From the NCBI GenBank assembly GCA_903911145.1, contig CAIWCD010000024.1, forward strand, positions 1-64,000: a DNA stretch of 64,000 bases, read 5' to 3'. This document shows positions 1 to 64,000 of this stretch, piece after piece. Made by a program: the position numbers and the translations under genes. Position 1 is the stretch's first letter. Each line of letters begins with the position of its first letter. This stretch comes from an uncultured delta proteobacterium. GTDB taxonomy: Bacteria; Myxococcota; Myxococcia; Myxococcales; 40CM-4-68-19. The notes beneath the pieces were generated by a model. That model saw only the letters and a program-made list of their open reading frames with translations, made no database searches and was not told the origin of the DNA.

Positions 1-127
1 AGTCGAGTAACGCCCCGCCACGCTGCTCGCCTCAGCTCACGTTCGTGTCGCGGATCCCCGCGCCGCGGACGCCTGCCTGACGGCTCCAGCGATCGCGCTC
101 GCCGCGATCGTTCCGCCGCGGTTCTTG

Positions 128-295
128 GTGATCGCTTCCAAGGTGACCACGACATACAAGGCGGTGCGCCACTTTCTCCGCGCGAATCCAAACGTGCGCG
201 CTCAGGGATGCCACTATCCCGAGTACACGCCTGAGTTCGAGCGGATGGTCGACCTGGCCGAGCGTCTTCGCGGTCAGCTCAGAGAGAAGCCATGA
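128..295 (+). CDS. Possible C-terminal remnant, unknown protein
   Basis: An open frame without an ATG runs from about position 11 to the TGA at 293-295. GTG at 128 would give about 55 residues ending in a basic, amphipathic tail (LAERLRGQLREKP). I do not recognise the family and see no convincing ribosome binding site. The stop overlaps the ATG at 292 as ATGA, the arrangement of translationally coupled genes, which suggests this was once the end of a gene in an operon. It lies in the accessory region left of the tRNA-Lys scar, so it may be a broken mobile-element gene. Confidence that it is expressed is low. Confidence 0.25.
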   Translation: MIASKVTTTYKAVRHFLRANPNVRAQGCHYPEYTPEFERMVDLAERLRGQLREKP

Positions 296-357
296 GCGAG
301 CAGACGATAGCAACGGGCTGCATCGTGTTTGACTGCCGCCGTGGTCGATGTCATTAA
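292..357 (+). pseudogene. Truncated start of a coupled gene
   Basis: The ATG at 292 overlaps the preceding TGA (ATGA) and starts a normal-looking N-terminus (MSEQTIATGCIVFD). Translation then runs into Cys/Arg-rich nonsense and stops at TAA 355-357 after 21 codons. I read it as the stub of a gene cut by a deletion or rearrangement at roughly 335, inside the accessory region. No product can be assigned. Confidence 0.25.
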
Positions 358-385
358 GAACTCAAGTATCATCTTGAAAGAACCC

Positions 386-694
386 ATGCCAAAGACCGCC
401 TCCGAAGACCTCGAGCTGATCTCCCTCCGGCTCCCCGCGATCCTCCTCAAGCGTGTCCGCGCCGAGGCTGAGGCCAACCACCTGGCGCTGGGACACGAGG
501 TTCGCGCCTCAGTCGAGACCAGCTACCTCATTGGCCTCCCGCCCCCGATGGTCGATCTCCTTGAGCAGGACCGCAAATCGCTCGGGCTCACGCGGCAGTC
601 CTACTTCCATTCGCTCCTCGACTCGCGCTACCGCACGCTCCTCGTGAAGGAAGCGCAGGCCAGCGCGCTTCCGGCTTCGGGAAAGCGTAAGTAG
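386..694 (+). CDS. Ribbon-helix-helix-like small protein
   Basis: This protein of about 102 residues starts MPKTASEDLE. ATG 386 is preferred over the in-frame upstream GTG/ATG starts because GAAAG precedes it at a usable distance. Residues 11-52 read as a short strand (ISLRLP), a helix and a second helix with GHEV at the turn, the layout of a CopG/Arc/MetJ-type ribbon-helix-helix DNA-binding domain. A second helical part (LGLTRQSYFHSLLDSRY) resembles another half-domain. It could be a DNA-binding regulator of the island or an antitoxin-like protein. It stands about 90 nt upstream of the AbiEi gene on the same strand. The fold assignment comes from the sequence pattern alone. Confidence 0.5.
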   Translation: MPKTASEDLELISLRLPAILLKRVRAEAEANHLALGHEVRASVETSYLIGLPPPMVDLLEQDRKSLGLTRQSYFHSLLDSRYRTLLVKEAQASALPASGKRK

Positions 695-785
695 CGCATC
701 GTTTTGGATGACTGGCTTGACCCTCTGTGCGACTCAGGAGGATCCTGTGTTTGCAAAATCATTCAACAGGATTTAATGTTGGTGC

Positions 786-1370
786 GTGCCGGCAAAGAGA
801 AAGAAAGCAGCAGCCAAACCCGAGTGGGGGAAGCTCTACGAGACCGCCGCCTCGCAAGGCGGCTACTTCACCCTCGTCCAAGCGAAGGCGGCAGGCTACT
901 CCGCTCCGCTCTTGCATCACCACCTTTCGACGGATCGCATCGAGCGCGCCGCTCGCGGAATCTTCCGGCTGGTGCACTTTCCTCCTAGCGACAACGAGGA
1001 CCTGATCGTGACGTGGCTCTGGTCGCGGCAGCAGGGCGTGTTCAGCCATGAGACGGCGTTGATGCTGCACGAGCTCTCCGACGCACTCCCGGCGGTCAAG
1101 CATCTTACGGTTCCAGAGGCGTGGGCGAGTCGACGAATCAAGGTTCCGCCGGGTGTTGTGCTGCACTTTCGGAACATCAAGCCTGACGAGACGACGTGGC
1201 TGGGGCCAATCCCGCTGACGACGCCCCTCCGCACCCTCGTCGACAGCGCCCGCGACAGCGTCGCGCCCGATCTTGTCGCGCAAGCTCGTCGACAAGCCGT
1301 CAGGCGCGGCCTCGTTGCTGTTGCCAAGATCGACAATGCGATGCGCGCTGCGCGTGCAGAGGCACCATGA
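786..1370 (+). CDS. abiEi: AbiEi family antitoxin / transcriptional repressor
   Basis: A 194-residue protein matching the AbiEi (type IV antitoxin) family. It has a lysine-rich start, then a winged-helix part at about residues 15-65 (GGYFTLVQAKAAGYS, followed by RIERAARGIFRL), then the C-terminal domain common to AbiEi_4 proteins. In known systems AbiEi represses its own promoter and counteracts the AbiEii nucleotidyltransferase toxin, giving abortive infection or plasmid stabilisation. The start is GTG 786. The stop overlaps the ATG of the toxin gene as ATGA, as expected for a coupled antitoxin-toxin operon. An AT-rich stretch at 745-780 is the likely promoter and operator zone. Its position next to a tRNA scar suggests it came with a genomic island. 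Confidence 0.85.
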   Translation: MPAKRKKAAAKPEWGKLYETAASQGGYFTLVQAKAAGYSAPLLHHHLSTDRIERAARGIFRLVHFPPSDNEDLIVTWLWSRQQGVFSHETALMLHELSDALPAVKHLTVPEAWASRRIKVPPGVVLHFRNIKPDETTWLGPIPLTTPLRTLVDSARDSVAPDLVAQARRQAVRRGLVAVAKIDNAMRAARAEAP

Positions 1371-2269
1371 AGCCGGTCTCCTACTCGACGCCGCAAGCCT
1401 TCAAGCAGGCTCTGGAGACGCGCGTTCGCCGGGCGGCCACGGCCGAGCAGCTCGACATGAATCGCTTCCGTCAGGTGCTGCTCTACGACCGCTTCCTCGC
1501 GCGCATTGTCCACCGCTTCGGCGGCCGGGCCGTTGTGAAGGGTGGCGTCGTCCTCGAGCTGCGACTCGAGCGAGCGCGGTCCACGCGCGACATCGACCTG
1601 CGGCTCACCGGCACGACCACCGGATTGCTCGATGAGCTCAAGGCAGCTGGCGAGCTAGACCTTGGGGACCGGCTGACGTTCCTGGTTATCGATTCCCCCG
1701 ACGACGATTCGATCGATGGACCTGGCGTTGTCTACGAGGGCAAGCGCTATCGGGCCGAGGCTCGCCTCGCGGGCATGGTGTACGGCTCCCCGTTCGGTGT
1801 TGACGTGGCGTTCGGCGATCCGCTCTCTGGGGCACCGGAGGTCATCGAGGGAACTCACTTCTTCGAGTTCATCGGCCTGCCGGCGACACGGATCCTCGTC
1901 TATCCGCGAGAAACCCATCTGGCGGAGAAGCTCCACGCGTACACGCTGCCGCGCTCTGGCGAAAACTCGCGCGTCAAGGATCTGCCAGACATGGCGTTGC
2001 TCGCGCAGACGGGACCATTCGCAGCATCGGAGTTGCGCGCGGCGATGGAGGGCACCTTCGGCTTCCGTGCGACCCACTCGATGCCCTCGCGGCTTCCGTC
2101 GCCGCCGGCATCCTGGGCCCCGGTCTATGCGCGGATAGCATCCCAAGACCGGCTTCCATGGCCGGATCTCGCGACGCTCGAGATTGCTGTTCGCAATTTC
2201 CTCGACCCGCTGCTTGCGGGCGGTGCAGGCACTTGGTCCCCTGGTTCGTGGGCGTGGCTCAGAAGCTAG
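1367..2269 (+). CDS. abiEii: AbiEii/AbiGii nucleotidyltransferase toxin
   Basis: A 300-residue member of the AbiEii/AbiGii family. Known members are nucleotidyltransferase-fold toxins that modify tRNA or otherwise stop growth. The family signature is at residues 58-79: KGG, then the R-S-T-R-D-I-D-L block that supplies the acidic pair D75/D77. A later conserved helix carries LAEKLHAY at about 187-194. ATG 1367 is used because it overlaps the antitoxin stop by 4 nt; longer in-frame openings upstream lie inside the antitoxin gene. It looks intact and not truncated. Together with AbiEi it is a type IV toxin-antitoxin or phage-defence cassette. Its RNA substrate cannot be deduced from the sequence. 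Confidence 0.85.
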   Translation: MKPVSYSTPQAFKQALETRVRRAATAEQLDMNRFRQVLLYDRFLARIVHRFGGRAVVKGGVVLELRLERARSTRDIDLRLTGTTTGLLDELKAAGELDLGDRLTFLVIDSPDDDSIDGPGVVYEGKRYRAEARLAGMVYGSPFGVDVAFGDPLSGAPEVIEGTHFFEFIGLPATRILVYPRETHLAEKLHAYTLPRSGENSRVKDLPDMALLAQTGPFAASELRAAMEGTFGFRATHSMPSRLPSPPASWAPVYARIASQDRLPWPDLATLEIAVRNFLDPLLAGGAGTWSPGSWAWLRS

Positions 2270-2400
2270 TGTTTGAACTCGGCGCGCCGAGTCAACCATC
2301 GCCGATGGCCTGGCCATCCAAGACGGCAACGATGATCGCAGCAGCTCGTCGAGTCCTGCGTTGGGAACACAGATCCACTGAATAGATCAAGCGGCATCCG

Positions 2401-2421
2401 TGGGGTAATCTTGGGGTAATC
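2401..2421 (+). repeat. Two 10-bp direct repeats near tRNA scar
   Basis: TGGGGTAATC occurs at 2401-2410 and again at 2412-2421, about 65 nt left of the tRNA-Lys fragment. Short direct repeats beside a tRNA-derived core are what tyrosine-integrase arm-binding sites look like, so this may be the arm region of the island attachment site. That role is inferred. The rest of 2270-2484 shows no gene. Confidence 0.4.
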
Positions 2422-2484
2422 GATCTGCCCAAATTGGCCCATTTCAGCTCTATCGCTCACTCTGAAGCCTCTTGAAAACAACGC

Positions 2485-2529
2485 CTTTTAAGCCGAGGGT
2501 CCTGGGTTCGATCCCCAGGCGACTCACCA
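2485..2529 (+). pseudogene. 3' fragment of tRNA-Lys(TTT); island att scar
   Basis: The sequence starts exactly at an anticodon loop (CTTTTAA, anticodon TTT). It continues with a variable loop, a perfect T arm (stem CTGGG/CCCAG, loop TTCGATC), a 3' acceptor strand GCGACTC, discriminator A and an encoded CCA ending at 2529. Nothing upstream can supply the D arm, the 5' acceptor strand (GAGTCGC expected) or a pairing 5' anticodon strand, so this is not a working tRNA. Integrases that use tRNA genes leave such a 3' copy at one end of the integrated element. The AbiE region to the left is therefore probably the island and the lipoprotein gene to the right the old chromosome. The bases 2530-2651 hold no recognisable feature. 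Confidence 0.85.
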
Positions 2530-2651
2530 AAGCAAACCACCTCAAGTCCAGACGGGCGCGAAACGAGCCACGCAAAGGGGCGCGGATTCTGTCCCTCGTG
2601 CACGACGCGCCGCCACTGCCGAGCGGGCCTCCGCTGTGCTACCTCTCTGGC

Positions 2652-3887
2652 ATGCTCCCGCAGTCCTCTCCATTGTCACGATCAGACTCGCCAGCCGCGA
2701 TGGTGCTGGCTGCCCTCGCGATGGTCGCGCTGCAGCTCGGTGGCTGCACGCTGATCGTCGCGTCCAAGCTCTCCTCCGCCGACGCCGGTGTGCAGCCGGC
2801 CGCCGATTCAGGCTCGTGCGCCGACCAGGGATTCGACGACGACTCGCTTGATGATGGCGGCGGGGTGTTCCACCTCGATTCGGGAGTCGGCGGGCCGTTC
2901 GCCTTCCACGGCCGGGCCTGGGTCGATCCGGGCGCCGACGGTTTCGACTATGCCCCCTCCGTGGCGGTTTTCGCCTCAGACGCGGGCTTGATCGCGGTCG
3001 CCAATCTCGAAGTCGAGGGACGGAGGCCGGGATTGCGCTTCAGCCAGCCGCTTGCGGGCGTGAGAACTCTCTCCATCGCGGCAGGGCATTACTACAACAC
3101 CGGCTCTCCATGCGGCGAGGTGATGGCCGTCGCGGACGTCCCGTTCGACACCACCGCCGCGCTCACGTTCTGGAGCGCGGGCTGCTCCGACCCCGAAATA
3201 TTCATCGACGCGGGTGTCTACTCGTCTCGCACCGTCGGGAGCGACACCGGGATCGGCTGGTCGTCCCAGGACGGCGGGGTACTCGGGATCCACCTCGCGG
3301 GCACAGGCCTCGTGTGCGCCGAAGAAGGGGGCACGCAGAACTGCTCGTCGCCCGTCCCGAATCAGCTGGTCGGGGACGGGCCTCGCTCCCTCGAGGGAAT
3401 GGTCGCGTCCGGCGCGCTCGTCTGGGCCACCGCGACGCCCGGTCACGGAGTGGTGCTCCAGTCGACCGATTTCGCCAGCGGCCCCCAGCTCGTCAGTGTG
3501 CCCTCGGGTGCGGTGGTGCCACTCCGGGGAGACATCGCGCTGGGGCTCGAGTTCTCCGGGAGCCGGCTGAATGCGCGTGTATTCAACAGCGCTGGTCTGC
3601 TCCTCGGTGACGCGGCGCAGTTCGACACCGGGTCCGCCGCGAATCCATCGACGCTCGCGGCCACCACCTACGGAACAACTCTCGTGCGCGTCGCCTGGGT
3701 TGGCACCGATGGGCTCGGGCGCGTGCTCGACATCGACGCCAGCGACCCGGCCAACCTTCACGTTTCGCCGGACGCCGCGACGCCGCGAGTGGTCTGCGGT
3801 GGCCAGGTCCGATTCGTCGCCCCGATGAGCAGCAAATGGGTGGTCGTCGCGGCAGGCGAGGGCCTCGCTGTGCGTCCGGCGCCATAG
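2652..3887 (+). CDS. Secreted lipoprotein, unknown function
   Basis: A 411-residue protein with a lipoprotein signal: a hydrophobic stretch (MVLAALAMVALQLGGC) ends in a lipobox L-G-G-C. ATG 2652 gives an N-terminal region with an arginine; ATG 2700 is the alternative start. The mature part begins with a Ser/Asp/Gly-rich linker and then reads as many short beta strands, suggesting a beta-propeller or beta-sandwich. I do not recognise a family. It is the first gene on the chromosomal side of the tRNA-Lys scar and faces the lipoprotein gene at 3963-4829. It probably sits on the inner leaflet of the outer membrane. Confidence 0.65.
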   Translation: MLPQSSPLSRSDSPAAMVLAALAMVALQLGGCTLIVASKLSSADAGVQPAADSGSCADQGFDDDSLDDGGGVFHLDSGVGGPFAFHGRAWVDPGADGFDYAPSVAVFASDAGLIAVANLEVEGRRPGLRFSQPLAGVRTLSIAAGHYYNTGSPCGEVMAVADVPFDTTAALTFWSAGCSDPEIFIDAGVYSSRTVGSDTGIGWSSQDGGVLGIHLAGTGLVCAEEGGTQNCSSPVPNQLVGDGPRSLEGMVASGALVWATATPGHGVVLQSTDFASGPQLVSVPSGAVVPLRGDIALGLEFSGSRLNARVFNSAGLLLGDAAQFDTGSAANPSTLAATTYGTTLVRVAWVGTDGLGRVLDIDASDPANLHVSPDAATPRVVCGGQVRFVAPMSSKWVVVAAGEGLAVRPAP

Positions 3888-3890
3888 CCG

Positions 3891-3919
3891 CGATAGCACG
3901 AGGCGAAGAGTTGCTATCG
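3891..3919. terminator. Hairpin between convergent lipoprotein genes
   Basis: CGATAGCA (3891-3898) and TGCTATCG (3912-3919) form a perfect 8-bp stem with a 13-nt loop, a few bases after the stop at 3887. The gene at 3963-4829 converges on it, so it may terminate both. There is no T-run. Confidence 0.4.
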
Positions 3920-3962
3920 GCCCCGGTATCCCGACGTGAACGGGCGAACGCCGGCACCTCGA

Positions 3963-4829
3963 TTACGGCTTCTGCTTCGCGATATATCCGCTGCCATTCC
4001 AGATATACGTCGTTATCTTGCGCCCTCGCCCCGGCGCGATCCGCTCTTCGGTGCCGATGAGATTCAGCACTCCGCGCGTGCGCAGCTTTCCCGCGACCAG
4101 CGTGGTTCTCTGCTCCGATTTCGCTTCGCTGTCGTCCGGGCCCGGTTCAGTGCGCGCGAGCACGCGATAACGAAACACCTCACGCAGCAGCTCGCCATCG
4201 AGCGCGAACAACTGCTCGTCCGTCTTCTCTTGATAGCGCTCGTCACCCTCCCCGAGATGGCTGCGCACGACGATCAGCGAGGTGTCTCCAAGAGGAAGAA
4301 GATCGAGTTCGAGCGATGCCGCATTTCCTCCAGCCGGCTCCCAATCGAGGCCCTCGATTCCGGTATCGAGAGCAGCGATTCGATGGCCTTGGGCATTGAA
4401 TACCTCGAGCGTTGAATCGCATTCGATATGCGCCGGCGGTTCGATCGGCTCGGTTGGTTTCTCTCGCGCGCACGTCAGCTTCACGGTCGCGTCCGGCTGC
4501 GCAACCAGCACCTCTCCGGCGATTGCGGCGAGCGTGCCGCGCCGCTCTTCGGTGACGAGATTCTCCATCGCGGGCTCCGCGCTGAACGCGGCGTCCTCGT
4601 CGTCATCTTGTCCTGCGTCTGCCGGAGAATCGGCTGGAGGAGAAATGGGCGGAGGCGGAGTGACCACAGGGGAGGACACGATCGGCGCCGGGATCTGCGC
4701 GGCAGCGGCCGGGGCGCTCACGCTCGGGACCTTGCTGGGCGCGGCCGGCAGCGGTTCAGCGGGTGGCTGCGGTCTCTTGCAGGACGACCAGACGAGCGCG
4801 CAGCAGGCAAGACCAATCAGATGCTTCAT
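3963..4829 (-). CDS. Proline-rich lipoprotein, unknown function
   Basis: A 288-residue protein starting MKHLIGLACCALVWSSC, a short lipoprotein signal with the acylated Cys at position 17 (lipobox W-S-S-C, non-ideal but followed by a typical KRPQPP linker). Residues 18-75 are rich in Pro, Ala and Ser and end in a cluster of Asp/Glu (DAGQDDDEDAA). This is a flexible spacer holding the globular part away from the membrane. The C-terminal 200 residues look like a beta-rich domain with four or five strands; no family was recognised. It converges with the preceding lipoprotein gene. Confidence 0.65.
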   Translation of the reverse strand: MKHLIGLACCALVWSSCKRPQPPAEPLPAAPSKVPSVSAPAAAAQIPAPIVSSPVVTPPPPISPPADSPADAGQDDDEDAAFSAEPAMENLVTEERRGTLAAIAGEVLVAQPDATVKLTCAREKPTEPIEPPAHIECDSTLEVFNAQGHRIAALDTGIEGLDWEPAGGNAASLELDLLPLGDTSLIVVRSHLGEGDERYQEKTDEQLFALDGELLREVFRYRVLARTEPGPDDSEAKSEQRTTLVAGKLRTRGVLNLIGTEERIAPGRGRKITTYIWNGSGYIAKQKP

Positions 4830-5029
4830 AAGGACAGCTTACAAGATTCAATCACCGTTGTTTGAACCAGGGCTCCGCTGCGACGCCGGTTCGACGGACC
4901 TGATTCAACGTCAAACAGCAATGACGATGTGGATTTAATCGCTCTGTCGTCGACGACGAATGCAAGAGTGCTCTCCGCTGTTGCAGCCCAGCAGTATCTG
5001 GCGTCTGCTATCGGCCCAGGGAGAGTGCC

Positions 5030-6241
5030 ATGAAGCGCCAAATCGTCGTTGCGGGCTTGACGTTGGCTTCGGGATTCGCAGCGTGCTCCAGGAGTTCGTC
5101 CTCGAACGTGGCGATGCTCGCCTCAGTCGCGCCGCCGCTTCGTCTCGATGCGGTGGGCGAGCTCAGCATCGATATTGCGTCGAGTCGTGATGCGGGTGCG
5201 CTGTCGGCAGCTGATTGGAGCAGATTTAATCAAAAGGTATCTGCGGTCACCGCCGGCACCGGATTGGCCCAAAGTGGAACGGCAACGCAGCCGCAGCTCA
5301 GCGTCATATTCGGGAATGACGGGAGCAGCGCGGCAGTGGGAAACGATCCCCGCTTGTCGGACGCGCGTGCACCGCTTCCAGATAGCAACTCGTATATCCA
5401 GAATGGCTCGACGCCGCAGGATGCTGGATTCAGCATCACAGGCTCTGCGGCCATCGGTGGGGATCTCTCGGTGGGTGGAACGATCACCGGCAGCGGAGCG
5501 GGCCTGACCAATCTCTCTCTGCCGACCGATCTCGTTCGCAATGACGTCACCGCACCGGCGGTTCAGGCGACCTATCTGGTCGCGGGTAATGGCACGTTGC
5601 CTTCGTATGACCAGTTGCCTGGTGTCCTCGGACTGATCGGTGCCACGACCTGGCTGATTACGGCGAATGCAGCCCCTTCACTTCAGATCATCGACCGCAG
5701 CAGTTCGGTTCGGCGCGGAATCTTTGATACCCACGGCAACGTATTCCTGGGCGGAAACATTGCGTGTGACGAAGGCTGCTCGGCAGCACTCCAATATGTC
5801 GACGCGACCAAAACGCTGACGGTCGCGGGGCAGGTGAGTACGCATGACGGCCGGATTCAACGGGACGCTGCCTACTTCGATCCGGAAGGTTCGGCTGATT
5901 CCAACCCCGTCCATATCAAGGTCAACCTGCTTGCGACCAGTGCCGCCGCGTTTCGCTTCAGTCTCGAGGGCTACAACTGGGGCAGCGACGCCCTGGTCGA
6001 CTCGAAGTGCGTCGGGACCTTTGTAGCAAACGGGCTCACCGGCCAGGGCTGCGCGGACAGCACGCATGGCATCGCGACGGCGCTCTATGTCAGCAGCGAC
6101 GGATTCCTGGTTGTGCGAGCCAGTTCGCCCACGATCGCGCAGGCCGGTTTTTCGCTGTCGGCGGCGTACTATTTTTCAGCGGCACAGAACGATCAACTGC
6201 GCGTCACCTACCAGGTGATCCGGTCGGCAACGAATCTCTAG
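5030..6241 (+). CDS. Lipoprotein with tail-fibre-like repeats
   Basis: A 403-residue protein with a clear ribosome binding site (GGGAGAG) and a lipoprotein-type signal (MKRQIVVAGLTLASGFAAC). Residues 90-180 contain the patterns GNDPRLSDARAPLP and GGDLSVGGTITGSGAGLTNL. These short-strand motifs are known from phage tail fibres and collagen-like/trimeric beta-helix shafts. The C-terminal 150 residues look like a globular beta domain with Cys residues. I infer a surface-anchored trimeric fibre rather than a phage part, because no other phage genes are near. Its 3' end overlaps that of the convergent esterase gene by 38 nt. Confidence 0.6.
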   Translation: MKRQIVVAGLTLASGFAACSRSSSSNVAMLASVAPPLRLDAVGELSIDIASSRDAGALSAADWSRFNQKVSAVTAGTGLAQSGTATQPQLSVIFGNDGSSAAVGNDPRLSDARAPLPDSNSYIQNGSTPQDAGFSITGSAAIGGDLSVGGTITGSGAGLTNLSLPTDLVRNDVTAPAVQATYLVAGNGTLPSYDQLPGVLGLIGATTWLITANAAPSLQIIDRSSSVRRGIFDTHGNVFLGGNIACDEGCSAALQYVDATKTLTVAGQVSTHDGRIQRDAAYFDPEGSADSNPVHIKVNLLATSAAAFRFSLEGYNWGSDALVDSKCVGTFVANGLTGQGCADSTHGIATALYVSSDGFLVVRASSPTIAQAGFSLSAAYYFSAAQNDQLRVTYQVIRSATNL

Positions 6242-7022
6242 CCGGGTATTGAAATGCAACAGGCCGCTGGCGATCCGTGTCCGCCCTATAGAAGAAGCGC
6301 AACGCTGCCGGCAGACGCCGCCGCCACGAGCGTTCGTTGTGTTGCCCGCGTTTGTCGACCCGCACGAGCAGATGGTCCGCGTCGTAATGGCGTGCGCGAA
6401 GGATCCGGCCCAACTCCTCAAGGCGCGCGCCTCCTTCGCGTGCACCAGTATCCAGGTAGATTCGGGAAATGGAAGGGCGATGCGTCTCCTGAATAAAGTC
6501 GAATAGTGCCTGTCCTCCCACGCCCAGCGAAGGACTCATGGAGAGCGCGCCCCCGAAACTCTCTGGAAATCTCAGATGACCATAGAGTGAAGCAAGGCCT
6601 CCCATTGACGAGCCGCCAAGCAGAACTCCAACCGGGCCTTCAATGATTAAAAACTCACGCCGCAGCGCCGGCATTAACTGGTGCGCAATTCCCCTGAGGA
6701 ACGCATCGGCCCGTCCGTTGCCGAACCGGTTGGGAAAGGGAGAGAGTTCATTGATGCGCTGTTCGCCGCCATGGTCGAGTCCGACCAGAATCGGGCGCAG
6801 GCGTGTTCTGGCGAGTCTCTCGATTGCCAGATCTGCGTGCCAGCCTCCGGAGAACGAGCCTTCGTCATCAAACACGTTCTGCCCGTCGAAGAGCACCAGG
6901 ATCGGGCGCGGTCGTCCATCGCTGATATCGGGAGGACGATAGACGCGATATCTGCGCAAGCTGAACCCGGGCAACTCGATATGCCGGGTCTCGAGTGGGC
7001 CGCTGCGATGCCTGGGGATCAT
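6204..7022 (-). CDS. Putative esterase (esterase D / Fes-like)
   Basis: A 272-residue alpha/beta-hydrolase of the esterase D family (PF00756 type, which includes enterochelin esterase-like and acyltransferase proteins). The nucleophile elbow is GGSSMGG with Ser139, preceded by the family's LVLFDGQNVFDD stretch at 42-53; a late His (around RGQHNERSW) may complete the triad. ATG 7022 is chosen because CGGAG precedes it; a longer open frame to 7175 would start inside arginine-rich sequence. No signal peptide is visible, so it is probably cytoplasmic. The substrate is unknown. It diverges from the lipoprotein gene at 7139. Confidence 0.75.
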   Translation of the reverse strand: MIPRHRSGPLETRHIELPGFSLRRYRVYRPPDISDGRPRPILVLFDGQNVFDDEGSFSGGWHADLAIERLARTRLRPILVGLDHGGEQRINELSPFPNRFGNGRADAFLRGIAHQLMPALRREFLIIEGPVGVLLGGSSMGGLASLYGHLRFPESFGGALSMSPSLGVGGQALFDFIQETHRPSISRIYLDTGAREGGARLEELGRILRARHYDADHLLVRVDKRGQHNERSWRRRLPAALRFFYRADTDRQRPVAFQYPARDSLPTGSPGR

Positions 7023-7138
7023 GCACGCTCCGACGCACGAGAGTTGAAGTCGGTTCGCGCAGGACGGTGTCACAAACAGCAACTGCGAAGTCTCCCCTGC
7101 AACCGCCCGCGCGTCTGGCGGCTCGGGAGAGAACGATC

Positions 7139-7633
7139 GTGCGCAACGACTTCTGCTGGTCTGCTTCGCCGCCAATTCTCATTCTGGCGCTGCTGCTCTC
7201 TGTCAGCTGCGCGCACGGTGGCGGTGGGCGGGGCTCGGGCCGCTCCTCAGGCGGGACGCGCAGCGAACACCACCACAGCTCCTCCGCCGGGAGCGATCTG
7301 GCCGGCGTCGGCGTCGGGCTGCTTGAAGCGCTCTTTTCGGGAGTCATCGACGCGATGGCCAGCAGCGCGAGCAACGATCCGCCGACCCTCGAGGTGGCGG
7401 TCTGGTCCGCGACGTTCTCAACGCTGGAAGCGGCCGAGCAGTTCCAGCGCGCTCTGCCGGAGCCGTGCGTAATCGACTCCACGCGGCTCAAGAATATCGA
7501 ACAGAGCGCCTCGCGGGAGGGAACACCGATGCACGCCGCGCCCGCCGCGAACGAAGGTGACATCGCCTGCGCGGTCATGCAGGAAACAGACGACAGCTAC
7601 TCAGTTGCGTTCGGTCTCGCGCCGGACTTCTAG
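7139..7633 (+). CDS. Small lipoprotein, unknown function
   Basis: A 164-residue protein starting at GTG 7139, with GGGAGAG placed 7-8 nt upstream. The hydrophobic signal (PPILILALLLSVSC) ends in the lipobox S-V-S-C. A Gly/Ser/His-rich linker follows (residues 25-50), then a helical segment and a C-terminal domain with two Cys (EPCVID and GDIACAV). No family was recognised. It is divergent from the esterase and convergent with the pirin gene, so it is probably a single-gene unit. Confidence 0.6.
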   Translation: MRNDFCWSASPPILILALLLSVSCAHGGGGRGSGRSSGGTRSEHHHSSSAGSDLAGVGVGLLEALFSGVIDAMASSASNDPPTLEVAVWSATFSTLEAAEQFQRALPEPCVIDSTRLKNIEQSASREGTPMHAAPAANEGDIACAVMQETDDSYSVAFGLAPDF

Positions 7634-7646
7634 CCTCCGTGGGGCC

Positions 7647-8348
7647 TCAGGCCAGATCGAAGATCAGCGCTTCGGCCGCCTCGGCTCCCGCCTGGAGTTG
7701 CAGCTCGGCCTCGTCGGAGATCGCCGCTCCATCACCAGTGGCGAGCGTCTGTCCATTCAGGCTCAAGCTGCCGCGTGCCAGGTGCACCCACGCATGCCGC
7801 CCGGGGCGGATTTGCAACGTGACTGACTTTCCCGGCTCGAGCATCGTCGCGTAGACGTCCGCATCCTGGTGAATGGGAAGTGCGCCGTCGCGAGGCGCGC
7901 CGCTGGCGATGAGCTTGAGTTGGTTGGTCTTCTCAATCGCCGGAATCCGTGCGTCGGCATAGCGCGGCTTTACTCCGCGAACCTTCGGGACGATCCAGAT
8001 CTGGAGGAAATGAACTGGCGTCTGATCATTCCCGTTGAATTCACTGTGACGCACTCCAGTGCCCGCGCTCATGACCTGGATATCGCCCGCGCGGAGCGTG
8101 GCCACGGTGCCCATGCTGTCTCGATGAGATAGTTCCCCATCGAGAACGTAGCTGAGGATCTCCATATCCTGATGGCCGTGCGTTCCAAATCCCTGCGAGG
8201 GAGCGACGGTGTCGTCATTGATGACGCGCAGAGCGCGAAAGCCCATCTGCTCCTCATCGTAGTAATCGGCGAACGAGAAGGTGTGGTGGCTGTCGAGCCA
8301 TCCGTGATTGGCGTGGCCGCGGTCGGCCGCGTGACGAATCGTGATCAT
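7647..8348 (-). CDS. Pirin family protein (bicupin)
   Basis: A 233-residue pirin of the YhhW/short type. Metal ligands of the N-terminal cupin are in GTHGHQDMEI and in the later HSEFN (His, His, His, Glu pattern). The N-terminus RHAADRGHANHGWLDSHHTFSF is highly characteristic of the family. YhhW-like pirins show quercetin 2,3-dioxygenase activity in vitro, but the physiological role is often unclear. It is cytoplasmic. The gene stands alone between a lipoprotein gene and a 15-bp hairpin at 8475-8517. Full length and intact. Confidence 0.9.
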   Translation of the reverse strand: MITIRHAADRGHANHGWLDSHHTFSFADYYDEEQMGFRALRVINDDTVAPSQGFGTHGHQDMEILSYVLDGELSHRDSMGTVATLRAGDIQVMSAGTGVRHSEFNGNDQTPVHFLQIWIVPKVRGVKPRYADARIPAIEKTNQLKLIASGAPRDGALPIHQDADVYATMLEPGKSVTLQIRPGRHAWVHLARGSLSLNGQTLATGDGAAISDEAELQLQAGAEAAEALIFDLA

Positions 8349-8474
8349 GGGAGCCTCTGTTTTTAATCAGATGTCAGATCTGGAATGAAGGTTCGAGACG
8401 GCCCATCTTGCCGAGCCGTTCATCGAAATCGCGCGGGGAACGGCCGCGGCTCAAGCGGTGTTCGCCCGCAGCGA

Positions 8475-8517
8475 ATCGGGAACAAGTGCTCAAACAGGGG
8501 CTGCACTTGTTCCCGAT
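8475..8517. repeat. Perfect 15-bp inverted repeat
   Basis: ATCGGGAACAAGTGC (8475-8489) is exactly complementary to GCACTTGTTCCCGAT (8503-8517), with a 13-nt loop. It lies 14 nt after the stop of the small lipoprotein gene (minus strand) and about 130 nt upstream of the pirin start. No T-run follows on either strand. It may be a terminator for the 8531-8761 gene or a protein-binding site. Confidence 0.55.
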
Positions 8518-8530
8518 CGCGAGAATCGAC

Positions 8531-8761
8531 TTAATTCACCTTCGAGGCCTTGACGTCGCCGCCCGCCTTGGTGCAGTTCGGCGTCGATCCGGTGTTGCTG
8601 CAGAAGAGCACTTCCTGATCGCTGAATTGGATTCCGAAGAGCTGGGTCGTCTTGCTGACCCAGACACCCTTGTCCGAGTTGGAGCCGGGCGTGAGGGTTC
8701 CGAACGTGGCGCAGCCGGTGGAGGCAAGCGCGAGAGCAACGACGGCGAGAGTACGAAGCAT
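8531..8761 (-). CDS. Small lipoprotein, 76 residues
   Basis: The start MLRTLAVVALALASTGC is a canonical lipoprotein signal (lipobox S-T-G-C) behind an AGGAG ribosome binding site. The mature part of about 60 residues has two further Cys (VLFCSNTGSTPNC) that could form a disulfide, and a VWVSKTTQLFG stretch. I do not recognise a named family. It lies in the same direction as, and 60 nt downstream of, the small Pro-rich secreted protein gene, so the two may be cotranscribed. Confidence 0.65.
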   Translation of the reverse strand: MLRTLAVVALALASTGCATFGTLTPGSNSDKGVWVSKTTQLFGIQFSDQEVLFCSNTGSTPNCTKAGGDVKASKVN

Positions 8762-8821
8762 GGACTGTTTCTCCTGGTGGGTGTTTGTGACTGGGTTGAA
8801 TAGAACGCGACGTCGCGGGCA

Positions 8822-9061
8822 TCAACGCCCGGTGCTGTAGATCCGTCCGCCGCGCTCTTCGTCTGAAGAGGGCGGCGGCTGCGGCGCCGGTGCAGGCTTT
8901 GGAGGAATTGCCGGCAACGGTGCGGGTGCGGGTGCGGGCGTGGCCGGCTTGGTGGCCGCCTTGGACTTCTTCGGTGCGTGCTTTGCGTCCGCTGCAATCG
9001 AGGGCCGCGCGCCGCTCATTGAACCGAGCAGAAACACCGCGGCCATGACAATCCTCTTCAT
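8822..9061 (-). CDS. Small secreted Pro/Ala-rich protein
   Basis: A 79-residue protein with GAGGAG before its start and a signal peptide MKRIVMAAVFLLGSMSGARPSIAA. The mature part is almost entirely Lys/Ala/Pro repeats (PAPAPAPLP, PKPAPAPQPPP) and has no globular core. Such proteins often act as periplasmic spacers or wall-binding linkers; the function here is unknown. It is divergent from the large Cys-rich surface protein gene at 9221. Confidence 0.55.
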   Translation of the reverse strand: MKRIVMAAVFLLGSMSGARPSIAADAKHAPKKSKAATKPATPAPAPAPLPAIPPKPAPAPQPPPSSDEERGGRIYSTGR

Positions 9062-9220
9062 TGGAGCTCCTCGTGAACCTGCGTCGAGTGATGAATTCCA
9101 CCATGCCTCATTTCCCTCGCCGCGGTGAACTGCGAATCGGAATGGAGATCGATCGTGGGTTGTCCCAAATCCGCCGGTTCGCTGTTACGGTGAAGCACGT
9201 TTCAGCTGACCGGGAGCATC

Positions 9221-12200
9221 ATGCGTTCCTCGCATTCAATCAATCGCCTTTCTGCATTCATCTTCCTGCTTTCTCTCAGCGGTGGCGCGCTCTCCGCCGC
9301 GCCCGCAGAGGGAATCGTCTTGACCAGTCCCGACAGCGGCACGCTCGAGACGGGCACGGTATCGGTCGCATTCGTGGTGACCGAATCGGCCGCGCCACAG
9401 AGCGAGGAAGTCATCTTCAATTGCACGGGCGGGACCTGCGCGCAGAGCGCCGCCGCGCCGACCTATGTCTTGACGAAGAAGGTGACGGCAACAGGCGCCG
9501 ACGGCTTTTCCTTCAATCCGAACAATCTCGCGATCAATCCGATTCAGCTCGATGCCGGGCCCGATTTCATCACGCCGTCGATTGCGATGGCCGAGGGGAT
9601 CTATGCTGTTCAGGCGCAATATCTCCTTGCTGACGGCGGCCTGTTCCAGAGCAATCAGAATACCGGCATTCATATCTTGAATCGGACGCAGGCTCCGCAG
9701 TTGCTGAGTCCAGCGAGCAACCAGGCATATGGAACACCAATCCAGGTCAGCTATTGGCTGCCAGAAGTTCCCTCCGCGACGACGCTGACATTTGCCAGCA
9801 GCGCGCTCGATGGCGGCCCCGCGATCAGCTGTGCGTTGCGTGGAATTCCCGGCGGCGATGCTGGGACAGCAACGTTCGCGCTCCCTCCCGCAAATCCTCT
9901 GCTCGGTGGACAGATCCTCAGCTGCACTGCGCAGACCATTCCGGACGGCGTCTATACCGTCACGTTGAGCTATCAGGATTTATATCAGCACCCAGCGGCG
10001 AGCGCGTCGTCAACCAACGTGACGCTGGAAACGGTGACGCAGGCGCCGACGCTGCTCTCGCCGATCACGAATGGCCACTATGCCTTTCCATTGACGTTGA
10101 GCTGGACTCTTCCGGAAACGCCTCTGGCTGACTCCTGCTCGTTGCTCTTCATCGGGGCGGCCGCCCATTCAATCCCGATCCCGTGCATATCGGCGGGGCC
10201 AGACTCGTTCACCTTGACCGACGATCAGGCCGCGCTGTTCAGCGGAACATTCAGTTTCGTGAGCATCTCATATCAAAACCAGCTCGGAGACCACGTCGCC
10301 ACCGCCGCCGCATCGAACGTCGTGATCACCCAGCCCGTACTCTCGGTGAGCAGCAGCCACGTCGGCAACTTCAGGCAAGGGGAACTCAACGATCAATACA
10401 CGCTGGTTGTCAGCAACAGCGGCAGCGCCACCTATGCGCCGGTGACGCTCGTCGATACGCTGCCAGCGGGAATGACCGCGATATCGATCTATGGAGATGG
10501 TTGGGCCTGCACGCTTGCGACGTTGATCTGCACGCGCAGCGACGCGCTGGCGAAGGGAAGTTCTTATCCTCCGGTTACCGTCAATCTTCGCGTCAGCAGC
10601 AGCGCCGCGGCCTCGCTGAGCAACAACGCGACGGTCTCGTCGAATGGAATCGAAGCCTCCAGCGATGACGCAACTACGATCTCCTGCATCGCCGGCACTC
10701 ATATGACGGCTGGCGGTTGTATTCCGTGCGGCGCATCGACCTATGAATCCAACGGAGCTTGCGTCGCCTGCTCAGACGCGGGGACGACCGTGCACGAATA
10801 TATGAGCGCAGCCTGCACTGCGACCGCAGACGCGGTCTATTCGCCGTGCGATTCCAATTGCGATACCTGTGCGGGCAGCGCGACCCACTGTACGGGATGC
10901 GGCAGCGGTTCGACTCTCGATGGTGGAAGCTGCGTGCGCTGCACAGTCTGCGCGCCGGGCAGTCACCAGAATGCGGCGTGCACGAGCGGAGCGGACACAA
11001 CGTGTGAACTCTGCGCGCCAGGCTCTGCGGCACCGCAGGCGGGCCAGCTTGCGTGCGATCTCTGTGATGCAGGTACCTTCACTTCAATTCAGGGAGCAAT
11101 CACATGCGAGACGTGCCCGCCCGGGACCTTCTCCGACGCTGGGCAGAATGTCTGCCCGCGCTGCGCGGCCGATCGCGTTGCGCCCGCCGGGGATACCATG
11201 GGGTGCCTGCCGTGCGAACCCGGGACATATCCGAGCGCTGATAATACGGTGTGTATCCCTTGCGCGCCTGGCACGGCGACGATGGGCGGCGAAGCTGCCT
11301 GCACGATCTGCCCGCCCGGCAAGTTTGCCTCGGGAAACGGAAACGAGATCTGTTTCGACTGCCTGCTGAATACCTATGCCCCGAATATCGGCGCGACAAG
11401 CTGTATGGCCTGCCCGCCGGGAATGCAGGCTCCTCAATTCGGTGCGGCCCAATGCCAAAGCTGCCCCGACAACCAGTTCCTCTCCGACGCGGGCTGCGTC
11501 GATTGCTCCGGCGCCTGCGGGGCGAATCAATACCTCGCCAGCGCGTGCAGCGATGCGGCCGATCGGGTCTGCGGAAATTGCGACACGAGCTGCGCCACCT
11601 GCAGGGGAACGCCGACTCAATGCACGAGCTGTAATCCCGGTTCATATCTGCAAGGAACAGATTGCATTGCCTGCTCTGCGTGCGCGCCCGGGAGTTACCA
11701 GCAAGCAGCGTGCACGGCTTCGACGGATACGGTCTGCGCGCAATGCTCCGCGGGGAGTTATGCCTCGACCGATCACGCATCGACATGCACGCCGTGCGCA
11801 GCGGGAAGCTATGCGGCCGATGCCGGTGCGACGGCCTGCGCACCTTGCCTTGCGGGAACCTATTCTGGAGTTGGACAGAACAGCTGCTCGGCTTGTGCGG
11901 CGGGCGAGGTCGCACCCTCTGCGCTCTCGGCGAACTGCCTCGCGTGCGCGGCAGGCAGTTATCCAGACAACACCAATACTGCGTGTATCAACTGCCCGAC
12001 CGGGACCTATTCGCAGGCAGGAGATTCCGCGTGCACCGCCTGCGCCGCCGGCACGGCTGCGGTTTCCCTGGGCTCCCCCTCATGTACCGCCTGCGCCGCG
12101 GGGGCGTTCGCTGCCGGCGTCGGTTCAACGAGTTGCGGCGCCTGCCCTGCGGGAACCGCCGCCGCTGGTATCGGGAGCACGAGCTGCGTTGCTTGCGCGC

Positions 12201-12439
12201 AGGGGACGTATGCGCAGGCGGGATCCACCGGCTGCACCGATTGCGGCAGCTGCGACGATGCGAACGACTGCACGACCGATCTCTGCAGCCCGACGCTCGG
12301 CTGCACGCACACGGCGATCGCGGGCTGCCATGCAGTGAAGAGCGGCGGAGGCTGCTCGTCGACCCCGACTGGCGCGGTCGATCTCGCGGCGCTCGCGCTG
12401 CTGGCGGCCCTGCTGCAATCGAGACGGCGGCGCGCCTGA
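9221..12439 (+). CDS. Large Cys-rich surface protein with MYXO-CTERM tail
   Basis: A 1072-residue secreted protein. A signal peptide occupies about residues 1-27. Three or so Ig-like beta-sandwich segments follow at about 30-370, each starting near QAPQLLSP or similar. A DUF11-type domain (VVSNSGSATYAPVTLVDTLPAG) lies at about 375-490. From 490 to 1030 there are very many Cys in C-x-x-C spacing with repeats such as CPPGTFSDAGQNVCPRC and CAAGSYADAGATACAPC, like GCC2/GCC3, TNFR and furin-type modules. The end has GGGCSSTP, a hydrophobic stretch and RRRRA. This matches the MYXO-CTERM sorting signal, in which the Cys is processed and the protein moved to the cell surface. GGGAG precedes the start. 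Confidence 0.8.
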   Translation: MRSSHSINRLSAFIFLLSLSGGALSAAPAEGIVLTSPDSGTLETGTVSVAFVVTESAAPQSEEVIFNCTGGTCAQSAAAPTYVLTKKVTATGADGFSFNPNNLAINPIQLDAGPDFITPSIAMAEGIYAVQAQYLLADGGLFQSNQNTGIHILNRTQAPQLLSPASNQAYGTPIQVSYWLPEVPSATTLTFASSALDGGPAISCALRGIPGGDAGTATFALPPANPLLGGQILSCTAQTIPDGVYTVTLSYQDLYQHPAASASSTNVTLETVTQAPTLLSPITNGHYAFPLTLSWTLPETPLADSCSLLFIGAAAHSIPIPCISAGPDSFTLTDDQAALFSGTFSFVSISYQNQLGDHVATAAASNVVITQPVLSVSSSHVGNFRQGELNDQYTLVVSNSGSATYAPVTLVDTLPAGMTAISIYGDGWACTLATLICTRSDALAKGSSYPPVTVNLRVSSSAAASLSNNATVSSNGIEASSDDATTISCIAGTHMTAGGCIPCGASTYESNGACVACSDAGTTVHEYMSAACTATADAVYSPCDSNCDTCAGSATHCTGCGSGSTLDGGSCVRCTVCAPGSHQNAACTSGADTTCELCAPGSAAPQAGQLACDLCDAGTFTSIQGAITCETCPPGTFSDAGQNVCPRCAADRVAPAGDTMGCLPCEPGTYPSADNTVCIPCAPGTATMGGEAACTICPPGKFASGNGNEICFDCLLNTYAPNIGATSCMACPPGMQAPQFGAAQCQSCPDNQFLSDAGCVDCSGACGANQYLASACSDAADRVCGNCDTSCATCRGTPTQCTSCNPGSYLQGTDCIACSACAPGSYQQAACTASTDTVCAQCSAGSYASTDHASTCTPCAAGSYAADAGATACAPCLAGTYSGVGQNSCSACAAGEVAPSALSANCLACAAGSYPDNTNTACINCPTGTYSQAGDSACTACAAGTAAVSLGSPSCTACAAGAFAAGVGSTSCGACPAGTAAAGIGSTSCVACAQGTYAQAGSTGCTDCGSCDDANDCTTDLCSPTLGCTHTAIAGCHAVKSGGGCSSTPTGAVDLAALALLAALLQSRRRRA

Positions 12440-12475
12440 CGCGGATTGAGCGGGAAGTTCGCATGGAGCGGTCGA

Positions 12476-12513
12476 TCCAATCGTGCCTCGCCGGGGCGCG
12501 GTCGAGGATTGGA
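12476..12513 (+). terminator. Hairpin after the Cys-rich protein gene
   Basis: TCCAATC (12476-12482) pairs with GATTGGA (12507-12513), and an inner CTCG (12487-12490) pairs with CGAG (12503-12506). It lies 37 nt after the stop at 12439. There is no clear T-run, so terminator function is likely but not certain. Confidence 0.45.
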
Positions 12514-12566
12514 CAACGAGAGTGATTGCGAGCAAACAGCCTGTGCATATGCGCGCGCCGCAAGAA

Positions 12567-12663
12567 GGAGCGTCTGCTCCGTGTGGTGGTTGGTCGCAGG
12601 CCGTCGGGAATGGCCCGACGTAGGGTGCTGCTGCCGATGGGAGCCTGCACGGTCCGGCGGCAG
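12567..12663 (+). promoter_or_regulatory. Structured leader before the giant repeat lipoprotein
   Basis: The 190-nt leader of the next gene has three hairpins in a row: GGAGC/GCTCC (12567-12580), CGTCGGG/CCCGACG (12602-12620) and CTGCCG with CGGCGGCAG (12631-12663). The middle hairpin, followed by TAGGG...CTGCCGATGG, loosely recalls the 3' half of c-di-GMP-I (GEMM) riboswitches. The required GCAAACC and CGCAAAGCC cores are not intact, so I do not claim one. The rest of 12440-12705 shows nothing else besides the hairpin at 12476-12513. Confidence 0.3.
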
Positions 12664-12705
12664 TTTGTTTCGTGGTTCCTGGGCCAAAACGTGGAGATGC
12701 GTCAT

Positions 12706-15700
12706 ATGCGTCAGCCGAATATCCTTGCCCTTGCTGGTCTGTTTGGAATCGCAAGCCTGGTGGCCTGCAGCAGCAGCAGCGACCACAATCCGAGTGAGCT
12801 GCTCTCGACACTCAAGGCCTCGGCTTCGAGCGCAGTCGCGAACGGCGTTGATACGACGACGCTGACGATCGTTGCCAACAACGCGGGAGGGAGCATCCTG
12901 CCCGGAGTCCAGGTCTCGCTGGTTGTCACCGGAGGCACGGGAAACCTGCTCAGCGCCGCGGAGGGAGCCACTGCGGCAAATGGAATCTTCACGGCTGCAC
13001 TCAGCTCGACGAGCGCGGGAATCAAGACGATTAACGCCACGCTCGGAGCAGGGGCCTCGGCGGTTACCATATCGACCACGGTCTCCTTCACCGCCAATGC
13101 TCCCTCCCCGGTCAACAGCTCGATCACCGTTACTCCCGCGGGCCTGGTGGCCGACGGGGTTGCTGTCGCCAATATCAAGGTGTCGGTTCTGGATTCCGAG
13201 CGTGCGCCCGTCGTTGGCCAGGCGGTGGTGCTGACCGCAACGGGCGCGGGCAATACGTTCACGCCGCCGACGGGGACGACGAACGCAGATGGCACGTTTG
13301 GCGCGCAGCTGGTCTCGACCGGGGCTGGGCTCAAGACGGTGACGGCCACCGTGGGCGACGTTACGCTGACGACGACGGTCACCTTCGTCGCGGGCGCGCC
13401 CGCAACTGGCAGCACGACGTTCACCACGGCAACCAGGTCGTTGATTGCAGATGGCAATCAAAGCATCCCGATTTCAATTTCCGTTGCCGATACGAATGGA
13501 AACCCGGTCAACGGGCTGGCCGTGGCGCTGAGCAGTGACGCGACCGGAGATCTGTTCGCGCCGGCTTCCGGTGCGACGGGGCCCGATGGTCTGTTCGCTT
13601 CATCGTTCTCGACCACCAGCTCCGGCGCAAAGAAGCTGACCGCCACGATTGGAACTGGCAGCACAAAATACGTGGTGACGGCGATGGTCACAGCAACCGC
13701 GGGAACATTCTCCGCGGTGCATTCCTCGATTACAGCGATGCCTCCGATCGCGGTCGCGGATGGACTCTCCGCGATGACCGTCACGGTCCAGGGGAGCGAC
13801 GCGCACGGGAATCCGCTCGTGGGGGAACCGGTCGCGTTGACGGCGCAAGGTGATGCGAGCACCTGGACGCAATCTGGCGGAATGCTCGACGCCAACGGGC
13901 AGTACACGACGACGTTGTATTCCACGCTGGCCCAGACCGAGCAGATCAGCGCCGCCTTCGGCGCCTCGACAGCCGACGTTGTAACTGCGGCAGTCACGTT
14001 TGTTGCCGGCGCGAAATCGAAGCTCGTCTTCGCCATGCAGCCCTCGAGCGCGGTCTCCGGCAGCGCCATCAGCCCGAATATCTCTGTCACGCTCGAGGAC
14101 GCTCACGGCAACATCATCAGCAGCGATTCAAGCAGCGTGGTGACGCTCGCCATTCAAGACAACCCGGGCAACGGAAACTTGTCTGGAATCGCGACTGCCG
14201 TTGCAAACAGCGGCGTCGCGACGTTCGGCGCACTGTCGATGAACAAGGCCGGCACCGGCTATACCCTCTCAGCCTCGGCGCCCGGATATGCAACCTCGAC
14301 GAGCAATCCGTTCAATATCAGCGCCGGAGCCAAGAGCAACGCGGCATTTACAGTTGAGCCATCGGCATTGGTCGCCGGTTCGACGATCGCGCCAGCTCTC
14401 GCGGTTTCTCTCGAAGACTCGGCAGGCAACGTGATCACGGGCGATTCGAGCACGATCGTCACCGTGTCGATCGGCAACAATCCGAACGGTGGAACACTCT
14501 CCGGAAGCGCGACGGCACGGGCCAATGCCGGAGTCGCGACCTTCTCGGGGCTCAGCATCAATAAGAGCGGCAACGGGGTCACGCTGGTCGCTGCGGCCTC
14601 CGGTTATGCGAGCGCAACGAGCAACCCATTCAACATTTCGCCCGGCGCGAAGAGCGGCGCGGCCTTTACTGTGCAGCCGGGAACCACTGTCGCGGGAGCA
14701 ACCGCAGCTCCTGTTGCAGTTTCACTTCTGGATGCGAACGGGAACGTCATCAGCGGAGATTCAACGACGCTGGTTACTCTGTCGATTGGAACGAACCCGG
14801 CGACCGGGACGCTCGCGGGCACATTGACCGCGACTGCCAACAGCGGAGTCGCGACATTCTCCTCCCTGAGCATCAACAAGAGCGGTAACGGATATACGCT
14901 GGTCGCCGCGGCGCCTGGCTACTCCTCGGTGACCAGCAGTGCGTTCAACATCACGCCGGGTGCAAAGAGCGCTGTGACCTTCACGACGCAGCCGAGTTCA
15001 ACCACCGCCGGCGCGGCATTCTCGCCCGCCGTCGTGGTCGCGTTGGAGGATACAAATGGGAATATCATTACCTCCGATTCGAGCACGCTCGTGACGTTGC
15101 AGATCGGTACGAATCAGAATGGCGCCGCGCTCGCTGGAACGACCGCCGTGACCGCCAACAACGGCGTGGCGACCTTCCCCGGTGTAAGCATCAATAAGAC
15201 CGGCACCGGCTATACGCTCTCTGCAGCCGCATCCGGCTATACAGGTATCGCAAGCAGTTCGTTCAACATCACGCCCGGCGCAAAGAGCGGCGCGGCGTTC
15301 ATTGCGCAACCGTCCAACACGGCCTCGGGTTCGACTCTGACCTCCGTTACCGTTGCGCTCGAAGACGCCAGCGGAAATGTGATAACCAGCGATAGCACCA
15401 CCGTGGTCTCGCTCTCGATTGGAACGAATCCGGCCGGAGGGTCGCTCTTCGGAACCACGACAGCCAAGGCCAGCAGTGGCGTCGCGACGTTCTCGACCCT
15501 CACCATCGATAAGAGTGGCGTTGGATATACGCTGACCGCAGCGGCATCGGGATATGGCGTTGCGACCAGCAATGCGTTCAACATCGCGCCCGGAGCAAAG
15601 AGCAACGCCGTGTTCGTGGCCCAGCCGTCTACAACCGCTGCCGGTGCATCGATATCGCCCTCTGTGACGGTCGCGCTCGAGGACGCCAACGGAAACGTGA

Positions 15701-18700
15701 TTGCATCTGATTCGGTCACGGTCGTGACGATCTCCATCGGTACAAATCCGAATAGCGGAACACTTTCCGGGACGGCGACAGCAACGGCGACCAACGGCGT
15801 CGCGACGTTCTCCAACCTGGGCATCAACAAGAGTGGAAATGGATACACGCTGACCGCAGTGGCGGCGGGATATGGCAACGGAACGAGCAGCGGGTTCAAC
15901 ATTACGCCGGGCGCGAAATCCAGCACGGTGTTTGCTGTTCAACCGGCGGCAACGACGGCAGGGGCCTCGATTTCGGCGGTGGTTGTTGCGCTCGTCGACG
16001 CGAACGGCAACGTGATCACCGGCGACTCGACCACAGGAATTGTAATCGCCATCGGTACGAATCCAGGCGGCGGTACGCTCGCGGGAACCCTGTCGGTCAC
16101 GGCCCACAACGGGATTGGAACGTTCTCCGGCCTGAACATCGACAAGAGCGGGAACGGCTATACCCTCAGCGCCACGGCGGCTGGATACGCTGTGACCACG
16201 AGCAGTCCGTTTAATATCGTGCCGGGAGCAAAGAGCGGTATGGCGTTTACGGTCCAACCGACCTCGGCCGCGTCAACGGCCTCGCTCGGCACGATGACCG
16301 TCGCTCTCGAGGACGCGAATGGAAATCTGATCAGCTCCGATTCGACCACCGTGGTCACCCTCGCGATTGGAGCAAACCCGAATTCAGGCACGCTCTCCGG
16401 AACGACGACGGTCACAGCGACCAACGGACTGGCGAGTTTCTCGGGCTTAAGCATCGATAAGAGCGGCGTCGGCTATACGTTGTCAGCCACCGCATCCGGT
16501 TATGCGAACAGCACCAGCAGCCCGTTCAACATCACGCCGGGAGCAAAGAGCAACGCGGTCTTTACCGCGCAGCCGGCAACCAGCGCGGCGGGCGTGGCCA
16601 TCTCCCCGCCTGTGATCGTGGCGCTCGAGGACGCCAACGGGAATATCATCAGCACCGATTCAACCACCATCGTCACGCTGGCGATCAGTTCGAATCCCAA
16701 TAGCGGAACTCTCTCCGGGACGACCTCAATCGGCGCCATCAACGGCGTGGCAACCTTCGGGACCCTGAGCATCAATAAGAGCGGCAACGGGTATGCCATT
16801 GCTGCAACGGCGACTGGCTATGCCGGCGCGAACAGCACCGCGTTCAACATCACCGAGGGCGCCAAGTCGGCCGAGAGCTTTACCGTCCAGCCCTCGTCGA
16901 GTGTCGCGGGCGCGGCGATCTCCCCCATTACGGTTGCGTTGATGGACGCATATGGAAACATGATTACTGATGATTCGACCACGGCCGTCACGCTGTCCAT
17001 CGGAGCGAATCCGAATGGCGGAACGCTTTCGGGAACCACGACAGTCACGGCCAGCAGCGGTCTTGCGACATTCTCCGGACTCAGCATCAACAAGAGCGGC
17101 AGTGGCTATACGCTGACGACCTCCGCCACTGGTTACGGGAATGCGACCAGCAGCGCGTTCAACATTACGCCGGGCGCCAAGAGCAATGCGGTCTTTACCG
17201 TGCAACCCGCGGCCGCGACCGCCGGCGCCGCGCTTCCCTCGTTGTCTGTCTCGCTTGAAGACTCGAATGGGAATGTGATTGTCAGCGATTCAACCACCGT
17301 CGTCACGCTCGATATCGGGACCAATCCAAACGGCGGGACGCTCTCAGGAACAGCAACCGCCCAGGCCAGTGGCGGAGTCGCGACCTTCTCCAGTGTGAGC
17401 ATCAATAAGACCGGGATTGGATATACGCTCACGGCCAGCGCGTCGGGGTATTCCTCCGCGACCAGCAACGGCTTCAACATCACGCCCGGGTCCAAGAGCA
17501 CCGCCGTGTTTTCCCTCCAGCCGGCAAATGGCACGGCGGGAGCAGCATTGGCATCCGTCACGGTTGCGCTTGAGGATGTGAATGGAAATATCATTACCGG
17601 CGATTCAGCCACCACCGTCACGGTCTCCATCGGCACCAATCCGAATCACGGAACGCTATTCGGCACGGCGACGGTGACGGCCAGCGGCGGACTCGCCACC
17701 TTCTCCGGTTTGAGCATCGATAAGAGTGGGGTTGGTTATACGCTCGCAGCCATCGCCTCGGGATATACGGCCGCGGCCAGCACCGGGTTCAACATCATCC
17801 CTGGTGCAAAGAGCGTCGCCGTCTTTACCGGGAGCCCGGCCAGCGCAATCGCGGGTTCCTCGATAACGCCCGTGACCGTCTCGCTTGAGGACGCGAACGG
17901 AAACGTGATCACCGGCGATTCAACCACCTCCGTGACAATTGGAATCGGCACGAATCCCAACTCCGGCACGCTCTCCGGTACCGCAACGGTGACGGCCAAC
18001 AGCGGGGTTGCGACGTTCGCAAGCCTGAGCATCAACAAAGCGGGAGTTGGATATACCCTCAGCGCCGCGGCGTCCGGTTATTCGAATGGAACGACCGGTC
18101 TGTTCAACGTCACGCCCGGTGCGAAGAGCGTTGCGGTATTCACGACGCAGCCGAGCGCGGCTGCGGTTGGCGTTGCAATCTCTCCCTCTGTCGTCGTGGC
18201 GCTCGAAGACGCGTATGGAAATATCATCACGAGCGATTCAACCAGCACGATCACCATCGGCATTGGAAACAACGCCAGCGCAGGTTCACTCTCAGGTGCA
18301 ACGACGGCGACCGCGACCGCGGGGGTCGCCACCTTCTCGAATCTGAGCATGAATCAAGTGGGCACCGGATATACCCTGACCGCGGCGGCGCCCGGCTACA
18401 CGACCGGTCCCAGCAGCGCGTTCAATATCAATGGCGTGCCGTCAATCTCGGGCTTCTCACCAGCCGCCATCTCTGTGGTGGGCGGAAGCCTGGCCATCAA
18501 CGGGACCAACTTCGATCCGGCAAACGCGACCGTTACGATTGGGGGGGCGTCCGTCTCGATCGTGTCCGTCTCTGCGACGCGGATTGTCGTCACCGTACCG
18601 CCGGCGCAGGCAGCTGCGCCGCAGACCGTGGTCGTCACGTCTCAATCCAACGCCAGCGCAGGCGCCTCTCTGCCGTTCGTGCTGAAGTTCACGATCTCCG

Positions 18701-19389
18701 TCGATGGAGACCTGAGCGACTGGCCGTCCGCTGCGCTCGTTGGATCCGACTCGGTTTCCAGCTCCTGGTCTTCGACCAATACGTTGACCAGTCTCTATAT
18801 GGGATATGACGCCAACTATCTCTATATCGGGATCCAGGGAGTCACCGAGGCCTCCAACGCGATCGTTGGATATCTCTCGATTGGAAATCTGGCCTGGGGG
18901 TCAGGAAATATCGCGACAACCCTCAATGAGCACAACAACCACAGCAACGGCCAGGATGCTTTGGGAGACGAGATGTCCTCCGCCTTCAATGTAACGGCCT
19001 CGGGTTTCCTCGCTCAATATGGATTCGGCCTGTTCGGTACCGCAAATGGACTTACCAACGGCATCTCGCCTGGCCTCGGGGCGCGCAGATTCCTCAACAC
19101 GACCAATTTTGACTGGGTGACTTCGTCAGTGGAACAGGCGAACAACTCCGGCACCAACGGAATCGAGTTTGCAATCCCCTGGCAGACAGTCGGTACCGGT
19201 TCGGATCTCTTCGTTCCGTTTCCGACCGGCGGGGCGAGCCCGCTCTCCATCAGCGCGTTCGTGCGCATCGTGAGCTGCAGCGGCGGCTGCTTCCCCAACC
19301 AGTCACTGCCACTTGATCCGAATGCGACCTCGAACAACTCAACCGTCGCTGAGACGATCACCAAGGTCTCTACAATCCAGATCTACTAA
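12706..19389 (+). CDS. Giant Ig-repeat lipoprotein with TIG and DOMON-like end
   Basis: A 2227-residue lipoprotein. ATG 12706 is preferred over 12697 because GGAG lies 9 nt before it. The signal MRQPNILALAGLFGIASLVAC ends in the lipobox L-V-A-C. Four Big_1-like domains of about 95-100 residues follow at about 25-434. Fourteen tandem units of about 105 residues (435-1909) each open with GAKS and contain a VALEDANGNVIT-like strand and GVATFSGLSINKSG. Next come a TIG/IPT domain (about 1910-2000, SGFSPAAISVVGG) and a C-terminal domain starting DGDLSDWPSA, which resembles CBM9/DOMON sugar- or haem-binding folds. It is probably a long surface fibre carrying a binding domain far from the membrane. 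The GC-rich code shows no frameshift over 6.7 kb. Confidence 0.85.
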   Translation: MRQPNILALAGLFGIASLVACSSSSDHNPSELLSTLKASASSAVANGVDTTTLTIVANNAGGSILPGVQVSLVVTGGTGNLLSAAEGATAANGIFTAALSSTSAGIKTINATLGAGASAVTISTTVSFTANAPSPVNSSITVTPAGLVADGVAVANIKVSVLDSERAPVVGQAVVLTATGAGNTFTPPTGTTNADGTFGAQLVSTGAGLKTVTATVGDVTLTTTVTFVAGAPATGSTTFTTATRSLIADGNQSIPISISVADTNGNPVNGLAVALSSDATGDLFAPASGATGPDGLFASSFSTTSSGAKKLTATIGTGSTKYVVTAMVTATAGTFSAVHSSITAMPPIAVADGLSAMTVTVQGSDAHGNPLVGEPVALTAQGDASTWTQSGGMLDANGQYTTTLYSTLAQTEQISAAFGASTADVVTAAVTFVAGAKSKLVFAMQPSSAVSGSAISPNISVTLEDAHGNIISSDSSSVVTLAIQDNPGNGNLSGIATAVANSGVATFGALSMNKAGTGYTLSASAPGYATSTSNPFNISAGAKSNAAFTVEPSALVAGSTIAPALAVSLEDSAGNVITGDSSTIVTVSIGNNPNGGTLSGSATARANAGVATFSGLSINKSGNGVTLVAAASGYASATSNPFNISPGAKSGAAFTVQPGTTVAGATAAPVAVSLLDANGNVISGDSTTLVTLSIGTNPATGTLAGTLTATANSGVATFSSLSINKSGNGYTLVAAAPGYSSVTSSAFNITPGAKSAVTFTTQPSSTTAGAAFSPAVVVALEDTNGNIITSDSSTLVTLQIGTNQNGAALAGTTAVTANNGVATFPGVSINKTGTGYTLSAAASGYTGIASSSFNITPGAKSGAAFIAQPSNTASGSTLTSVTVALEDASGNVITSDSTTVVSLSIGTNPAGGSLFGTTTAKASSGVATFSTLTIDKSGVGYTLTAAASGYGVATSNAFNIAPGAKSNAVFVAQPSTTAAGASISPSVTVALEDANGNVIASDSVTVVTISIGTNPNSGTLSGTATATATNGVATFSNLGINKSGNGYTLTAVAAGYGNGTSSGFNITPGAKSSTVFAVQPAATTAGASISAVVVALVDANGNVITGDSTTGIVIAIGTNPGGGTLAGTLSVTAHNGIGTFSGLNIDKSGNGYTLSATAAGYAVTTSSPFNIVPGAKSGMAFTVQPTSAASTASLGTMTVALEDANGNLISSDSTTVVTLAIGANPNSGTLSGTTTVTATNGLASFSGLSIDKSGVGYTLSATASGYANSTSSPFNITPGAKSNAVFTAQPATSAAGVAISPPVIVALEDANGNIISTDSTTIVTLAISSNPNSGTLSGTTSIGAINGVATFGTLSINKSGNGYAIAATATGYAGANSTAFNITEGAKSAESFTVQPSSSVAGAAISPITVALMDAYGNMITDDSTTAVTLSIGANPNGGTLSGTTTVTASSGLATFSGLSINKSGSGYTLTTSATGYGNATSSAFNITPGAKSNAVFTVQPAAATAGAALPSLSVSLEDSNGNVIVSDSTTVVTLDIGTNPNGGTLSGTATAQASGGVATFSSVSINKTGIGYTLTASASGYSSATSNGFNITPGSKSTAVFSLQPANGTAGAALASVTVALEDVNGNIITGDSATTVTVSIGTNPNHGTLFGTATVTASGGLATFSGLSIDKSGVGYTLAAIASGYTAAASTGFNIIPGAKSVAVFTGSPASAIAGSSITPVTVSLEDANGNVITGDSTTSVTIGIGTNPNSGTLSGTATVTANSGVATFASLSINKAGVGYTLSAAASGYSNGTTGLFNVTPGAKSVAVFTTQPSAAAVGVAISPSVVVALEDAYGNIITSDSTSTITIGIGNNASAGSLSGATTATATAGVATFSNLSMNQVGTGYTLTAAAPGYTTGPSSAFNINGVPSISGFSPAAISVVGGSLAINGTNFDPANATVTIGGASVSIVSVSATRIVVTVPPAQAAAPQTVVVTSQSNASAGASLPFVLKFTISVDGDLSDWPSAALVGSDSVSSSWSSTNTLTSLYMGYDANYLYIGIQGVTEASNAIVGYLSIGNLAWGSGNIATTLNEHNNHSNGQDALGDEMSSAFNVTASGFLAQYGFGLFGTANGLTNGISPGLGARRFLNTTNFDWVTSSVEQANNSGTNGIEFAIPWQTVGTGSDLFVPFPTGGASPLSISAFVRIVSCSGGCFPNQSLPLDPNATSNNSTVAETITKVSTIQIY
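14008..18432 (+). repeat. 14 tandem ~316-bp coding repeats
   Basis: Fourteen in-frame units, each beginning with the codons for G-A-K-S (one unit has G-S-K-S), tile 4425 bp with an average period of about 316 bp (about 105 codons). Neighbouring units are clearly related in protein but differ at many codon third positions. They therefore look like old duplications under selection rather than a recently expanded, slippage-prone array. Confidence 0.9.
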
Positions 19390-19401
19390 GGCGCGGGAAT
19401 C

Positions 19402-19427
19402 AGACGTGCGTTAGTTCGTGCACGTCT
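19402..19427. terminator. Bidirectional hairpin between convergent genes
   Basis: AGACGTGC (19402-19409) pairs with GCACGTCT (19420-19427) around a 10-nt loop. It lies between the stop of the giant lipoprotein (19389) and the 3' end of the DUF1579-like gene on the other strand, whose stop codon is in the loop. Confidence 0.5.
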
Positions 19428-19974
19428 CCTCTGAGACCCGCTGCAGCTTCCCCGCGCGCTCGAGATCGGTCGAGATGGTGAACCCGCGCGCTGCCTTCTT
19501 GAACGTGAAGATTGCTCCGTGCGGGGCTGCGCCGTTCGTCGTCGGCTCGCCGTCAGCCTTGAAGACAAGCGCGTCGCCGGGCTCTGCATAGAGTGTCACG
19601 GTCAATCCCTGGTTGTTGATCGCGCTGTGAACATATTTCTTCTTCGCCAGATCCCATCCGAAGTATCCGCTCGCCTTGATCTGATTCGGCTGCTCCCTGG
19701 TCCGCGGCTGCTCATATTCAAAGCCGAGAAAGTATCGGTCGAGCTTCCAGGCCGTCGTGATGCGCGAACTCTTCGCCACGCGCTCACCCGATTCGTTGTG
19801 CCAGGTGCCGGTGCAGGAGAAGCTTCCGACGAGGAACTCGAGCGCTGCCAACTCGGCCGCCGGATGCGTGGCGACGGCAGTCGTTGCGGCTGCGCCGCTC
19901 TCTGCCGCGAAGGCCCCTGCGGCAAGGGCGAGAAACGTTCCGGCTACAAACCATCCAGCGAGGAGCTTGTTCAT
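19411..19974 (-). CDS. DUF1579-like secreted protein
   Basis: A 187-residue protein; the start MNKLLAGWFVAG at 19974 follows GGAGG by 7 nt. A signal peptide ends near AAGAFAAES. The mature part opens with ELAALEFLVGSFSCTGTWHN, a pattern of DUF1579-type lipocalin/FABP-like beta-barrel proteins that begin with L-x-x-L-x-G-x-W/F. The rest is beta-rich (YFLGFEYEQ, YFGWDLAKKKYV). It may bind a small hydrophobic ligand in the periplasm; this is inferred. It is convergent with the giant lipoprotein gene. Confidence 0.65.
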   Translation of the reverse strand: MNKLLAGWFVAGTFLALAAGAFAAESGAAATTAVATHPAAELAALEFLVGSFSCTGTWHNESGERVAKSSRITTAWKLDRYFLGFEYEQPRTREQPNQIKASGYFGWDLAKKKYVHSAINNQGLTVTLYAEPGDALVFKADGEPTTNGAAPHGAIFTFKKAARGFTISTDLERAGKLQRVSEETCTN

Positions 19975-20024
19975 GGAATCCTCCAAATCAAGATTTGGTC
20001 GCGCACCCTACACCCGGCGATTAA

Positions 20025-20723
20025 TTACTGCGCGGGCTTCCCCTTGTGCGGCGTGATGCGCAGCGAGGTCGCCTCGAGATCGAGTTGATACCAGGGGTCG
20101 CTCGCGGCAAGGCGCGGACTTGGATTGGCCGTATCCAGCGGCGGTAACTGAAAGCGGTTCTCCGGACTCAGGACCATCGGGAGCCGGAAGGCGAGGACGC
20201 CGAACGTATAATAGGTGCGGCCCTGATAGTCCTGGTGGTCGAGATAGGTGAAGGTATATCCGCCGATGTTGTAGACCATATTCAAGGCGTCGGGACGAAA
20301 CGGGAACTGGTCGCCAAACTGGCCCGTATAACTCGTGCGCGCCGGTGGCTCGGCGAGCCGGTTGAGGGTGCGAGCCTGCATATTGAATTGGTAATAGCGC
20401 TGCTGATCGAGCGAGAACGTCTCGGGCTCGACTGCGCCGCCCGGATATCCCCAGGTGTATCGGAGCTCGCGTTGGTGCCCGTCCTGGCTTACGCGGTAGA
20501 GGTCGCTCTGCTGGCTGCGCTCGACGCCGCTGACCTTGAAGCGGCGGACGTCGCGCTTGAGGAACGCCAGTTGAATCCCCTCTGGGAAATCGAGCGAGTG
20601 GCCCTCGGAAAGGTCGAATGGGACGCCGAAAGAACCCTTCATATGATCATCTCCCAGTGCAGGACCCATCGCGCTCGAAAGGCATATGGCGATCAGTGGG
20701 CTGGCCCTGATTGCTAAGCGCAT
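20025..20723 (-). CDS. Secreted protein coupled to mgtA, unknown function
   Basis: A 232-residue protein starting MRLAIRASPLIAICLSSAMG (signal peptide, cleavage near GPALGDD). The ATG at 20723 begins one base after the mgtA stop (TAGGATG), which indicates translational coupling. A start at 20738 within mgtA is possible but lacks a ribosome binding site. The mature part is beta-rich and aromatic (YTWGYPGGAVEPE, YQGRTYYTFGVLAF). No family was recognised. It is a candidate periplasmic partner of the Mg2+ transporter, judged from operon position only. Confidence 0.6.
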   Translation of the reverse strand: MRLAIRASPLIAICLSSAMGPALGDDHMKGSFGVPFDLSEGHSLDFPEGIQLAFLKRDVRRFKVSGVERSQQSDLYRVSQDGHQRELRYTWGYPGGAVEPETFSLDQQRYYQFNMQARTLNRLAEPPARTSYTGQFGDQFPFRPDALNMVYNIGGYTFTYLDHQDYQGRTYYTFGVLAFRLPMVLSPENRFQLPPLDTANPSPRLAASDPWYQLDLEATSLRITPHKGKPAQ

Positions 20724-20724
20724 C

Positions 20725-23367
20725 CTAATTGTATCCATAGCGCCGGACGAACCAGGTCTTCACCACCTGCGCCAGTGCCGCATAGGACAACAAGATCCCG
20801 ACCAGCCAGAGGAAGAAGATGGGCGGGAGCGGCACCATCCCGAGCGAGCTTGCGAACGGAGAGAACGGAATGATGATGCCCATCGCCATCACCGCCAGTG
20901 TCGTCAACGCCAGAGGGCGGGATGGACTGCTCTGGATGAAGGGGATCTTGCGCGTGCGGATCATATGCACGATCAGCGTTTGCGAGAGCAGTCCCTCGAC
21001 AAACCAGGCCGATTGAAAGAGCGACGCGTGGGCAGGGGTATTGGCTTTCAGGACGAAATACATCAGCGCGAACGTGACGTAGTCGAACACCGAACTGACC
21101 GGTCCAAAAAAGAGCATGAAGCGGCGGATATCGTCGAGCTTCCATTGCCGCGGCTTGAGCAGATATTCGTCGTCGACGCGATCGAACGGAATGGCGAGCT
21201 GGGAAAAATCGTAGAGCAGATTCTGCGTCAGCAATTGAATCGGCAGCATGGGCAGGAAGGGGAGAAACGCGCTCGCGCCAAGGACGGAGAACATATTCCC
21301 GAAGTTCGAGCTGGTGCCCATCTTGATATACTTGACGATATTGCCGAAGACCCGGCGGCCCTCGAGGACGCCGTGCTCGAGGACGAGCAGATCCTTCTCG
21401 AGGAGAATCAGATCGGCAGACTCCTTGGCGATATCAACGGCATTATCGACGGAGATACCAACGTCGGCGGCGCGCAGGGCGGGCGCGTCGTTGATTCCGT
21501 CGCCCATGAAGCCGACGACATGGCCGTTGCGCTGGAGCGCGCGCACGACCCTTTCCTTATGTGCGGGCGAGAGGCGGGCAAAGAGCGTCGCCTCCTCGAC
21601 AAGGCCATCGAGTTGCGCGTCCGTCGCGCTCTCGACATCGTTGCCGAGCAGCACGCGCGTCACCGAGAGCCCGACGTCCGCGCAGATCTTCTTCGCCACG
21701 ATATCGTTGTCGCCAGTGAGCACCTTGACCTTGACGCCCGCCTTGTCGAGCGCGGAGAGCGCCTCGTGCGTCGACTCCTTCGGGGGATCAAGGAAGGCGA
21801 TATATCCGCGCAGAATGAGATCGGACTCGTCCTCTTTGGAGAAGACCGCGCGCGTGGAATCGACGTGCCGATACGCGACGGCGAGGACGCGGAAGCCCTG
21901 GCCCTGCAGCTGGTCGAGCTCTGCGATTAAATCGGGGAGAAGAAACGGGTCGAGGTCGACGATGTCCCCGTGAATCTCCATCTGCGAGCAGCGCTTGAAG
22001 ACCGCCTCCGGCGCGCCTTTCGCGATGAGCGTCCGTTTGCCCGCGAGGTCGAGCACCACCGACATGATGCGACGCGAGAAGTCGAAGGGGATCTCGTCGA
22101 CCTTCGCGACCTGCTCGGTGGAGATCTGCTTGTGCGCGAGCACCGCCTTATCGAGGAGATTCTTCAGGCCCGTCTGGTGAAATGAATTCAGCCACGCATA
22201 TTCAAAGACGCCATCGTCCTCGTCGCGCGCGACGTCGCAATACTTCTCAAGGATGATTCGATCCTGCGTCAGCGTGCCGGTCTTATCGGTGCAGAGCACA
22301 TCCATTGCACCGAAGTTCTGGATCGAGTTGAGCCGCTTGACGATCACCTTCTTGCGGGACAGCGCGACCGCGCCGATGGCCAGCGTGCCGGTGACAATCA
22401 TGGGGAGCATTTCGGGCGTTAATCCAACCGCGATTGCGAGCGCGAAGAAGAAGGCCTCCTTCCAATCGTGCTTGGTGAGGCCATTGACGAGGAAGACGAG
22501 CATCGTCATGACGGCCATGAAGCGCAGCAGCAGCAGACTGACGCCGCTGATGCCGCGCTCGAAGCTTGTCGGCGGGCGGCGGCGGGCGAGGCTCTCCGCA
22601 ACGCTTCCGAGATAGGTCGCGTCGCCGATATTAATCACCACCACCAATGCCGTCCCGCTCGTCACGTTGGTGCCGAGGAAGGCGATATTGGCGAGCTCGA
22701 GCGGATTGGTCGGCGGCAGCGCTGCGCTCGACACGCTCTTCTCGATCGGGAGCGCCTCGCCGGTTAATGCCGATTGGGCAACGAAGAGATCCTTCGCCGC
22801 GAGGAATCGGACGTCGGCGGGCACCATATCGCCCGCAGCGAGGCGCACGACATCGCCGGGCACCAGTTCGCGAATGGGGATCTCTTGAATGCCTGCAACA
22901 CCATTGGCGTGCCGCAGGACTGTGCAGGTGACGCGGACCATCTCCTGGAGCTTCTGCGCAGCGAGGCTCGCGCGTCTCTCCTGAAAGAAGCGCAAGAGGC
23001 CGCTGAGCATGACCATCGCGCCGATGATCAGCGCCGATTCGTGATCGTCGGTGAACCAGGAGATGACCGCGAGCACGGTGAGCAGCGCGGAGAACGCATT
23101 CGCGAAGCCGTGCCAGAGTTGCAGATACCAGGCGGGCGGCCGCTCGTGCGCGACCTGGTTGAGACCGTGCTCATCGCGGCGGGACGTCACCGCCTCTTCG
23201 GTCAGCCCCTGTTGCGTCGTGCCTTGTGCCGCGAGCAGTTCATCAATGCTCTGCGCGGCAGCAACGTGGAGGCGCTGGTTGGCAGCAACGCGATCAGGCC
23301 GCTGCGGCGCGATCGTGCGGCCGCTGCGACGGAATTGAACCAGGTCTGCGAGCGCTTCTCGAAGCAT
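20725..23367 (-). CDS. mgtA: Magnesium-translocating P-type ATPase
   Basis: An 880-residue P-type IIIB ATPase that imports Mg2+. It has a cytoplasmic N-terminal part, a first membrane pair (FANAFSALLTVLAVISWF), an actuator domain with the TGEALP motif, the phosphorylation site DKTGTLT (Asp361), a nucleotide-binding segment and the hinge GDGINDAPALRAADVGIS. It ends with six predicted membrane segments. The N-terminal tail is shorter than in enterobacterial MgtA, and no MgtC is adjacent. GGAG precedes the start. It is followed by a coupled secreted protein and is divergent from the M28 peptidase gene. No Mg2+-sensing leader was recognised in the 91-nt gap upstream. Confidence 0.95.
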   Translation of the reverse strand: MLREALADLVQFRRSGRTIAPQRPDRVAANQRLHVAAAQSIDELLAAQGTTQQGLTEEAVTSRRDEHGLNQVAHERPPAWYLQLWHGFANAFSALLTVLAVISWFTDDHESALIIGAMVMLSGLLRFFQERRASLAAQKLQEMVRVTCTVLRHANGVAGIQEIPIRELVPGDVVRLAAGDMVPADVRFLAAKDLFVAQSALTGEALPIEKSVSSAALPPTNPLELANIAFLGTNVTSGTALVVVINIGDATYLGSVAESLARRRPPTSFERGISGVSLLLLRFMAVMTMLVFLVNGLTKHDWKEAFFFALAIAVGLTPEMLPMIVTGTLAIGAVALSRKKVIVKRLNSIQNFGAMDVLCTDKTGTLTQDRIILEKYCDVARDEDDGVFEYAWLNSFHQTGLKNLLDKAVLAHKQISTEQVAKVDEIPFDFSRRIMSVVLDLAGKRTLIAKGAPEAVFKRCSQMEIHGDIVDLDPFLLPDLIAELDQLQGQGFRVLAVAYRHVDSTRAVFSKEDESDLILRGYIAFLDPPKESTHEALSALDKAGVKVKVLTGDNDIVAKKICADVGLSVTRVLLGNDVESATDAQLDGLVEEATLFARLSPAHKERVVRALQRNGHVVGFMGDGINDAPALRAADVGISVDNAVDIAKESADLILLEKDLLVLEHGVLEGRRVFGNIVKYIKMGTSSNFGNMFSVLGASAFLPFLPMLPIQLLTQNLLYDFSQLAIPFDRVDDEYLLKPRQWKLDDIRRFMLFFGPVSSVFDYVTFALMYFVLKANTPAHASLFQSAWFVEGLLSQTLIVHMIRTRKIPFIQSSPSRPLALTTLAVMAMGIIIPFSPFASSLGMVPLPPIFFLWLVGILLSYAALAQVVKTWFVRRYGYN

Positions 23368-23458
23368 GCGTCACTCCATTTCCCGAGCCGGCGCGTTCGT
23401 CAAGCGACACTCTCTGGATTTCTTTGCGGCGATACATTTCGGTGTAGCTTGCGCCGCC

Positions 23459-26400
23459 ATGAACCTCCCGCGCCTGCTCCGCTCCCCTCTGCGCACGTTG
23501 ACCCATTCGTTGCTCGCGACGACGCTCGCCTGCGCTGCCGCTCCTCGTGCGCCAACGCACGCGGCCGATCCCGCTCCCTGGATCGCCGGCTCGAAGAGCG
23601 CGCCGCAATCGGTGCCGGCGTCGCCGGGCGAAGTCCGCCTGCGCGATCTGCGCCGACTCACCTTTGGCGGTCAGAACGCCGAAGCCTACTGGTCGACCGA
23701 TGGCCGGCAATTGATGCTGCAATCGCGCGCGCTGGGCGATACCTGCGACCGGATCTATCGAGTCGATGTGCCGCCCGCACGGCCCGGACTCGCTGGGCTT
23801 GCGACCGCAAATGCTGCTGCGGCGACGGTATCGGCGAATCCTGCAACGGGTCCGGCCGTGAGCTTTAATCCCGTCAGCGACGGGGCGGGAGCGACGACCT
23901 GCAGCTACTTCCTCCCCGGCGATCAGGAGGCGATCTTCGCCTCGACCCAGCTTGGAGGCGCGGCCTGCCCGCCCAAGCCCGACCGCTCGAAGGGATATGT
24001 CTGGGCCATCTATCCCGAGTACGACATCTTCAAGACGACTCTCGAAGGAAAGCCGCTGCAGCGGCTCACCGATGCGCCGGGATATGACGCCGAGGCGACG
24101 GTCTGCCGCAAAGACGGCAGCATCCTCTTCACGTCGATGCGCGACGGTGATCTCGAGCTCTATCGGATGGACCGCGACGGCAAGAACGTGAAGCGGCTGA
24201 CCCGCGCGATTGGATATGACGGCGGGGCATTCTTTAATGACGATTGCAGCAAGATCGTCTGGCGCGCATCTCGCCCGCGCGCCGGGGCTGAGCTCGATGA
24301 GTATCAATCCTTATTGAAGCAGAATCTCGTCAAGCCGGGCCAGCTCGAGCTCTGGGTCGCCAATGCCGACGGCACCGACGCGCAGCAGATCACCTGGCTC
24401 AATGCCGCCTCGTTCGGACCATCATTCCTTCCGGGCGGCAAGCGGATCATCTTCTCGTCGAACTATGGCGATCCGAGCGGGCGGGAGTTCAATCTCTTCG
24501 CGGTTGATATCGACGGCTCGCACCTCGAGCAGATCACGACGGCAGCGGGTTTCGATGGCTTCCCGCTGATCTCGCCCGATGGCTCCCTGCTTGTGTTTGC
24601 TTCGAATCGCACCTCGGGTCCGATGTCGCACGAGACCGATCTCTTCCTCGCGAATTGGGATGCGGCAGCAAAGCCGACCTATCTTCCCAACGCTGCCGAT
24701 CGGCTGCGCGCGGACGTTGATTATCTCGCTGATCCTGCCCGTGAGGGACGCGGTGTGGGAACGCCCGGATTGGAAGCGGCCGGGGCATATATCGAGGCGC
24801 GATACAAAGAGTTGGGAATGAAGCCCGCCGGCGATGTCGTCAATGGAGTCGCGACGGCGCGCAATGCCTTCGTGGTTCCGCTCGCGGCCAAGCTGGGCGC
24901 GGGCGCGGCATTAACCCTGAATGGAACCGCGGTGGCGGCGGACCAGTTCCGTCCGATGGCCTGGAGCGCGAGCGGGAAGGTATCAGGCGAGCTGGTATTC
25001 GCCGGATATGGAATCCATCGGCCCGATCTCGGCCGCGATGATTACGAGAAGATCAGCGCGAAGGGAAAGATCGCCGTGGTGCGCCGCTTCGCGCCGACGA
25101 CCGGTTCGTTCGAGAGCACGGCCGAGCAGCGGCGCGCGGGAGATCTGCACGCGAAGGCCTTTGCTGCGCGCGAGGCCGGTGCGGTTGCATTGCTCGTGGT
25201 CGATTGGCCCGAGAAGCCGAGCGATGCGCCGGCCGATTGGAAAGCGCCGGCCGAGGCGCCGCTCCCGTCGCTCGCGGTCGAGGAGATGGGAGATGCGGGG
25301 CTTCCTGTCATCGTCGTGCGTCGCGAGGCCGCGCAGGCGCTGCTCGAGACGCTGACGGCGCCACGTCCCGCGCAGCGCTCGACCAAGCCTGGCGCGGGTC
25401 GGCGCGGCCCAGAGCCGAAGGGACCGATGGGCCAGCTTGAGCTGCAGCTCTCGATTGAATCGACGCCCGCATTTAATGTCGTCGGGCGCGTGACGGCGGG
25501 TGCTCCCGAGGCCGAGCGGCTGCCGGGCGTGATTGTCGTCGGCGCTCATTATGACCACCTCGGATATGGCGGAATGGGCTCGCTGGATCCCGATAGCAAG
25601 GCGCCGCATCTCGGTGCGGACGACAATGCCAGTGGCACAGCGGCATTAATGGAGATCGCCCGCACGTTGACGGCCGAGCGTGCGCAGCTCAAGCGCGACG
25701 TGATCGTGATCGCCTTCTCGGGCGAAGAGCGCGGCCTGCTCGGCTCGACCGCCTTTACGCGCGCACCGCCTCCTGGGGTCGCGATGAAGGATATCAAGGC
25801 GATGATCAATCTCGATATGGTCGGGCGCCTTCGCGATAACAAGCTCACCGTGCTGGGCGGCGATTCAGCAGCGGAGTGGCCGTCGCTGGTCAACGGCGCC
25901 TGCGAGAGCGCGCGGATTGCCTGTTCAATCAGCGGCGATGGATATGGTCCGTCGGATCAGACGCCGTTCTTCGCGGCCGGAATTCCCATCATTCATTTCT
26001 TCACGGGCGCGCATTCCGACTATCACAAGCCCTCGGATATCGCGGAGCGCGTGAACGCGGCTGGCGCGGCCGCGATTGCTCGCATAGCTGCAACGGCGAT
26101 CGAGGGCGCGGCCAATCGCGCGCAGGCCTTGACCTATAAGAGCGCGCCGCCGCCGCTGCCGCACGGGGATATGCGCAGCTTCCGCTCGTCATTGGGAACG
26201 ATCCCCGATTATGCTGGTCCGCCCGCAGGAAGCCCCGCGGGAATGCTGCTCGCGGGCGTGCGCGCGGGAGGCCCTGCCGATAAGGGGGGATTAAAGCGCG
26301 GCGATATCCTCACGCGGCTTGGCCCGCACGAGATCCGCGGCGTCGAGGATCTGATGCAGGTCCTGATGGAGAAGAAGCCCGGCGAGACGCTGCACGCGGT

Positions 26401-26461
26401 GGTCGTGCGCGATGGCAAGGAGATCGAGACGCAGGTGACGCTGGGCGAGAGCCGGCTTTAG
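23459..26461 (+). CDS. M28 aminopeptidase with propeller, PA and PDZ domains
   Basis: A 1000-residue exported protein. The start MNLPRLLRSPLRTL gives a signal peptide ending near ACAAAPRAPTHAA. Residues 60-400 are a TolB/PD40-type beta-propeller (repeats such as LRRLTFGGQ, GSILFTSMRDGDLELYRMD). A linker leads to an M28 peptidase region at about 430-880 with a PA insert. Its di-zinc motifs are VVGAHYDHLG, LGADDNASGTAA, SGEERGLLGS and HSDYHKPSD. The last 90 residues are a PDZ domain (GGLKRGDILTRLG). Family members cleave N-terminal residues of peptides in the periplasm or outside. The propeller may present substrates; that is inference. It ends at the very base before the convergent small membrane protein gene. 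Confidence 0.9.
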   Translation: MNLPRLLRSPLRTLTHSLLATTLACAAAPRAPTHAADPAPWIAGSKSAPQSVPASPGEVRLRDLRRLTFGGQNAEAYWSTDGRQLMLQSRALGDTCDRIYRVDVPPARPGLAGLATANAAAATVSANPATGPAVSFNPVSDGAGATTCSYFLPGDQEAIFASTQLGGAACPPKPDRSKGYVWAIYPEYDIFKTTLEGKPLQRLTDAPGYDAEATVCRKDGSILFTSMRDGDLELYRMDRDGKNVKRLTRAIGYDGGAFFNDDCSKIVWRASRPRAGAELDEYQSLLKQNLVKPGQLELWVANADGTDAQQITWLNAASFGPSFLPGGKRIIFSSNYGDPSGREFNLFAVDIDGSHLEQITTAAGFDGFPLISPDGSLLVFASNRTSGPMSHETDLFLANWDAAAKPTYLPNAADRLRADVDYLADPAREGRGVGTPGLEAAGAYIEARYKELGMKPAGDVVNGVATARNAFVVPLAAKLGAGAALTLNGTAVAADQFRPMAWSASGKVSGELVFAGYGIHRPDLGRDDYEKISAKGKIAVVRRFAPTTGSFESTAEQRRAGDLHAKAFAAREAGAVALLVVDWPEKPSDAPADWKAPAEAPLPSLAVEEMGDAGLPVIVVRREAAQALLETLTAPRPAQRSTKPGAGRRGPEPKGPMGQLELQLSIESTPAFNVVGRVTAGAPEAERLPGVIVVGAHYDHLGYGGMGSLDPDSKAPHLGADDNASGTAALMEIARTLTAERAQLKRDVIVIAFSGEERGLLGSTAFTRAPPPGVAMKDIKAMINLDMVGRLRDNKLTVLGGDSAAEWPSLVNGACESARIACSISGDGYGPSDQTPFFAAGIPIIHFFTGAHSDYHKPSDIAERVNAAGAAAIARIAATAIEGAANRAQALTYKSAPPPLPHGDMRSFRSSLGTIPDYAGPPAGSPAGMLLAGVRAGGPADKGGLKRGDILTRLGPHEIRGVEDLMQVLMEKKPGETLHAVVVRDGKEIETQVTLGESRL

Positions 26462-26755
26462 TCAGCTCTTGCGTTCGTCGAGCTGCGCGCGCAGCTCGGC
26501 GATCTCGTCTGCCTGGGCCTTCAGGCAGCGCGCGATGTGGATCCCCATCGTTCCAAGGAACGTGAGCGCTATCGCGCAACCGTTTAATAGACCCATCGTC
26601 GGATCAATCGGGCTGGTACCAATGCCATGCCGCAGGCGATGGATGTTGCCCGCGGATACGACGAGGAGGATGACCCCTCCGATGAAGAGCGAGAGAATGG
26701 CAGTCTGCCAGATGGGGCCGAGATGCGGTGTGCGCTGCACTTTGTCGTTCGCCAT
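26462..26755 (-). CDS. Small two-TM membrane protein
   Basis: A 97-residue protein with GGAG before its start. Two hydrophobic segments (about 17-35, TAILSLFIGGVILLVVSAG, and about 57-75) flank a short loop, and the tail LKAQADEIAELRAQLDERKS is an amphipathic coiled coil. No family was recognised. Its stop abuts the stop of the convergent peptidase gene with no gap. Confidence 0.6.
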   Translation of the reverse strand: MANDKVQRTPHLGPIWQTAILSLFIGGVILLVVSAGNIHRLRHGIGTSPIDPTMGLLNGCAIALTFLGTMGIHIARCLKAQADEIAELRAQLDERKS

Positions 26756-26798
26756 GGACTTCGCTCCGATCTAACGCTCAACCGCCAATGCCATTCGA

Positions 26799-27398
26799 CT
26801 ACTTCTTCACAACCGTGATCTTGATATCGGTCTGCTTATCGTCGCTCTTGGCGTGAATCAGCGCGTCGCCGACCGCAAGGCCCCACGCGGAGCCGCCGCC
26901 GTCGATGCGCACGATCGAGGGATTGCTCGAGGTGAAGCGGATATCGCGGTTTGCGCGGACCTTGCCGTCGATGCCGAGCGCGACGACTTGCAGCTTGGTG
27001 GGATCGGCGTCGACCTTCAGCGTCAGCTGATCGGGATCGGCCTTGAGCGACTCGACGAGATCGACCTCGACGGCGATCTCGGCGGAGAGCTCAGCCCAGC
27101 GCGCGGTGATGACGGTGTGGCCCGAGGTCAGCGCGGCGACTTCGCCGTTCGCGTCGACGGCGGCGATGAAGGGATCGCGCGAGGTCCAGGTGGCGCGCTC
27201 GGTCGGAAAGACGGTTCCACGGCGGTCCATCATCTTGCCGTGCAGACGCACCGACTCGCCCTTGTGCTGCAGGCGCGGCATGTGCGGATCGATCTCGATG
27301 TGGTCCGGCCGCTCGCAGGCGGAACAGAGAAGGGCGAGCGTAGAGAGCGCGCACGCGGTGCTGCGGGAGAGGCTGCGGTTCAGACGAGTGCCGATCAT
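26799..27398 (-). CDS. Lipoprotein with two Big_2-like domains
   Basis: A 199-residue protein. The start at 27398 gives MIGTRLNRSLSRSTACALSTLALLCSAC, a lipoprotein signal with lipobox C-S-A-C (the more upstream frame is arginine-rich and has no signal). Two Big_2/Ig-like domains follow, with WTSRDPFIAAVDANGEVAAL at about 70-90 and RFTSSNPSIVRIDGGGSAWGL at about 155-175; these are the standard W/F-S-S-x-P-x-x-A-x-V motifs. It is probably anchored at the outer membrane. The first 43 nt after its stop hold nothing. Confidence 0.7.
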   Translation of the reverse strand: MIGTRLNRSLSRSTACALSTLALLCSACERPDHIEIDPHMPRLQHKGESVRLHGKMMDRRGTVFPTERATWTSRDPFIAAVDANGEVAALTSGHTVITARWAELSAEIAVEVDLVESLKADPDQLTLKVDADPTKLQVVALGIDGKVRANRDIRFTSSNPSIVRIDGGGSAWGLAVGDALIHAKSDDKQTDIKITVVKK

Positions 27399-27528
27399 GA
27401 GTGCCGCGATACCAACGTGGCCGCGCACGGCCCATCCGCCGTCCGCCCGAGACGCCTGCCGCGACCGCTGCACCGCTCTGCGTCGTTGTCACGCGCCCAC
27501 AGGGCGAGGTAGGTACACGGCCCCTCGC

Positions 27529-28419
27529 ATGTCCATCCTCGTGAATCTCGGCGGCCGCCTCCTCCCTCCCGAGCAGGCCCTGGTGCCGGTGCTCGATCGC
27601 GGCTTTCTCTATGGAGACTCCGTCTACGAGGTGCTGCGGACCTACGCGGGCGTGCCGTTTGCGCTCTCGCAACATCTCGATCGGCTCGAGGGCTCTGCGT
27701 CGCGCATCGGCCTTGCGCTCCCTCTGCGTTCGCTCATCGAGACGGAGATCGCGCGCACACTCTCCGCGTCCGGAAACGCCGACTCGTACATCCGCGTGAT
27801 GGTCACGCGCGGCGAGGGAACGTTCGGCCTCGCGCCGTCTCTTTCCGACGAGCCACGCCTCGTAATCCTCGTGCGGCCGCTCGAACTGCCTGCGCCGGAG
27901 CTCTATGCTCGCGGGCTGCATCTGGCGATCGTGCCTGTGCGGCGCAACGATCCGCGCACGCTCGATCCGAAAGCGAAGACGGGCAACTATCTCAACAGCG
28001 TGCTCGCGATCGCGCAGGCGCGTGCGGCGGGCGCAGACGACGCGATCTTTCTCGACCTGAAAGATCGGATCACCGAGTGCTCGAGCGCGAACATCTTCTT
28101 CGTCAAGGAGTCGGTCGTGGTGACGCCGCCGCTGACGCAAGGGCTGCTCGCGGGGATCACGCGAGGCCGCGTGATCGACGTCGCCCGCGCTGCGAAAATT
28201 CTTGTGCGCGAGGAGCCGCATGGCACGGGCGCGCTCACGCAGGCCGACGAGGTGTTCGTCACCAGCACGCTGCGTGAGGTGATGCCGGTGACGCGCCTGA
28301 CGTTCCTCGGGGAGAGCGCGCCGGGTCCGCATGCGGTCGGCAGTGGCGTGCCCGGGCCGATGGCGCTGCGGCTGCGTGAGCTGTTCCGGGCGAGCGTCGC
28401 GAGAGGAGAAATGCAATGA
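27529..28419 (+). CDS. Class IV PLP aminotransferase
   Basis: A 296-residue fold-type IV enzyme of the branched-chain aminotransferase / D-amino acid transaminase / aminodeoxychorismate lyase group. The N-terminal DRGFLYGDSVYEVLRTY block (23-39), the PLP lysine in KAKTGNYLNSVLA (Lys150) and ECSSANIFFV (183-192) are clear. From sequence alone the substrate cannot be fixed. D-amino acid transaminase or aminodeoxychorismate lyase are the alternatives to a branched-chain enzyme. The stop overlaps the ATG of the SpoIID-like gene (ATGA), so both are made together. That hints at a cell-wall-related amino-acid role; this is inference. Confidence 0.85.
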   Translation: MSILVNLGGRLLPPEQALVPVLDRGFLYGDSVYEVLRTYAGVPFALSQHLDRLEGSASRIGLALPLRSLIETEIARTLSASGNADSYIRVMVTRGEGTFGLAPSLSDEPRLVILVRPLELPAPELYARGLHLAIVPVRRNDPRTLDPKAKTGNYLNSVLAIAQARAAGADDAIFLDLKDRITECSSANIFFVKESVVVTPPLTQGLLAGITRGRVIDVARAAKILVREEPHGTGALTQADEVFVTSTLREVMPVTRLTFLGESAPGPHAVGSGVPGPMALRLRELFRASVARGEMQ

Positions 28420-30143
28420 GCTCGCGCCGCGAACTTCTCACGCGGACTTCGTTGACGCTTGGTGCACTGGCGGCGCTCTCCGCGCGCGACGCGCTCGCTG
28501 TAGACGAACCGCACTCGACGCTCTTCGACGGCGCGCCCGAGCCGGACGATCCGCTCGAGCTGCTCTATTCGCGTCGCCTCGCCTTTGATTCCGGGCAGCC
28601 GCTCGTCACCGTCCGCGTCCTCGAAGGGCGCAGCGAAGCGACGCTGACCGCGCACGGCCCGCTCACGGCGCTTGCGCGGTCGGCTGACGGGAAAAGCAGC
28701 TTAGTGTTCGGAAGACACGAAGGTCCTGCGGGCGCGTGGCGGCTCAAGCTGCTCGAGGGGCGGCCGGGACTGGGCGCGACGTGGGTCGAGCTCGAGCAGG
28801 TTCGCTATGCCGACAAGGATGGGCGCGAGGCTGCACGAAAATCGTGGGAGGCGCGCGGCGTGAAGATCCGTCTCGCCACGGTCGGCGACGTGTACGGAAT
28901 CGCCGGGCACGTCGTCGATACGCGGCGCTGGTCGCTGCTTGCCGAGGGAGACGCGACCGAAGCGGGCGCGCAGGCGCAGGCACAGAGCCTCGCGGCGAAG
29001 TTCGGGATCCGTCCGCAGATCCATCGCGAGTACGCGACGCGTCCGAGCGGCCGCATCGCGCTCGTCGATGCGCGCGGACACTCTGTCGCTGAAGGTCACG
29101 GCGCCATCGAACTCAACTGCAGCAAGGGTCTCGCGGTCGCGCAGGTCGAGTACGGAATGGGTTACGCGTCGCACGGCTTCGAGCAGCGCACCTACGCGGG
29201 CCGGCTCTTTGCGTGCGTCGATGCGGGCGGCAAACTCGCGCTGGTCGCGGCCGTCCCGATGGAGCGGCTCGTCAAGGGAGTCGTCCCGAGCGAGATCTTC
29301 GCGCGCGCGCACGCGGAGGCGCTCAAGGCGCAGGCAGTGACGGCGCGGGGCGAGGTGCTCGCGAAGGTCGGCGCACGCCACCTCGGCGATCCCTATCTGC
29401 TCTGCGCCGAGCAGCATTGCCAGGTCTACAAAGGCACGTCGGCAGAGCAGAGCGGGACGTCTGCGGCCGTCGATGCAACGCACGGCGAAGCGCTCTTCGC
29501 CAAGCCAGGCGCGGACGATCTCACCATCCCGCGCCATCTCGTCGACTCGGTCTACTCGGCCTGCTGCGGTGGCTTCTCCGAGGACAACGACGTGGTCTGG
29601 GGCGGCCCGCCCGATCCCTCTCTGCGCGGTCGCCCCGACTTCGATCCTCGGGCGCCCGGCATGGCCCAATTCGCCGACGGCATCGGCGACGCACTCGTCG
29701 ATCGCTTCGTCCACCTCGCGCCCATTCCCAGTTACTGCGCTCTCTCGGGATTGGTCCCGAAGGACAAGGTGCGCTGGCGGCGTTCGTTCACCAGCGCGCA
29801 GGTCGACACGCTCTGCGCACCTCTCGGTGTCGGCCACGTGACTGCGCTCGCCGTCGAGGGCCGCGGCATCTCCGGTCGCGCTCGCGCGCTTCGTGTCGAA
29901 GGTACACTAACCACCTCGCGCATCTTCAGCGAACTCTCCATCCGCCGGCAGTTCCAGATGCTCTCGAGCGGAATGTTCGTCATCGCGCGCGAAGGCGACG
30001 ATTGGGTCTTCACCGGCGGCGGCTGGGGACACGGCAGCGGGATGTGCCAGACGGGCGCGATCGGCCGGGCGCAGAGCGGGCAGAGTTATCGGCAGATATT
30101 AGGCTGGTACTATTCGGGGGCGACGCCGGAGCGCATTTATTGA
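28416..30143 (+). CDS. SpoIID/LytB-domain amidase enhancer-like protein
   Basis: A 575-residue exported protein. The N-terminus MSSRRELLTRTSLTLGALA has a twin-arginine-like signal. The first 240 residues are beta-rich and include a SPOR-like stretch (GAQAQAQSLAAKFG). The SpoIID domain covers about 265-570: YAGRLFACVDAGGKLALVAAVPMERLVKGVVPSEI, ALKAQAVTARGE and the end GGGWGHGSGMCQTGA are diagnostic. In Bacillus SpoIID is a lytic transglycosylase acting on denuded glycan strands, and Gram-negative homologues are thought to remodel peptidoglycan. It is coupled to the aminotransferase gene by a 4-nt overlap. Confidence 0.88.
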   Translation: MSSRRELLTRTSLTLGALAALSARDALAVDEPHSTLFDGAPEPDDPLELLYSRRLAFDSGQPLVTVRVLEGRSEATLTAHGPLTALARSADGKSSLVFGRHEGPAGAWRLKLLEGRPGLGATWVELEQVRYADKDGREAARKSWEARGVKIRLATVGDVYGIAGHVVDTRRWSLLAEGDATEAGAQAQAQSLAAKFGIRPQIHREYATRPSGRIALVDARGHSVAEGHGAIELNCSKGLAVAQVEYGMGYASHGFEQRTYAGRLFACVDAGGKLALVAAVPMERLVKGVVPSEIFARAHAEALKAQAVTARGEVLAKVGARHLGDPYLLCAEQHCQVYKGTSAEQSGTSAAVDATHGEALFAKPGADDLTIPRHLVDSVYSACCGGFSEDNDVVWGGPPDPSLRGRPDFDPRAPGMAQFADGIGDALVDRFVHLAPIPSYCALSGLVPKDKVRWRRSFTSAQVDTLCAPLGVGHVTALAVEGRGISGRARALRVEGTLTTSRIFSELSIRRQFQMLSSGMFVIAREGDDWVFTGGGWGHGSGMCQTGAIGRAQSGQSYRQILGWYYSGATPERIY

Positions 30144-30247
30144 TGCGCGGGCTGGTGGCGATATATCGGCCGCTGGACCCGATCGCCTTTTTCGTGCTCC
30201 GCCGGCCTATTGGGACTTGGCGGCCGACGCATCAAGTGGATGCGCGT

Positions 30248-30262
30248 CCGGGCGCTGCCCGG
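30248..30262. terminator. Possible hairpin after SpoIID-like gene
   Basis: CCGGGC and GCCCGG form a 6-bp stem around GCT about 105 nt after the stop at 30143, in the gap before the convergent desaturase gene. The gap also contains the palindrome GATATATC. No T-run is present, so the call is weak. Confidence 0.25.
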
Positions 30263-30310
30263 GCTTGGCCGGACTTAATCGAATCTAATCGTCATCCACG
30301 GCCTGTTAAT

Positions 30311-31216
30311 CTAATCGGCCTCAAGCATCGGCCCGATGGGCATGACGCGCTCGCCACGCTGTGCGGCGGCCTTGATGGTGTTCTCGACGATCTTGCGGGG
30401 AGCGGTGCGGACATCCCAGACGAGGCCGACGAGCTGGAAGAGGCGGATTAAATAGAAGCTGCCGTCGATCTCCCACCAGCGGAATCCCTGATTGGCCGAC
30501 GACTGATAGTAATGGTGGTTGTTATGCCAGCCCTCGCCCATCGTCAGCACGGCGATAAGCGGGTTGTTGCGGCTGGTATCGGTCGTCGCATAGCGGCGGG
30601 TGCCCCAGAGGTGATTGAGCGAGTTCACCAGGAAGGTGCCGTGCCAGAGCATCACGGTGGAGACGAAGAGGCCCCAGACGAGATAGTCCCAGCCGCCAAC
30701 AAGGAAGAGGGCCACGCCCAGCGCGGCCGGCGGCACGAGGTGCCAGGTATTGAGCCAGCGCAGCTCGGGATACTTCATCAAATCCTTGATGCGCGATTCA
30801 TCGAACGCGGTGTGCTCGCTCGAGAGGATCCAACCGACGTGGCTCCAGAAGATGCCGCGCATCGGCGAATGGACGTCCTTCTCGGTGTCCGAATAACGGT
30901 GGTGATCGCGGTGGTGCGCCGACCACCAGAGAACTCCCCGCTGCATCGATGTCTGCGAGAGAAACGCGAGCACGAACTGGAAGGCGCGGCTCGTCCGGAA
31001 CGTCTTATGCGCGAAGTATCGGTGATATCCGATGGTGATCGCCGCCATCCGCGCGTAATAGACACCGAGCGCAAGCCCGGCGAGCTTCCAGCTGCAGTGG
31101 GCGATCAGCGGCGCTGCGAAGGCGAGAAGATGAACGGTGGCGAAGGGGATGATCAGGCTGGAGAAGGGCGAGGCCATCTCTTCTGTCTTCGGCGTTGCGG
31201 CGGTTTGTTCGGACAT
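30311..31216 (-). CDS. Acyl-CoA (delta-9) fatty-acid desaturase
   Basis: A 301-residue membrane di-iron desaturase of the stearoyl-CoA desaturase family. All three histidine boxes are present: HRYFAH (65-70), HHRDHH (101-106) and HNNHH (231-235). Four membrane segments surround them. The reaction is O2-dependent insertion of a cis double bond into saturated acyl chains, which adjusts membrane fluidity. GGAGG lies before the start. It is a single-gene unit, divergent from the parvulin lipoprotein gene and convergent with the SpoIID-like gene. Confidence 0.92.
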   Translation of the reverse strand: MSEQTAATPKTEEMASPFSSLIIPFATVHLLAFAAPLIAHCSWKLAGLALGVYYARMAAITIGYHRYFAHKTFRTSRAFQFVLAFLSQTSMQRGVLWWSAHHRDHHRYSDTEKDVHSPMRGIFWSHVGWILSSEHTAFDESRIKDLMKYPELRWLNTWHLVPPAALGVALFLVGGWDYLVWGLFVSTVMLWHGTFLVNSLNHLWGTRRYATTDTSRNNPLIAVLTMGEGWHNNHHYYQSSANQGFRWWEIDGSFYLIRLFQLVGLVWDVRTAPRKIVENTIKAAAQRGERVMPIGPMLEAD

Positions 31217-31335
31217 GTCGACAGCCTCCAGCAGTTGCTTGAATGTCCGGGGTGATCTAGCGGCGGTCTGTCATGGCACTGTCAGCACGCTCGAACTATT
31301 TCGTTCGTCCCGTGATCCTTTGAAAGGTCTCCTCG

Positions 31336-31815
31336 ATGAAATCCCTGGCCCGCATCGCGCTGCTCCTCTCGTTGTTCACGGCCGCGACTTCGCTCGGCGG
31401 CTGCGCGACTCTGTTCGCCCGTGGCGGGCCCCAGTCGGTCGAGATCCTCGATCGCAAGGAGACGGAGAAATCGGTCTCGGTGAAGCATGTCCTCATCAGT
31501 TGGGCATGGCTTGCGCAGACCTATCGGCAGATCGGCCTGAAGCTCGATCGGCGCGCGGAAGGGCGCACGCAGGCCGATGCCGAGAAGCTGGTCACCGACA
31601 TCCTGGCCAGGCTGCGCGCGGGCGAGCGGATCGAGCCGTTGATGCGTGAGTTCTCCGAGGACGAAGGAAGCGCGCAGAATGGAATGGCCTATCCGGTCAC
31701 GCCCGATTCGCGGATGGCCGGCGACTTCATTGATCTCGCGCTGCGCCTGAAGGTCGGCGAGAGCGGCATCGTCAAGAGCAAGTTCGGTTATCACGTCATG
31801 TGGCGGGAGCGATAA
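31336..31815 (+). CDS. Parvulin-type peptidyl-prolyl isomerase lipoprotein
   Basis: A 159-residue protein. The signal MKSLARIALLLSLFTAATSLGGC carries the lipobox L-G-G-C. The rest is a single rotamase (parvulin, PpiC/PrsA-like) domain: SVKHVLISW at about 48, FSEDEGSAQNGM at about 105-116 and VGESGIVKSKFGYHVMW at the end. It should assist folding of exported proteins at the outer or inner membrane surface. GAAAGG precedes the start. The next gene begins 8 nt after the stop, so the two form an operon. Confidence 0.88.
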   Translation: MKSLARIALLLSLFTAATSLGGCATLFARGGPQSVEILDRKETEKSVSVKHVLISWAWLAQTYRQIGLKLDRRAEGRTQADAEKLVTDILARLRAGERIEPLMREFSEDEGSAQNGMAYPVTPDSRMAGDFIDLALRLKVGESGIVKSKFGYHVMWRER

Positions 31816-31823
31816 GCGCAAAT

Positions 31824-32495
31824 ATGAGCGCTGCGCGCGGTCTCGCCTTCTTCGATATGGACGGCACGCTGGTCGACGGCGACTGCGGGCTGCTCTTCGT
31901 GCGCGATTGCACGCTGCGCGGATTGATCCCTCCTCGCGAACTCGCGGCCTGGGTCGGATGGCTTGTGCGTGCGGCGCGCGAAGGGGTTGGTGAGCCGGTC
32001 GTCGCCGAAGCGAAGAGGCAGCTCCTGCGCATCTGGCTGCGGCTGGGCGAGCAGGCCGCGGAGGCTGCTTATGATGATTTCTTCAGGCGGGTATTAAGGC
32101 CCCGCTTGCGGCCCGATACCTGCGCTGAGGTCGCGCACGCGCAGCGCGAGGGTCAGGTCATTCTCATCACTGCCAATCTGCGCACGATGGCGATCCGCAT
32201 CGGTCGCGAGTTGGGGATCCCGCCCGAGTTCTGCCTCGGCGCCGAGGCGGTTCGCGATGCGAATGGAGCGATTACCGGCGATATCGATCGGCCGATTTTA
32301 ATGGGTGAGTGGCGCGCGCGCTTCGTGACCGAGCGGGCCGCCCGCGAGCAGATCGAGCTGCACCAGGTGCGCGCTTATGGCGACTCGCTTCATGATCTTC
32401 CGATGCTGCGTGCAGTGGGGCGGCCCTGCGCCGTGCATCCCGGTCGCGCGCTGCGAAGGGTCGCCGCGGCCGAAGGCTTCCGCCTGCTCGGTTGA
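31824..32495 (+). CDS. HAD-IB phosphatase (SerB-like)
   Basis: A 223-residue HAD hydrolase of subfamily IB. Motif I is FFDMDGTLVDGD with Asp11 and Asp13; motif II is LITAN; motif IV is YGDSLHDLPML. A helical cap lies between motif I and II. Related enzymes dephosphorylate phosphoserine or lipid phosphates (PgpB-like, CicA-like); the substrate here is not clear. The start at 31824 follows GGGAGCG and lies 8 nt after the isomerase gene. The longer in-frame GTG start would overlap that gene. Confidence 0.85.
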   Translation: MSAARGLAFFDMDGTLVDGDCGLLFVRDCTLRGLIPPRELAAWVGWLVRAAREGVGEPVVAEAKRQLLRIWLRLGEQAAEAAYDDFFRRVLRPRLRPDTCAEVAHAQREGQVILITANLRTMAIRIGRELGIPPEFCLGAEAVRDANGAITGDIDRPILMGEWRARFVTERAAREQIELHQVRAYGDSLHDLPMLRAVGRPCAVHPGRALRRVAAAEGFRLLG

Positions 32496-32558
32496 CGGCC
32501 GCGCGCGACTAAATACAAGGTTCGCGCCCGCGCAGTTGATTCGAAGGAGAGTCTGGCC

Positions 32559-33431
32559 GTGAATCAGATCGAGTCGGGAACGAAGACGCTGCGCGTGCTG
32601 CTCGCGACGCCCGGTGCAGAGCTGCTCGATCGCGGGGCGCGTGCGATTGCGCGCGGGCTGCGCAGCGCGGGGATCGACGTGATTGAAGCGGGGCCGCGCG
32701 CGACGCCCTCGTCCCTTGCTTTCGCTGCGGCAGAGCAGAGGGTCGATCTGATCGCGCTGGTGAGCCTGCGCGCGGCTGGCGAGTTCTGCCAGCAGCTGCA
32801 GCAGGCGCTGGCGGTGAGCGGCGGCGCGATTGCGCTGATGCTGGAGGGAATCATCTCCGACGACGAACGCGCAGCGCTCTCTGCGCACGGCATCCATTCG
32901 CTGCATGCTCCGCAGGCTTCGATCGAAGAGCTCGTCGCCGCGATTGGCAATCTCGTTCCTCATGCGAGCACGCGACAAGAATCGCGCGCGCCCGCGCCCA
33001 GCGCAGCCATCCGCGCGACCCGGCTCGATCACACTGCGCTCTGCGTGCGCGATCTCGACGCGACGATTGCGCTCTGCGAAGAGCTGTTCGGTGCGCCTGT
33101 CTCCCATCGCGAAGTCGTCGCGAGCCAGAAAGTCTCGGCGGCCTTTTTCGATTTTCCCAACGGCGCGTCATTGGAACTGGTCTCGCCTGCGGTTGAACTC
33201 GGTGGCAACGCCGGCCTCGAGAGATTTCTCTCCAAGCGCGGCGACGGCCTGCATCACCTTGCGCTGCGCGTGACCGGCCTCGACGCGCTGCTCGAGCGGC
33301 TGGCGGCCAGGGGCGTGCCGTTAATCGATTCGGTATCCAGGCCCGGCGCGCGCGGTCACCGCGTCGCATTCCTTCATCCCAAGGCGCTCGGCGGCACGCT
33401 TCTCGAACTGGTCGAAGTGCACGAGGGATAG
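32559..33431 (+). CDS. Methylmalonyl-CoA epimerase fused to degenerate B12-like domain
   Basis: A 290-residue two-domain protein from GTG 32559, with AAGGAGAG upstream. Residues 1-137 look like the cobalamin-binding domain of methylmalonyl-CoA mutase (LRVLLATPG, DRGARAIARGLRSAGIDVIEAG, VDLIALVSL). The canonical DGHDRG motif is replaced by ELLDRG, so the cobalt-ligating His is Leu23. Residues 148-290 are a VOC-fold methylmalonyl-CoA epimerase (DHTALCVRDLDATI, FDFPNGASLELVSP, HHLALRV, GTLLELVEV). It should interconvert (R)- and (S)-methylmalonyl-CoA. The N-terminal part may dock to the mutase rather than bind B12; that is inference. No mutase gene is in the window. Confidence 0.8.
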   Translation: MNQIESGTKTLRVLLATPGAELLDRGARAIARGLRSAGIDVIEAGPRATPSSLAFAAAEQRVDLIALVSLRAAGEFCQQLQQALAVSGGAIALMLEGIISDDERAALSAHGIHSLHAPQASIEELVAAIGNLVPHASTRQESRAPAPSAAIRATRLDHTALCVRDLDATIALCEELFGAPVSHREVVASQKVSAAFFDFPNGASLELVSPAVELGGNAGLERFLSKRGDGLHHLALRVTGLDALLERLAARGVPLIDSVSRPGARGHRVAFLHPKALGGTLLELVEVHEG

Positions 33432-33458
33432 TTCGTTCCTCGATTCGAAACCGGGTTG

Positions 33459-35948
33459 TTATCCCCGCTTTGCCAGTGGCCGGAAGACGATGCGGCAGAC
33501 CATTGATGTGGCCGCCTTCTCGTGCACCAGTTTGGGCATCTCCGACAGCTTCGGCGGCGTCGGCATCATGAAGCCCGAGGCCGTCGTGCATTCAAATACG
33601 CCTGGCCCACGCTCGACCATTCCATCGAATTTCACGTCGGCGCGGATATCCTTGGCGAAGATCGATTCCTTCTCCGAATGGAGATAATCGGTGCGGACGG
33701 CCTCGACGCTCTCGATCTGCACCCAGGAATACCGCGCACCAAAGGCAATCCCGAGATGGATGGTGCCGTCGCTGAGTGGGACGACGAGGGCATAGTAACC
33801 ATCATAGGTAGCAATGGCGTCGAAGTCCTTCGAGGTCGTGTCATTGCCGAGGATGAACAGCACGCGGAGTTTCTCGTGCCGCAGCGTCAGGTCGTGCTGG
33901 TTGAATTCAAGTGAATATCGATTGGCCGCGAGCAGAGAGAGCGACAGCGTCAAGCTGGCCGAGCGCAATTCGGTCGGATAGTTCGTCCGCATATTGTCGG
34001 TCTTATCGAGCATCGAGAAGAGGCCGCGTCGCTGCAGGCCGAGCAGTCCTTGCTCGCGATCAAAGAGTGCGAAGGTATCTTTGGTGGCGAGGTTCAAGTC
34101 GATGCGGAATCCCTCGAGGCATGCGACCTCCATCTCGCTGGTGAAATAGAGGATCCGCGTGAGTGCGCCCAGAGCGGTCGCGCGCAATGCTGTCATCGAT
34201 GGGTGCCGGCCGATCTTGCGGAAGAACTCCTCGGCGTCGCGCGCGAACTGGATGCAATGCTGCTGGATCGGCTCGAGGCGGGCATGCTGCGCCGAGGAGA
34301 TCTCGTTCTGCTCGACGACCGGTTCGCCGTTCTCCTCGTATTGAGTCACGCTGACCATATCGGTCGTGCAGAGGTCCTCAATCATCGCGATGGTGTGATT
34401 GCGCAGAATCGCGGCGATCGCGCGAGTATCGACGATACTCCCGTCGACCAATCCCTTGCGCGCGCGCGACCAGCCTTGCGTCGGCGCCGCGATCATATAT
34501 CGGCCGACGATCTCGATTCCCAGCTCCTCGCGGAAGACCGGCTCGAGCAATCGCTGCACCGTTCCGACATAACCGAGGTCGACGAAGACGATCGTGTCGC
34601 CGCGCTCCATCGGCATCCGTGAGTTGATATGGCGGAAGAGCCGCTCGCGGTGTGTGCGCGAGCGGCTGATGATGACCTTGAGAACTTCAGGCTTGCGCAT
34701 CTGGCGCGCGAACTCTTCGGACGGCTGTTCGTGCCGCTCGGCCTTGCGGATGATCTCTTTCGCGAGCGGCCCGGGGATCTGCAGCTGTTTGGCGAGAGGT
34801 TCGAATCGATTGTGTGCGTTGCGCGTGAGGTATTCGTCAACTTCATGCTGCGAGCGGAAGGCCGCGGCCTGCGCGGAGAAGCGGCTGATCGAGACCGCCG
34901 GGCCGACCTCCTCACCAGCAATTGCATTGCAGACCTTGAGCGGCAGATAGGCGTCGCGCAGAAGGAAGACTGGCTTGACCTTCTTTCCTTCTGCGCGCAG
35001 CTGCGCGAGCTCATCGAGGATGAACTTGCCGAACGAATAGAGGAGGGGACCAATCCCGACATATCCGAGCACGCGCGGCGGATCGGCCGGCTGCGGACTT
35101 GCCGCGAGCAGGGCGCGAAATGGACTCTGCAGCGAATCCGAGCCGCGCGCCTGGCCGCTCTGCATGCTGTACGCGAGAGCCTCGGTGCGAAGGATCTGCT
35201 CGATATAGGCGTCCTGCTGGATGAAATGGAGCGCCTGGATCTTCGCCGCGCGAGGCCCGTCGAAATCAGCGAGCAGATTATCCCCGATATGCAGCAGCTC
35301 GGAGGGCTTGAACCCGGTCTTGGCGAGGACGTCCTGGAAGAGCCCTGCCGTCTTTCCGCGGCGATATTCACTCGAGCAGAAGATCCCATCGATCATCTCG
35401 AGCACGCCCGCGGGCAGGGTTACCGAGAGCAGATGGCGCAGCTGCGGCTCGGATAGATAGGTATCGCTGACGATATAGACTTTAAGCCCCTTCGCGTGCG
35501 CACCGCGGACGAGCTCGACGAACGGCGGGAAGGCGAAGCAGGCCTGCTCCTCTGCGGCGAGCTCGGCGGTGATCAGCGCCGAGCGCTGCGCTTCGGTCAT
35601 CGGCAACTGGAGATGATCTGCGTGGTAGATATCGGCCAGCTTCACCTCGACGGTCCGGCTGCGCACGCGCGCGAACTGGCGCGCCGAGGTCTCGGCTGTC
35701 ATTCGATCGAACGCCGTCATTCCGACTGCGCGCGCGGCCGGCGTCTTGGCGAGATCGAAGAAGACGTCGATCGGCTTGCCGGTCTGCCGCCAGAGCAGGG
35801 TGTCGAAGCAGTCGAGGGTGATGGCGCCGATGAGCGGCGCGAAGAATTCGAGCGCTTGCGGAAGCTCGAAGGCGCGAACGGTGGTGCGCGCCGGATCCTT
35901 CGTCGGGGAGGAACTCTGCTGCGGGCGCGAATCGGACGGAGATGCCAT
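33459..35948 (-). CDS. Large HAD-domain protein, unknown role
   Basis: An 829-residue cytoplasmic protein. The N-terminal 60-260 is a HAD domain: TLDCFDTLLWR carries the nucleophile Asp, VYIVSDTYLS is motif II and LLHIGDNLLADFDG is motif IV. About 570 residues without a recognised domain follow, including MERGDTIVFVDLGYVGTVQRLLEP, a segment I associate with long HAD proteins found near polysaccharide or glycosyltransferase genes. No glycosyltransferase is next to it here. It converges with the epimerase gene. A role in capsule or glycan synthesis is possible but unproven. Confidence 0.75.
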   Translation of the reverse strand: MASPSDSRPQQSSSPTKDPARTTVRAFELPQALEFFAPLIGAITLDCFDTLLWRQTGKPIDVFFDLAKTPAARAVGMTAFDRMTAETSARQFARVRSRTVEVKLADIYHADHLQLPMTEAQRSALITAELAAEEQACFAFPPFVELVRGAHAKGLKVYIVSDTYLSEPQLRHLLSVTLPAGVLEMIDGIFCSSEYRRGKTAGLFQDVLAKTGFKPSELLHIGDNLLADFDGPRAAKIQALHFIQQDAYIEQILRTEALAYSMQSGQARGSDSLQSPFRALLAASPQPADPPRVLGYVGIGPLLYSFGKFILDELAQLRAEGKKVKPVFLLRDAYLPLKVCNAIAGEEVGPAVSISRFSAQAAAFRSQHEVDEYLTRNAHNRFEPLAKQLQIPGPLAKEIIRKAERHEQPSEEFARQMRKPEVLKVIISRSRTHRERLFRHINSRMPMERGDTIVFVDLGYVGTVQRLLEPVFREELGIEIVGRYMIAAPTQGWSRARKGLVDGSIVDTRAIAAILRNHTIAMIEDLCTTDMVSVTQYEENGEPVVEQNEISSAQHARLEPIQQHCIQFARDAEEFFRKIGRHPSMTALRATALGALTRILYFTSEMEVACLEGFRIDLNLATKDTFALFDREQGLLGLQRRGLFSMLDKTDNMRTNYPTELRSASLTLSLSLLAANRYSLEFNQHDLTLRHEKLRVLFILGNDTTSKDFDAIATYDGYYALVVPLSDGTIHLGIAFGARYSWVQIESVEAVRTDYLHSEKESIFAKDIRADVKFDGMVERGPGVFECTTASGFMMPTPPKLSEMPKLVHEKAATSMVCRIVFRPLAKRG

Positions 35949-36011
35949 AGGGGCGCATCATCAAGACGCGGTGGCAGCGGGTCAACAAACTGGCCGCGTG
36001 CGTTGATTGAC

Positions 36012-36073
36012 CTTCGACAATCGGTTTGTTACCGTTTTCGATAGTCGTCGTTATCGAATCGTTTGCACTCAAC
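36012..36073 (+). promoter_or_regulatory. Upstream region with dyad and TTTG-N4-CAA element
   Basis: The AT-richer 80 nt upstream of the gene at 36094 contain an inverted repeat CGATA...TATCG around GTCGTCGT (about 36038-36056) and, at 36062-36073, TTTGCACTCAAC. Read on the minus strand, 15 bases (TGTGTTGAGTGCAAA) are identical to the first unit of the array at 47361. TTTTCTGGAG next to the ATG supplies the ribosome binding site. Probably a regulated promoter. Confidence 0.5.
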
Positions 36074-36093
36074 ACAGTTTTCTGGAGGCGTGA

Positions 36094-36450
36094 ATGGCCA
36101 GCCGTCGTGTCGCGGTTGACGCGGTGTGGATCGAATCACTCGGGCACTCGATCGGGGTCCAGCTTGGCCGCGCCATCGCCAAGCACCTCCAGGCCACGCT
36201 CGCCGATTCCGTCGACCTGGGCGCGGTCGCCAAGCAGTTCGCGGGCGCGTCCGGTGGTCGTCGCGGCCAGAAGCTCGACGCAGAAGCGACCGACTGCTCG
36301 TCTCCCGGTTGCGCGAATCCGGTGCTCGCGCGGAGCCTTTGCCGGTCGCACTACTACAAGGCGCGCTACCGTTCGAAGAAGAGCGACGGGGCGAAGAAGC
36401 GGCCGCAACCGGGGCCGAATCCGGCTGCGCTTCCCTCTGGGCGACGGTAA
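36094..36450 (+). CDS. Small protein with zinc-finger-like C-x4-C...C-x2-H motif
   Basis: A 118-residue protein. The N-terminal half is helical (IESLGHSIGVQLGRAIAKHLQ). Residues 68-92 read CSSPGCANPVLARSLCRSHY, a small putative zinc motif (C-x4-C, C-x2-H) that resembles those seen in phage and myxobacterial proteins of unknown role. The C-terminus is very basic (KARYRSKKSDGAKKRPQPG), consistent with nucleic-acid binding. A strong GGAG precedes the ATG, and a TTTG-N4-CAA element lies 20 nt upstream. The GltJ-like gene starts 51 nt downstream. No function can be named. Confidence 0.65.
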   Translation: MASRRVAVDAVWIESLGHSIGVQLGRAIAKHLQATLADSVDLGAVAKQFAGASGGRRGQKLDAEATDCSSPGCANPVLARSLCRSHYYKARYRSKKSDGAKKRPQPGPNPAALPSGRR

Positions 36451-36501
36451 AAGTGGCGAAATCCGTGCACCTCGCAGCATCTGTTGTAGAGTGATCAAGT
36501 C

Positions 36502-38604
36502 ATGCAATTCAGCTGCGAGAGCTGCAAAGCGACACTTCGCATTGCCGACGAGAAGGTCCGAGGCAAACGCCTTGTCGTCCGCTGCAAGAAGTGCGGCGCC
36601 CGCATCCAGATCGCGGACCCGGCGCTCGGTCCTGCGCCGACCGGTGCGGCGCCCCTGTCGCCATCGTCTGCACCTGCTCCGGCGAGCGAGCCGGCGGCCG
36701 CCGAACCCGCGCCGGTTGAGCGTGACACCGACATCGAGAGCACGCAGGCGATCGACTCGAACGTCCTCGCGAAGGCGCTGCGCGTCAGCAAGGGGGAGGA
36801 CGCGACGCCTGGCGCCGGTCTCGATCCGGTCATGGCCGCGCCGCAGAAGCGCGCCCCAGCGGCTGCCGAGCCCGCCAGCAAGCCTGCCCCGGCTGCTCCC
36901 GCCGCCGAGCCCGCAGCGACGCGCCCACGTGATCCCTCCGTCTGGTTCGCGATGATCGCTGGGAAGCAGCAAGGTCCGATGACCCGGGCCGAGCTGGGAA
37001 TCAAGGTTGCACAGGGGACAGCGACGCCGCGGACCTACCTCTGGAAAGAGGGCATGGCCGGCTGGGTGCGCGCTCTCGAGGTGACGGAGTTCGCGTCGCT
37101 CTTCGCTCCTGCTCCGGAGAAGTCTGCGCCGCCGGTTGCGGCGCCTGCGCGTGCCCCGTCGCCGGGCAATGACGATGGCGCGCGCGGAATGCGCGAGTTC
37201 AGCTCGGGAGACTTCGGCGAACTCAAGCTCGGGGATGCAGCGGGAGACGAAGAGTCGGGCCGCGGTCGCCAGCGCATGGAGCCTGCGTTTGCCCGCCACG
37301 AGTTCGGCGGGGGCAGCGAGCACTCGCAGACCGGCAGCAACAGCGGCATCGACATTCCGCTTGATCTCGGCGAGCCCGCACCTCGCGTCGCGGCCGCTCC
37401 TCCCGTGCAGAAGGCCGCGGCGAATCCCGCGCCGAAGGCGACCTCGACCGCGCCAGTCAAGGCCGAGCGCGCGTTCTCCTCCGATCCTCTCGTGCCTGCT
37501 TCCGAGGCGGACGACGAGGATCGCACGCACGTCGAGCCGTTGCCTCTGGGTGAACGGATCCACCAGGAAGAGGTCGCCAAGGAGCTCTTCAGCAACAGCG
37601 ACGAGTCGAACCCGGTCTCGGTTTCGGCGAAGGACCTGGCGACCTGGGCGAGCAAGGAGCTCGGCGGACGCCGCGTCGACAAGGTTCTTCCTGTGCTGGC
37701 AAAGGCGCCGGTGCCGACCGAGCCGCTGATGTCCAAGGCGCAGCGGTCCGCGCCGAAGCTCGGTGGAGCCGCGCAGGAGCGGCAGCCGGACCCGTTCGAC
37801 AGCGTCCCCGATTCGCCTCACCTCTCGCAGCCCGATCCGCGCGAGTCGACGGGCGCGATCATCGAGCGGCTCGGCGTGAAGAAGAGCCAGACGCCGAAGC
37901 TGGTGATGGGCATCGTGGCGGTGGTGGCCGTGATCGGCCTCTTCGTCTCGCTGCTCGCGCGGCGCGAGCAAAACCTCGGCACGCCGGAAGCGCAGGCCGA
38001 GCGCAAGGCTCTTGGTGGCACCGGCGAGTCGATCAACGGACTCCTTCAGGGCAAGACCAGCGGCAGCGAGGCGCAGGGTGGTCAGGCGACGAACCGGCCG
38101 CGCAAAGTGGCGGTCGCGCAGACCGACAAGCCCAGGCCGGAGGACGCGCGCACGGCTGAATCGATCGCGCAGGAGAAGGCCGCGGCACAGGCCAGCGCGC
38201 AGGACGTCGAGGCGCTCAAGGCGCTCGCCGACAACGATCGCGGCATCGGCACGCACGGTCCCAAGGTCGACGCGGCCGTGGCGGCTCCCGACACGTCGAA
38301 GGGCGACACCGGCCTCTCTGCCGACGACATCAAGAAGAAGCTTGGCGAGAACAAGGGTGCGCTGCAGAGCTGCATCGACGACGCGCTCCGCAAGGAGCCG
38401 AATCTGCGCGTCGGCAAGATCCACATCGCCACGACCATCGCCCCTTCGGGAGCGGTGACCAGCGCGAAGATCGACAAGCGCAACGTCGACGACAGCCCGC
38501 TCGGTGGATGCCTCAAGCGGGCCACGCGCCGCATCGTCTTCCCATCGTTCGCGGGAGAGGCGTTCGAAGTCGACATTCCCATCCTCGTCACGGCGGGCGA
38601 TTAG
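36502..38604 (+). CDS. gltJ: GltJ/AgmX-like motility protein (ZnR-GYF-TonB-like)
   Basis: A 700-residue protein. It has an N-terminal zinc ribbon (C5-x2-C8...C28-x2-C31), a Pro/Ala-rich linker and a GYF_2 domain at about 148-200 (VWFAMIAGKQQGPMTRAEL, then LWKEGMAGWV). A long disordered part follows, then one membrane segment at about 467-490 (VMGIVAVVAVIGLFVSLLA) and a C-terminal AgmX/PglI domain at about 610-700 (LGENKGALQSCIDDALRKEP). This is the layout of myxococcal GltJ (AgmX), in which the cytoplasmic ZnR and GYF parts contact MglA and motor proteins and the periplasmic end engages the envelope. Other AgmX-type proteins exist, so the exact role is inferred. No other glt/agl genes are near. 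Confidence 0.75.
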   Translation: MQFSCESCKATLRIADEKVRGKRLVVRCKKCGARIQIADPALGPAPTGAAPLSPSSAPAPASEPAAAEPAPVERDTDIESTQAIDSNVLAKALRVSKGEDATPGAGLDPVMAAPQKRAPAAAEPASKPAPAAPAAEPAATRPRDPSVWFAMIAGKQQGPMTRAELGIKVAQGTATPRTYLWKEGMAGWVRALEVTEFASLFAPAPEKSAPPVAAPARAPSPGNDDGARGMREFSSGDFGELKLGDAAGDEESGRGRQRMEPAFARHEFGGGSEHSQTGSNSGIDIPLDLGEPAPRVAAAPPVQKAAANPAPKATSTAPVKAERAFSSDPLVPASEADDEDRTHVEPLPLGERIHQEEVAKELFSNSDESNPVSVSAKDLATWASKELGGRRVDKVLPVLAKAPVPTEPLMSKAQRSAPKLGGAAQERQPDPFDSVPDSPHLSQPDPRESTGAIIERLGVKKSQTPKLVMGIVAVVAVIGLFVSLLARREQNLGTPEAQAERKALGGTGESINGLLQGKTSGSEAQGGQATNRPRKVAVAQTDKPRPEDARTAESIAQEKAAAQASAQDVEALKALADNDRGIGTHGPKVDAAVAAPDTSKGDTGLSADDIKKKLGENKGALQSCIDDALRKEPNLRVGKIHIATTIAPSGAVTSAKIDKRNVDDSPLGGCLKRATRRIVFPSFAGEAFEVDIPILVTAGD

Positions 38605-38674
38605 GTATAGAGCGCTCACGCGTGTGTGGCGCATGGCCCGTAGAAGCTCTCGCGGGCATCTCGAGGAGTCCTTC

Positions 38675-38995
38675 GTGTATCTCGGTCGCGTGATGGGAAC
38701 GGTGGTCGCCTCGACGAAGGTGGAGGGGCTTGCGGGACAGAAGCTCCTGCTCGTTCAGCCTCTCGATGACCAGCGCGCTCCCGTCGGCGGACTCGAAGTC
38801 GCGGTCGACACCGTGCGCGCGGGCAGCGGCGATCTCGTCTTTCTTGTCGGCTCGCGGGAAGCGGCGCTGGCGCTCGAGGAGAGCTTCGTTCCAGTCGACG
38901 CGGCCATCGTCGGCATCGTCGATCACGTCGGCGTTCCCGATCGATCGAGCGAGCGCAAGTCCGCTCCTGGCGCGGCCAAGCGGAGCGCGCGATGA
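38675..38995 (+). CDS. Microcompartment vertex protein (EutN/CcmL, BMC-P) 1
   Basis: A 106-residue BMC-P protein. GTG 38675 follows GAGGAG and starts the family's usual N-terminus, MYLGRVMGTVVAST. The core motif GLAGQKLLLVQPLDDQ and the AAIVGIVDHV strand are as in pentameric EutN/CcmL proteins that cap the vertices of bacterial microcompartments. A tail of about 20 charged residues follows. The stop overlaps the ATG of a second BMC-P gene. No hexameric shell protein (BMC-H or BMC-T) is encoded in this window. Confidence 0.9.
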   Translation: MYLGRVMGTVVASTKVEGLAGQKLLLVQPLDDQRAPVGGLEVAVDTVRAGSGDLVFLVGSREAALALEESFVPVDAAIVGIVDHVGVPDRSSERKSAPGAAKRSAR

Positions 38996-39282
38996 TTCTC
39001 GCCAAGGTCCTCGGGCCGGTCGTCTCGACCATCAAGCATCCTTCCTACTCGGGCCTGAAACTTCTCGCGGTGCAGCCCATCGATGAGCAGGGCGAAGCAG
39101 TCGGGACCAGCCTGCTCGCGGTCGATCGCATCACCTCGGCCGGCGAGGGCGACACGGTGCTGCTGCTCAAGGAGGGCACAGGAGTGCGCCAGCTCTTCGG
39201 ACTGCCCAAAGAGGCGAAGCTGCCCATCCAGGTCTGCATCGCGGCCGTGGTCGACACCGTGACGGTCGACGAGAGTCGCTAA
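38992..39282 (+). CDS. Microcompartment vertex protein (EutN/CcmL, BMC-P) 2
   Basis: A 96-residue paralogue of the preceding protein. It begins MILAKVLGPVVSTIKHPSYS and continues GLKLLAVQPIDEQGEAVG and CIAAVVDTVTVDESR. The length and ends are those of a plain BMC-P pentamer. It overlaps the previous gene by 4 nt and is followed immediately (TAA then ATG) by a class II aldolase gene, so the three are one transcription unit. Two different vertex proteins could form distinct or mixed pentamers. Confidence 0.9.
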   Translation: MILAKVLGPVVSTIKHPSYSGLKLLAVQPIDEQGEAVGTSLLAVDRITSAGEGDTVLLLKEGTGVRQLFGLPKEAKLPIQVCIAAVVDTVTVDESR

Positions 39283-39942
39283 ATGGCGCTCTCGCCCATG
39301 GCCCGCACGCACCTCGTGCGCATCTCGCGTCGGCTGCACGCCGCGGGCTGGGTCGCAAACCACGACGGCAACGTCTCCACGCGACTCGGGCGCGATCGCT
39401 TCCTCATCACGCCGACCGCCACCAGCAAGGCCGAGGTAACCGAGTCGTCGCTGGTGATCATCGATGGCGCGGGCAAGGTGCTCGAGGGCCGGATGAAGCC
39501 GCCAGGGGAGACGGAGCTGCATCTCGCCGCCTATCGCGCGCGTCCGGACGTGAATGCGATCGTTCACGCGCACCCGCCGTTCGCGACCGCGTTCGGCGCC
39601 GCGCGCGAGCCGCTCGAGCCGCTCTGCCTGCCCGAGGTCGTCGTCTCGCTCGGCTCGATTCCTCTCCTGCCGTTCGCGATGCCGAAGACGCCGCAGGCCA
39701 CCGAAGCGATCACGCGCGGGGCGAGCGAGGCCGAGGCGATGCTGCTGCCGGGCAACGGCGTGCTCACGCTCGGCCCCGACGTCGATTTGGCATTTCTGCG
39801 CATGGAGCTTGTCGAGCACCTGGCGAAGATCCTCCACGCCGCGCGCTCTCTCGGAGGGGCCCACCCTCTGCCTGAATCCGCGCTCACCGAGTTGCGCGCG
39901 CAGCACCGCAAGGCCTTCCCTCGGCCGTCGCGGAGCGCGTAG
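39283..39942 (+). CDS. Class II aldolase family protein (fuculose-P aldolase-like)
   Basis: A 219-residue class II aldolase/adducin-fold protein. Relative to L-fuculose-1-phosphate aldolase it keeps the phosphate-site GNVSTR (29-34), Glu76 in PPGETELH, and the metal pair His95 and His97 in VHAHP. The usual third zinc ligand in L-L-x-N-H-G is replaced by Asn158 (LLPGNGVLTLG). Similar aldolases are cargo of sugar-degrading microcompartments, fitting its place directly behind two BMC-P genes. Whether it still cleaves a sugar phosphate is open. No signal peptide and no obvious encapsulation peptide were seen; the C-terminal QHRKAFPRPSRSA is short and basic. Confidence 0.8.
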   Translation: MALSPMARTHLVRISRRLHAAGWVANHDGNVSTRLGRDRFLITPTATSKAEVTESSLVIIDGAGKVLEGRMKPPGETELHLAAYRARPDVNAIVHAHPPFATAFGAAREPLEPLCLPEVVVSLGSIPLLPFAMPKTPQATEAITRGASEAEAMLLPGNGVLTLGPDVDLAFLRMELVEHLAKILHAARSLGGAHPLPESALTELRAQHRKAFPRPSRSA

Positions 39943-39945
39943 GTC

Positions 39946-41961
39946 GTGAGCGGTTCGCGTCGCGCGCCGTTCGTGAGCGACGGGCCGCGCGCAGATGCTT
40001 TGAACACAAACGATATTGATTTGCATACAAAGCATCTCCGCAACCCCTTGTCTGGTGCGGATCTGCGCGTGATCGTCCGCGCGGCCGAGCTGCTCGGCGA
40101 CTCCTGCACGCTGGGGATTCTCTCGCTGCGGCTGGCGGAGACAGCAGGCTGGCTGGCCCGGGGAAGCTGCGCGAACTGGAGCCGTCTCCCGCTGGAGAAG
40201 CTTGCGCACGTCTGGTCCGCGGAGGGCGAGATCGCGTCGCTCTCGCTGCGCAGCGGAGGCCGATTGCCGGCGGGAACGCTCGCGCTCGACGTCGCTGCGG
40301 ACCGCGCCCTGCTTGAGTTTGCGGTGCAGTCTCTGCTTGCTCTTGATGGCCCGCCCGAAACGCTCCCGATCGCCTATGAGCTGCTCGCTGCCCGTGCACG
40401 AGGTCGCACAGCACGCCGTCGCGCAGGGATGTTCTACACGCCGCCCGCGATCGCCCGACAGGTCGTCGCGCTGGCGCTTTCCCATGCCGCGAAGTTCCCC
40501 GCGGCACCTCTCGTGCTCGATCCTTGCGCGGGTGCTGGCGTCTTTCTCCTCGCGGCCGCGCGTGCGCTCGGCGGCAGTGCGTGGCGCCACTGCGCGGGCA
40601 GCGACATTGATGCTGCGGCGCTCTCGATCGCTGGCTCGGCGCTGGCGCTGCTCTCGTCTCCGCGCAGTTCGTCCGCTCCTGGCGCGGTCTTGCGCGATCT
40701 GCAACTGCATACTCTCGATGCACTCGTGGCGATGCCGCCGAACGCGCCCGCCGACCTGCTTGTCTCGAATCCGCCCTACGGACATCTCGCGGACGAGTCG
40801 CAGCGAGCCCAGCTGGCGAAGGCGTTTCCCGCTCTGCGCGGCGCCGAGATCGATCTCTATGCGGCTTTCATCCTGCGCAGCTTGCTGCTGGTGCGTCCGG
40901 GCGGCTGCGCGGCGCTGCTGGTGCCAGACACCTGGATGACCAACGCGCGCTCGGCTCCGTTGCGCCAGGCCGTGCTGGATGCGGCCGAGCTGCGCTGCGT
41001 CGCCGATCTCGGCAAGCCGTTCGCGGCGGCGAAGGACACCCGCGTGCAGGCGATCGTGCTGGTTCGTCGCGAAGAATCGGCTGCACGCGAGAACGTCCCG
41101 AAGACGCGAAAAGCCGCTCCCAGTGCGGTCCAGACGCACACGGCGCGGCTCGATGGAGCGGTCTTGCGTTCGCTCGCGAGGATCGACGAGGCGACGCTGC
41201 GCGAGCGCGTGAAGGGCGGCTGGCAGCCCTATCGATCGCACGCGGAGCTTCACCTCTGCGCCGCGATGGAGCGCGCCTCGATTCCTCTCGGTGAACTCTG
41301 CGTGGTCGGCTACGGCCTGCGCACGGGGAACAACCCGCTCCATGTCGCGCGCGGTCCGCTGCCGGAAGGCGCGATCCCGCTGTGCGGCGGCGAGGACCTC
41401 GTCCCGTTTCAGCTTCGCGCAGAGCGCCCGAAGTGGCTGCGTGAGCCGACGCCAGAGCTGCTCCGCCTCGTGCAGAAACAGCGCGGGACCGCACGGGTGG
41501 CCATCCAGCGCATTCGCACCAACGCGGCCGCGCCGTGGGTGCGCTGGCTCGAGGCAGCACCCGTGCCGCCCGAGATCGTCTGCCTCGATTCGCTCTCGAC
41601 GCTCTCGGCGCTCGCTCCGGGCGACGACGATCTGCTGCACGCGCTGCTCGCGCTCTGCGGGTCCGTGGCGCTCAATCGCTTTCATCGGCTGCGGACGACC
41701 GACGTGAACGTCAAGCCCAGCGCGCTCGCGCTGCTCCCCGTGCCCAGCCTGCTTGGGTATTCGGATAGGCGAATACGGCTCGCGCAGCTCTCCCGCGCGC
41801 GCACGGCAGAGGCGAATTCAGACAGAGCGCACGTGCTCGAGCGCGAGATCGATCGGGAGGTCTATGCGCTCTACCAGCTCGACGCGGCGGCGATCGACGA
41901 GGCGGAGCGTGGCTTCTGGGGCTCGCGCTACGAGGCGGAGCGGCTGCGCGAACGGGCGTGA
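39946..41961 (+). CDS. N6-adenine DNA methylase (Eco57I/TaqI-like)
   Basis: A 671-residue class I SAM-dependent methylase. Motif X is FYTPP (163-167), motif I DPCAGAGVF (192-200), motif II SDIDAAAL and catalytic motif IV NPPY (275-278). A target-recognition-like C-terminal half follows (LGELCVVGYGLRTGNNPL, LCGGEDLVPFQL). There is no PD-(D/E)XK nuclease motif at the N-terminus and no partner nuclease near, so it looks like a solitary methylase or a nuclease-less Type IIG relative. GTG 39946 is 3 nt after the aldolase stop. Residues 17-31 are encoded by the repeat at 39994-40037, so GTG 40069 is a real alternative start. Confidence 0.82.
   Translation: MSGSRRAPFVSDGPRADALNTNDIDLHTKHLRNPLSGADLRVIVRAAELLGDSCTLGILSLRLAETAGWLARGSCANWSRLPLEKLAHVWSAEGEIASLSLRSGGRLPAGTLALDVAADRALLEFAVQSLLALDGPPETLPIAYELLAARARGRTARRRAGMFYTPPAIARQVVALALSHAAKFPAAPLVLDPCAGAGVFLLAAARALGGSAWRHCAGSDIDAAALSIAGSALALLSSPRSSSAPGAVLRDLQLHTLDALVAMPPNAPADLLVSNPPYGHLADESQRAQLAKAFPALRGAEIDLYAAFILRSLLLVRPGGCAALLVPDTWMTNARSAPLRQAVLDAAELRCVADLGKPFAAAKDTRVQAIVLVRREESAARENVPKTRKAAPSAVQTHTARLDGAVLRSLARIDEATLRERVKGGWQPYRSHAELHLCAAMERASIPLGELCVVGYGLRTGNNPLHVARGPLPEGAIPLCGGEDLVPFQLRAERPKWLREPTPELLRLVQKQRGTARVAIQRIRTNAAAPWVRWLEAAPVPPEIVCLDSLSTLSALAPGDDDLLHALLALCGSVALNRFHRLRTTDVNVKPSALALLPVPSLLGYSDRRIRLAQLSRARTAEANSDRAHVLEREIDREVYALYQLDAAAIDEAERGFWGSRYEAERLRERA
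39994..40037 (+). repeat. Two TTTG-N4-CAAA boxes, 21-bp period
   Basis: TTTGAACACAAA (39999-40010) and TTTGCATACAAA (40020-40031) are exactly 21 bp apart. The block is bounded by a perfect 10-bp inverted repeat, AGATGCTTTG (39994-40003) and CAAAGCATCT (40028-40037). Read on the minus strand, about 37 nt match the array at 47378-47414 with few differences, including ATCAATATCG between the boxes. It sits in the first codons of the methylase reading frame. Confidence 0.75.
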
Positions 41962-41973
41962 TAACGGTCTGCC

Positions 41974-42411
41974 ATGTCTCTGAGCATCGCGTGGATTCTC
42001 TTCTGCTGCGCATATCTGCTTACGCAGATATTCATTCCCTCCTTCGCGCGCAAACCCGCGGTGCTGGCGGTCGCGGGGCTCGTGAGTGTCTTGCCGTTCG
42101 TCTGGTTCACCGACGGGCGGCTCGCCCTCTTCTTTGTCGTCGGGGCCGCCGTTTCCTTCGGTGCGTTGCTGCTTCTGGCCTCACTGCGCACGGGGAACAC
42201 CGCGGGCCGCGCGTTCCGGCTCGCCTCCGCGGCATTGCTCCGTCCATCTCTCATTCTTGCCGCGCCGATCGCCGTCGTTGCCGAGGTTGCCGGGCGATGG
42301 TCGGGCGCCTCGTTCGTCGTCTGGCGCGCTCTGGTGGCGGCCGCGCTCGTTCTCGCGGCTGGAGTGCTTTTCTTCGCGCGGGCATTGGCCGTGAGCACGC
42401 GGAGCGAATGA
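41974..42411 (+). CDS. Integral membrane protein, 4 TM, unknown
   Basis: A 145-residue hydrophobic protein with four or five predicted membrane segments (IAWILFCCAYLLTQIF, PAVLAVAGLVSVLPFVWF, LALFFVVGAAVSFGALLLL and a final VVWRALVAAALVLAAGVLFF). No charged motif or family was recognised. It starts 12 nt after the methylase stop, so it probably belongs to the same transcription unit. It converges with the next gene. Confidence 0.6.
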   Translation: MSLSIAWILFCCAYLLTQIFIPSFARKPAVLAVAGLVSVLPFVWFTDGRLALFFVVGAAVSFGALLLLASLRTGNTAGRAFRLASAALLRPSLILAAPIAVVAEVAGRWSGASFVVWRALVAAALVLAAGVLFFARALAVSTRSE

Positions 42412-42420
42412 GCGGCGGGT

Positions 42421-42846
42421 TCAGGCCCGTGGCGCCGCGTGTCCTGGCCGCGCGCGCAACGCGATCACGGAGATCTCCGCAAGCGCGAGGAAGAAGAAGA
42501 AGCCGTAGGCGCACGTCGGCAGACCCATCCGATACGACGAGCGCGTGGCCAACTCTTCGAGCGCCATCTTCGCCGCGAAGAGCGAGCCGATGGTGCCGAC
42601 GACGAGGTTCGCGATCATCGGCCAGGCCGCGCCCAGTGCGGCCCGCAGCGATGCCAGCGTGATCAGCAGCGCCGTCGAGAAGAGCGTGAAGCCTGTGTAG
42701 CAGGCGGGGTAGCCGAAGAAGAACGGGCAGGGGTCGCCGAACGCGCACTCGTTGGTGAAATAGCGCGTGCCCGCGAGGTAGCCGGAGAAGAGCACACCCG
42801 CGCAGCAGAGCGACAGCGCGATTCGCCGATAGGTCTTGGCGCTCAT
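42421..42846 (-). CDS. Four-TM membrane protein with conserved Cys
   Basis: A protein of about 141 residues, starting MSAKTYRRIALSL; ATGs at 42852 and 42864 are alternatives. It has four hydrophobic segments. The first loop reads NECAFGDPCPFFFGYPACYTGF and a later loop GLPTCAYGFFFF, giving four Cys near the membrane surface. This spacing recalls VKOR-like disulfide oxidoreductases, but the C-x-x-C active site is not present, so I keep it as unknown. The gap to rmuC (42865-43072) is a divergent promoter region with no clear motif. Confidence 0.55.
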   Translation of the reverse strand: MSAKTYRRIALSLCCAGVLFSGYLAGTRYFTNECAFGDPCPFFFGYPACYTGFTLFSTALLITLASLRAALGAAWPMIANLVVGTIGSLFAAKMALEELATRSSYRMGLPTCAYGFFFFLALAEISVIALRARPGHAAPRA

Positions 42847-43072
42847 GTCCATCACACGGTGCATCGCCGATGCCAGCGGTCCCTTACGAGAGGGAGGGGC
42901 CTGTTCTCGCGCGCGTCGGGTTCCGACGAGTGTTGGGACGGCGTGCGCCGCGCCGCAGAGCTTGCGTCTGGCTGGCCTGCCACGCAGGCGGTTCGCACTC
43001 TTGTGGGCTGCGCGAACGAGATGGGGTGTCGGACCCGATCGCTAAGCTGGTACTAAACTCCCGGGAGGTCGC

Positions 43073-44638
43073 ATGCTGCTCGCCGCTGTCGCCATCGTGG
43101 CTGTTCTCTGTGCCGTCGCCACGCTCTCTCTCTGGCTGCTCGCGCGCGGAAAGCTCGAGTCGCTCAATCTCGAGATGCGCCGTGCGGCGGATGCGCAGGC
43201 GCGCGCGGAAGCAGACGCAGCGCGGCTTGGCGGACTTCTCGCGCAGTCGCAGACGCAGGCCTCGTCAGCAGGTGCGCAGCAGGCGGTGCTCGCGGCCTCG
43301 CTGCAAGAGCGTGATGCGCGGCTCTCGGAGCTTCGCGGAGAGTTGGCTGCACGCGAGGCGAAGGCAGTTCATGAACTCGAAACGCTCCGCGCACAGGTGA
43401 CGAACGGGGCGCAGGCGCTGGCGGCGGCGCAGTCGGAGCTCGCGGCACTGTCTGCGCGCACGCAGTCCGAGTCTTCGCAGGCCAAAGAGCGGCTCGCCTT
43501 CGTCGAGAACGCCGAGGCCCGCTTGCGCGAATCGTTCCAATCCCTCTCGGGTGCGGCTCTCGAGCGGTCGAGCGAGCAGCTGCTCAAGCTGGCCGAGGCG
43601 CGCTTCAACCAACTCCAGGAGGGCTCGCGCGGTGATCTCGCCCAGCGCCAGCAGGCGATCGATGCGCTCGTCACGCCCGTGCGCACGCAACTCGAGGAGG
43701 TCGGCAAGCGGCTTCAGGAGATGGAGGTCGCGCGCGGCGGCGCCTACGAGGGATTGAGCCAGCAAGTGCGCTCGCTCGCCGAGACGCAGGGCGCGCTGCG
43801 CACCGAGACGCAGCGGCTCGTCTCCGCGCTGCGCGCTCCGCAGACGCGCGGTCGCTGGGCCGAGATTCATCTGCGCCGCGTCGTCGAGCTCGCGGGGATG
43901 CAGGAGCATTGCGATTTCGTCGAGCAGGCGAGCGTCACCAGCGAGGAGGGCACGCTGCGTCCTGACATGGTGGTCACGCTGCCGGGCGGCTCGCAGGTGG
44001 TGATCGACGCGAAGGCTCCGCTCGCGGCCTGGCTCGAGGCGCACGAGTCTGGTGGCCCGACGCAGCTCGATGAGGCGCAGCGCAAGGAGCTCTATCGCGC
44101 CCATGCGCGGCAGGTGCGCACGCACGTCGAGCAGCTCGCGCGCAAGAGCTACTGGGCGCAGTTCGAGAAGAGTCCCGACTTCGTCGTGCTCTTTCTTCCG
44201 ACTGAAGCGGTGCTCGGCGCAGCGCTCGAGGCCGATCCCGAGCTGCACGAACTGGCGATGGCCGAGCGGGTCGTGCTCGCGACGCCGATGACGCTGATCG
44301 CGCTGCTGCGCACGGTCGCCTATGGCTGGCGGCAGGACGCGCTCGCGCAGAACGCACGCAAGATCTCCGAGGAGGCGCAGGAGCTCTACGCGCGCCTCGC
44401 GACGCTCGCGGACCATTTCGGCTCCGTCGGCAAGCAGCTGAAAGGAGCCGTCGAGGCCTACAACAAGACGGTCGGATCTCTCGAGCTGCGCGTGCTTCCG
44501 GCGGCTCGCAAGTTCCAAGAGTATCGCGCGGTCGCCGAGGACGCGCAGCTGCCAGTTCTCGCGGAGATCGAATCTTCACCGCGGGAGATCCAGGCCCCTG
44601 AGCTGCTCGCGAAGGAGCTGCCCGAGACGGCGAATTAG
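43073..44638 (+). CDS. rmuC: DNA recombination protein RmuC
   Basis: A 521-residue RmuC. An N-terminal membrane anchor (LLAAVAIVAVLCAVATLSLWLL) is followed by a long coiled coil at about 28-230, then the RmuC nuclease-like domain at about 235-480. That domain includes TRGRWAEIHLRRVVELAGM, LRPDMVVTLPGG and VVIDAKAPL, the PD-(D/E)XK-type core. RmuC limits inversions at short repeats and has been linked to phage defence. GGGAGG lies 5-6 nt before the ATG. It is a single-gene unit. Confidence 0.93.
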   Translation: MLLAAVAIVAVLCAVATLSLWLLARGKLESLNLEMRRAADAQARAEADAARLGGLLAQSQTQASSAGAQQAVLAASLQERDARLSELRGELAAREAKAVHELETLRAQVTNGAQALAAAQSELAALSARTQSESSQAKERLAFVENAEARLRESFQSLSGAALERSSEQLLKLAEARFNQLQEGSRGDLAQRQQAIDALVTPVRTQLEEVGKRLQEMEVARGGAYEGLSQQVRSLAETQGALRTETQRLVSALRAPQTRGRWAEIHLRRVVELAGMQEHCDFVEQASVTSEEGTLRPDMVVTLPGGSQVVIDAKAPLAAWLEAHESGGPTQLDEAQRKELYRAHARQVRTHVEQLARKSYWAQFEKSPDFVVLFLPTEAVLGAALEADPELHELAMAERVVLATPMTLIALLRTVAYGWRQDALAQNARKISEEAQELYARLATLADHFGSVGKQLKGAVEAYNKTVGSLELRVLPAARKFQEYRAVAEDAQLPVLAEIESSPREIQAPELLAKELPETAN

Positions 44639-44782
44639 CTGGGCGGCAACGTCGTCTTGTTCCGCGCGGCTGTCGTGTGGAGGCTGGCGCACACCGCAGC
44701 GGCCCGGCGTGGGTGGCTGCATTGACACCGATCCCCACAGAGATAGAAACGGGGTCCACGCATCGAACCTGGAGCATTTCCT

Positions 44783-45196
44783 ATGTGGAGATTTGTCTGC
44801 GTTGCCGTCCTGGCTGCGTTGGTGTTCACCACGCGGGCGAGCGCCGCTGACGGCTGCGAGAATCCGAAAAACTCGTACGACGCCACCTACTGCTTCGTGA
44901 AGCTCTTCATGGCTGCCGATGATGAGTTGAACACGGCGTACCAGGATCTGAAGCAGGTGTTGAGCAAGGATCAGATGGAGAAGTTGAAGGGCGCGCAGCG
45001 GGCTTGGATCAAGTATCGCAACAACGCCTGTTCATCGGCGGGGAACATCGACGTCGAGTGCAACTACAAGGTGAACAAGAGCCGCGTGGAGGCGCTCCAC
45101 GACCGGCTGCGCGAGTGCAAGACGGGGCATTGCCGCGACGATCTCCTGGAAGCGAAAGAGTGGGAGAAAACGGGAGAGGCTCCGGCTGCGAACTAG
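44783..45196 (+). CDS. LprI-like (DUF1311) secreted protein
   Basis: A 137-residue protein with signal peptide MWRFVCVAVLAALVFTTRASA. The mature part has the LprI/DUF1311 pattern: C...TYCFVKLFMAADDELNTAYQ, then LKGAQRAWIKYRNNAC and a Cys-rich end. LprI of mycobacteria is a lysozyme inhibitor; most other members are uncharacterised. It contains six Cys, probably disulfide-linked. GGAGCATTTCCT precedes the ATG. A strong hairpin after the stop (45237-45258) ends the transcript. Confidence 0.8.
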   Translation: MWRFVCVAVLAALVFTTRASAADGCENPKNSYDATYCFVKLFMAADDELNTAYQDLKQVLSKDQMEKLKGAQRAWIKYRNNACSSAGNIDVECNYKVNKSRVEALHDRLRECKTGHCRDDLLEAKEWEKTGEAPAAN

Positions 45197-45236
45197 GGGC
45201 AGTTCCGGCCGGGACGCGGCAGTGACTCGGAGACGA

Positions 45237-45258
45237 AGCGACACCGCGCGGTGTCGCT
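45237..45258. terminator. Perfect palindrome between convergent genes
   Basis: AGCGACACCGC and GCGGTGTCGCT form a perfect 22-bp palindrome, 40 nt after the LprI-like stop. It overlaps the last codon of the hemolysin III gene on the other strand, so it can terminate in both directions. Confidence 0.6.
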
Positions 45259-45916
45259 ACTTCGCGTTGCGAACCATCTGGATGATCGCGACGAAATGCA
45301 GCCCTGCGCCGATCAGCGTCAGCGCGTGAAACACCTCGTGGTAGCCGAAGACGCCCGGCTTGAGATTGGGCCGCTTGAAGGCATACGCGCAGGCGCCGAG
45401 CGTATAGGCGAGGCCGCCGCCGAGAATGAGCCAGAGCACACTCGGCGCGAGGCTCGCGCGCAGTTCGCCGAGATATGGCGCGAGGCTCCAGCCCACCGCC
45501 ACGCAGAGCGCCGCCGTGATCACCTTCGGAGCGTGCACCCAGAAGAGCGATTGCAGAACGCCGATCAGCGCGCCGATCCAGACGATGAGCGAGAGCCGCG
45601 TGCCGAGGTGTGCGGGAAGCGCGAGCAGCGCCAGCGGCGTGTACGTTCCCGCGATGAGAATGAAGATCGCTGCGTGGTCGGCCCGGCGCATCCACGCGCG
45701 CGCCGCGGGCTTCCAGTTGATTCGGTGATAGGTCGCGCTGATCGTCAGGAGCGCCACCAGACTCATCCCGAAGACGCCGCTCGCGCAGGCCGCGCGCAGC
45801 GTGGTCGCCATCGCGACGAGAACGATGCCGCCTCCCGCAGCCACCGGAGCGGCCCACTTGTGCAGCACGCCTCGCAACAAAGGCTTGTCGGGATTGGGCG
45901 CGAGCGCACTCGTCAT
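45257..45916 (-). CDS. Hemolysin III / PAQR family membrane protein
   Basis: A 219-residue seven-TM protein of the HlyIII (TrhA, PAQR) family. Key residues are in ISATYHRINW, RADHAAIFILIAGTYTP and the last block YHEVFHALTLIGAGLHF, which carry the Ser/His/Asp/His set of the putative zinc amidase site. TrhA proteins have been tied to membrane energetics and ceramidase-like activity; the role here is unknown. The start MTSALAPNPDKPLLRGVLHK at 45916 is chosen from family length. It is divergent from pyrH with a 111-nt gap. Confidence 0.88.
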   Translation of the reverse strand: MTSALAPNPDKPLLRGVLHKWAAPVAAGGGIVLVAMATTLRAACASGVFGMSLVALLTISATYHRINWKPAARAWMRRADHAAIFILIAGTYTPLALLALPAHLGTRLSLIVWIGALIGVLQSLFWVHAPKVITAALCVAVGWSLAPYLGELRASLAPSVLWLILGGGLAYTLGACAYAFKRPNLKPGVFGYHEVFHALTLIGAGLHFVAIIQMVRNAK

Positions 45917-46027
45917 GGCGCAACGGCATACGGCGATTCGACGCGTTTGGCGAATCAGCATCTCCCTCTCGATTCGCGAATGGCGCGCCTTGACCCTCCC
46001 GGTGGTGCGAGCTAGTTTCCGCGCCCC

Positions 46028-46786
46028 GTGACCGCCCCTCTTGCGACCCAATCGCCGCGATTCAAGCGCATCCTGCTCAAGCTCAGCGGCGAGGCGCTGA
46101 TGGGAGATGGCAAGTACGGCATCTCGCCCAAGGTCCTCCAGCAGATCGCGCAGGAAGTCCGCGAGGTGGTCGAACTCGGCGTCGAGATGGGCATCGTCAT
46201 CGGCGGCGGCAACATCTTCCGTGGCGTCTCCGCGTCGACCGAAGGCATGGACCGCGCCTCGGCCGACTACATGGGCATGCTCGCGACCGCCATCAACGCG
46301 CTCGCGCTGCAGGACTCGCTCGAGAAGATCGGCGTCTACACGCGCGTGCAGAGCGCAATCGAGATGCAACAGCTGGCCGAGCCGTACATCCGTCGCCGCG
46401 CCATGCGCCACCTCGAGAAGGGCCGCGTCGTCATCTTCGCGGGCGGCACGGGCAACCCGTACTTCACGACCGACACAGCGGCCTCGCTGCGCGCGATGGA
46501 GATCCACGCCGAGGTGATCCTCAAGGCCACCAAGGTCGATGGCATCTACAGCGCCGATCCGATGAAGGACCCGACGGCGACCCGCTTCAAGCAGGTGAGC
46601 TACATCGACGTGCTCAAGAAGAACCTCAAGGTGATGGACTCGACCGCCATCTCTCTCTGCATGGACAACGAACTGCCGATCATCGTCTTCGACTTAGGAC
46701 AGCACGGGAACATCACCCGCGTCGTCATGGGCGAGGAGATCGGCACAACAGTGGGCACGCTCAAGCCCCGACAGACGGAAGGCTAG
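46028..46786 (+). CDS. pyrH: UMP kinase
   Basis: A 252-residue UMP kinase. [14 protein letters not shown] (13-26), [28 protein letters not shown] and [19 protein letters not shown] are the family landmarks. It phosphorylates UMP to UDP with ATP in pyrimidine synthesis. The start is GTG 46028. The end ARPRQTEG-type tail is short. frr follows after 6 nt. In many bacteria rpsB and tsf lie upstream, but here the neighbour is a divergent hemolysin III gene, so the usual cluster is split. Confidence 0.97.
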
Positions 46787-46792
46787 ACAGAT

Positions 46793-47356
46793 ATGGGCCT
46801 CGCTGAAGATGTGATCTCGGACCTGCATGGCCGCATCAACGCAACGCTCGACGGCCTGCGCACGGCGCTCGCGAAGGTGCGCACCGGGCGCGCCAATCCG
46901 CAGCTGCTCGAGGGCGTGCGCGTCGACTACTACGGGACGATGTCGCCCCTGAACCAGATCGCGAACGTGACGGTGGCGGACCCGCGCCTCATCGTCATCA
47001 AGCCGTGGGAGAAGCCGCTGCTCTCGGCGATTGAGAAGGCGATCAACGCGGCCGGTCTCGGCGTGAATGCGATGAGCGATTCGGAGATCGTGCGCGTGCC
47101 GATGCCGCCGCTCACGGAAGAGCGCCGCAAGGAGTACGTGAAGCTCGTCAAGGCGAAGGGCGAGGAGCACAAGATCGCCATCCGCAACGAGCGGCGCGAC
47201 GCCAAGGAGATGATCGAGGAGTCGGTGAAGGAGGGCGAGCTTGCCGAGGACGAGGGCAAGAAGGCGCTCGAGAAGGTGCAGATCGAGGTCGACGCGGGCG
47301 TGAAGAAGGTCGACGAGATCATCGCGCACAAAGAGAAGGATCTGATGCAGGTGTAG
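46793..47356 (+). CDS. frr: Ribosome recycling factor
   Basis: A 187-residue ribosome recycling factor, the standard length. It has LRTALAKVRTGRANPQLLEGVRVDYYG, PLNQIANVTVADPRLIVIKPW and LTEERRKEYVKLVKAKGEEHKIAIRNER. With EF-G it splits the 70S ribosome after termination. It is 6 nt behind pyrH, in one operon. A 21-bp repeat array starts 5 nt after its stop, where uppS-cdsA-dxr would be expected in many genomes. Confidence 0.97.
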   Translation: MGLAEDVISDLHGRINATLDGLRTALAKVRTGRANPQLLEGVRVDYYGTMSPLNQIANVTVADPRLIVIKPWEKPLLSAIEKAINAAGLGVNAMSDSEIVRVPMPPLTEERRKEYVKLVKAKGEEHKIAIRNERRDAKEMIEESVKEGELAEDEGKKALEKVQIEVDAGVKKVDEIIAHKEKDLMQV

Positions 47357-47360
47357 ATGT

Positions 47361-47414
47361 GTTGAGTGCAAAGTAAAATGCTTTGAGTGCAAATCAATAT
47401 CGTTTGAGTACAAA
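47361..47414 (+). repeat. Three 21-bp iteron-like units
   Basis: GTTGAGTGCAAA (47361-47372), TTTGAGTGCAAA (47382-47393) and TTTGAGTACAAA (47403-47414) recur at exactly 21 bp, the spacing of two helical turns. Each core is a pseudo-palindrome TTTG-N4-CAAA. Units two and three with their spacer (ATCAATATCG) match the block at 39994-40037 read on the other strand. The array fills the gap between frr and the gene at 47440 and is far more AT-rich than its surroundings. Confidence 0.8.
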
Positions 47415-47439
47415 CTAAATCGTCGCGCGGGGTTCGCAC

Positions 47440-47979
47440 ATGGCCAAGAAGATCGAAGCAGGCAGGAGCAAGGGCGGTCACAAGCTTCTCGATGCAGCGC
47501 GCGCGAACCAGGACGCGCTCCAGACGGCCGGTCTGCAGGGCTCGACGATCGACAAGTACGAGAAGCTCCTCAAGGCGATCGAGGGCAAGGGCAAGGAGCT
47601 GGGCGCGGCGGCGCAGGTGCTGGTGAAGGACATCGCGCGCGCGGCAGATGCGTTCCAGGCGGCGATGCGCAAGGAGTTCCCGGGGAACACGTCGTTCCAG
47701 AAATTCTTTCACGCCGACAAGCCGCTGCCGACTGGCGCGCACGAGCTGCTCGCGCTCGCCCGTGAGATTGCGCAGCAGGCGCCCGACTTCTCCTCGAACC
47801 TCATCAAGCACGCGCTCAACGCCGCGTCGGTCAAGCACCTCACGTTCCTCGCCGACCAGCTCGAGCAGGAGATCGGCGGGGCCGAGCCGCACAAGGACGT
47901 GGCGGAGCTCGAGAAGGTGATCCTCGAGGTTGCGCACCGTGCGCTCGAGGGCAAGCCGGAACTCTCGAAGTTCAAGTAG
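47440..47979 (+). CDS. Helical protein of unknown function
   Basis: A 179-residue protein predicted to be nearly all alpha-helical, starting MAKKIEAGRSKGGHKLLDAARANQ. It is rich in Lys, Ala, Glu and Leu, with no Cys, no signal and no membrane segment. A central FPGNTSFQKFFHADKPLPTGAHEL breaks the helices. I do not recognise a family. Directly upstream is the three-unit TTTG-N4-CAAA array, so its expression may depend on a regulator shared with 36094 and the methylase gene. Confidence 0.6.
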   Translation: MAKKIEAGRSKGGHKLLDAARANQDALQTAGLQGSTIDKYEKLLKAIEGKGKELGAAAQVLVKDIARAADAFQAAMRKEFPGNTSFQKFFHADKPLPTGAHELLALAREIAQQAPDFSSNLIKHALNAASVKHLTFLADQLEQEIGGAEPHKDVAELEKVILEVAHRALEGKPELSKFK

Positions 47980-48063
47980 TCGTCTGGCTTCTTCGCGCGG
48001 CGTGGTTCGGCATCGGTCGAATCGCGCTGCGCCGATCTCGCGCGCGGGGCATCTTCGTAAACC

Positions 48064-49410
48064 ATGTCCCTCGATCTCGGCGGCACTGCCGCACTTGCCC
48101 CACTGACGAGCATCGACGAGCTGGTCGCCTATCTGCGCGCCGGCGAGAAGCCCGTGTCTGCGTGGCGCGTCGGCGTCGAGCACGAGAAGATCGGCTTCAC
48201 CGAATCCTTCGATCCGATCCCGTACGCGGGAGCGGGCGGCGTGCGCGCGCTGCTCGAGAAGCTCGCTGCGAGCGGAGCGGGGCGGCTGCACAGCGAGGAG
48301 GGAAATCCGATCGCCGTGCTCTCGGAGATGGCGTCTGTCACGCTCGAGCCAGGCGGGCAACTCGAGCTCTCGGGCGCCCCTGTGCGGACGCTGCGCGAGG
48401 CGTCTGAGGAGATCGAGCGTCACCTGCGTGCGGTCGACGCCGCGAGCGCAAAAGGGCAGCACTGGGCCCTGCTCGGCTATCGCCCGTTCGGCACGCCGAA
48501 GACGGGCGAGTGGATGCCCAAGCTTCGCTACAACAAGATGCACACGGCGCTCGGGACGAAGGGTCGCCTCGCGATGGACATGATGTTGATGACCGCGACG
48601 GTGCAGGCGAACCTCGACTGGAGCGACGAGCAGGATCTCGCGGAGAAGTCGCGCGCGGCCACCGGCGTCTCTCCGATCGTGACGGCGCTCTTCGCCAACA
48701 GCCCGATCGTCAACGGCGAGGAGAGCGGCTACCTCGACTATCGCTACCAGGTCTGGCGCGAGACGGACGCCACGCGCTGCGGACTGCTCGAGGCGATGGT
48801 GCTGCCCGACTTCGGCTACCGCGCGTATGTCGACTGGGCGATCGATGTCCCGCTGCTCTTCGTGCGCCACGAAGGCCGCTACCTCGACGGTGGAGGCATC
48901 TCGTTCCGCGAGTGGATGAAGCGCGGCGAACTGGCTGGACTCAAGCTGCGCCCGACGATCGACAACTTCGCCGATCACCTCACGACGCTCTTTCCGGAAG
49001 TGCGCATCAAGCGTGTCTTCGAGCTGCGCGGCGCAGATGTCGTGCCGATGCCGCTGATGATGTCCTTGCCGGCGATCTGGCTGGGCCTGCTCTACGATCG
49101 CGATGCGCGCAGTGCCGCGTGGGAACTGACGGCGCACTGGAGCTTTCGCGAACGGCTCGCGTTCCAGGCCGATGTCGCGAGGCGCGCACTCGCGGCGGAA
49201 GGTCCCGGTGGCATCTCTGCGCTGACGCTCGCGCGCGAACTTCTCGCCATCGCCGAGCGCGGACTCGCAGGCTGGGCGCGGGTGAGCGGCTGCGACGAGA
49301 GGTCGTTCCTCGCTCCGGTGCAGGAGCTGGCCGCGGCAGGTCACCCGCTTTCTGTAGAGTTGCTATCAAAATGGAAGTATGCGAATCGCTCGCGCGCTTC
49401 GGTCATCTAA
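48064..49410 (+). CDS. gshA: Glutamate-cysteine ligase (plant/GCS2 type)
   Basis: A 448-residue GCS2-family gamma-glutamylcysteine ligase of the plant/alphaproteobacterial type. RVGVEHEKIGF (55-65), VTLEPGGQLELSGAP, KLRYNKMHTALG and DMMLMTATVQANLD are characteristic; the Glu residues of the first two bind Mg-ATP and glutamate. It makes gamma-Glu-Cys, the first step of glutathione synthesis. No gshB or ergothioneine genes are near. It is a single gene; the 112-nt gap to the YceI gene holds nothing clear. Confidence 0.9.
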   Translation: MSLDLGGTAALAPLTSIDELVAYLRAGEKPVSAWRVGVEHEKIGFTESFDPIPYAGAGGVRALLEKLAASGAGRLHSEEGNPIAVLSEMASVTLEPGGQLELSGAPVRTLREASEEIERHLRAVDAASAKGQHWALLGYRPFGTPKTGEWMPKLRYNKMHTALGTKGRLAMDMMLMTATVQANLDWSDEQDLAEKSRAATGVSPIVTALFANSPIVNGEESGYLDYRYQVWRETDATRCGLLEAMVLPDFGYRAYVDWAIDVPLLFVRHEGRYLDGGGISFREWMKRGELAGLKLRPTIDNFADHLTTLFPEVRIKRVFELRGADVVPMPLMMSLPAIWLGLLYDRDARSAAWELTAHWSFRERLAFQADVARRALAAEGPGGISALTLARELLAIAERGLAGWARVSGCDERSFLAPVQELAAAGHPLSVELLSKWKYANRSRASVI

Positions 49411-49522
49411 GCCGCCAACAGCGTCGACACCGGCATCGCTGGCACGGCCCTCGCGGCTCGAATCGATGCCGGTCAACGCTTCCCCGCTGCTCCGGCAGCA
49501 CCTTCACACTGGAGAACAACAC

Positions 49523-50113
49523 ATGACGTCGTTCCGCTCGCTCTTCCTCGCCTCGCTCGTTTCGCTCCTCGCGCTCCCCGTCGTCGCCGCGCCGACCGTG
49601 TGGACCATCGATGGCGCGCACACCGCCGCGTCCTTCACCGTCAAGCACCTCTCTCTGAGCACCGTGCACGGCGAGCTCGGCCCGGTCTCGGGCACCATCT
49701 CCTTCGACGCGGCCGATCTCGCCAAGAGCAGCATCGATGCGACCATCGACGTCAAGGGCGTCTCGACGCGCAACGAGAAGCGCGACGCGCACCTCAACAG
49801 CCCCGACTTCTTCGACACCGCGAAGTTCCCGACGGCGACCTTCAAGTCGACCAGCATCACCAAGTCGGGCGAGGGCAAGCTGACCATCGTCGGCAACCTC
49901 ACGCTCCACGGCGTCACCAAGGCCGTCACGCTCGAAGCAGAGGGGCCGGCCGCCGAGCAGAAGCACCCGATGATCCCGAACACGCTCGTCACCGCCTTCT
50001 CGGCGAAGGGCAAGATCAACCGCAAGGACTTCGGCATCAGCTACGGCCCGAACGCGGTCGTCAGCGACGAGATCCCGGTCGTGATCGACATCGAGGCCAA
50101 TCGCAAGGGGTAG
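49523..50113 (+). CDS. YceI family periplasmic protein
   Basis: A 196-residue YceI-like lipocalin-fold protein. ATG 49523 has GGAG at the right distance and starts the signal peptide MTSFRSLFLASLVSLLALPVVA. The mature protein shows the family pattern W-x-I-D-x-x-H-T-x-x-x-F-x-V-K-H (TVWTIDGAHTAASFTVKHL), GVSTRNEKRDAHLNSPDFFD and FGISYGPN. YceI proteins bind long isoprenoid chains. A strong hairpin follows the stop. A longer in-frame opening to 49379 overlaps gshA and has no signal peptide. Confidence 0.92.
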   Translation: MTSFRSLFLASLVSLLALPVVAAPTVWTIDGAHTAASFTVKHLSLSTVHGELGPVSGTISFDAADLAKSSIDATIDVKGVSTRNEKRDAHLNSPDFFDTAKFPTATFKSTSITKSGEGKLTIVGNLTLHGVTKAVTLEAEGPAAEQKHPMIPNTLVTAFSAKGKINRKDFGISYGPNAVVSDEIPVVIDIEANRKG

Positions 50114-50143
50114 TTCTTCTCTCGAGCACAGCTCGGTGAGGAC

Positions 50144-50180
50144 CGCGCCGCGTTCAAGCCTTGCGCTTGGACGCGGCGCG
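50144..50180. terminator. 16-bp hairpin after YceI gene
   Basis: CGCGCCGCGTTCAAGC (50144-50159) pairs with GCTTGGACGCGGCGCG (50165-50180) with one G-T pair and a 5-nt loop. It lies 30 nt after the YceI stop and overlaps the last codons of the convergent TMEM175-like gene. Confidence 0.6.
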
Positions 50181-50858
50181 CTTGCGAAGAAACTTCGCGC
50201 CACGAATCAACACCAGGGCGACGCCGAACACCGCGAGCCCGCTGCCCAGACCGAGCCAGTGCATCACCAGCGGCGCGCCGACGAATCCGAGCCCGGTGGT
50301 CAACGCGTCAAAGCCGCTCCCCAGCGTCGCGCTCTCCTCCTCCTCTGTCAGCTCGAGCACCGTGCGCATGCGGAACGCGTGCAGGATCATCATGCCCGAC
50401 AGCAGCTGCACCACGCCCGCGCCGAATAAGTAGATGGCGAGCAGCCCGTTCTCGTCATGGCCCTCCATCATCGTTCGCCCGGCCGGATCGCCGAACATGA
50501 CCGCGAACGAGGCGTCGAAGAAGAACTTCACCGGATAGATGTAGAGAACGATCACGAAGAGCTGGATCGTGTTGAGCGCCGCGGTGATTGAATCGTGCAG
50601 ACCGTAGCGGCGGAAGAAGAGGCACTGCCTCCACCAGAGCGTCGCGAGCAGGGAGAACGAAGCGGCAAAGGCCGGCACGCCGTGCAGCAGGTGGATCAGG
50701 CCGCTGTAGCTCTTGGGGATCTCGACAGAGAGGACCAGGAGCGTGATGGAGAATCCGAAGACGGCATCGCTGAAGCTCTCGATGCGCGATGGCTCTGCGC
50801 CGCGCCAGCGAATGGGATCGTGTGCGGGCGCGCGGGCTGGGAGCAGTCGACGGATCAT
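50154..50858 (-). CDS. TMEM175-like potassium channel (DUF1211)
   Basis: A 234-residue membrane protein. The N-terminal RIESFSDAVFGFSITLLVLS is the signature R-x3-F-S-D-A-V of TMEM175/DUF1211 proteins, which form K+-selective channels without the usual TVGYG filter; bacterial ones are tetramers of a six-TM subunit. Six hydrophobic segments are visible. The start at 50858 is set by the family N-terminus. It is probably a single gene, 116 nt downstream of the DHH phosphoesterase gene on the same strand. Confidence 0.82.
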   Translation of the reverse strand: MIRRLLPARAPAHDPIRWRGAEPSRIESFSDAVFGFSITLLVLSVEIPKSYSGLIHLLHGVPAFAASFSLLATLWWRQCLFFRRYGLHDSITAALNTIQLFVIVLYIYPVKFFFDASFAVMFGDPAGRTMMEGHDENGLLAIYLFGAGVVQLLSGMMILHAFRMRTVLELTEEEESATLGSGFDALTTGLGFVGAPLVMHWLGLGSGLAVFGVALVLIRGAKFLRKRAASKRKA

Positions 50859-50974
50859 CGCGAGACTGTACCGCGCGAGGATGATGGTGCGGCGCGCTTG
50901 TGTGTTTCTGCGGGCGTGATCGCGCGCGGCCTTGCTGGGCGCGGATTTGCGCGCATCACGCGGCGAATCGCTCC

Positions 50975-51943
50975 CTACGCGCGCAGCTCGTCCGCGAGCT
51001 TCTTCGCCACTTCCCGCGCCTCGTCGAGCCTCTCGGGCGGGAAGCTGATCGCCGCGACCGCCGGGTGCCCGCCGCCGTGATAGCGCTCGGCGATCCTGGC
51101 GAGATTGTGGCGCCTCAGCTCTTGCTTCCACGGGTTCGAGCCGAGAGAGATCTTGCTGCGCGAGGGCGAGCGCGTCACCGAGACGGTGTAGAGCGCGCTC
51201 GGATCTTTCGCGTAGGCGATGAACTTGTTGATGTTGTCGAGATCGAGATCGGCGACATCGAAGGTCGCAACGCCGCCGCGCACGTCGAGACGCTCGCCCA
51301 CCTGCGCGACGATCTTGTGGTGCCGCTCGAGGAGAGGCTGCAGCGGTGTCACAATCCACGGCTCGCGCAGCACATCAGACAGCGTGCGGTGCGAGAGCTC
51401 GCGAATCAGGCGCGGCCCGAGCTGCGCGTCCTTGGTCGCCTCGATGAGGAGCATCAGCTGCATCGCCGGCTCGGCGAGCGCGACCGCCATCTGCGCGTTC
51501 GGGAAGAGCGCGCCGTCGATCACCTCGGCCCAGTCGATCAGCTCCTTCATCGGCGCGGGATCGAATCCGAACTTCTCCGCGCAGACGCGGGCGAGAAACT
51601 TCGTGCAGCTCTTCGCCGCCGGATCCCAGAAGACGCGGCCGCTCTGGTTCGCTTCAAAGTCGGTCTTCAACTCGGGAGTCTCGAACGCGCTCTGGTGGTG
51701 ATCGAACCACCAGGTCAGGCGCGGATCTGCCGCGTAGCGGAAGTCGACGATCACATTCTCCTCGCCGCCGAAGACGTCCGCATCGAAGAGCGCGCCGGCC
51801 TTGTGCGCGAGCCCGCGGAAGCCGAGCTGCGCATCATCCAGCGCGCGAATCTTCTCTCGGTAGAAGCGCAGGAACGTCGCCGACGACGCGACGCCATCGA
51901 AGCAGTGATCGTGGAAACAGAGCTGCAGAGCAGGGCGGGTCAT
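50975..51943 (-). CDS. DHH/DHHA1 family phosphoesterase
   Basis: A 322-residue protein of the DHH superfamily. FHDHCFDGVASSATF (9-23) is motif I, VIVDFRY motif II and WWFDHHQSAF the DHH motif III. The C-terminal GGGHPAVAAISFP is the DHHA1 substrate-binding G-G-G-H loop. Relatives include NrnA/NrnB oligoribonucleases, cyclic-dinucleotide phosphodiesterases and pAp phosphatases; the closest activity cannot be chosen here. Cytoplasmic. It starts 38 nt after the radical SAM gene, so the two are probably one operon. Confidence 0.83.
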   Translation of the reverse strand: MTRPALQLCFHDHCFDGVASSATFLRFYREKIRALDDAQLGFRGLAHKAGALFDADVFGGEENVIVDFRYAADPRLTWWFDHHQSAFETPELKTDFEANQSGRVFWDPAAKSCTKFLARVCAEKFGFDPAPMKELIDWAEVIDGALFPNAQMAVALAEPAMQLMLLIEATKDAQLGPRLIRELSHRTLSDVLREPWIVTPLQPLLERHHKIVAQVGERLDVRGGVATFDVADLDLDNINKFIAYAKDPSALYTVSVTRSPSRSKISLGSNPWKQELRRHNLARIAERYHGGGHPAVAAISFPPERLDEAREVAKKLADELRA

Positions 51944-51981
51944 GGGTGTTTTGCTCCTGGCGTGATCAAGACGATTGCGAA

Positions 51982-53535
51982 CTACACGCTCGGCCATTGC
52001 GCGAGCTGCGGAAGTCTGCGGCGTCCGTCGTCGACGCGCCTCGCGGCATACGGGACGGCGCCGTTCTCCTTGAAGGCGCGCTTCCAGTCCGCAAAGCTGC
52101 CACCCGCGCGCCACGCTGCCTCGGCCGCGAGACCGCCTTCCGGGCCGCACTGCGCGAGCATGTACTCGACCCAGGCCCAGCGCGCAGACGTCGGCTTGAG
52201 CTCGGCGCGGCCTTTGAGCGCGCGGCGCAGATAGGAGAGCTTGCGCTCCACTTCAGCGACGCCGGCGAACGGCGCTCCATCCATCGGCGTGTTGCGCTTG
52301 GCGACGAACGGCGCGCAGCCGAACGAGAGGGGCAAGACGCGCGACAGCTCGCCCGCAAACTCGGCCAGCTCGTCGAGATCGGCGTCGAGTTCACCCGGCA
52401 CGCCGACCATCAAGTAGAGCTTGAAGCGCGTCATCCCCGCGGCCTTCGCGAGCTGCGCGGCACCGAGGATCTGCTGCGCGTTGGTCTTTCGATCGAGCGC
52501 GATGCGAAGCCGCTCACTCGCGCCGTCTGCGGCCGTGGTGATCGAGCGCGCGCCCGACTTCGCGAGGAGCGCGATCAGCTCGGGCTTGGCGACGAGCCTC
52601 TCTGCGCGCAGTGAGGAGATCGCGACTTCGCGTCCGCTGTCGACGAGTGTCCGCACCAGATCGACGATGCGCGGATGATCGGTGACTGCGGCGCCGACGA
52701 GTCCGATCTTGCGCGCGTGCTCGGGGATCAGCTCGAAGACGCGCTCCGGCTCGACCGTGCGCATCCCTCCGTTGGTCGTGCGACGCATCACGCAGTAGGT
52801 GCACCCGCGCGAGCAGCCGCGCTCCGGTTCAATGAGGAACATCGAGCGCAGCTCGGTGTGCGGCGTGATGATCTGCGAGCGCGCCGGCAGTCGATCATCT
52901 CCTGCTTTCGCCACCGCAGGCAGGACCGCGTCGGGCCCGAGCTCACCCAGCGCGGGCGCGAAGAAGCCGGGCCGACCATGCAGGCGCGCGAGAAGTTCAT
53001 GACGCGGCAGACGAGCCGCGATCGCATCCATGAGTTCGCGGATCAGATCTTCCGCCTCGCCCATCACGAGCAGATCCGCGAACGGCGCGAGCGGCGTCGG
53101 ATTCGAGAAGGTGAGCGGCCCGCCGCAGATGACGAGCGGGTGGCGCGCGTCGCGATCCTGCGCGTGCAGCGGAATATTCGAGAGGGAAAGCATCTCGAAC
53201 AGACCGGTGATCTCGAGTTCGTAGGCGACGCTGAAGGCGAGCGCGTCGAACGCGTCGATCGGCGTCTGCGTCTCGATCGTGTGCACGGGCAGGCGCTGCT
53301 CGCGGTGGGCCTCGATGGCCGCGGCGTCGTCGGGAAGAAATGCGCGCTCGGCCGTCGCGTGCGGGTGCTGGTGGATCTCGCGATAGATGGTCTGGAATCC
53401 GAGCGAACTCATCCCGGCCGCGTAGGGGCTCGGATAGCAGAGCGCGATGCGGACGGAGGCCTCTTTGCGAAGCGTGCCCACTTCATCGGCGAGGCGATCG
53501 CGCAGGGGCGCGAGCAGAGACCAGCGACTTTGCAT
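51982..53535 (-). CDS. Radical SAM protein with B12-binding-like N-terminus
   Basis: A 517-residue radical SAM enzyme. The 4Fe-4S motif C-x3-C-x2-C is Cys241, Cys245, Cys248 (RGCSRGCTYC). Residues 28-200 look like the vitamin-B12-binding-type domain that often precedes it (RIALCYPSPYAAGMSSLGFQTIY, LVICGGPLTFSNPTPL). The C-terminal part (GCAPFVAKRNTPMDGAPFAG) recalls the TRAM-less B12-rSAM family Rv2578c/YgiQ-like, though the substrate is unknown. It is upstream of the DHH gene in the same direction. Confidence 0.83.
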   Translation of the reverse strand: MQSRWSLLAPLRDRLADEVGTLRKEASVRIALCYPSPYAAGMSSLGFQTIYREIHQHPHATAERAFLPDDAAAIEAHREQRLPVHTIETQTPIDAFDALAFSVAYELEITGLFEMLSLSNIPLHAQDRDARHPLVICGGPLTFSNPTPLAPFADLLVMGEAEDLIRELMDAIAARLPRHELLARLHGRPGFFAPALGELGPDAVLPAVAKAGDDRLPARSQIITPHTELRSMFLIEPERGCSRGCTYCVMRRTTNGGMRTVEPERVFELIPEHARKIGLVGAAVTDHPRIVDLVRTLVDSGREVAISSLRAERLVAKPELIALLAKSGARSITTAADGASERLRIALDRKTNAQQILGAAQLAKAAGMTRFKLYLMVGVPGELDADLDELAEFAGELSRVLPLSFGCAPFVAKRNTPMDGAPFAGVAEVERKLSYLRRALKGRAELKPTSARWAWVEYMLAQCGPEGGLAAEAAWRAGGSFADWKRAFKENGAVPYAARRVDDGRRRLPQLAQWPSV

Positions 53536-53627
53536 TGGCGCCCGCGAGTAGCACAGGGCCGCGCCAGTGGCGAGCGGGCGCGCGCGAGATCTCGCTCGCA
53601 GCGGCCTGCGCGGAGTAGAACTCGCGC

Positions 53628-54671
53628 GTGCCCGTCTCTGTCGTCGCTCCTGTTCACGCCTCGCATCACGCGCTGTGCGCCTCTCTCTGCCTGCTCCTGC
53701 TCGCGATGCACTCTGGCTGCTCCGATGCGCGCGTGCGCCCGACCTTTCCCGTGGCGGCCGCGCAGCAGCCGGTGATCGCCGAGCAGGCGCTGCTCGGACT
53801 GTCTGACTCTGGGGACGCGCTCGCCGCGGAGCTGCTCTTCGCTGAGGGCAACGCGCACCTTTCTCTGCTCGTGCTCGATGCGGCGGGAGGCCCGTCGCGG
53901 ACGCTTTCTGTTGCGCCGGACGAGATCGCGCGTGCCGTCGCCGCGCAGATCGAGGCGCAGGGCTCGCGGCTGGCTCCGCTGCTCGGCACTCTCGTGGTGT
54001 CGCTCTGGCCCGCGCCAGTGGCGGCCGCGCGCGATTCGTACCCGTCGCTTCCGCCGAACCCGCCTGCCTCCGAGGGACTGCGCTGGACTCTGCGGGGTGT
54101 GGGCGCGCTCCCGCTCAACCTGCGGTTGTCTTCCACTGCTTCCGGCCCGGCCTCGCTGCTGCTGCTGCTCTCCGGATCTCCGGACGGCGTCTCCGATGGT
54201 GACGAAGCGCAGCTCGCCGAGCTGCCTCTCTCGGGCGCGCAGGTCGAACCGCAGCTCTGGATGCAGAGCGGGATTGCGTGGCTGCTCGCGGGTTCGGTGC
54301 GTGCGGGGCGCGGTCCGCTGCACCGGATGGTCGGTCTGCGGCGAGCCTCGCTCACGCGCGGCGAGGCGGTGCTGCACAACCAGCACGGCCTTGCCGATTA
54401 CGGGGCCGGTGAACTCACGTCTGCGAAGAGAGAGTTCGAGCGCGCGCTCGAGGCTGATCCGCGCTTCGTCGATGCGCTCTACAACGCCGCGTCGGTCGCG
54501 GCGCTCGAATCGCGCGCGGATGACGCCGTCGCGCTTCTGCGCCGCGCTGCCGAGGAGGATCGGCGCCGCGTGCAGGTGCTCGGACGCAACGACACCGATC
54601 TGCGTGGCTTGCGGCAGCGGCCCGACGTGCGTGAGATCCTCGGACTTGCACGCCTGCCGCCTGGCGAGTGA
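53628..54671 (+). CDS. Lipoprotein with TPR-like repeats
   Basis: A 347-residue protein from GTG 53628. The signal ALCASLCLLLLAMHSGC has the lipobox H-S-G-C. Two beta-rich segments follow, with LAAELLFAEGNAHLSLLVLDAAGG at about 65-88. Residues 245-300 form TPR-like helices (VLHNQHGLADYGAGELTSAKREFERALEADPRFVDALYNAA). It ends shortly before a DsbA-like gene (150-nt gap). The function is unknown; a scaffold role in the envelope is plausible. Confidence 0.65.
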   Translation: MPVSVVAPVHASHHALCASLCLLLLAMHSGCSDARVRPTFPVAAAQQPVIAEQALLGLSDSGDALAAELLFAEGNAHLSLLVLDAAGGPSRTLSVAPDEIARAVAAQIEAQGSRLAPLLGTLVVSLWPAPVAAARDSYPSLPPNPPASEGLRWTLRGVGALPLNLRLSSTASGPASLLLLLSGSPDGVSDGDEAQLAELPLSGAQVEPQLWMQSGIAWLLAGSVRAGRGPLHRMVGLRRASLTRGEAVLHNQHGLADYGAGELTSAKREFERALEADPRFVDALYNAASVAALESRADDAVALLRRAAEEDRRRVQVLGRNDTDLRGLRQRPDVREILGLARLPPGE

Positions 54672-54820
54672 CCGCTGCGCAGATCCGCGGGTCTGTCCTG
54701 CAACCCGCGCGCTCGTCCGCTTGCACCGCTCCCGCTCGTCAACTAGGGTCCGCCACCTCTTTCGACGGCCGTAACGCGCCCTGCTCCCCAACCCAAGCGC
54801 GGCGGCGAGACCAAAAAACG

Positions 54821-55750
54821 ATGGCCCTCTTCACCCGAATCCTTCCGCTCCAATCCGCTCTGCTCGCGGCGTTCGTGCTCTCGGGCGCTGCCTTTCGCGC
54901 TGGCGCAGCCGAGCCCAACGGCGGCGTGCGCCCGCTCTCGATGGACGAGGCAAAAAAGTTGATGCCCCGCGCCAACCTCGCGGGCCTCTCCGACGAGCAG
55001 CGCGGGATCCTCTTCGACGTCGCCGGCGACACCTTCGACTACGCCGGCTGCAACTCGACGCTCGCCGCCTGCCTGCGCGCGGACGTCAAGGACAAGCACG
55101 CGCCGCGCATGGCGCAGCTCGCCGCGCAGATGATCCAGATTGGCTACACCGACACGCAGGTGAAGTTCTTCCTCGACCAGTACTACGCGTCGTTCGCGAA
55201 GGATCACCGCAAGAAGCTGCGCGCGGACGACTGCCCGATCCTCGGCGAGGCGAAAGCGCCCGTCACGCTCGTCGAGTTCAGCGACTACCAGTGCCCGCAC
55301 TGCGCGCGTGCGGCCGCTCCGCTCCAGGAGTTCGTCGAGAAGATGAAGGGCAAGGTCAAGCTCTGCTCGAAATACTTCCCGCTGCCTGGCCATCCGCGCG
55401 CGATGCAGGCCGCCGGTGCTGCCGAGTACGCCCGCGCGAAGGGGAAGTTCTGGCAGATGCACGAACTGCTCTTCGCCGAGCAGGAGCATCTCGAGGACGC
55501 GGATCTCAAGGCCATTGCGCACAAGCTCGGCCTCGATGGCGACGAGATGCTCAAGCAGATCTATGCCGGCAAGTTCAACGAGCTGATCGAGCGGCACAAG
55601 AAGGAGGCGATCGACGCGAATGTGGCGTCGACGCCGTCGGTCTTCTTCGATGGCCGTTTGCTGACGTTGCCGGGGATGCAGTTTCTCGGGTTCAGCGCCG
55701 AAGACGAGGCCGAGTGGCAGCGCAACGGCGGCGCCTGGGACAAGGAGTGA
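54821..55750 (+). CDS. DsbA-like thioredoxin-fold exported protein
   Basis: A 309-residue protein with a signal peptide (cleavage near FRAGAAEP). Residues 40-135 form a helical region with two Cys (GCNSTLAAC). Residues 145-300 are a DsbA/DsbG-type thioredoxin fold with the active site C158-P-H-C161 and the cis-proline loop ASTPSVFF. It probably oxidises, isomerises or reduces disulfides in the periplasm. The next gene begins 2 nt after the stop and encodes a c-type cytochrome. That suggests redox or cytochrome-c maturation work for the whole operon, which is inference. Confidence 0.85.
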   Translation: MALFTRILPLQSALLAAFVLSGAAFRAGAAEPNGGVRPLSMDEAKKLMPRANLAGLSDEQRGILFDVAGDTFDYAGCNSTLAACLRADVKDKHAPRMAQLAAQMIQIGYTDTQVKFFLDQYYASFAKDHRKKLRADDCPILGEAKAPVTLVEFSDYQCPHCARAAAPLQEFVEKMKGKVKLCSKYFPLPGHPRAMQAAGAAEYARAKGKFWQMHELLFAEQEHLEDADLKAIAHKLGLDGDEMLKQIYAGKFNELIERHKKEAIDANVASTPSVFFDGRLLTLPGMQFLGFSAEDEAEWQRNGGAWDKE

Positions 55751-55752
55751 CG

Positions 55753-56955
55753 ATGCGCTCGATGGCTCTGCTCTTGACCGGAATCGCGCTGGCCTCTGCG
55801 GCGCGCGCGGATGATCCGGCCGCTCCTTCCCAGGCCGGTGCGCCGGTCTCCGCCGCCGTCGTCCCTGGCGGACCTGCTGGCGCGCCCGCAAATCCTGTTC
55901 GCGCGCCAGTGATGCCGACTGCTGCGCCAGCCTCGCCCGCGCCTGCGGCTGCAAAGTCCGCGACGCCTGCCAAGCCCGCCCCAACTGCGGCCACCGCGCC
56001 TGTTGTCGCCGCCAAGCCCGCTTCTGCTGCGGCCACCGCGCCTGCTGCGGCACCAGTGCCCGCTGCGACACCAGCGCCTGCACCGGCTGCGAGCGCGACT
56101 GCTCCCTCCGTGGCAACGCCCGCGACTCCTGCGGCGCCTGCTCCGGCAGCGACACCAGCTCCAGCTCCTGCGAAGCCCAAAGCGCCTCTCGCCGAAGCGG
56201 TGTTCCAGCTCAAGCAGGGCAACTATCGCGTGCGCGCGACAGTGCGTCCGGGCGAGCCGCAGCCAGGCCAACTCGTCGAGCTTCAGCTCGACATCACGCA
56301 GGCGCGCGACATCTCTGATCCGATGTACGGCGACGACGCCTCGGTCGAGAACGCGCAACTGGTGCTGACGTTCACCGGGCCGGGCGCGAAGGTTCGCAGC
56401 TCTGTCCGTCCGCTCTCGGATGCAGGCAGCTACGGCGTGCACTGGACGCCCGTGAACAAGGGGCTCTGGACGGCGACGCTCGCGCCGCTCGCGGGGAAGG
56501 GGCCGTCGCTCTCCTTCGAGATTGGCGTCGGTGTTCCCATGCCGGCCTCCGCGCAGGGACAGGAAGTGCAGGAGACGCGCTCTGTGGTTGGGTCGCGAAG
56601 CGCCCGGCCTGCGCAGCCGCTGACGCCGATGATGCGCCAGCTCTCGATGCGCTGGCTCAAGCTGCTCGAGAGCGGCACCGATGGTGCGCGCGAAGGTGAC
56701 GCGATCGGGGCGCTGCTGCGGACGATGCCGGGTCGGGTGCCGCAGGCGTTTGCGACCGACAGCGCAGAGTTCGACGAACTCGCCAAGAGTGCCGCAACTG
56801 CCGCCGAGGCCGCTGCCCACACGCCGTTCGCGGGCCGCGATGCCGCCATGCGCGCGGTCGAGCTGAACTCCTGCACTCGCTGCCACGTGAAGTTCCGCGA
56901 TGGCGTCGTCCAGGATATTTCGCACTGGCCGGAGGTGAAGCCGTGGGCTCGCTGA
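55753..56955 (+). CDS. Exported monohaem cytochrome with Ala/Pro linker
   Basis: A 400-residue protein with a signal peptide (MRSMALLLTGIALASAARA). Residues 25-145 are a very long Ala/Pro/Thr spacer (APAPAKPKAPLA-like). A beta-rich domain at about 150-245 (AVFQLKQGNYRVRATVRPGEPQPGQ, GVHWTPVNKGLWTATL) resembles FixH/YtkA-type or copper-chaperone folds. The C-terminal 130 residues are helical and include the haem motif C-T-R-C-H at about 374-378, cytochrome c'-like in layout. AAGGAG precedes the start. The next cytochrome gene overlaps its 3' end by 13 nt. Confidence 0.72.
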   Translation: MRSMALLLTGIALASAARADDPAAPSQAGAPVSAAVVPGGPAGAPANPVRAPVMPTAAPASPAPAAAKSATPAKPAPTAATAPVVAAKPASAAATAPAAAPVPAATPAPAPAASATAPSVATPATPAAPAPAATPAPAPAKPKAPLAEAVFQLKQGNYRVRATVRPGEPQPGQLVELQLDITQARDISDPMYGDDASVENAQLVLTFTGPGAKVRSSVRPLSDAGSYGVHWTPVNKGLWTATLAPLAGKGPSLSFEIGVGVPMPASAQGQEVQETRSVVGSRSARPAQPLTPMMRQLSMRWLKLLESGTDGAREGDAIGALLRTMPGRVPQAFATDSAEFDELAKSAATAAEAAAHTPFAGRDAAMRAVELNSCTRCHVKFRDGVVQDISHWPEVKPWAR

Positions 56956-57875
56956 TGCACAGCGCAGTTGAGTCGAAGCGTCTGCGGACCGCGCTGCTCG
57001 CGGGTTTGCTGCTGCTCGCGCCAGCGTCGCGCGCGGTCGAGCCGGCGCTGATTGGCGACAAGACGCACGGCGCGCAGCTCTGGCGCCTCGAGTGCGCGGG
57101 CTGCCACGGCGATGGCCACGGATTCGCCGAGCCCACGGCGATCGGTCGCGCGCTTGGTGCTCACCGCCTGCGCGATCCCGAGCTGCTCGAGGCGCGCAGC
57201 GATGACGATCTGATCGCGGTCATCCTCAAGGGTGGTCCGGGCGCGGGCAGCCCTGCGTTCAGCCACTACAACGCGCTCGATGCCGGCGACCTCATCGCGT
57301 GGCTGCGCGCCGGACTCCCTTCGCTGCAGGAGGTCTTTCCCGACGCCGCCGCCTTCACCGACAAGCGCTACACGCTCAGCGGCCCCGCGCTCACCCGCGC
57401 CGAAAATCTCGCGGGCGGCGAGCTCTCCGCAGAGGAGCACGAGCTGGCGGTCTTCATGGTCTACGGAAACGAGCGTCCACCGATGGGCGCGCGTCTCATC
57501 GCGCAGGATCCCGTTTCGCTCGACGCGCTCTCTCCGAAGGATCGCAAAGGCTTCGTTGTCTTCGGCGCGCTCAAGGATGCGCACGGTGAGCTGCAGCCGC
57601 TCGCGATGGGCCTCGCCAACGACTTCTCTGTGCTCAAGCTGGTGCCCGCGCCCGGTCTCGATCTCTCCAAGGTCGCACCGGCTGTTGTCGGCAAGGGCGG
57701 ACGCGAGCCGGGCAAGCGCAAGGAGTTCATCTCCAAGGCCGCTCCTGCGCAGGCCGCAGCGCTGACGCGTCTCTATGCACGCGCCGTCGAGGCCATCGCG
57801 ATCGCGTCGAAAGAGGAGTCGGATCGGCACCTCTTCGACCAGCCCGATTCGTCTGCGAAGAGCGGCGCGCACTAG
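56943..57875 (+). CDS. Exported cytochrome c
   Basis: A 310-residue protein. GTG 56943 is favoured because GGAGG stands 7 nt upstream; ATG 56955, overlapping the previous stop, is the alternative. The signal (ALLAGLLLLAPASRA) is followed by one class I cytochrome c domain with C51-A-G-C-H55, then a region ending MVYGNERPPMGARL, whose Met may be the sixth haem ligand. The last 130 residues are helical and lack a second haem motif. It is the third gene of the DsbA-cytochrome operon. Its partner in electron transfer is not visible. Confidence 0.8.
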   Translation: MGSLMHSAVESKRLRTALLAGLLLLAPASRAVEPALIGDKTHGAQLWRLECAGCHGDGHGFAEPTAIGRALGAHRLRDPELLEARSDDDLIAVILKGGPGAGSPAFSHYNALDAGDLIAWLRAGLPSLQEVFPDAAAFTDKRYTLSGPALTRAENLAGGELSAEEHELAVFMVYGNERPPMGARLIAQDPVSLDALSPKDRKGFVVFGALKDAHGELQPLAMGLANDFSVLKLVPAPGLDLSKVAPAVVGKGGREPGKRKEFISKAAPAQAAALTRLYARAVEAIAIASKEESDRHLFDQPDSSAKSGAH

Positions 57876-57923
57876 ACGCTCGCCCGCGCGCCGGCTGGTC
57901 TCGCGTCGCGAGTTCCTCATTTT

Positions 57924-57959
57924 TGACCGGCCGGTCAGTTATTTCTGACCCGCCGGTCA
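57924..57959. promoter_or_regulatory. Two TetR/NemR-type operators, 22-bp spacing
   Basis: TGACCGGCCGGTCA (57924-57937, perfect palindrome) and TGACCCGCCGGTCA (57946-57959, one mismatch) lie 22 bp apart in the gap between the cytochrome gene and truD. They resemble the ACCGGNCGGT-like core bound by NemR/AcrR-type TetR repressors. No TetR gene is in the window. They could control truD or a unit that reads from here. Confidence 0.55.
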
Positions 57960-58013
57960 TTTATTCTCGCCCGTGAGAGTTTCTCTCGCGCGCAGATTCG
58001 AGATCGCCTGTCC

Positions 58014-59129
58014 ATGGCCGACCCGCTCGCTCCCCGAACGCTGCCGCTGCTCACGCCCGATCTTCCCGGCACGGGGGGCATCGTCCGGCTGAGCGAGGAG
58101 GACTTCCGCGTCGAGGAGCTGCCGCTCTATCCCGCGAGCGGGCAGGGCGATCACCTCTATGTGACGATCGAGAAGGTCGGGCGCACCACGCACGAGGTCG
58201 GGGAAGAGCTGGCCGCGGCTCTCGCGCTCAAGCCGCGCGACGTCGGGGTCGCGGGTCTCAAGGACAAGCGGGCGGTCACGGTGCAGCGCATGAGCGTGCC
58301 GCTGCCCGCGGGGAGCGCAGGCCCGGCCGCAGTGGAGAAGGCATCAGCGTTTCTCGAACGTGCGCTTGCCTGCGCTGGGCGCGGCTGGCGCGTGATTTCG
58401 GCTGAGCGGCACGGCAACAAACTGCGCACCGGACATCTCGCGGGGAATCGCTTCATCGTCGTGCTTCGCAGCTGTAGCCCGGATGCCGGACAGAGAGCGC
58501 GCGCGGTGCTCGAGCGGCTCGCGGGCACGGGTCTGATGAACCTCTTCGGACATCAACGATTCGGCCAGCGTGGCGACAATGCCGCTCTGGGCGCGGCCAT
58601 TCTGCGTCGCGCGCCCGAGGCAGCACGGGCCTCGCGCGACCGCTTCCTGCGCCGCTTTGCGCTCTCAGCGCTGCAGGCCGAACTGTTCAATCGCTGCCTC
58701 TCGGCGCGCGTGCGCGACGGACTGTTCGGCCGCGCCATCCTCGGCGACGTGATGAAGAAGCGAACGGGCGGACTCTTTCTCTGCACCGATCCCGAGGCCG
58801 ACACCGCGCGCGTCGCGCGAGCAGAGATCGATCCCGCAGGTCCGCTTCCCGGACACGATTTCTTCTCCGCGGCAGACGAGGCGCTCGCGCGCGAGGCGGC
58901 AGTTCTCCTCGAGGCGGGCATCGATCCTTTGAGCTTCGCGGTTGGTGGCGGCGAGATGGAAGGTGCGCGCCGGCCGTATCGGATTCCGCTCGGCGAGGTC
59001 GCGCTCGAGGAGCTTGCGGATCAGGCGCTGCGGCTGTCGTTCTCTCTGCCGCCGGGAAGCTTCGCGCACGCACTGCTGCGAGAGGTGTCCAAGCTTGGCG
59101 CCGACCTCGACGCGCTGCCGGAAACGTAG
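58014..59129 (+). CDS. truD: tRNA pseudouridine(13) synthase TruD
   Basis: A 371-residue TruD family enzyme. GGIVRLSEEDFRVEELPLY (21-39), the catalytic block VGVAGLKDKRAVT with Asp84, NLFGHQRFGQRGDN, and the HGNKLRTGHLAGNRF stretch are all present. It makes pseudouridine at position 13 of tRNA-Glu and possibly others. The length is normal. It is preceded by two TetR-type operators, an unusual neighbour for a housekeeping tRNA-modification gene. Confidence 0.92.
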   Translation: MADPLAPRTLPLLTPDLPGTGGIVRLSEEDFRVEELPLYPASGQGDHLYVTIEKVGRTTHEVGEELAAALALKPRDVGVAGLKDKRAVTVQRMSVPLPAGSAGPAAVEKASAFLERALACAGRGWRVISAERHGNKLRTGHLAGNRFIVVLRSCSPDAGQRARAVLERLAGTGLMNLFGHQRFGQRGDNAALGAAILRRAPEAARASRDRFLRRFALSALQAELFNRCLSARVRDGLFGRAILGDVMKKRTGGLFLCTDPEADTARVARAEIDPAGPLPGHDFFSAADEALAREAAVLLEAGIDPLSFAVGGGEMEGARRPYRIPLGEVALEELADQALRLSFSLPPGSFAHALLREVSKLGADLDALPET

Positions 59130-59204
59130 CCGCGCACCGAAGGAAGCGTCGCACAGGACGCGCGAAAGATTGACCGTCCCTGCCTCGTAGGTTAGCTCCA
59201 ATCC

Positions 59205-61424
59205 ATGATCCGGATTCGCGTGTGGCTATTGATTGCGCTGGTTGCTGCTGCCCTCGGCCTCAACTTCGGCCGCCTCTCGCCGCGCATCGCGCAGAGCGCT
59301 GAAGACTCCATTCGCGCACGCCTCGCCTCGTCGACCAATGCGCTGCACGCCCAGCTCGAGCTGCGCGATGTGCAGCTATCGCCGCGGCAGGCGACGATGA
59401 GTTCCGAACTCGTCGAGGCGCTGCGGCCTCCCGCGGACCCGACGCTGCCGGTCCCCAAGCCCGACGAGAAAGCGCTGCGGGCCGCTGCTGCCGCGATGCA
59501 GCCGCGCGAGCCGGATCTGCTCATCGTCGCGACCGGAGATGGCGCGGTCTACTCGCGTCGAGGCAAGGCGGCGACGCAGCTCGACGACGTCAAGGATCTC
59601 CCGCTCGTCAAGAGCACGCTCGACGGCCAGCAGGGTGCGCCCGCGTTCGCGATGTTCGAAGGCGGGCTCTACCGCGTCCAGTCCGCGCGCATCCCCGGCA
59701 GCGTCGGCGTGGTGGTCGTGGGCCTGCTCGTCGACGATCGCCTCGCGACACAGCTGCGCGCCGCCACCGATGTCGACGTGACCTTCTTCCGCGAGGGCGC
59801 GATCGCCGCGAGCTCGCTCCCCGACGACGCGCGCGCTCCTCTCTCGGCGTGGGCGAAGGCGCCAGGCCTCGGGTACGGGACAATCCAGCTGCGTCTGCCT
59901 CTCGTGGGAAGTGCGCTCGATGGCAAGCTCCCGCGCGGTGCTGCGCGCTATGCGGTTCGCGCCGCGCGCGCTCCTCTCGAGAGCGGTGTGATGGCGGCGC
60001 TGACTCTCTCCTCGCGCTCGTACCTCGGTTGGCTCGGCCGCTACCAGGCCTTCTACATCCTTGGTGTCGCCCTCTTTCTCCTCTTCGGCGTGGTCTGCGC
60101 GCTCTGGCCGAGCCGCAAGGTGAAGGCTCCGGCGATCTCCGCCGCGCCGGCAATTTCCGATCGCGTCTCCGCTGCTGCATCGCGCGCGGCCGCCACCATC
60201 GCGGGCGCCAACGATGCCGGGCCCAAGCCGAGCCTGCCGAGCGAAGTTCCCTGGACCGAAGGAAGCGCTGGTTCCGTGTCGCGTCCGCCAGTGGGCCCCC
60301 GCGCCGAGCCCGTGGAGCTGCACGCGGCGCCGATGCCGCACGATCACCACGAGGAGTCGGCGACAGACCTCGTCGAGAAGCCAGCGCCCTCGCCAGAGTC
60401 GCTTCCGTTCCCGATCGCCAGCGAGGAGGAACTGCACGAGGCGTCGCTGCCGCACGTTCCCCCGGTTGCGCCCCTCGCCGCGGATCTCGATCCCTTCGCA
60501 TTCGAGGCTCCGGCGCCCGCCATTCCCTCTCTCCCTGCGGAGTTCGAGGCTGCGGCCGCCGCGCAGCTTCCCGAACTCGAGCCACTTCCCGAGGAGGTTC
60601 CCGCGCCGATCGAGACGCCAATCGCGCCCGCTGCGGTTGTGCCGGAGTTCGTGGCTGCGCCTGCGCACGACGAGCCGCACGCTGAGCCGGAGTCGACTCC
60701 GCCTGCTGCGCCGCACATGGATGATCTCGCGCAGACGGGAGAGCTTGGGCAGACTGCGGAGCACGTGCACGCCGAGCAGGCGCCTGCGTCTCCCGCAGAG
60801 TTCAGTTTCGCCAGCATGCTCGATCAGGCGGGGCCTGAGCAGCACGAGCACGCGCAGGCTGTCGACGAGGCGCCCGCGAACCATGACGAGATGCCGAGCC
60901 TCGGCGAGCCTGCCGCGTCGAACGATGATCAGCAGCACACGCACGCGGCGAGTGACGAGCCGACGCGCGTCGAGGCCGTGAGCGCGGCGCTCCTCGACAA
61001 GCTGCGCGAGCGGGACGAGAACGAGCCGCCTGCGCAGTCGCCGGTCGAAGCAGAGGAAGAGACCTCGCCCGCAGCGGCCGAGACGGTGCCCGCCGAGACT
61101 GGCGAAGCCGCGCCGGAAGCGCCCCATGCGCAGGAGGGCGAGGCTCCGCCGGAAGCTCCGGCTGCCGACTCCGAGGTTGCTGAAGCGGAGGTCGCGTACG
61201 CCGAGGATCCGGACGAGGCCCATTTCCTCGAGACGTACCAACAGTTCATCGAGATGCGCAGCCAGACAGGCGAGCCCGCCGATCGCGTCAGCTACGAGAA
61301 GTTCACCGCCAAGCTGCGTCGTAACCGCGACGAGCTGCTCGCCAAGCACGGCGCGCGCGGCGTGCGTTTCAGCGTCTACATCAAGGACGGACGCGCAGCG
61401 ATCAAGGCATCCGCCCTTCGGTAG
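59205..61424 (+). CDS. MXAN_5187-like sensor/scaffold membrane protein
   Basis: A 739-residue membrane protein. A first TM (WLLIALVAAALGLNFG) is followed by a periplasmic cache-like sensor domain at about 30-275 (LLIVATGDGAVYSR, GLYRVQSARIPGSVGVVVVGLLVDD) and a second TM at about 283-305 (FYILGVALFLLFGVVCALW). Next comes a very long acidic Pro/Ala/Glu-rich stretch (315-660). The C-terminal 70 residues form a compact helical domain (HFLETYQQFIEMRSQTGE, AKLRRNRDELLAKHGARGVRF). That domain is the one I know as the MXAN_5187 C-terminal domain, common in Myxococcota. Input signal and output partner are unknown. Confidence 0.7.
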   Translation: MIRIRVWLLIALVAAALGLNFGRLSPRIAQSAEDSIRARLASSTNALHAQLELRDVQLSPRQATMSSELVEALRPPADPTLPVPKPDEKALRAAAAAMQPREPDLLIVATGDGAVYSRRGKAATQLDDVKDLPLVKSTLDGQQGAPAFAMFEGGLYRVQSARIPGSVGVVVVGLLVDDRLATQLRAATDVDVTFFREGAIAASSLPDDARAPLSAWAKAPGLGYGTIQLRLPLVGSALDGKLPRGAARYAVRAARAPLESGVMAALTLSSRSYLGWLGRYQAFYILGVALFLLFGVVCALWPSRKVKAPAISAAPAISDRVSAAASRAAATIAGANDAGPKPSLPSEVPWTEGSAGSVSRPPVGPRAEPVELHAAPMPHDHHEESATDLVEKPAPSPESLPFPIASEEELHEASLPHVPPVAPLAADLDPFAFEAPAPAIPSLPAEFEAAAAAQLPELEPLPEEVPAPIETPIAPAAVVPEFVAAPAHDEPHAEPESTPPAAPHMDDLAQTGELGQTAEHVHAEQAPASPAEFSFASMLDQAGPEQHEHAQAVDEAPANHDEMPSLGEPAASNDDQQHTHAASDEPTRVEAVSAALLDKLRERDENEPPAQSPVEAEEETSPAAAETVPAETGEAAPEAPHAQEGEAPPEAPAADSEVAEAEVAYAEDPDEAHFLETYQQFIEMRSQTGEPADRVSYEKFTAKLRRNRDELLAKHGARGVRFSVYIKDGRAAIKASALR

Positions 61425-61430
61425 CGGGGC

Positions 61431-61673
61431 GCGGATCGGGGCAGCGGGGAGAGCGGTTGGCCAACACGCGCCGCTGCACCTCGTACGCGATGCTCGGCTG
61501 CACGGCGTGGAGTCGGCGCTCACACGGCGGCCGTTCATTCGTCCCGGCAACGCCGACGAGCGCGCCTTGGTTCCCGGAACCTGGCGCTCGGTTCCAGTTG
61601 CGCGATTCGCGGCAGCACATCGTGATGGGCCGGAGCGAAATGTTGGCCAGCCGCTCCCCTCTGCCCCATCCGC
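61431..61673. repeat. 243-bp element with ~34-bp inverted ends
   Basis: GCGGATCGGGGCAGCGGGGA and the bases up to 61466 pair with the bases 61641-61673 (TGTTGGCCAGCCGCTCCCCT and on) in inverted orientation, about 31 of 36 positions, with two small gaps. The right end reads outward as GCGGATGGGGCAG. No target duplication is obvious at the outer ends. It begins 7 nt after the MXAN_5187-like stop. It may be a MITE-like element or a very long hairpin. The interior has no recognisable gene; the 294-nt opening on the minus strand gives no known protein. Confidence 0.45.
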
Positions 61674-61731
61674 TGGACAAGACTCTGGACGGCACGGAAC
61701 TCCACGAACGTCCGGTTCAAGCCGCGGGCGC

Positions 61732-64000
61732 TCACTGCCCTTGCTGGTAGAACTGCTCCTGGCTGGGCGGCTCGAGCGTCTCGTCGGGAGCTGGCGCGGG
61801 CTCGGTGCCGGAGATGAAGACCTCGCGGACCGCGTAGGGATCATCCGGCGCTGCGAGCGTACCGGTGTGGCTGTTGACCCTCACGGCGATCGCTCCTGGC
61901 GGCGGCAGCGGCCACTCTTCGGGCGGCTGTCCTGCCGTCGCGGCGCGCATGAAAGCAAGCCACATCGGCCCCGCGCAGTGGCCACCCGTCTCGAGCGCTC
62001 CCATGATCCGGTGATCGTCGAAGCCGACCCAGGCGCCCGCGACGATCGACGGCGTGAAGCCGATGAACCAGCCGTCGCGATGCTCGCTTGCCGTGCCGGT
62101 CTTGCCCGCAGCGGGACGCCCGAGAGCCGAGAGCGAGTGCGCGGTCCCGTCCGAATCGTCGATCACCGAGCGCATCATGTCGGCCGTCACGTACGCCACG
62201 TCAGCGCGCATCTGCTGCTCGGGGTTCGCCTCGCTCTTCTGCACCGTGGTCCCTCCGCGCGCGATCACGCGGCGAATGAAGATCGGCTCGCCCTTGCGCC
62301 CCATCGTCGCGATCGTCGCGTAGGCGTTGATCTCTTCGAGGATGCCGACCTCGCCCGTGCCGAGCGCCGCCGTGTAGCTCTGCGGAATCGTGCTCGAGAG
62401 TCCCGCCAGCGAAGCCTGCGCGCGCACCTTGTCGAGGCCGAGTTCGAGCAGCAGCTTGACCGCCACGGTGTTCTTCGACTCGGCGAGAGCGCGACGCAGC
62501 GTGATGGGGCCGTCGAACTCGTCCTTCTCGAAATTCTGCGGCTTCCACGTCTTGCCGCTCCACGGGTCGGTGATCACCTCGGGCGAGTCGTCGACCTTGG
62601 TGATCGGCGTGTACTTCCCGCTCTCGATCGCGGCGGCGTAGAGGAACGGCTTGAAGGATGAGCCCGGCTGTCGCTTCGCCTGGGTTGCGCGATCGAATTG
62701 GCTCTTCGCGATGTCCGCGCCGCCGACGATGGCGAGCACGCCGCGCGTCTTGAGATCGATCGCGGCGAATGCGCCTTGCACTGCGGGATCCTGCTCGAGA
62801 GAGAAGTCGATATGCGCGACGCGCGTGCTCATCGCAGTGCGCTGCAGGCGCAGATTGTAGACGCGCACGGAGACGACATCACCCACCGAAAGCACGTCGG
62901 TCGCGGAGTTTGGCGAGGGCGTCTTCGACTCGGGCTTGAACGGGCGCGCCCACGTCATCGACGAGAATGGCACCGGACCTTCGACGCCAGGCGCGAGCTG
63001 CACGTGCGCTTCGGCTCGCGTCACCGACGTCACCACGCCCGCGTAGACCCCGCCTTGCGTCAGCGTGCGCACAGCCGCGGCGCGCGCGATCGACTCTGGT
63101 GTGCCCTGCGCTTTTTCGTTCACGCCATCGAGGTCTGCCGTGAGCACCACACCCTCGGGCGCTTCGGTCTGGCCCACGCGACGTCCGATCGCCACTGCGA
63201 GATCGGAGAGTGACGCGGCGTCGATCTTGAAGATCGGCCCGCGCCAGCCCTGACGCTTGTCGACCGCGCGCAGCCCGTCCTGCACCGCCAGTTCCGCGAC
63301 CGCCTGCAGTCTGGGATCCATCGCGACCTCGATCGTCCAACCCGAGGTGTCGACCGCCGCCTCGCCATACTGCGCGATGAGCTGGCGTCGCACTTCCTGC
63401 AGATACCAGGCGCCCGCGGGCTCGCTGGGCGTCGGCGGCAGCGCGAGTGGCTTCTCCACTTCGCGATCGTGATCGACCTGATCGATCGCGTGGTTTGCGA
63501 GCATCCGATCGAGCACGTAGGTCTGCCGCCGCTTCGCATTCTCCGGATGCAAACGAGGATTGAGCCGCTGCGGATTCTGCGGCAGACCCGCCAGCAGCGC
63601 GGCTTCGCCGAGATCGATGTCCTGCACGTGCTTGCCGAAATAGTAGAGCGACGCCTCTTCGACGCCGTAGTGCGCGCGGCCGAAATTGTTGTCGTTCAAG
63701 TAGAGGTAGAGGATGTCGTCCTTCGAAAGATTCCGCTCGAGGCGCCAGGCGAGCAGGATCTCCTTGAGCTTGCGCTTGAACTTCTTGTCGCGCGTGAGCA
63801 TCAGATTCTTCACCACCTGCTGCGTGATGGTCGAGGCGCCGAGACGGCGACGGCCCGAGAGCACGTCGACAACCGCGGCGCGCATCATCGCGAGGATGTT
63901 CACGCCGGTGTGCTTGTAGAAGTCCTTGTCCTCGGCGGCAGTGACCGCCTGGATCAGCGTGCGCGGGATCTGATCCATCTTCACCAGCGTGCGCTTCTCG
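61732..64000 (-). CDS. mrcA: Penicillin-binding protein 1A (5' end outside window)
   Basis: At least 755 residues of a class A PBP, truncated at the N-terminus by the window edge. The glycosyltransferase domain begins with the visible AVTAAEDKDFYKHTGVN (EDxxFxxH-G motif) and LGASTITQQVVKNL. An OB-fold insert lies at about 250-390. The transpeptidase has the S-x-x-K motif GSSFKP (about Ser443), then S-x-N and KTGTASEHRDGWFIGFTP (about 626). It polymerises and cross-links peptidoglycan on the periplasmic side of the inner membrane. The Pro-rich end (PAPAPDETLEPPSQEQF) is typical. The stop at 61732 faces the 243-bp inverted-repeat element. Confidence 0.93.
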   Translation of the reverse strand, partial: EKRTLVKMDQIPRTLIQAVTAAEDKDFYKHTGVNILAMMRAAVVDVLSGRRRLGASTITQQVVKNLMLTRDKKFKRKLKEILLAWRLERNLSKDDILYLYLNDNNFGRAHYGVEEASLYYFGKHVQDIDLGEAALLAGLPQNPQRLNPRLHPENAKRRQTYVLDRMLANHAIDQVDHDREVEKPLALPPTPSEPAGAWYLQEVRRQLIAQYGEAAVDTSGWTIEVAMDPRLQAVAELAVQDGLRAVDKRQGWRGPIFKIDAASLSDLAVAIGRRVGQTEAPEGVVLTADLDGVNEKAQGTPESIARAAAVRTLTQGGVYAGVVTSVTRAEAHVQLAPGVEGPVPFSSMTWARPFKPESKTPSPNSATDVLSVGDVVSVRVYNLRLQRTAMSTRVAHIDFSLEQDPAVQGAFAAIDLKTRGVLAIVGGADIAKSQFDRATQAKRQPGSSFKPFLYAAAIESGKYTPITKVDDSPEVITDPWSGKTWKPQNFEKDEFDGPITLRRALAESKNTVAVKLLLELGLDKVRAQASLAGLSSTIPQSYTAALGTGEVGILEEINAYATIATMGRKGEPIFIRRVIARGGTTVQKSEANPEQQMRADVAYVTADMMRSVIDDSDGTAHSLSALGRPAAGKTGTASEHRDGWFIGFTPSIVAGAWVGFDDHRIMGALETGGHCAGPMWLAFMRAATAGQPPEEWPLPPPGAIAVRVNSHTGTLAAPDDPYAVREVFISGTEPAPAPDETLEPPSQEQFYQQGQ

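Follow-up and report, generated by a model that had tools for sequence, protein, structure and literature searches.

Why a methylmalonyl-CoA epimerase should carry a cobalamin-binding-type domain that has lost its cobalt ligand is the question raised by an open reading frame in the window (the whole stretch of 64,000 nucleotides analysed here). The gene (32559..33431, forward strand) has a GTG start and one uninterrupted frame with zero internal stops, and profile matches and alignment indicate that its 290-residue product is a B12-binding-like domain fused to a methylmalonyl-CoA epimerase. A ribosome-binding-site-like AAGGAG, evident on direct reading, lies 9 bases 5' of the start (32544..32549, forward strand), and the GC content by codon position (0.78/0.51/0.78) is typical of coding DNA. 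A chance match or a frameshift artefact was considered and ruled out by the continuous frame, the lack of stops, the coding-like GC and the matching structures.

The N-terminal part (residues 11-134) matches TIGR00640, the C-terminal domain of methylmalonyl-CoA mutase, as the earlier note had recognised from the letters alone, with 57.4 bits versus a curated cutoff of 57.45; it scores 30.0 bits with the Pfam B12-binding family (cutoff 32.1). The C-terminal part (residues 155-286) matches the epimerase family TIGR03081 from end to end (positions 1-129 of 129) with 105.2 bits versus a curated cutoff of 114.95, and Glyoxalase_4 with 76.2 bits, over the cutoff. Both domains fall slightly short of the curated NCBIfam cutoffs, and the TIGR03081 score is also under the cutoff in most relatives that have the same fusion. 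A sequence search of solved structures returned cobalamin domains for the N-terminal half (2yxb, 1e-13; 4r3u_C, 1e-10) and epimerases for the C-terminal half (6bu2, 6e-22; also 3rmu and 1jc4).

The AlphaFold model built with an alignment (mean pLDDT 87.2) consists of two domains joined by a flexible linker (residues 135-154; 32961..33020, forward strand), disordered at residues 136-148, where pLDDT is <50. The N-terminal domain (residues 9-134; 32583..32960, forward strand), delimited by TIGR00640 and the structures, is a degenerate cobalamin-binding-type Rossmann fold; folded alone from its single sequence, it forms five alternating strand-helix units (pLDDT 76.9, pTM 0.72). Because this alignment-free prediction gives the same fold, the fold is not imposed by intact relatives. 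Foldseek aligns the domain to solved B12-binding domains with TM scores, by target length, of 0.85 (2yxb) and 0.86 (4r3u_C), so that the predictions with and without alignment and the structural search agree on the Rossmann-like (beta-alpha)5 fold of base-off/His-on B12 domains on which the earlier note depended. The epimerase domain (residues 155-287; 33021..33419, forward strand), delimited by TIGR03081 and by Foldseek matches to 6bu2, 6wf6 and 3oa4, has the VOC (glyoxalase) fold in the AlphaFold model (TM score by target length 0.81 to 6bu2 and 0.88 to 3oa4).

In alignment with 18 full-length relatives, the replacement of DGHDRG by ELLDRG that the earlier note had pointed out was confirmed: every one of the relatives has DGHDRG, whereas the window protein has E21-L22-L23-D24-R25-G26 (32619..32636, forward strand), with Leu23 at the position of the cobalt-ligating histidine. 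The same alignment shows that the SxL region has changed from GLSxLSGAH to ALVSLRAAG and the GG motif from GGxIP to EGIIS, so that none of the three motifs (DxHxxG, SxL and GG) is found in the N-terminal domain of the window protein. The residues lost are K17, D21, G22, H23, Y43, T44, G66, S68, S71, G72, H74, G96 and P100; that is, besides the histidine, the lysine at position 17, a Tyr-Thr pair past strand 2, the G-L-S-x-L-S-G-A-H stretch, and a Gly-Gly past strand 4 have been affected. In known mutases, the C-terminal edge of the strands is the site that holds the corrin, and the same face meets the mutase barrel. With the face known from solved mutases, the losses cluster at the corrin-holding, barrel-facing strand ends, the pattern predicted by orphaning of the domain and its subsequent decay.

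The epimerase half is intact, also in keeping with the earlier note. His158 (33030..33032), the first metal ligand by alignment with the Streptomyces coelicolor epimerase, the second metal histidine His233 (33255..33257) and Glu283 (33405..33407), at the metal ligand/base position, all on the forward strand, are invariant across the 19 sequences (the window protein and its 18 relatives), and Glu206 (33174..33176, forward strand) aligns with the position of Gln60 in the S. coelicolor enzyme. The corresponding metal-site residues of human MCEE are His50, His122 and Glu172 (PMC6525113). The window protein is most likely, as predicted from these residues, a working-looking, metal-dependent methylmalonyl-CoA epimerase with an inert N-terminal Rossmann domain.

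The two-domain architecture for which the earlier note recommended a search does occur elsewhere, but with a live DGHDRG in the aligned copies. Among 145 genomes of the order, 8 have the fusion: the window genome and seven others, whose B12 domains score high (130-141 bits), DGHDRG being intact in the six aligned order relatives and in L190. The fusion is also present in many Bacilli, located directly 3' of a mutase large subunit gene in nearly all loci examined. The best-matching MAGs that bear a name are Deltaproteobacteria/Myxococcales, which makes an origin of the window in Myxococcota likely. In genomes of the same family (G002-G006, G008) and in G015, the fusion gene directly follows the gene for a mutase large subunit and directly precedes ccr, encoding crotonyl-CoA carboxylase/reductase (TIGR01751, 490+ bits where complete); the upstream part of the operon encodes an acyl-CoA dehydrogenase and two MaoC-type hydratases, with a CitE-like lyase in addition in G015. 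Because the fusion gene of the relatives directly adjoins the large subunit gene, the N-terminal domain is in origin the cobalamin subunit of a split acyl-CoA mutase, hence part of the mutase itself. A fusion with a dead domain as a conserved architecture is ruled out, since all 18 aligned relatives are intact; the changed motif was not found in a second genome among the 145 of the order, so that one decayed example is known. No published description of the fusion was found in the open-access literature, and the intact architecture of the relatives and the Bacilli, with a mutase B12 subunit covalently attached to the epimerase that feeds the mutase, is apparently undescribed.

With its Ccr, epimerase, mutase, dehydrogenase and hydratase genes, the operon of the relatives resembles the ethylmalonyl-CoA pathway. 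Its mutase shares only 36% identity with an alphaproteobacterial mutase that is encoded next to Ccr and has a B12 domain of its own, but is 52-54% identical to split mutases of Marinobacter and of Sulfitobacter plasmids, with which it forms a clade of its own; these identities do not support placing it in the classical Ecm/MeaA subclade. Its substrate-pocket motif, TRGIH[RG][NT]MY, is also different and non-canonical. Because the mutase diverges from the Ccr-adjacent type, the 'ethylmalonyl-CoA' label rests on operon context, from which the substrate of the mutase is deduced; the enzyme is possibly a non-orthologous ethylmalonyl-CoA mutase. The arrangement of a split mutase with its B12 subunit fused to the epimerase was observed at L190:2162-9143 (G015:C45) as well as in G002-G006 and G008.

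In the window genome, the surroundings of this operon have been preserved and its contents have not. From 30.3 to 64 kb, the open reading frames follow the gene order of G003:C83; colinearity with G004:C48 and G006:C77 covers the right side of the window, and G002 and G005 (including G005:C369) are colinear over shorter contigs. The left markers are a fatty-acid desaturase gene (30311..31216, reverse strand; PF00487), 59-64% identical to those beside the intact operon in G002, G003 and G005, and, by synteny, a PPIC-type rotamase gene (31336..31815, forward strand) that directly precedes the operon in G003; the right marker, also syntenic, is a gene for a small conserved protein (36094..36450, forward strand), two genes beyond ccr in the relatives. 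Between these markers, the fusion alone remains of the operon genes. Two HAD-type genes flank it (31800-32495 and 33459-35948); no match to either was found in the syntenic regions of the relatives, and they are possible traces of the rearrangement by which the operon was lost.

No mutase gene was found in the window, no mutase of the operon clade and no operon hydratase in the window genome, and no Ccr there either (best score 109 bits versus a cutoff of 378.55), while a search of the genome for epimerases matched only this open reading frame; the assembly has 53 contigs and is 98.96% complete, so that a mutase or epimerase gene could have been missed but probably was not. Two mutases are kept, on contigs C2 and C49, both outside the clade of the lost partner: that on C2 adjoins genes for biotin carboxylase and BCCP, and that on C49 has an intact DGHDRG subunit nearby. 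The C2 large subunit gene (G000:C2:91173-92957; L186:7174-8958) has no B12 subunit encoded nearby, as is the case also in family relatives, and its product may borrow the C49 B12 subunit. Loss of the operon in the window genome was probably recent, because G001, of the same genus and the closest relative, keeps ccr and the hydratase and dehydrogenase genes. The contigs of G001 break exactly at the expected site of the mutase and fusion genes, the absence of which from G001 is probably an assembly gap. Assembly breaks at this part of the operon were observed in G001 (C240/C160), G010 (C271/C267) and G011 (C410), and the apparent absence of the fusion from these three genomes is probably due only to such gaps.

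The two halves of the window protein have diverged at very different rates. The B12 domain is 34-38% identical to those of its order relatives (34-37% within the family), in contrast with 74-77% for the epimerase domain within the family, whereas among the relatives themselves the two domains are about equally conserved. The terminal branch of the window protein is 1.52 for the N-terminal domain (0.08-0.18 in relatives) and 0.23 for the C-terminal domain (0.05-0.14 in the family), which makes evolution 6-7 times faster in the B12 domain than in the epimerase domain. Synonymous sites being saturated (pS about 0.5-0.7 everywhere), the analysis relied on amino-acid branch lengths and a neutral simulation rather than on a dS selection test. 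Compared with a simulation of neutral drift, free of stops and run to the identity level of the window domain, the N-terminal domain retains 34 of 38 core hydrophobic columns (25.5 +/- 2.7 expected) and scores 80.4 bits with the relatives' profile HMM (33.9 +/- 8.8 simulated, maximum 65.3), but it keeps only 11 of the 29 invariant non-hydrophobic positions of the relatives. Thus the cofactor face has been released while folding is still under selection. Stops and misfolding in the N-terminal domain would be selected against because the epimerase lies downstream in the same polypeptide; this explains the kept core without a new function, even if some function beyond 'not misfolding' is possible, the core being better conserved than neutral drift predicts.

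Retention of the fold beyond the neutral expectation is also what would be seen if the domain had become, as the earlier note suggested, a purpose-made docking or channelling module. The mutase cobalamin subunit would then have turned into a cofactor-free protein-protein module whose scaffolding role, kept or gained, is to anchor the sole epimerase to a non-cognate mutase (that of C2 or C49); the homologous domain of the relatives is encoded as a mutase partner, and no small subunit is encoded beside the C2 mutase. This part of the earlier note did not fare well, and we consider it unlikely: the residues lost cluster on the face that holds the corrin and meets the barrel, the clades of the C2 and C49 mutases are not that of the lost partner, the aligned relatives have intact domains beside their mutases whereas here the partner is gone, and relatives too have C2-type mutases without small subunits, alongside an intact fusion. 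Still less probable is that the N-terminal domain has been re-purposed for another ligand or protein, in cobalamin-independent regulation or oligomerisation; the combination of a kept hydrophobic core and mostly lost invariant polar residues would allow it, but with the changed motif found in no second genome, no new conserved surface is visible. Continued binding of cobalamin in a His-off mode, for which the fold kept in the predictions might speak, is very improbable, given that the DxHxxG, SxL and GG regions are all altered, beyond the histidine alone, and that the cognate mutase is absent from the genome.

The evidence from motifs, synteny and branch lengths makes it likely that the N-terminal domain is an orphaned, cofactor-dead but still-folded appendage on the sole recognisable epimerase of the genome, left behind when the operon and the partner mutase were lost. 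The ancestor would have been a bifunctional subunit, in which the adenosylcobalamin-binding part of a split acyl-CoA mutase was joined to an epimerase, encoded in an ethylmalonyl-CoA-pathway-like operon. This operon, including the large subunit of the mutase to which the B12 domain belonged, would have been lost around the fusion gene, and the epimerase half retained as the only recognisable methylmalonyl-CoA epimerase of the genome, where it presumably now turns the (S) form of methylmalonyl-CoA into the (R) form for the propionyl-CoA carboxylase and methylmalonyl-CoA mutase(s) that remain. The B12 half would have lost cobalamin binding and would persist in folded form, since translation has to pass through it to reach the epimerase, which its misfolding would harm.

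The fusions of the family (G002-G006, G008) are orthologous to that of the window by synteny and, as in G015, differ in having an intact B12 domain together with the mutase, Ccr, dehydrogenase and hydratases. Those of Bacilli (Aneurinibacillus, Pontibacillus, Salinibacillus, Oceanobacillus and Scopulibacillus; L010-L041) have the same domain order and length, with 30-35% identity over the full length, but possess an intact DGHDRG and a partner mutase, mostly of a Mut_C2-like clade. In Piscibacillus, Filobacillus and Alkalibacillus, the matches to the two parts lie next to each other but apart, so that the genes are probably unfused; such separate B12-subunit and epimerase stretches were observed in the halophilic Bacilli L058, L061, L063, L068 and L079, close relatives of which have the fusion, indicating fusion or fission within one family. 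Free-standing methylmalonyl-CoA epimerases (TIGR03081; PDB 6bu2, 6wf6, 3oa4 and 3rmu) share the VOC fold and the His/His/Glu metal site but lack an N-terminal domain. In the beta subunit of the heterodimeric methylmalonyl-CoA mutase of the Propionibacterium type, a mutase-derived B12 domain has likewise lost cobalamin binding and kept its fold; there, the dead domain is still within the mutase, whereas in the window protein it is joined to an epimerase, its mutase having been lost.

A B12-binding match in such a protein should not be equated with B12 dependence in annotation. Coupling of epimerase and mutase is plausible in the relatives with an intact domain, and their fusions allow it to be tested directly. 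The window protein would be a natural record of what becomes of a fused two-function protein once one of its halves has lost its partner: the sole-copy C-terminal enzyme preserves the open reading frame, and the N-terminal domain is left with its active face gone and its core kept.
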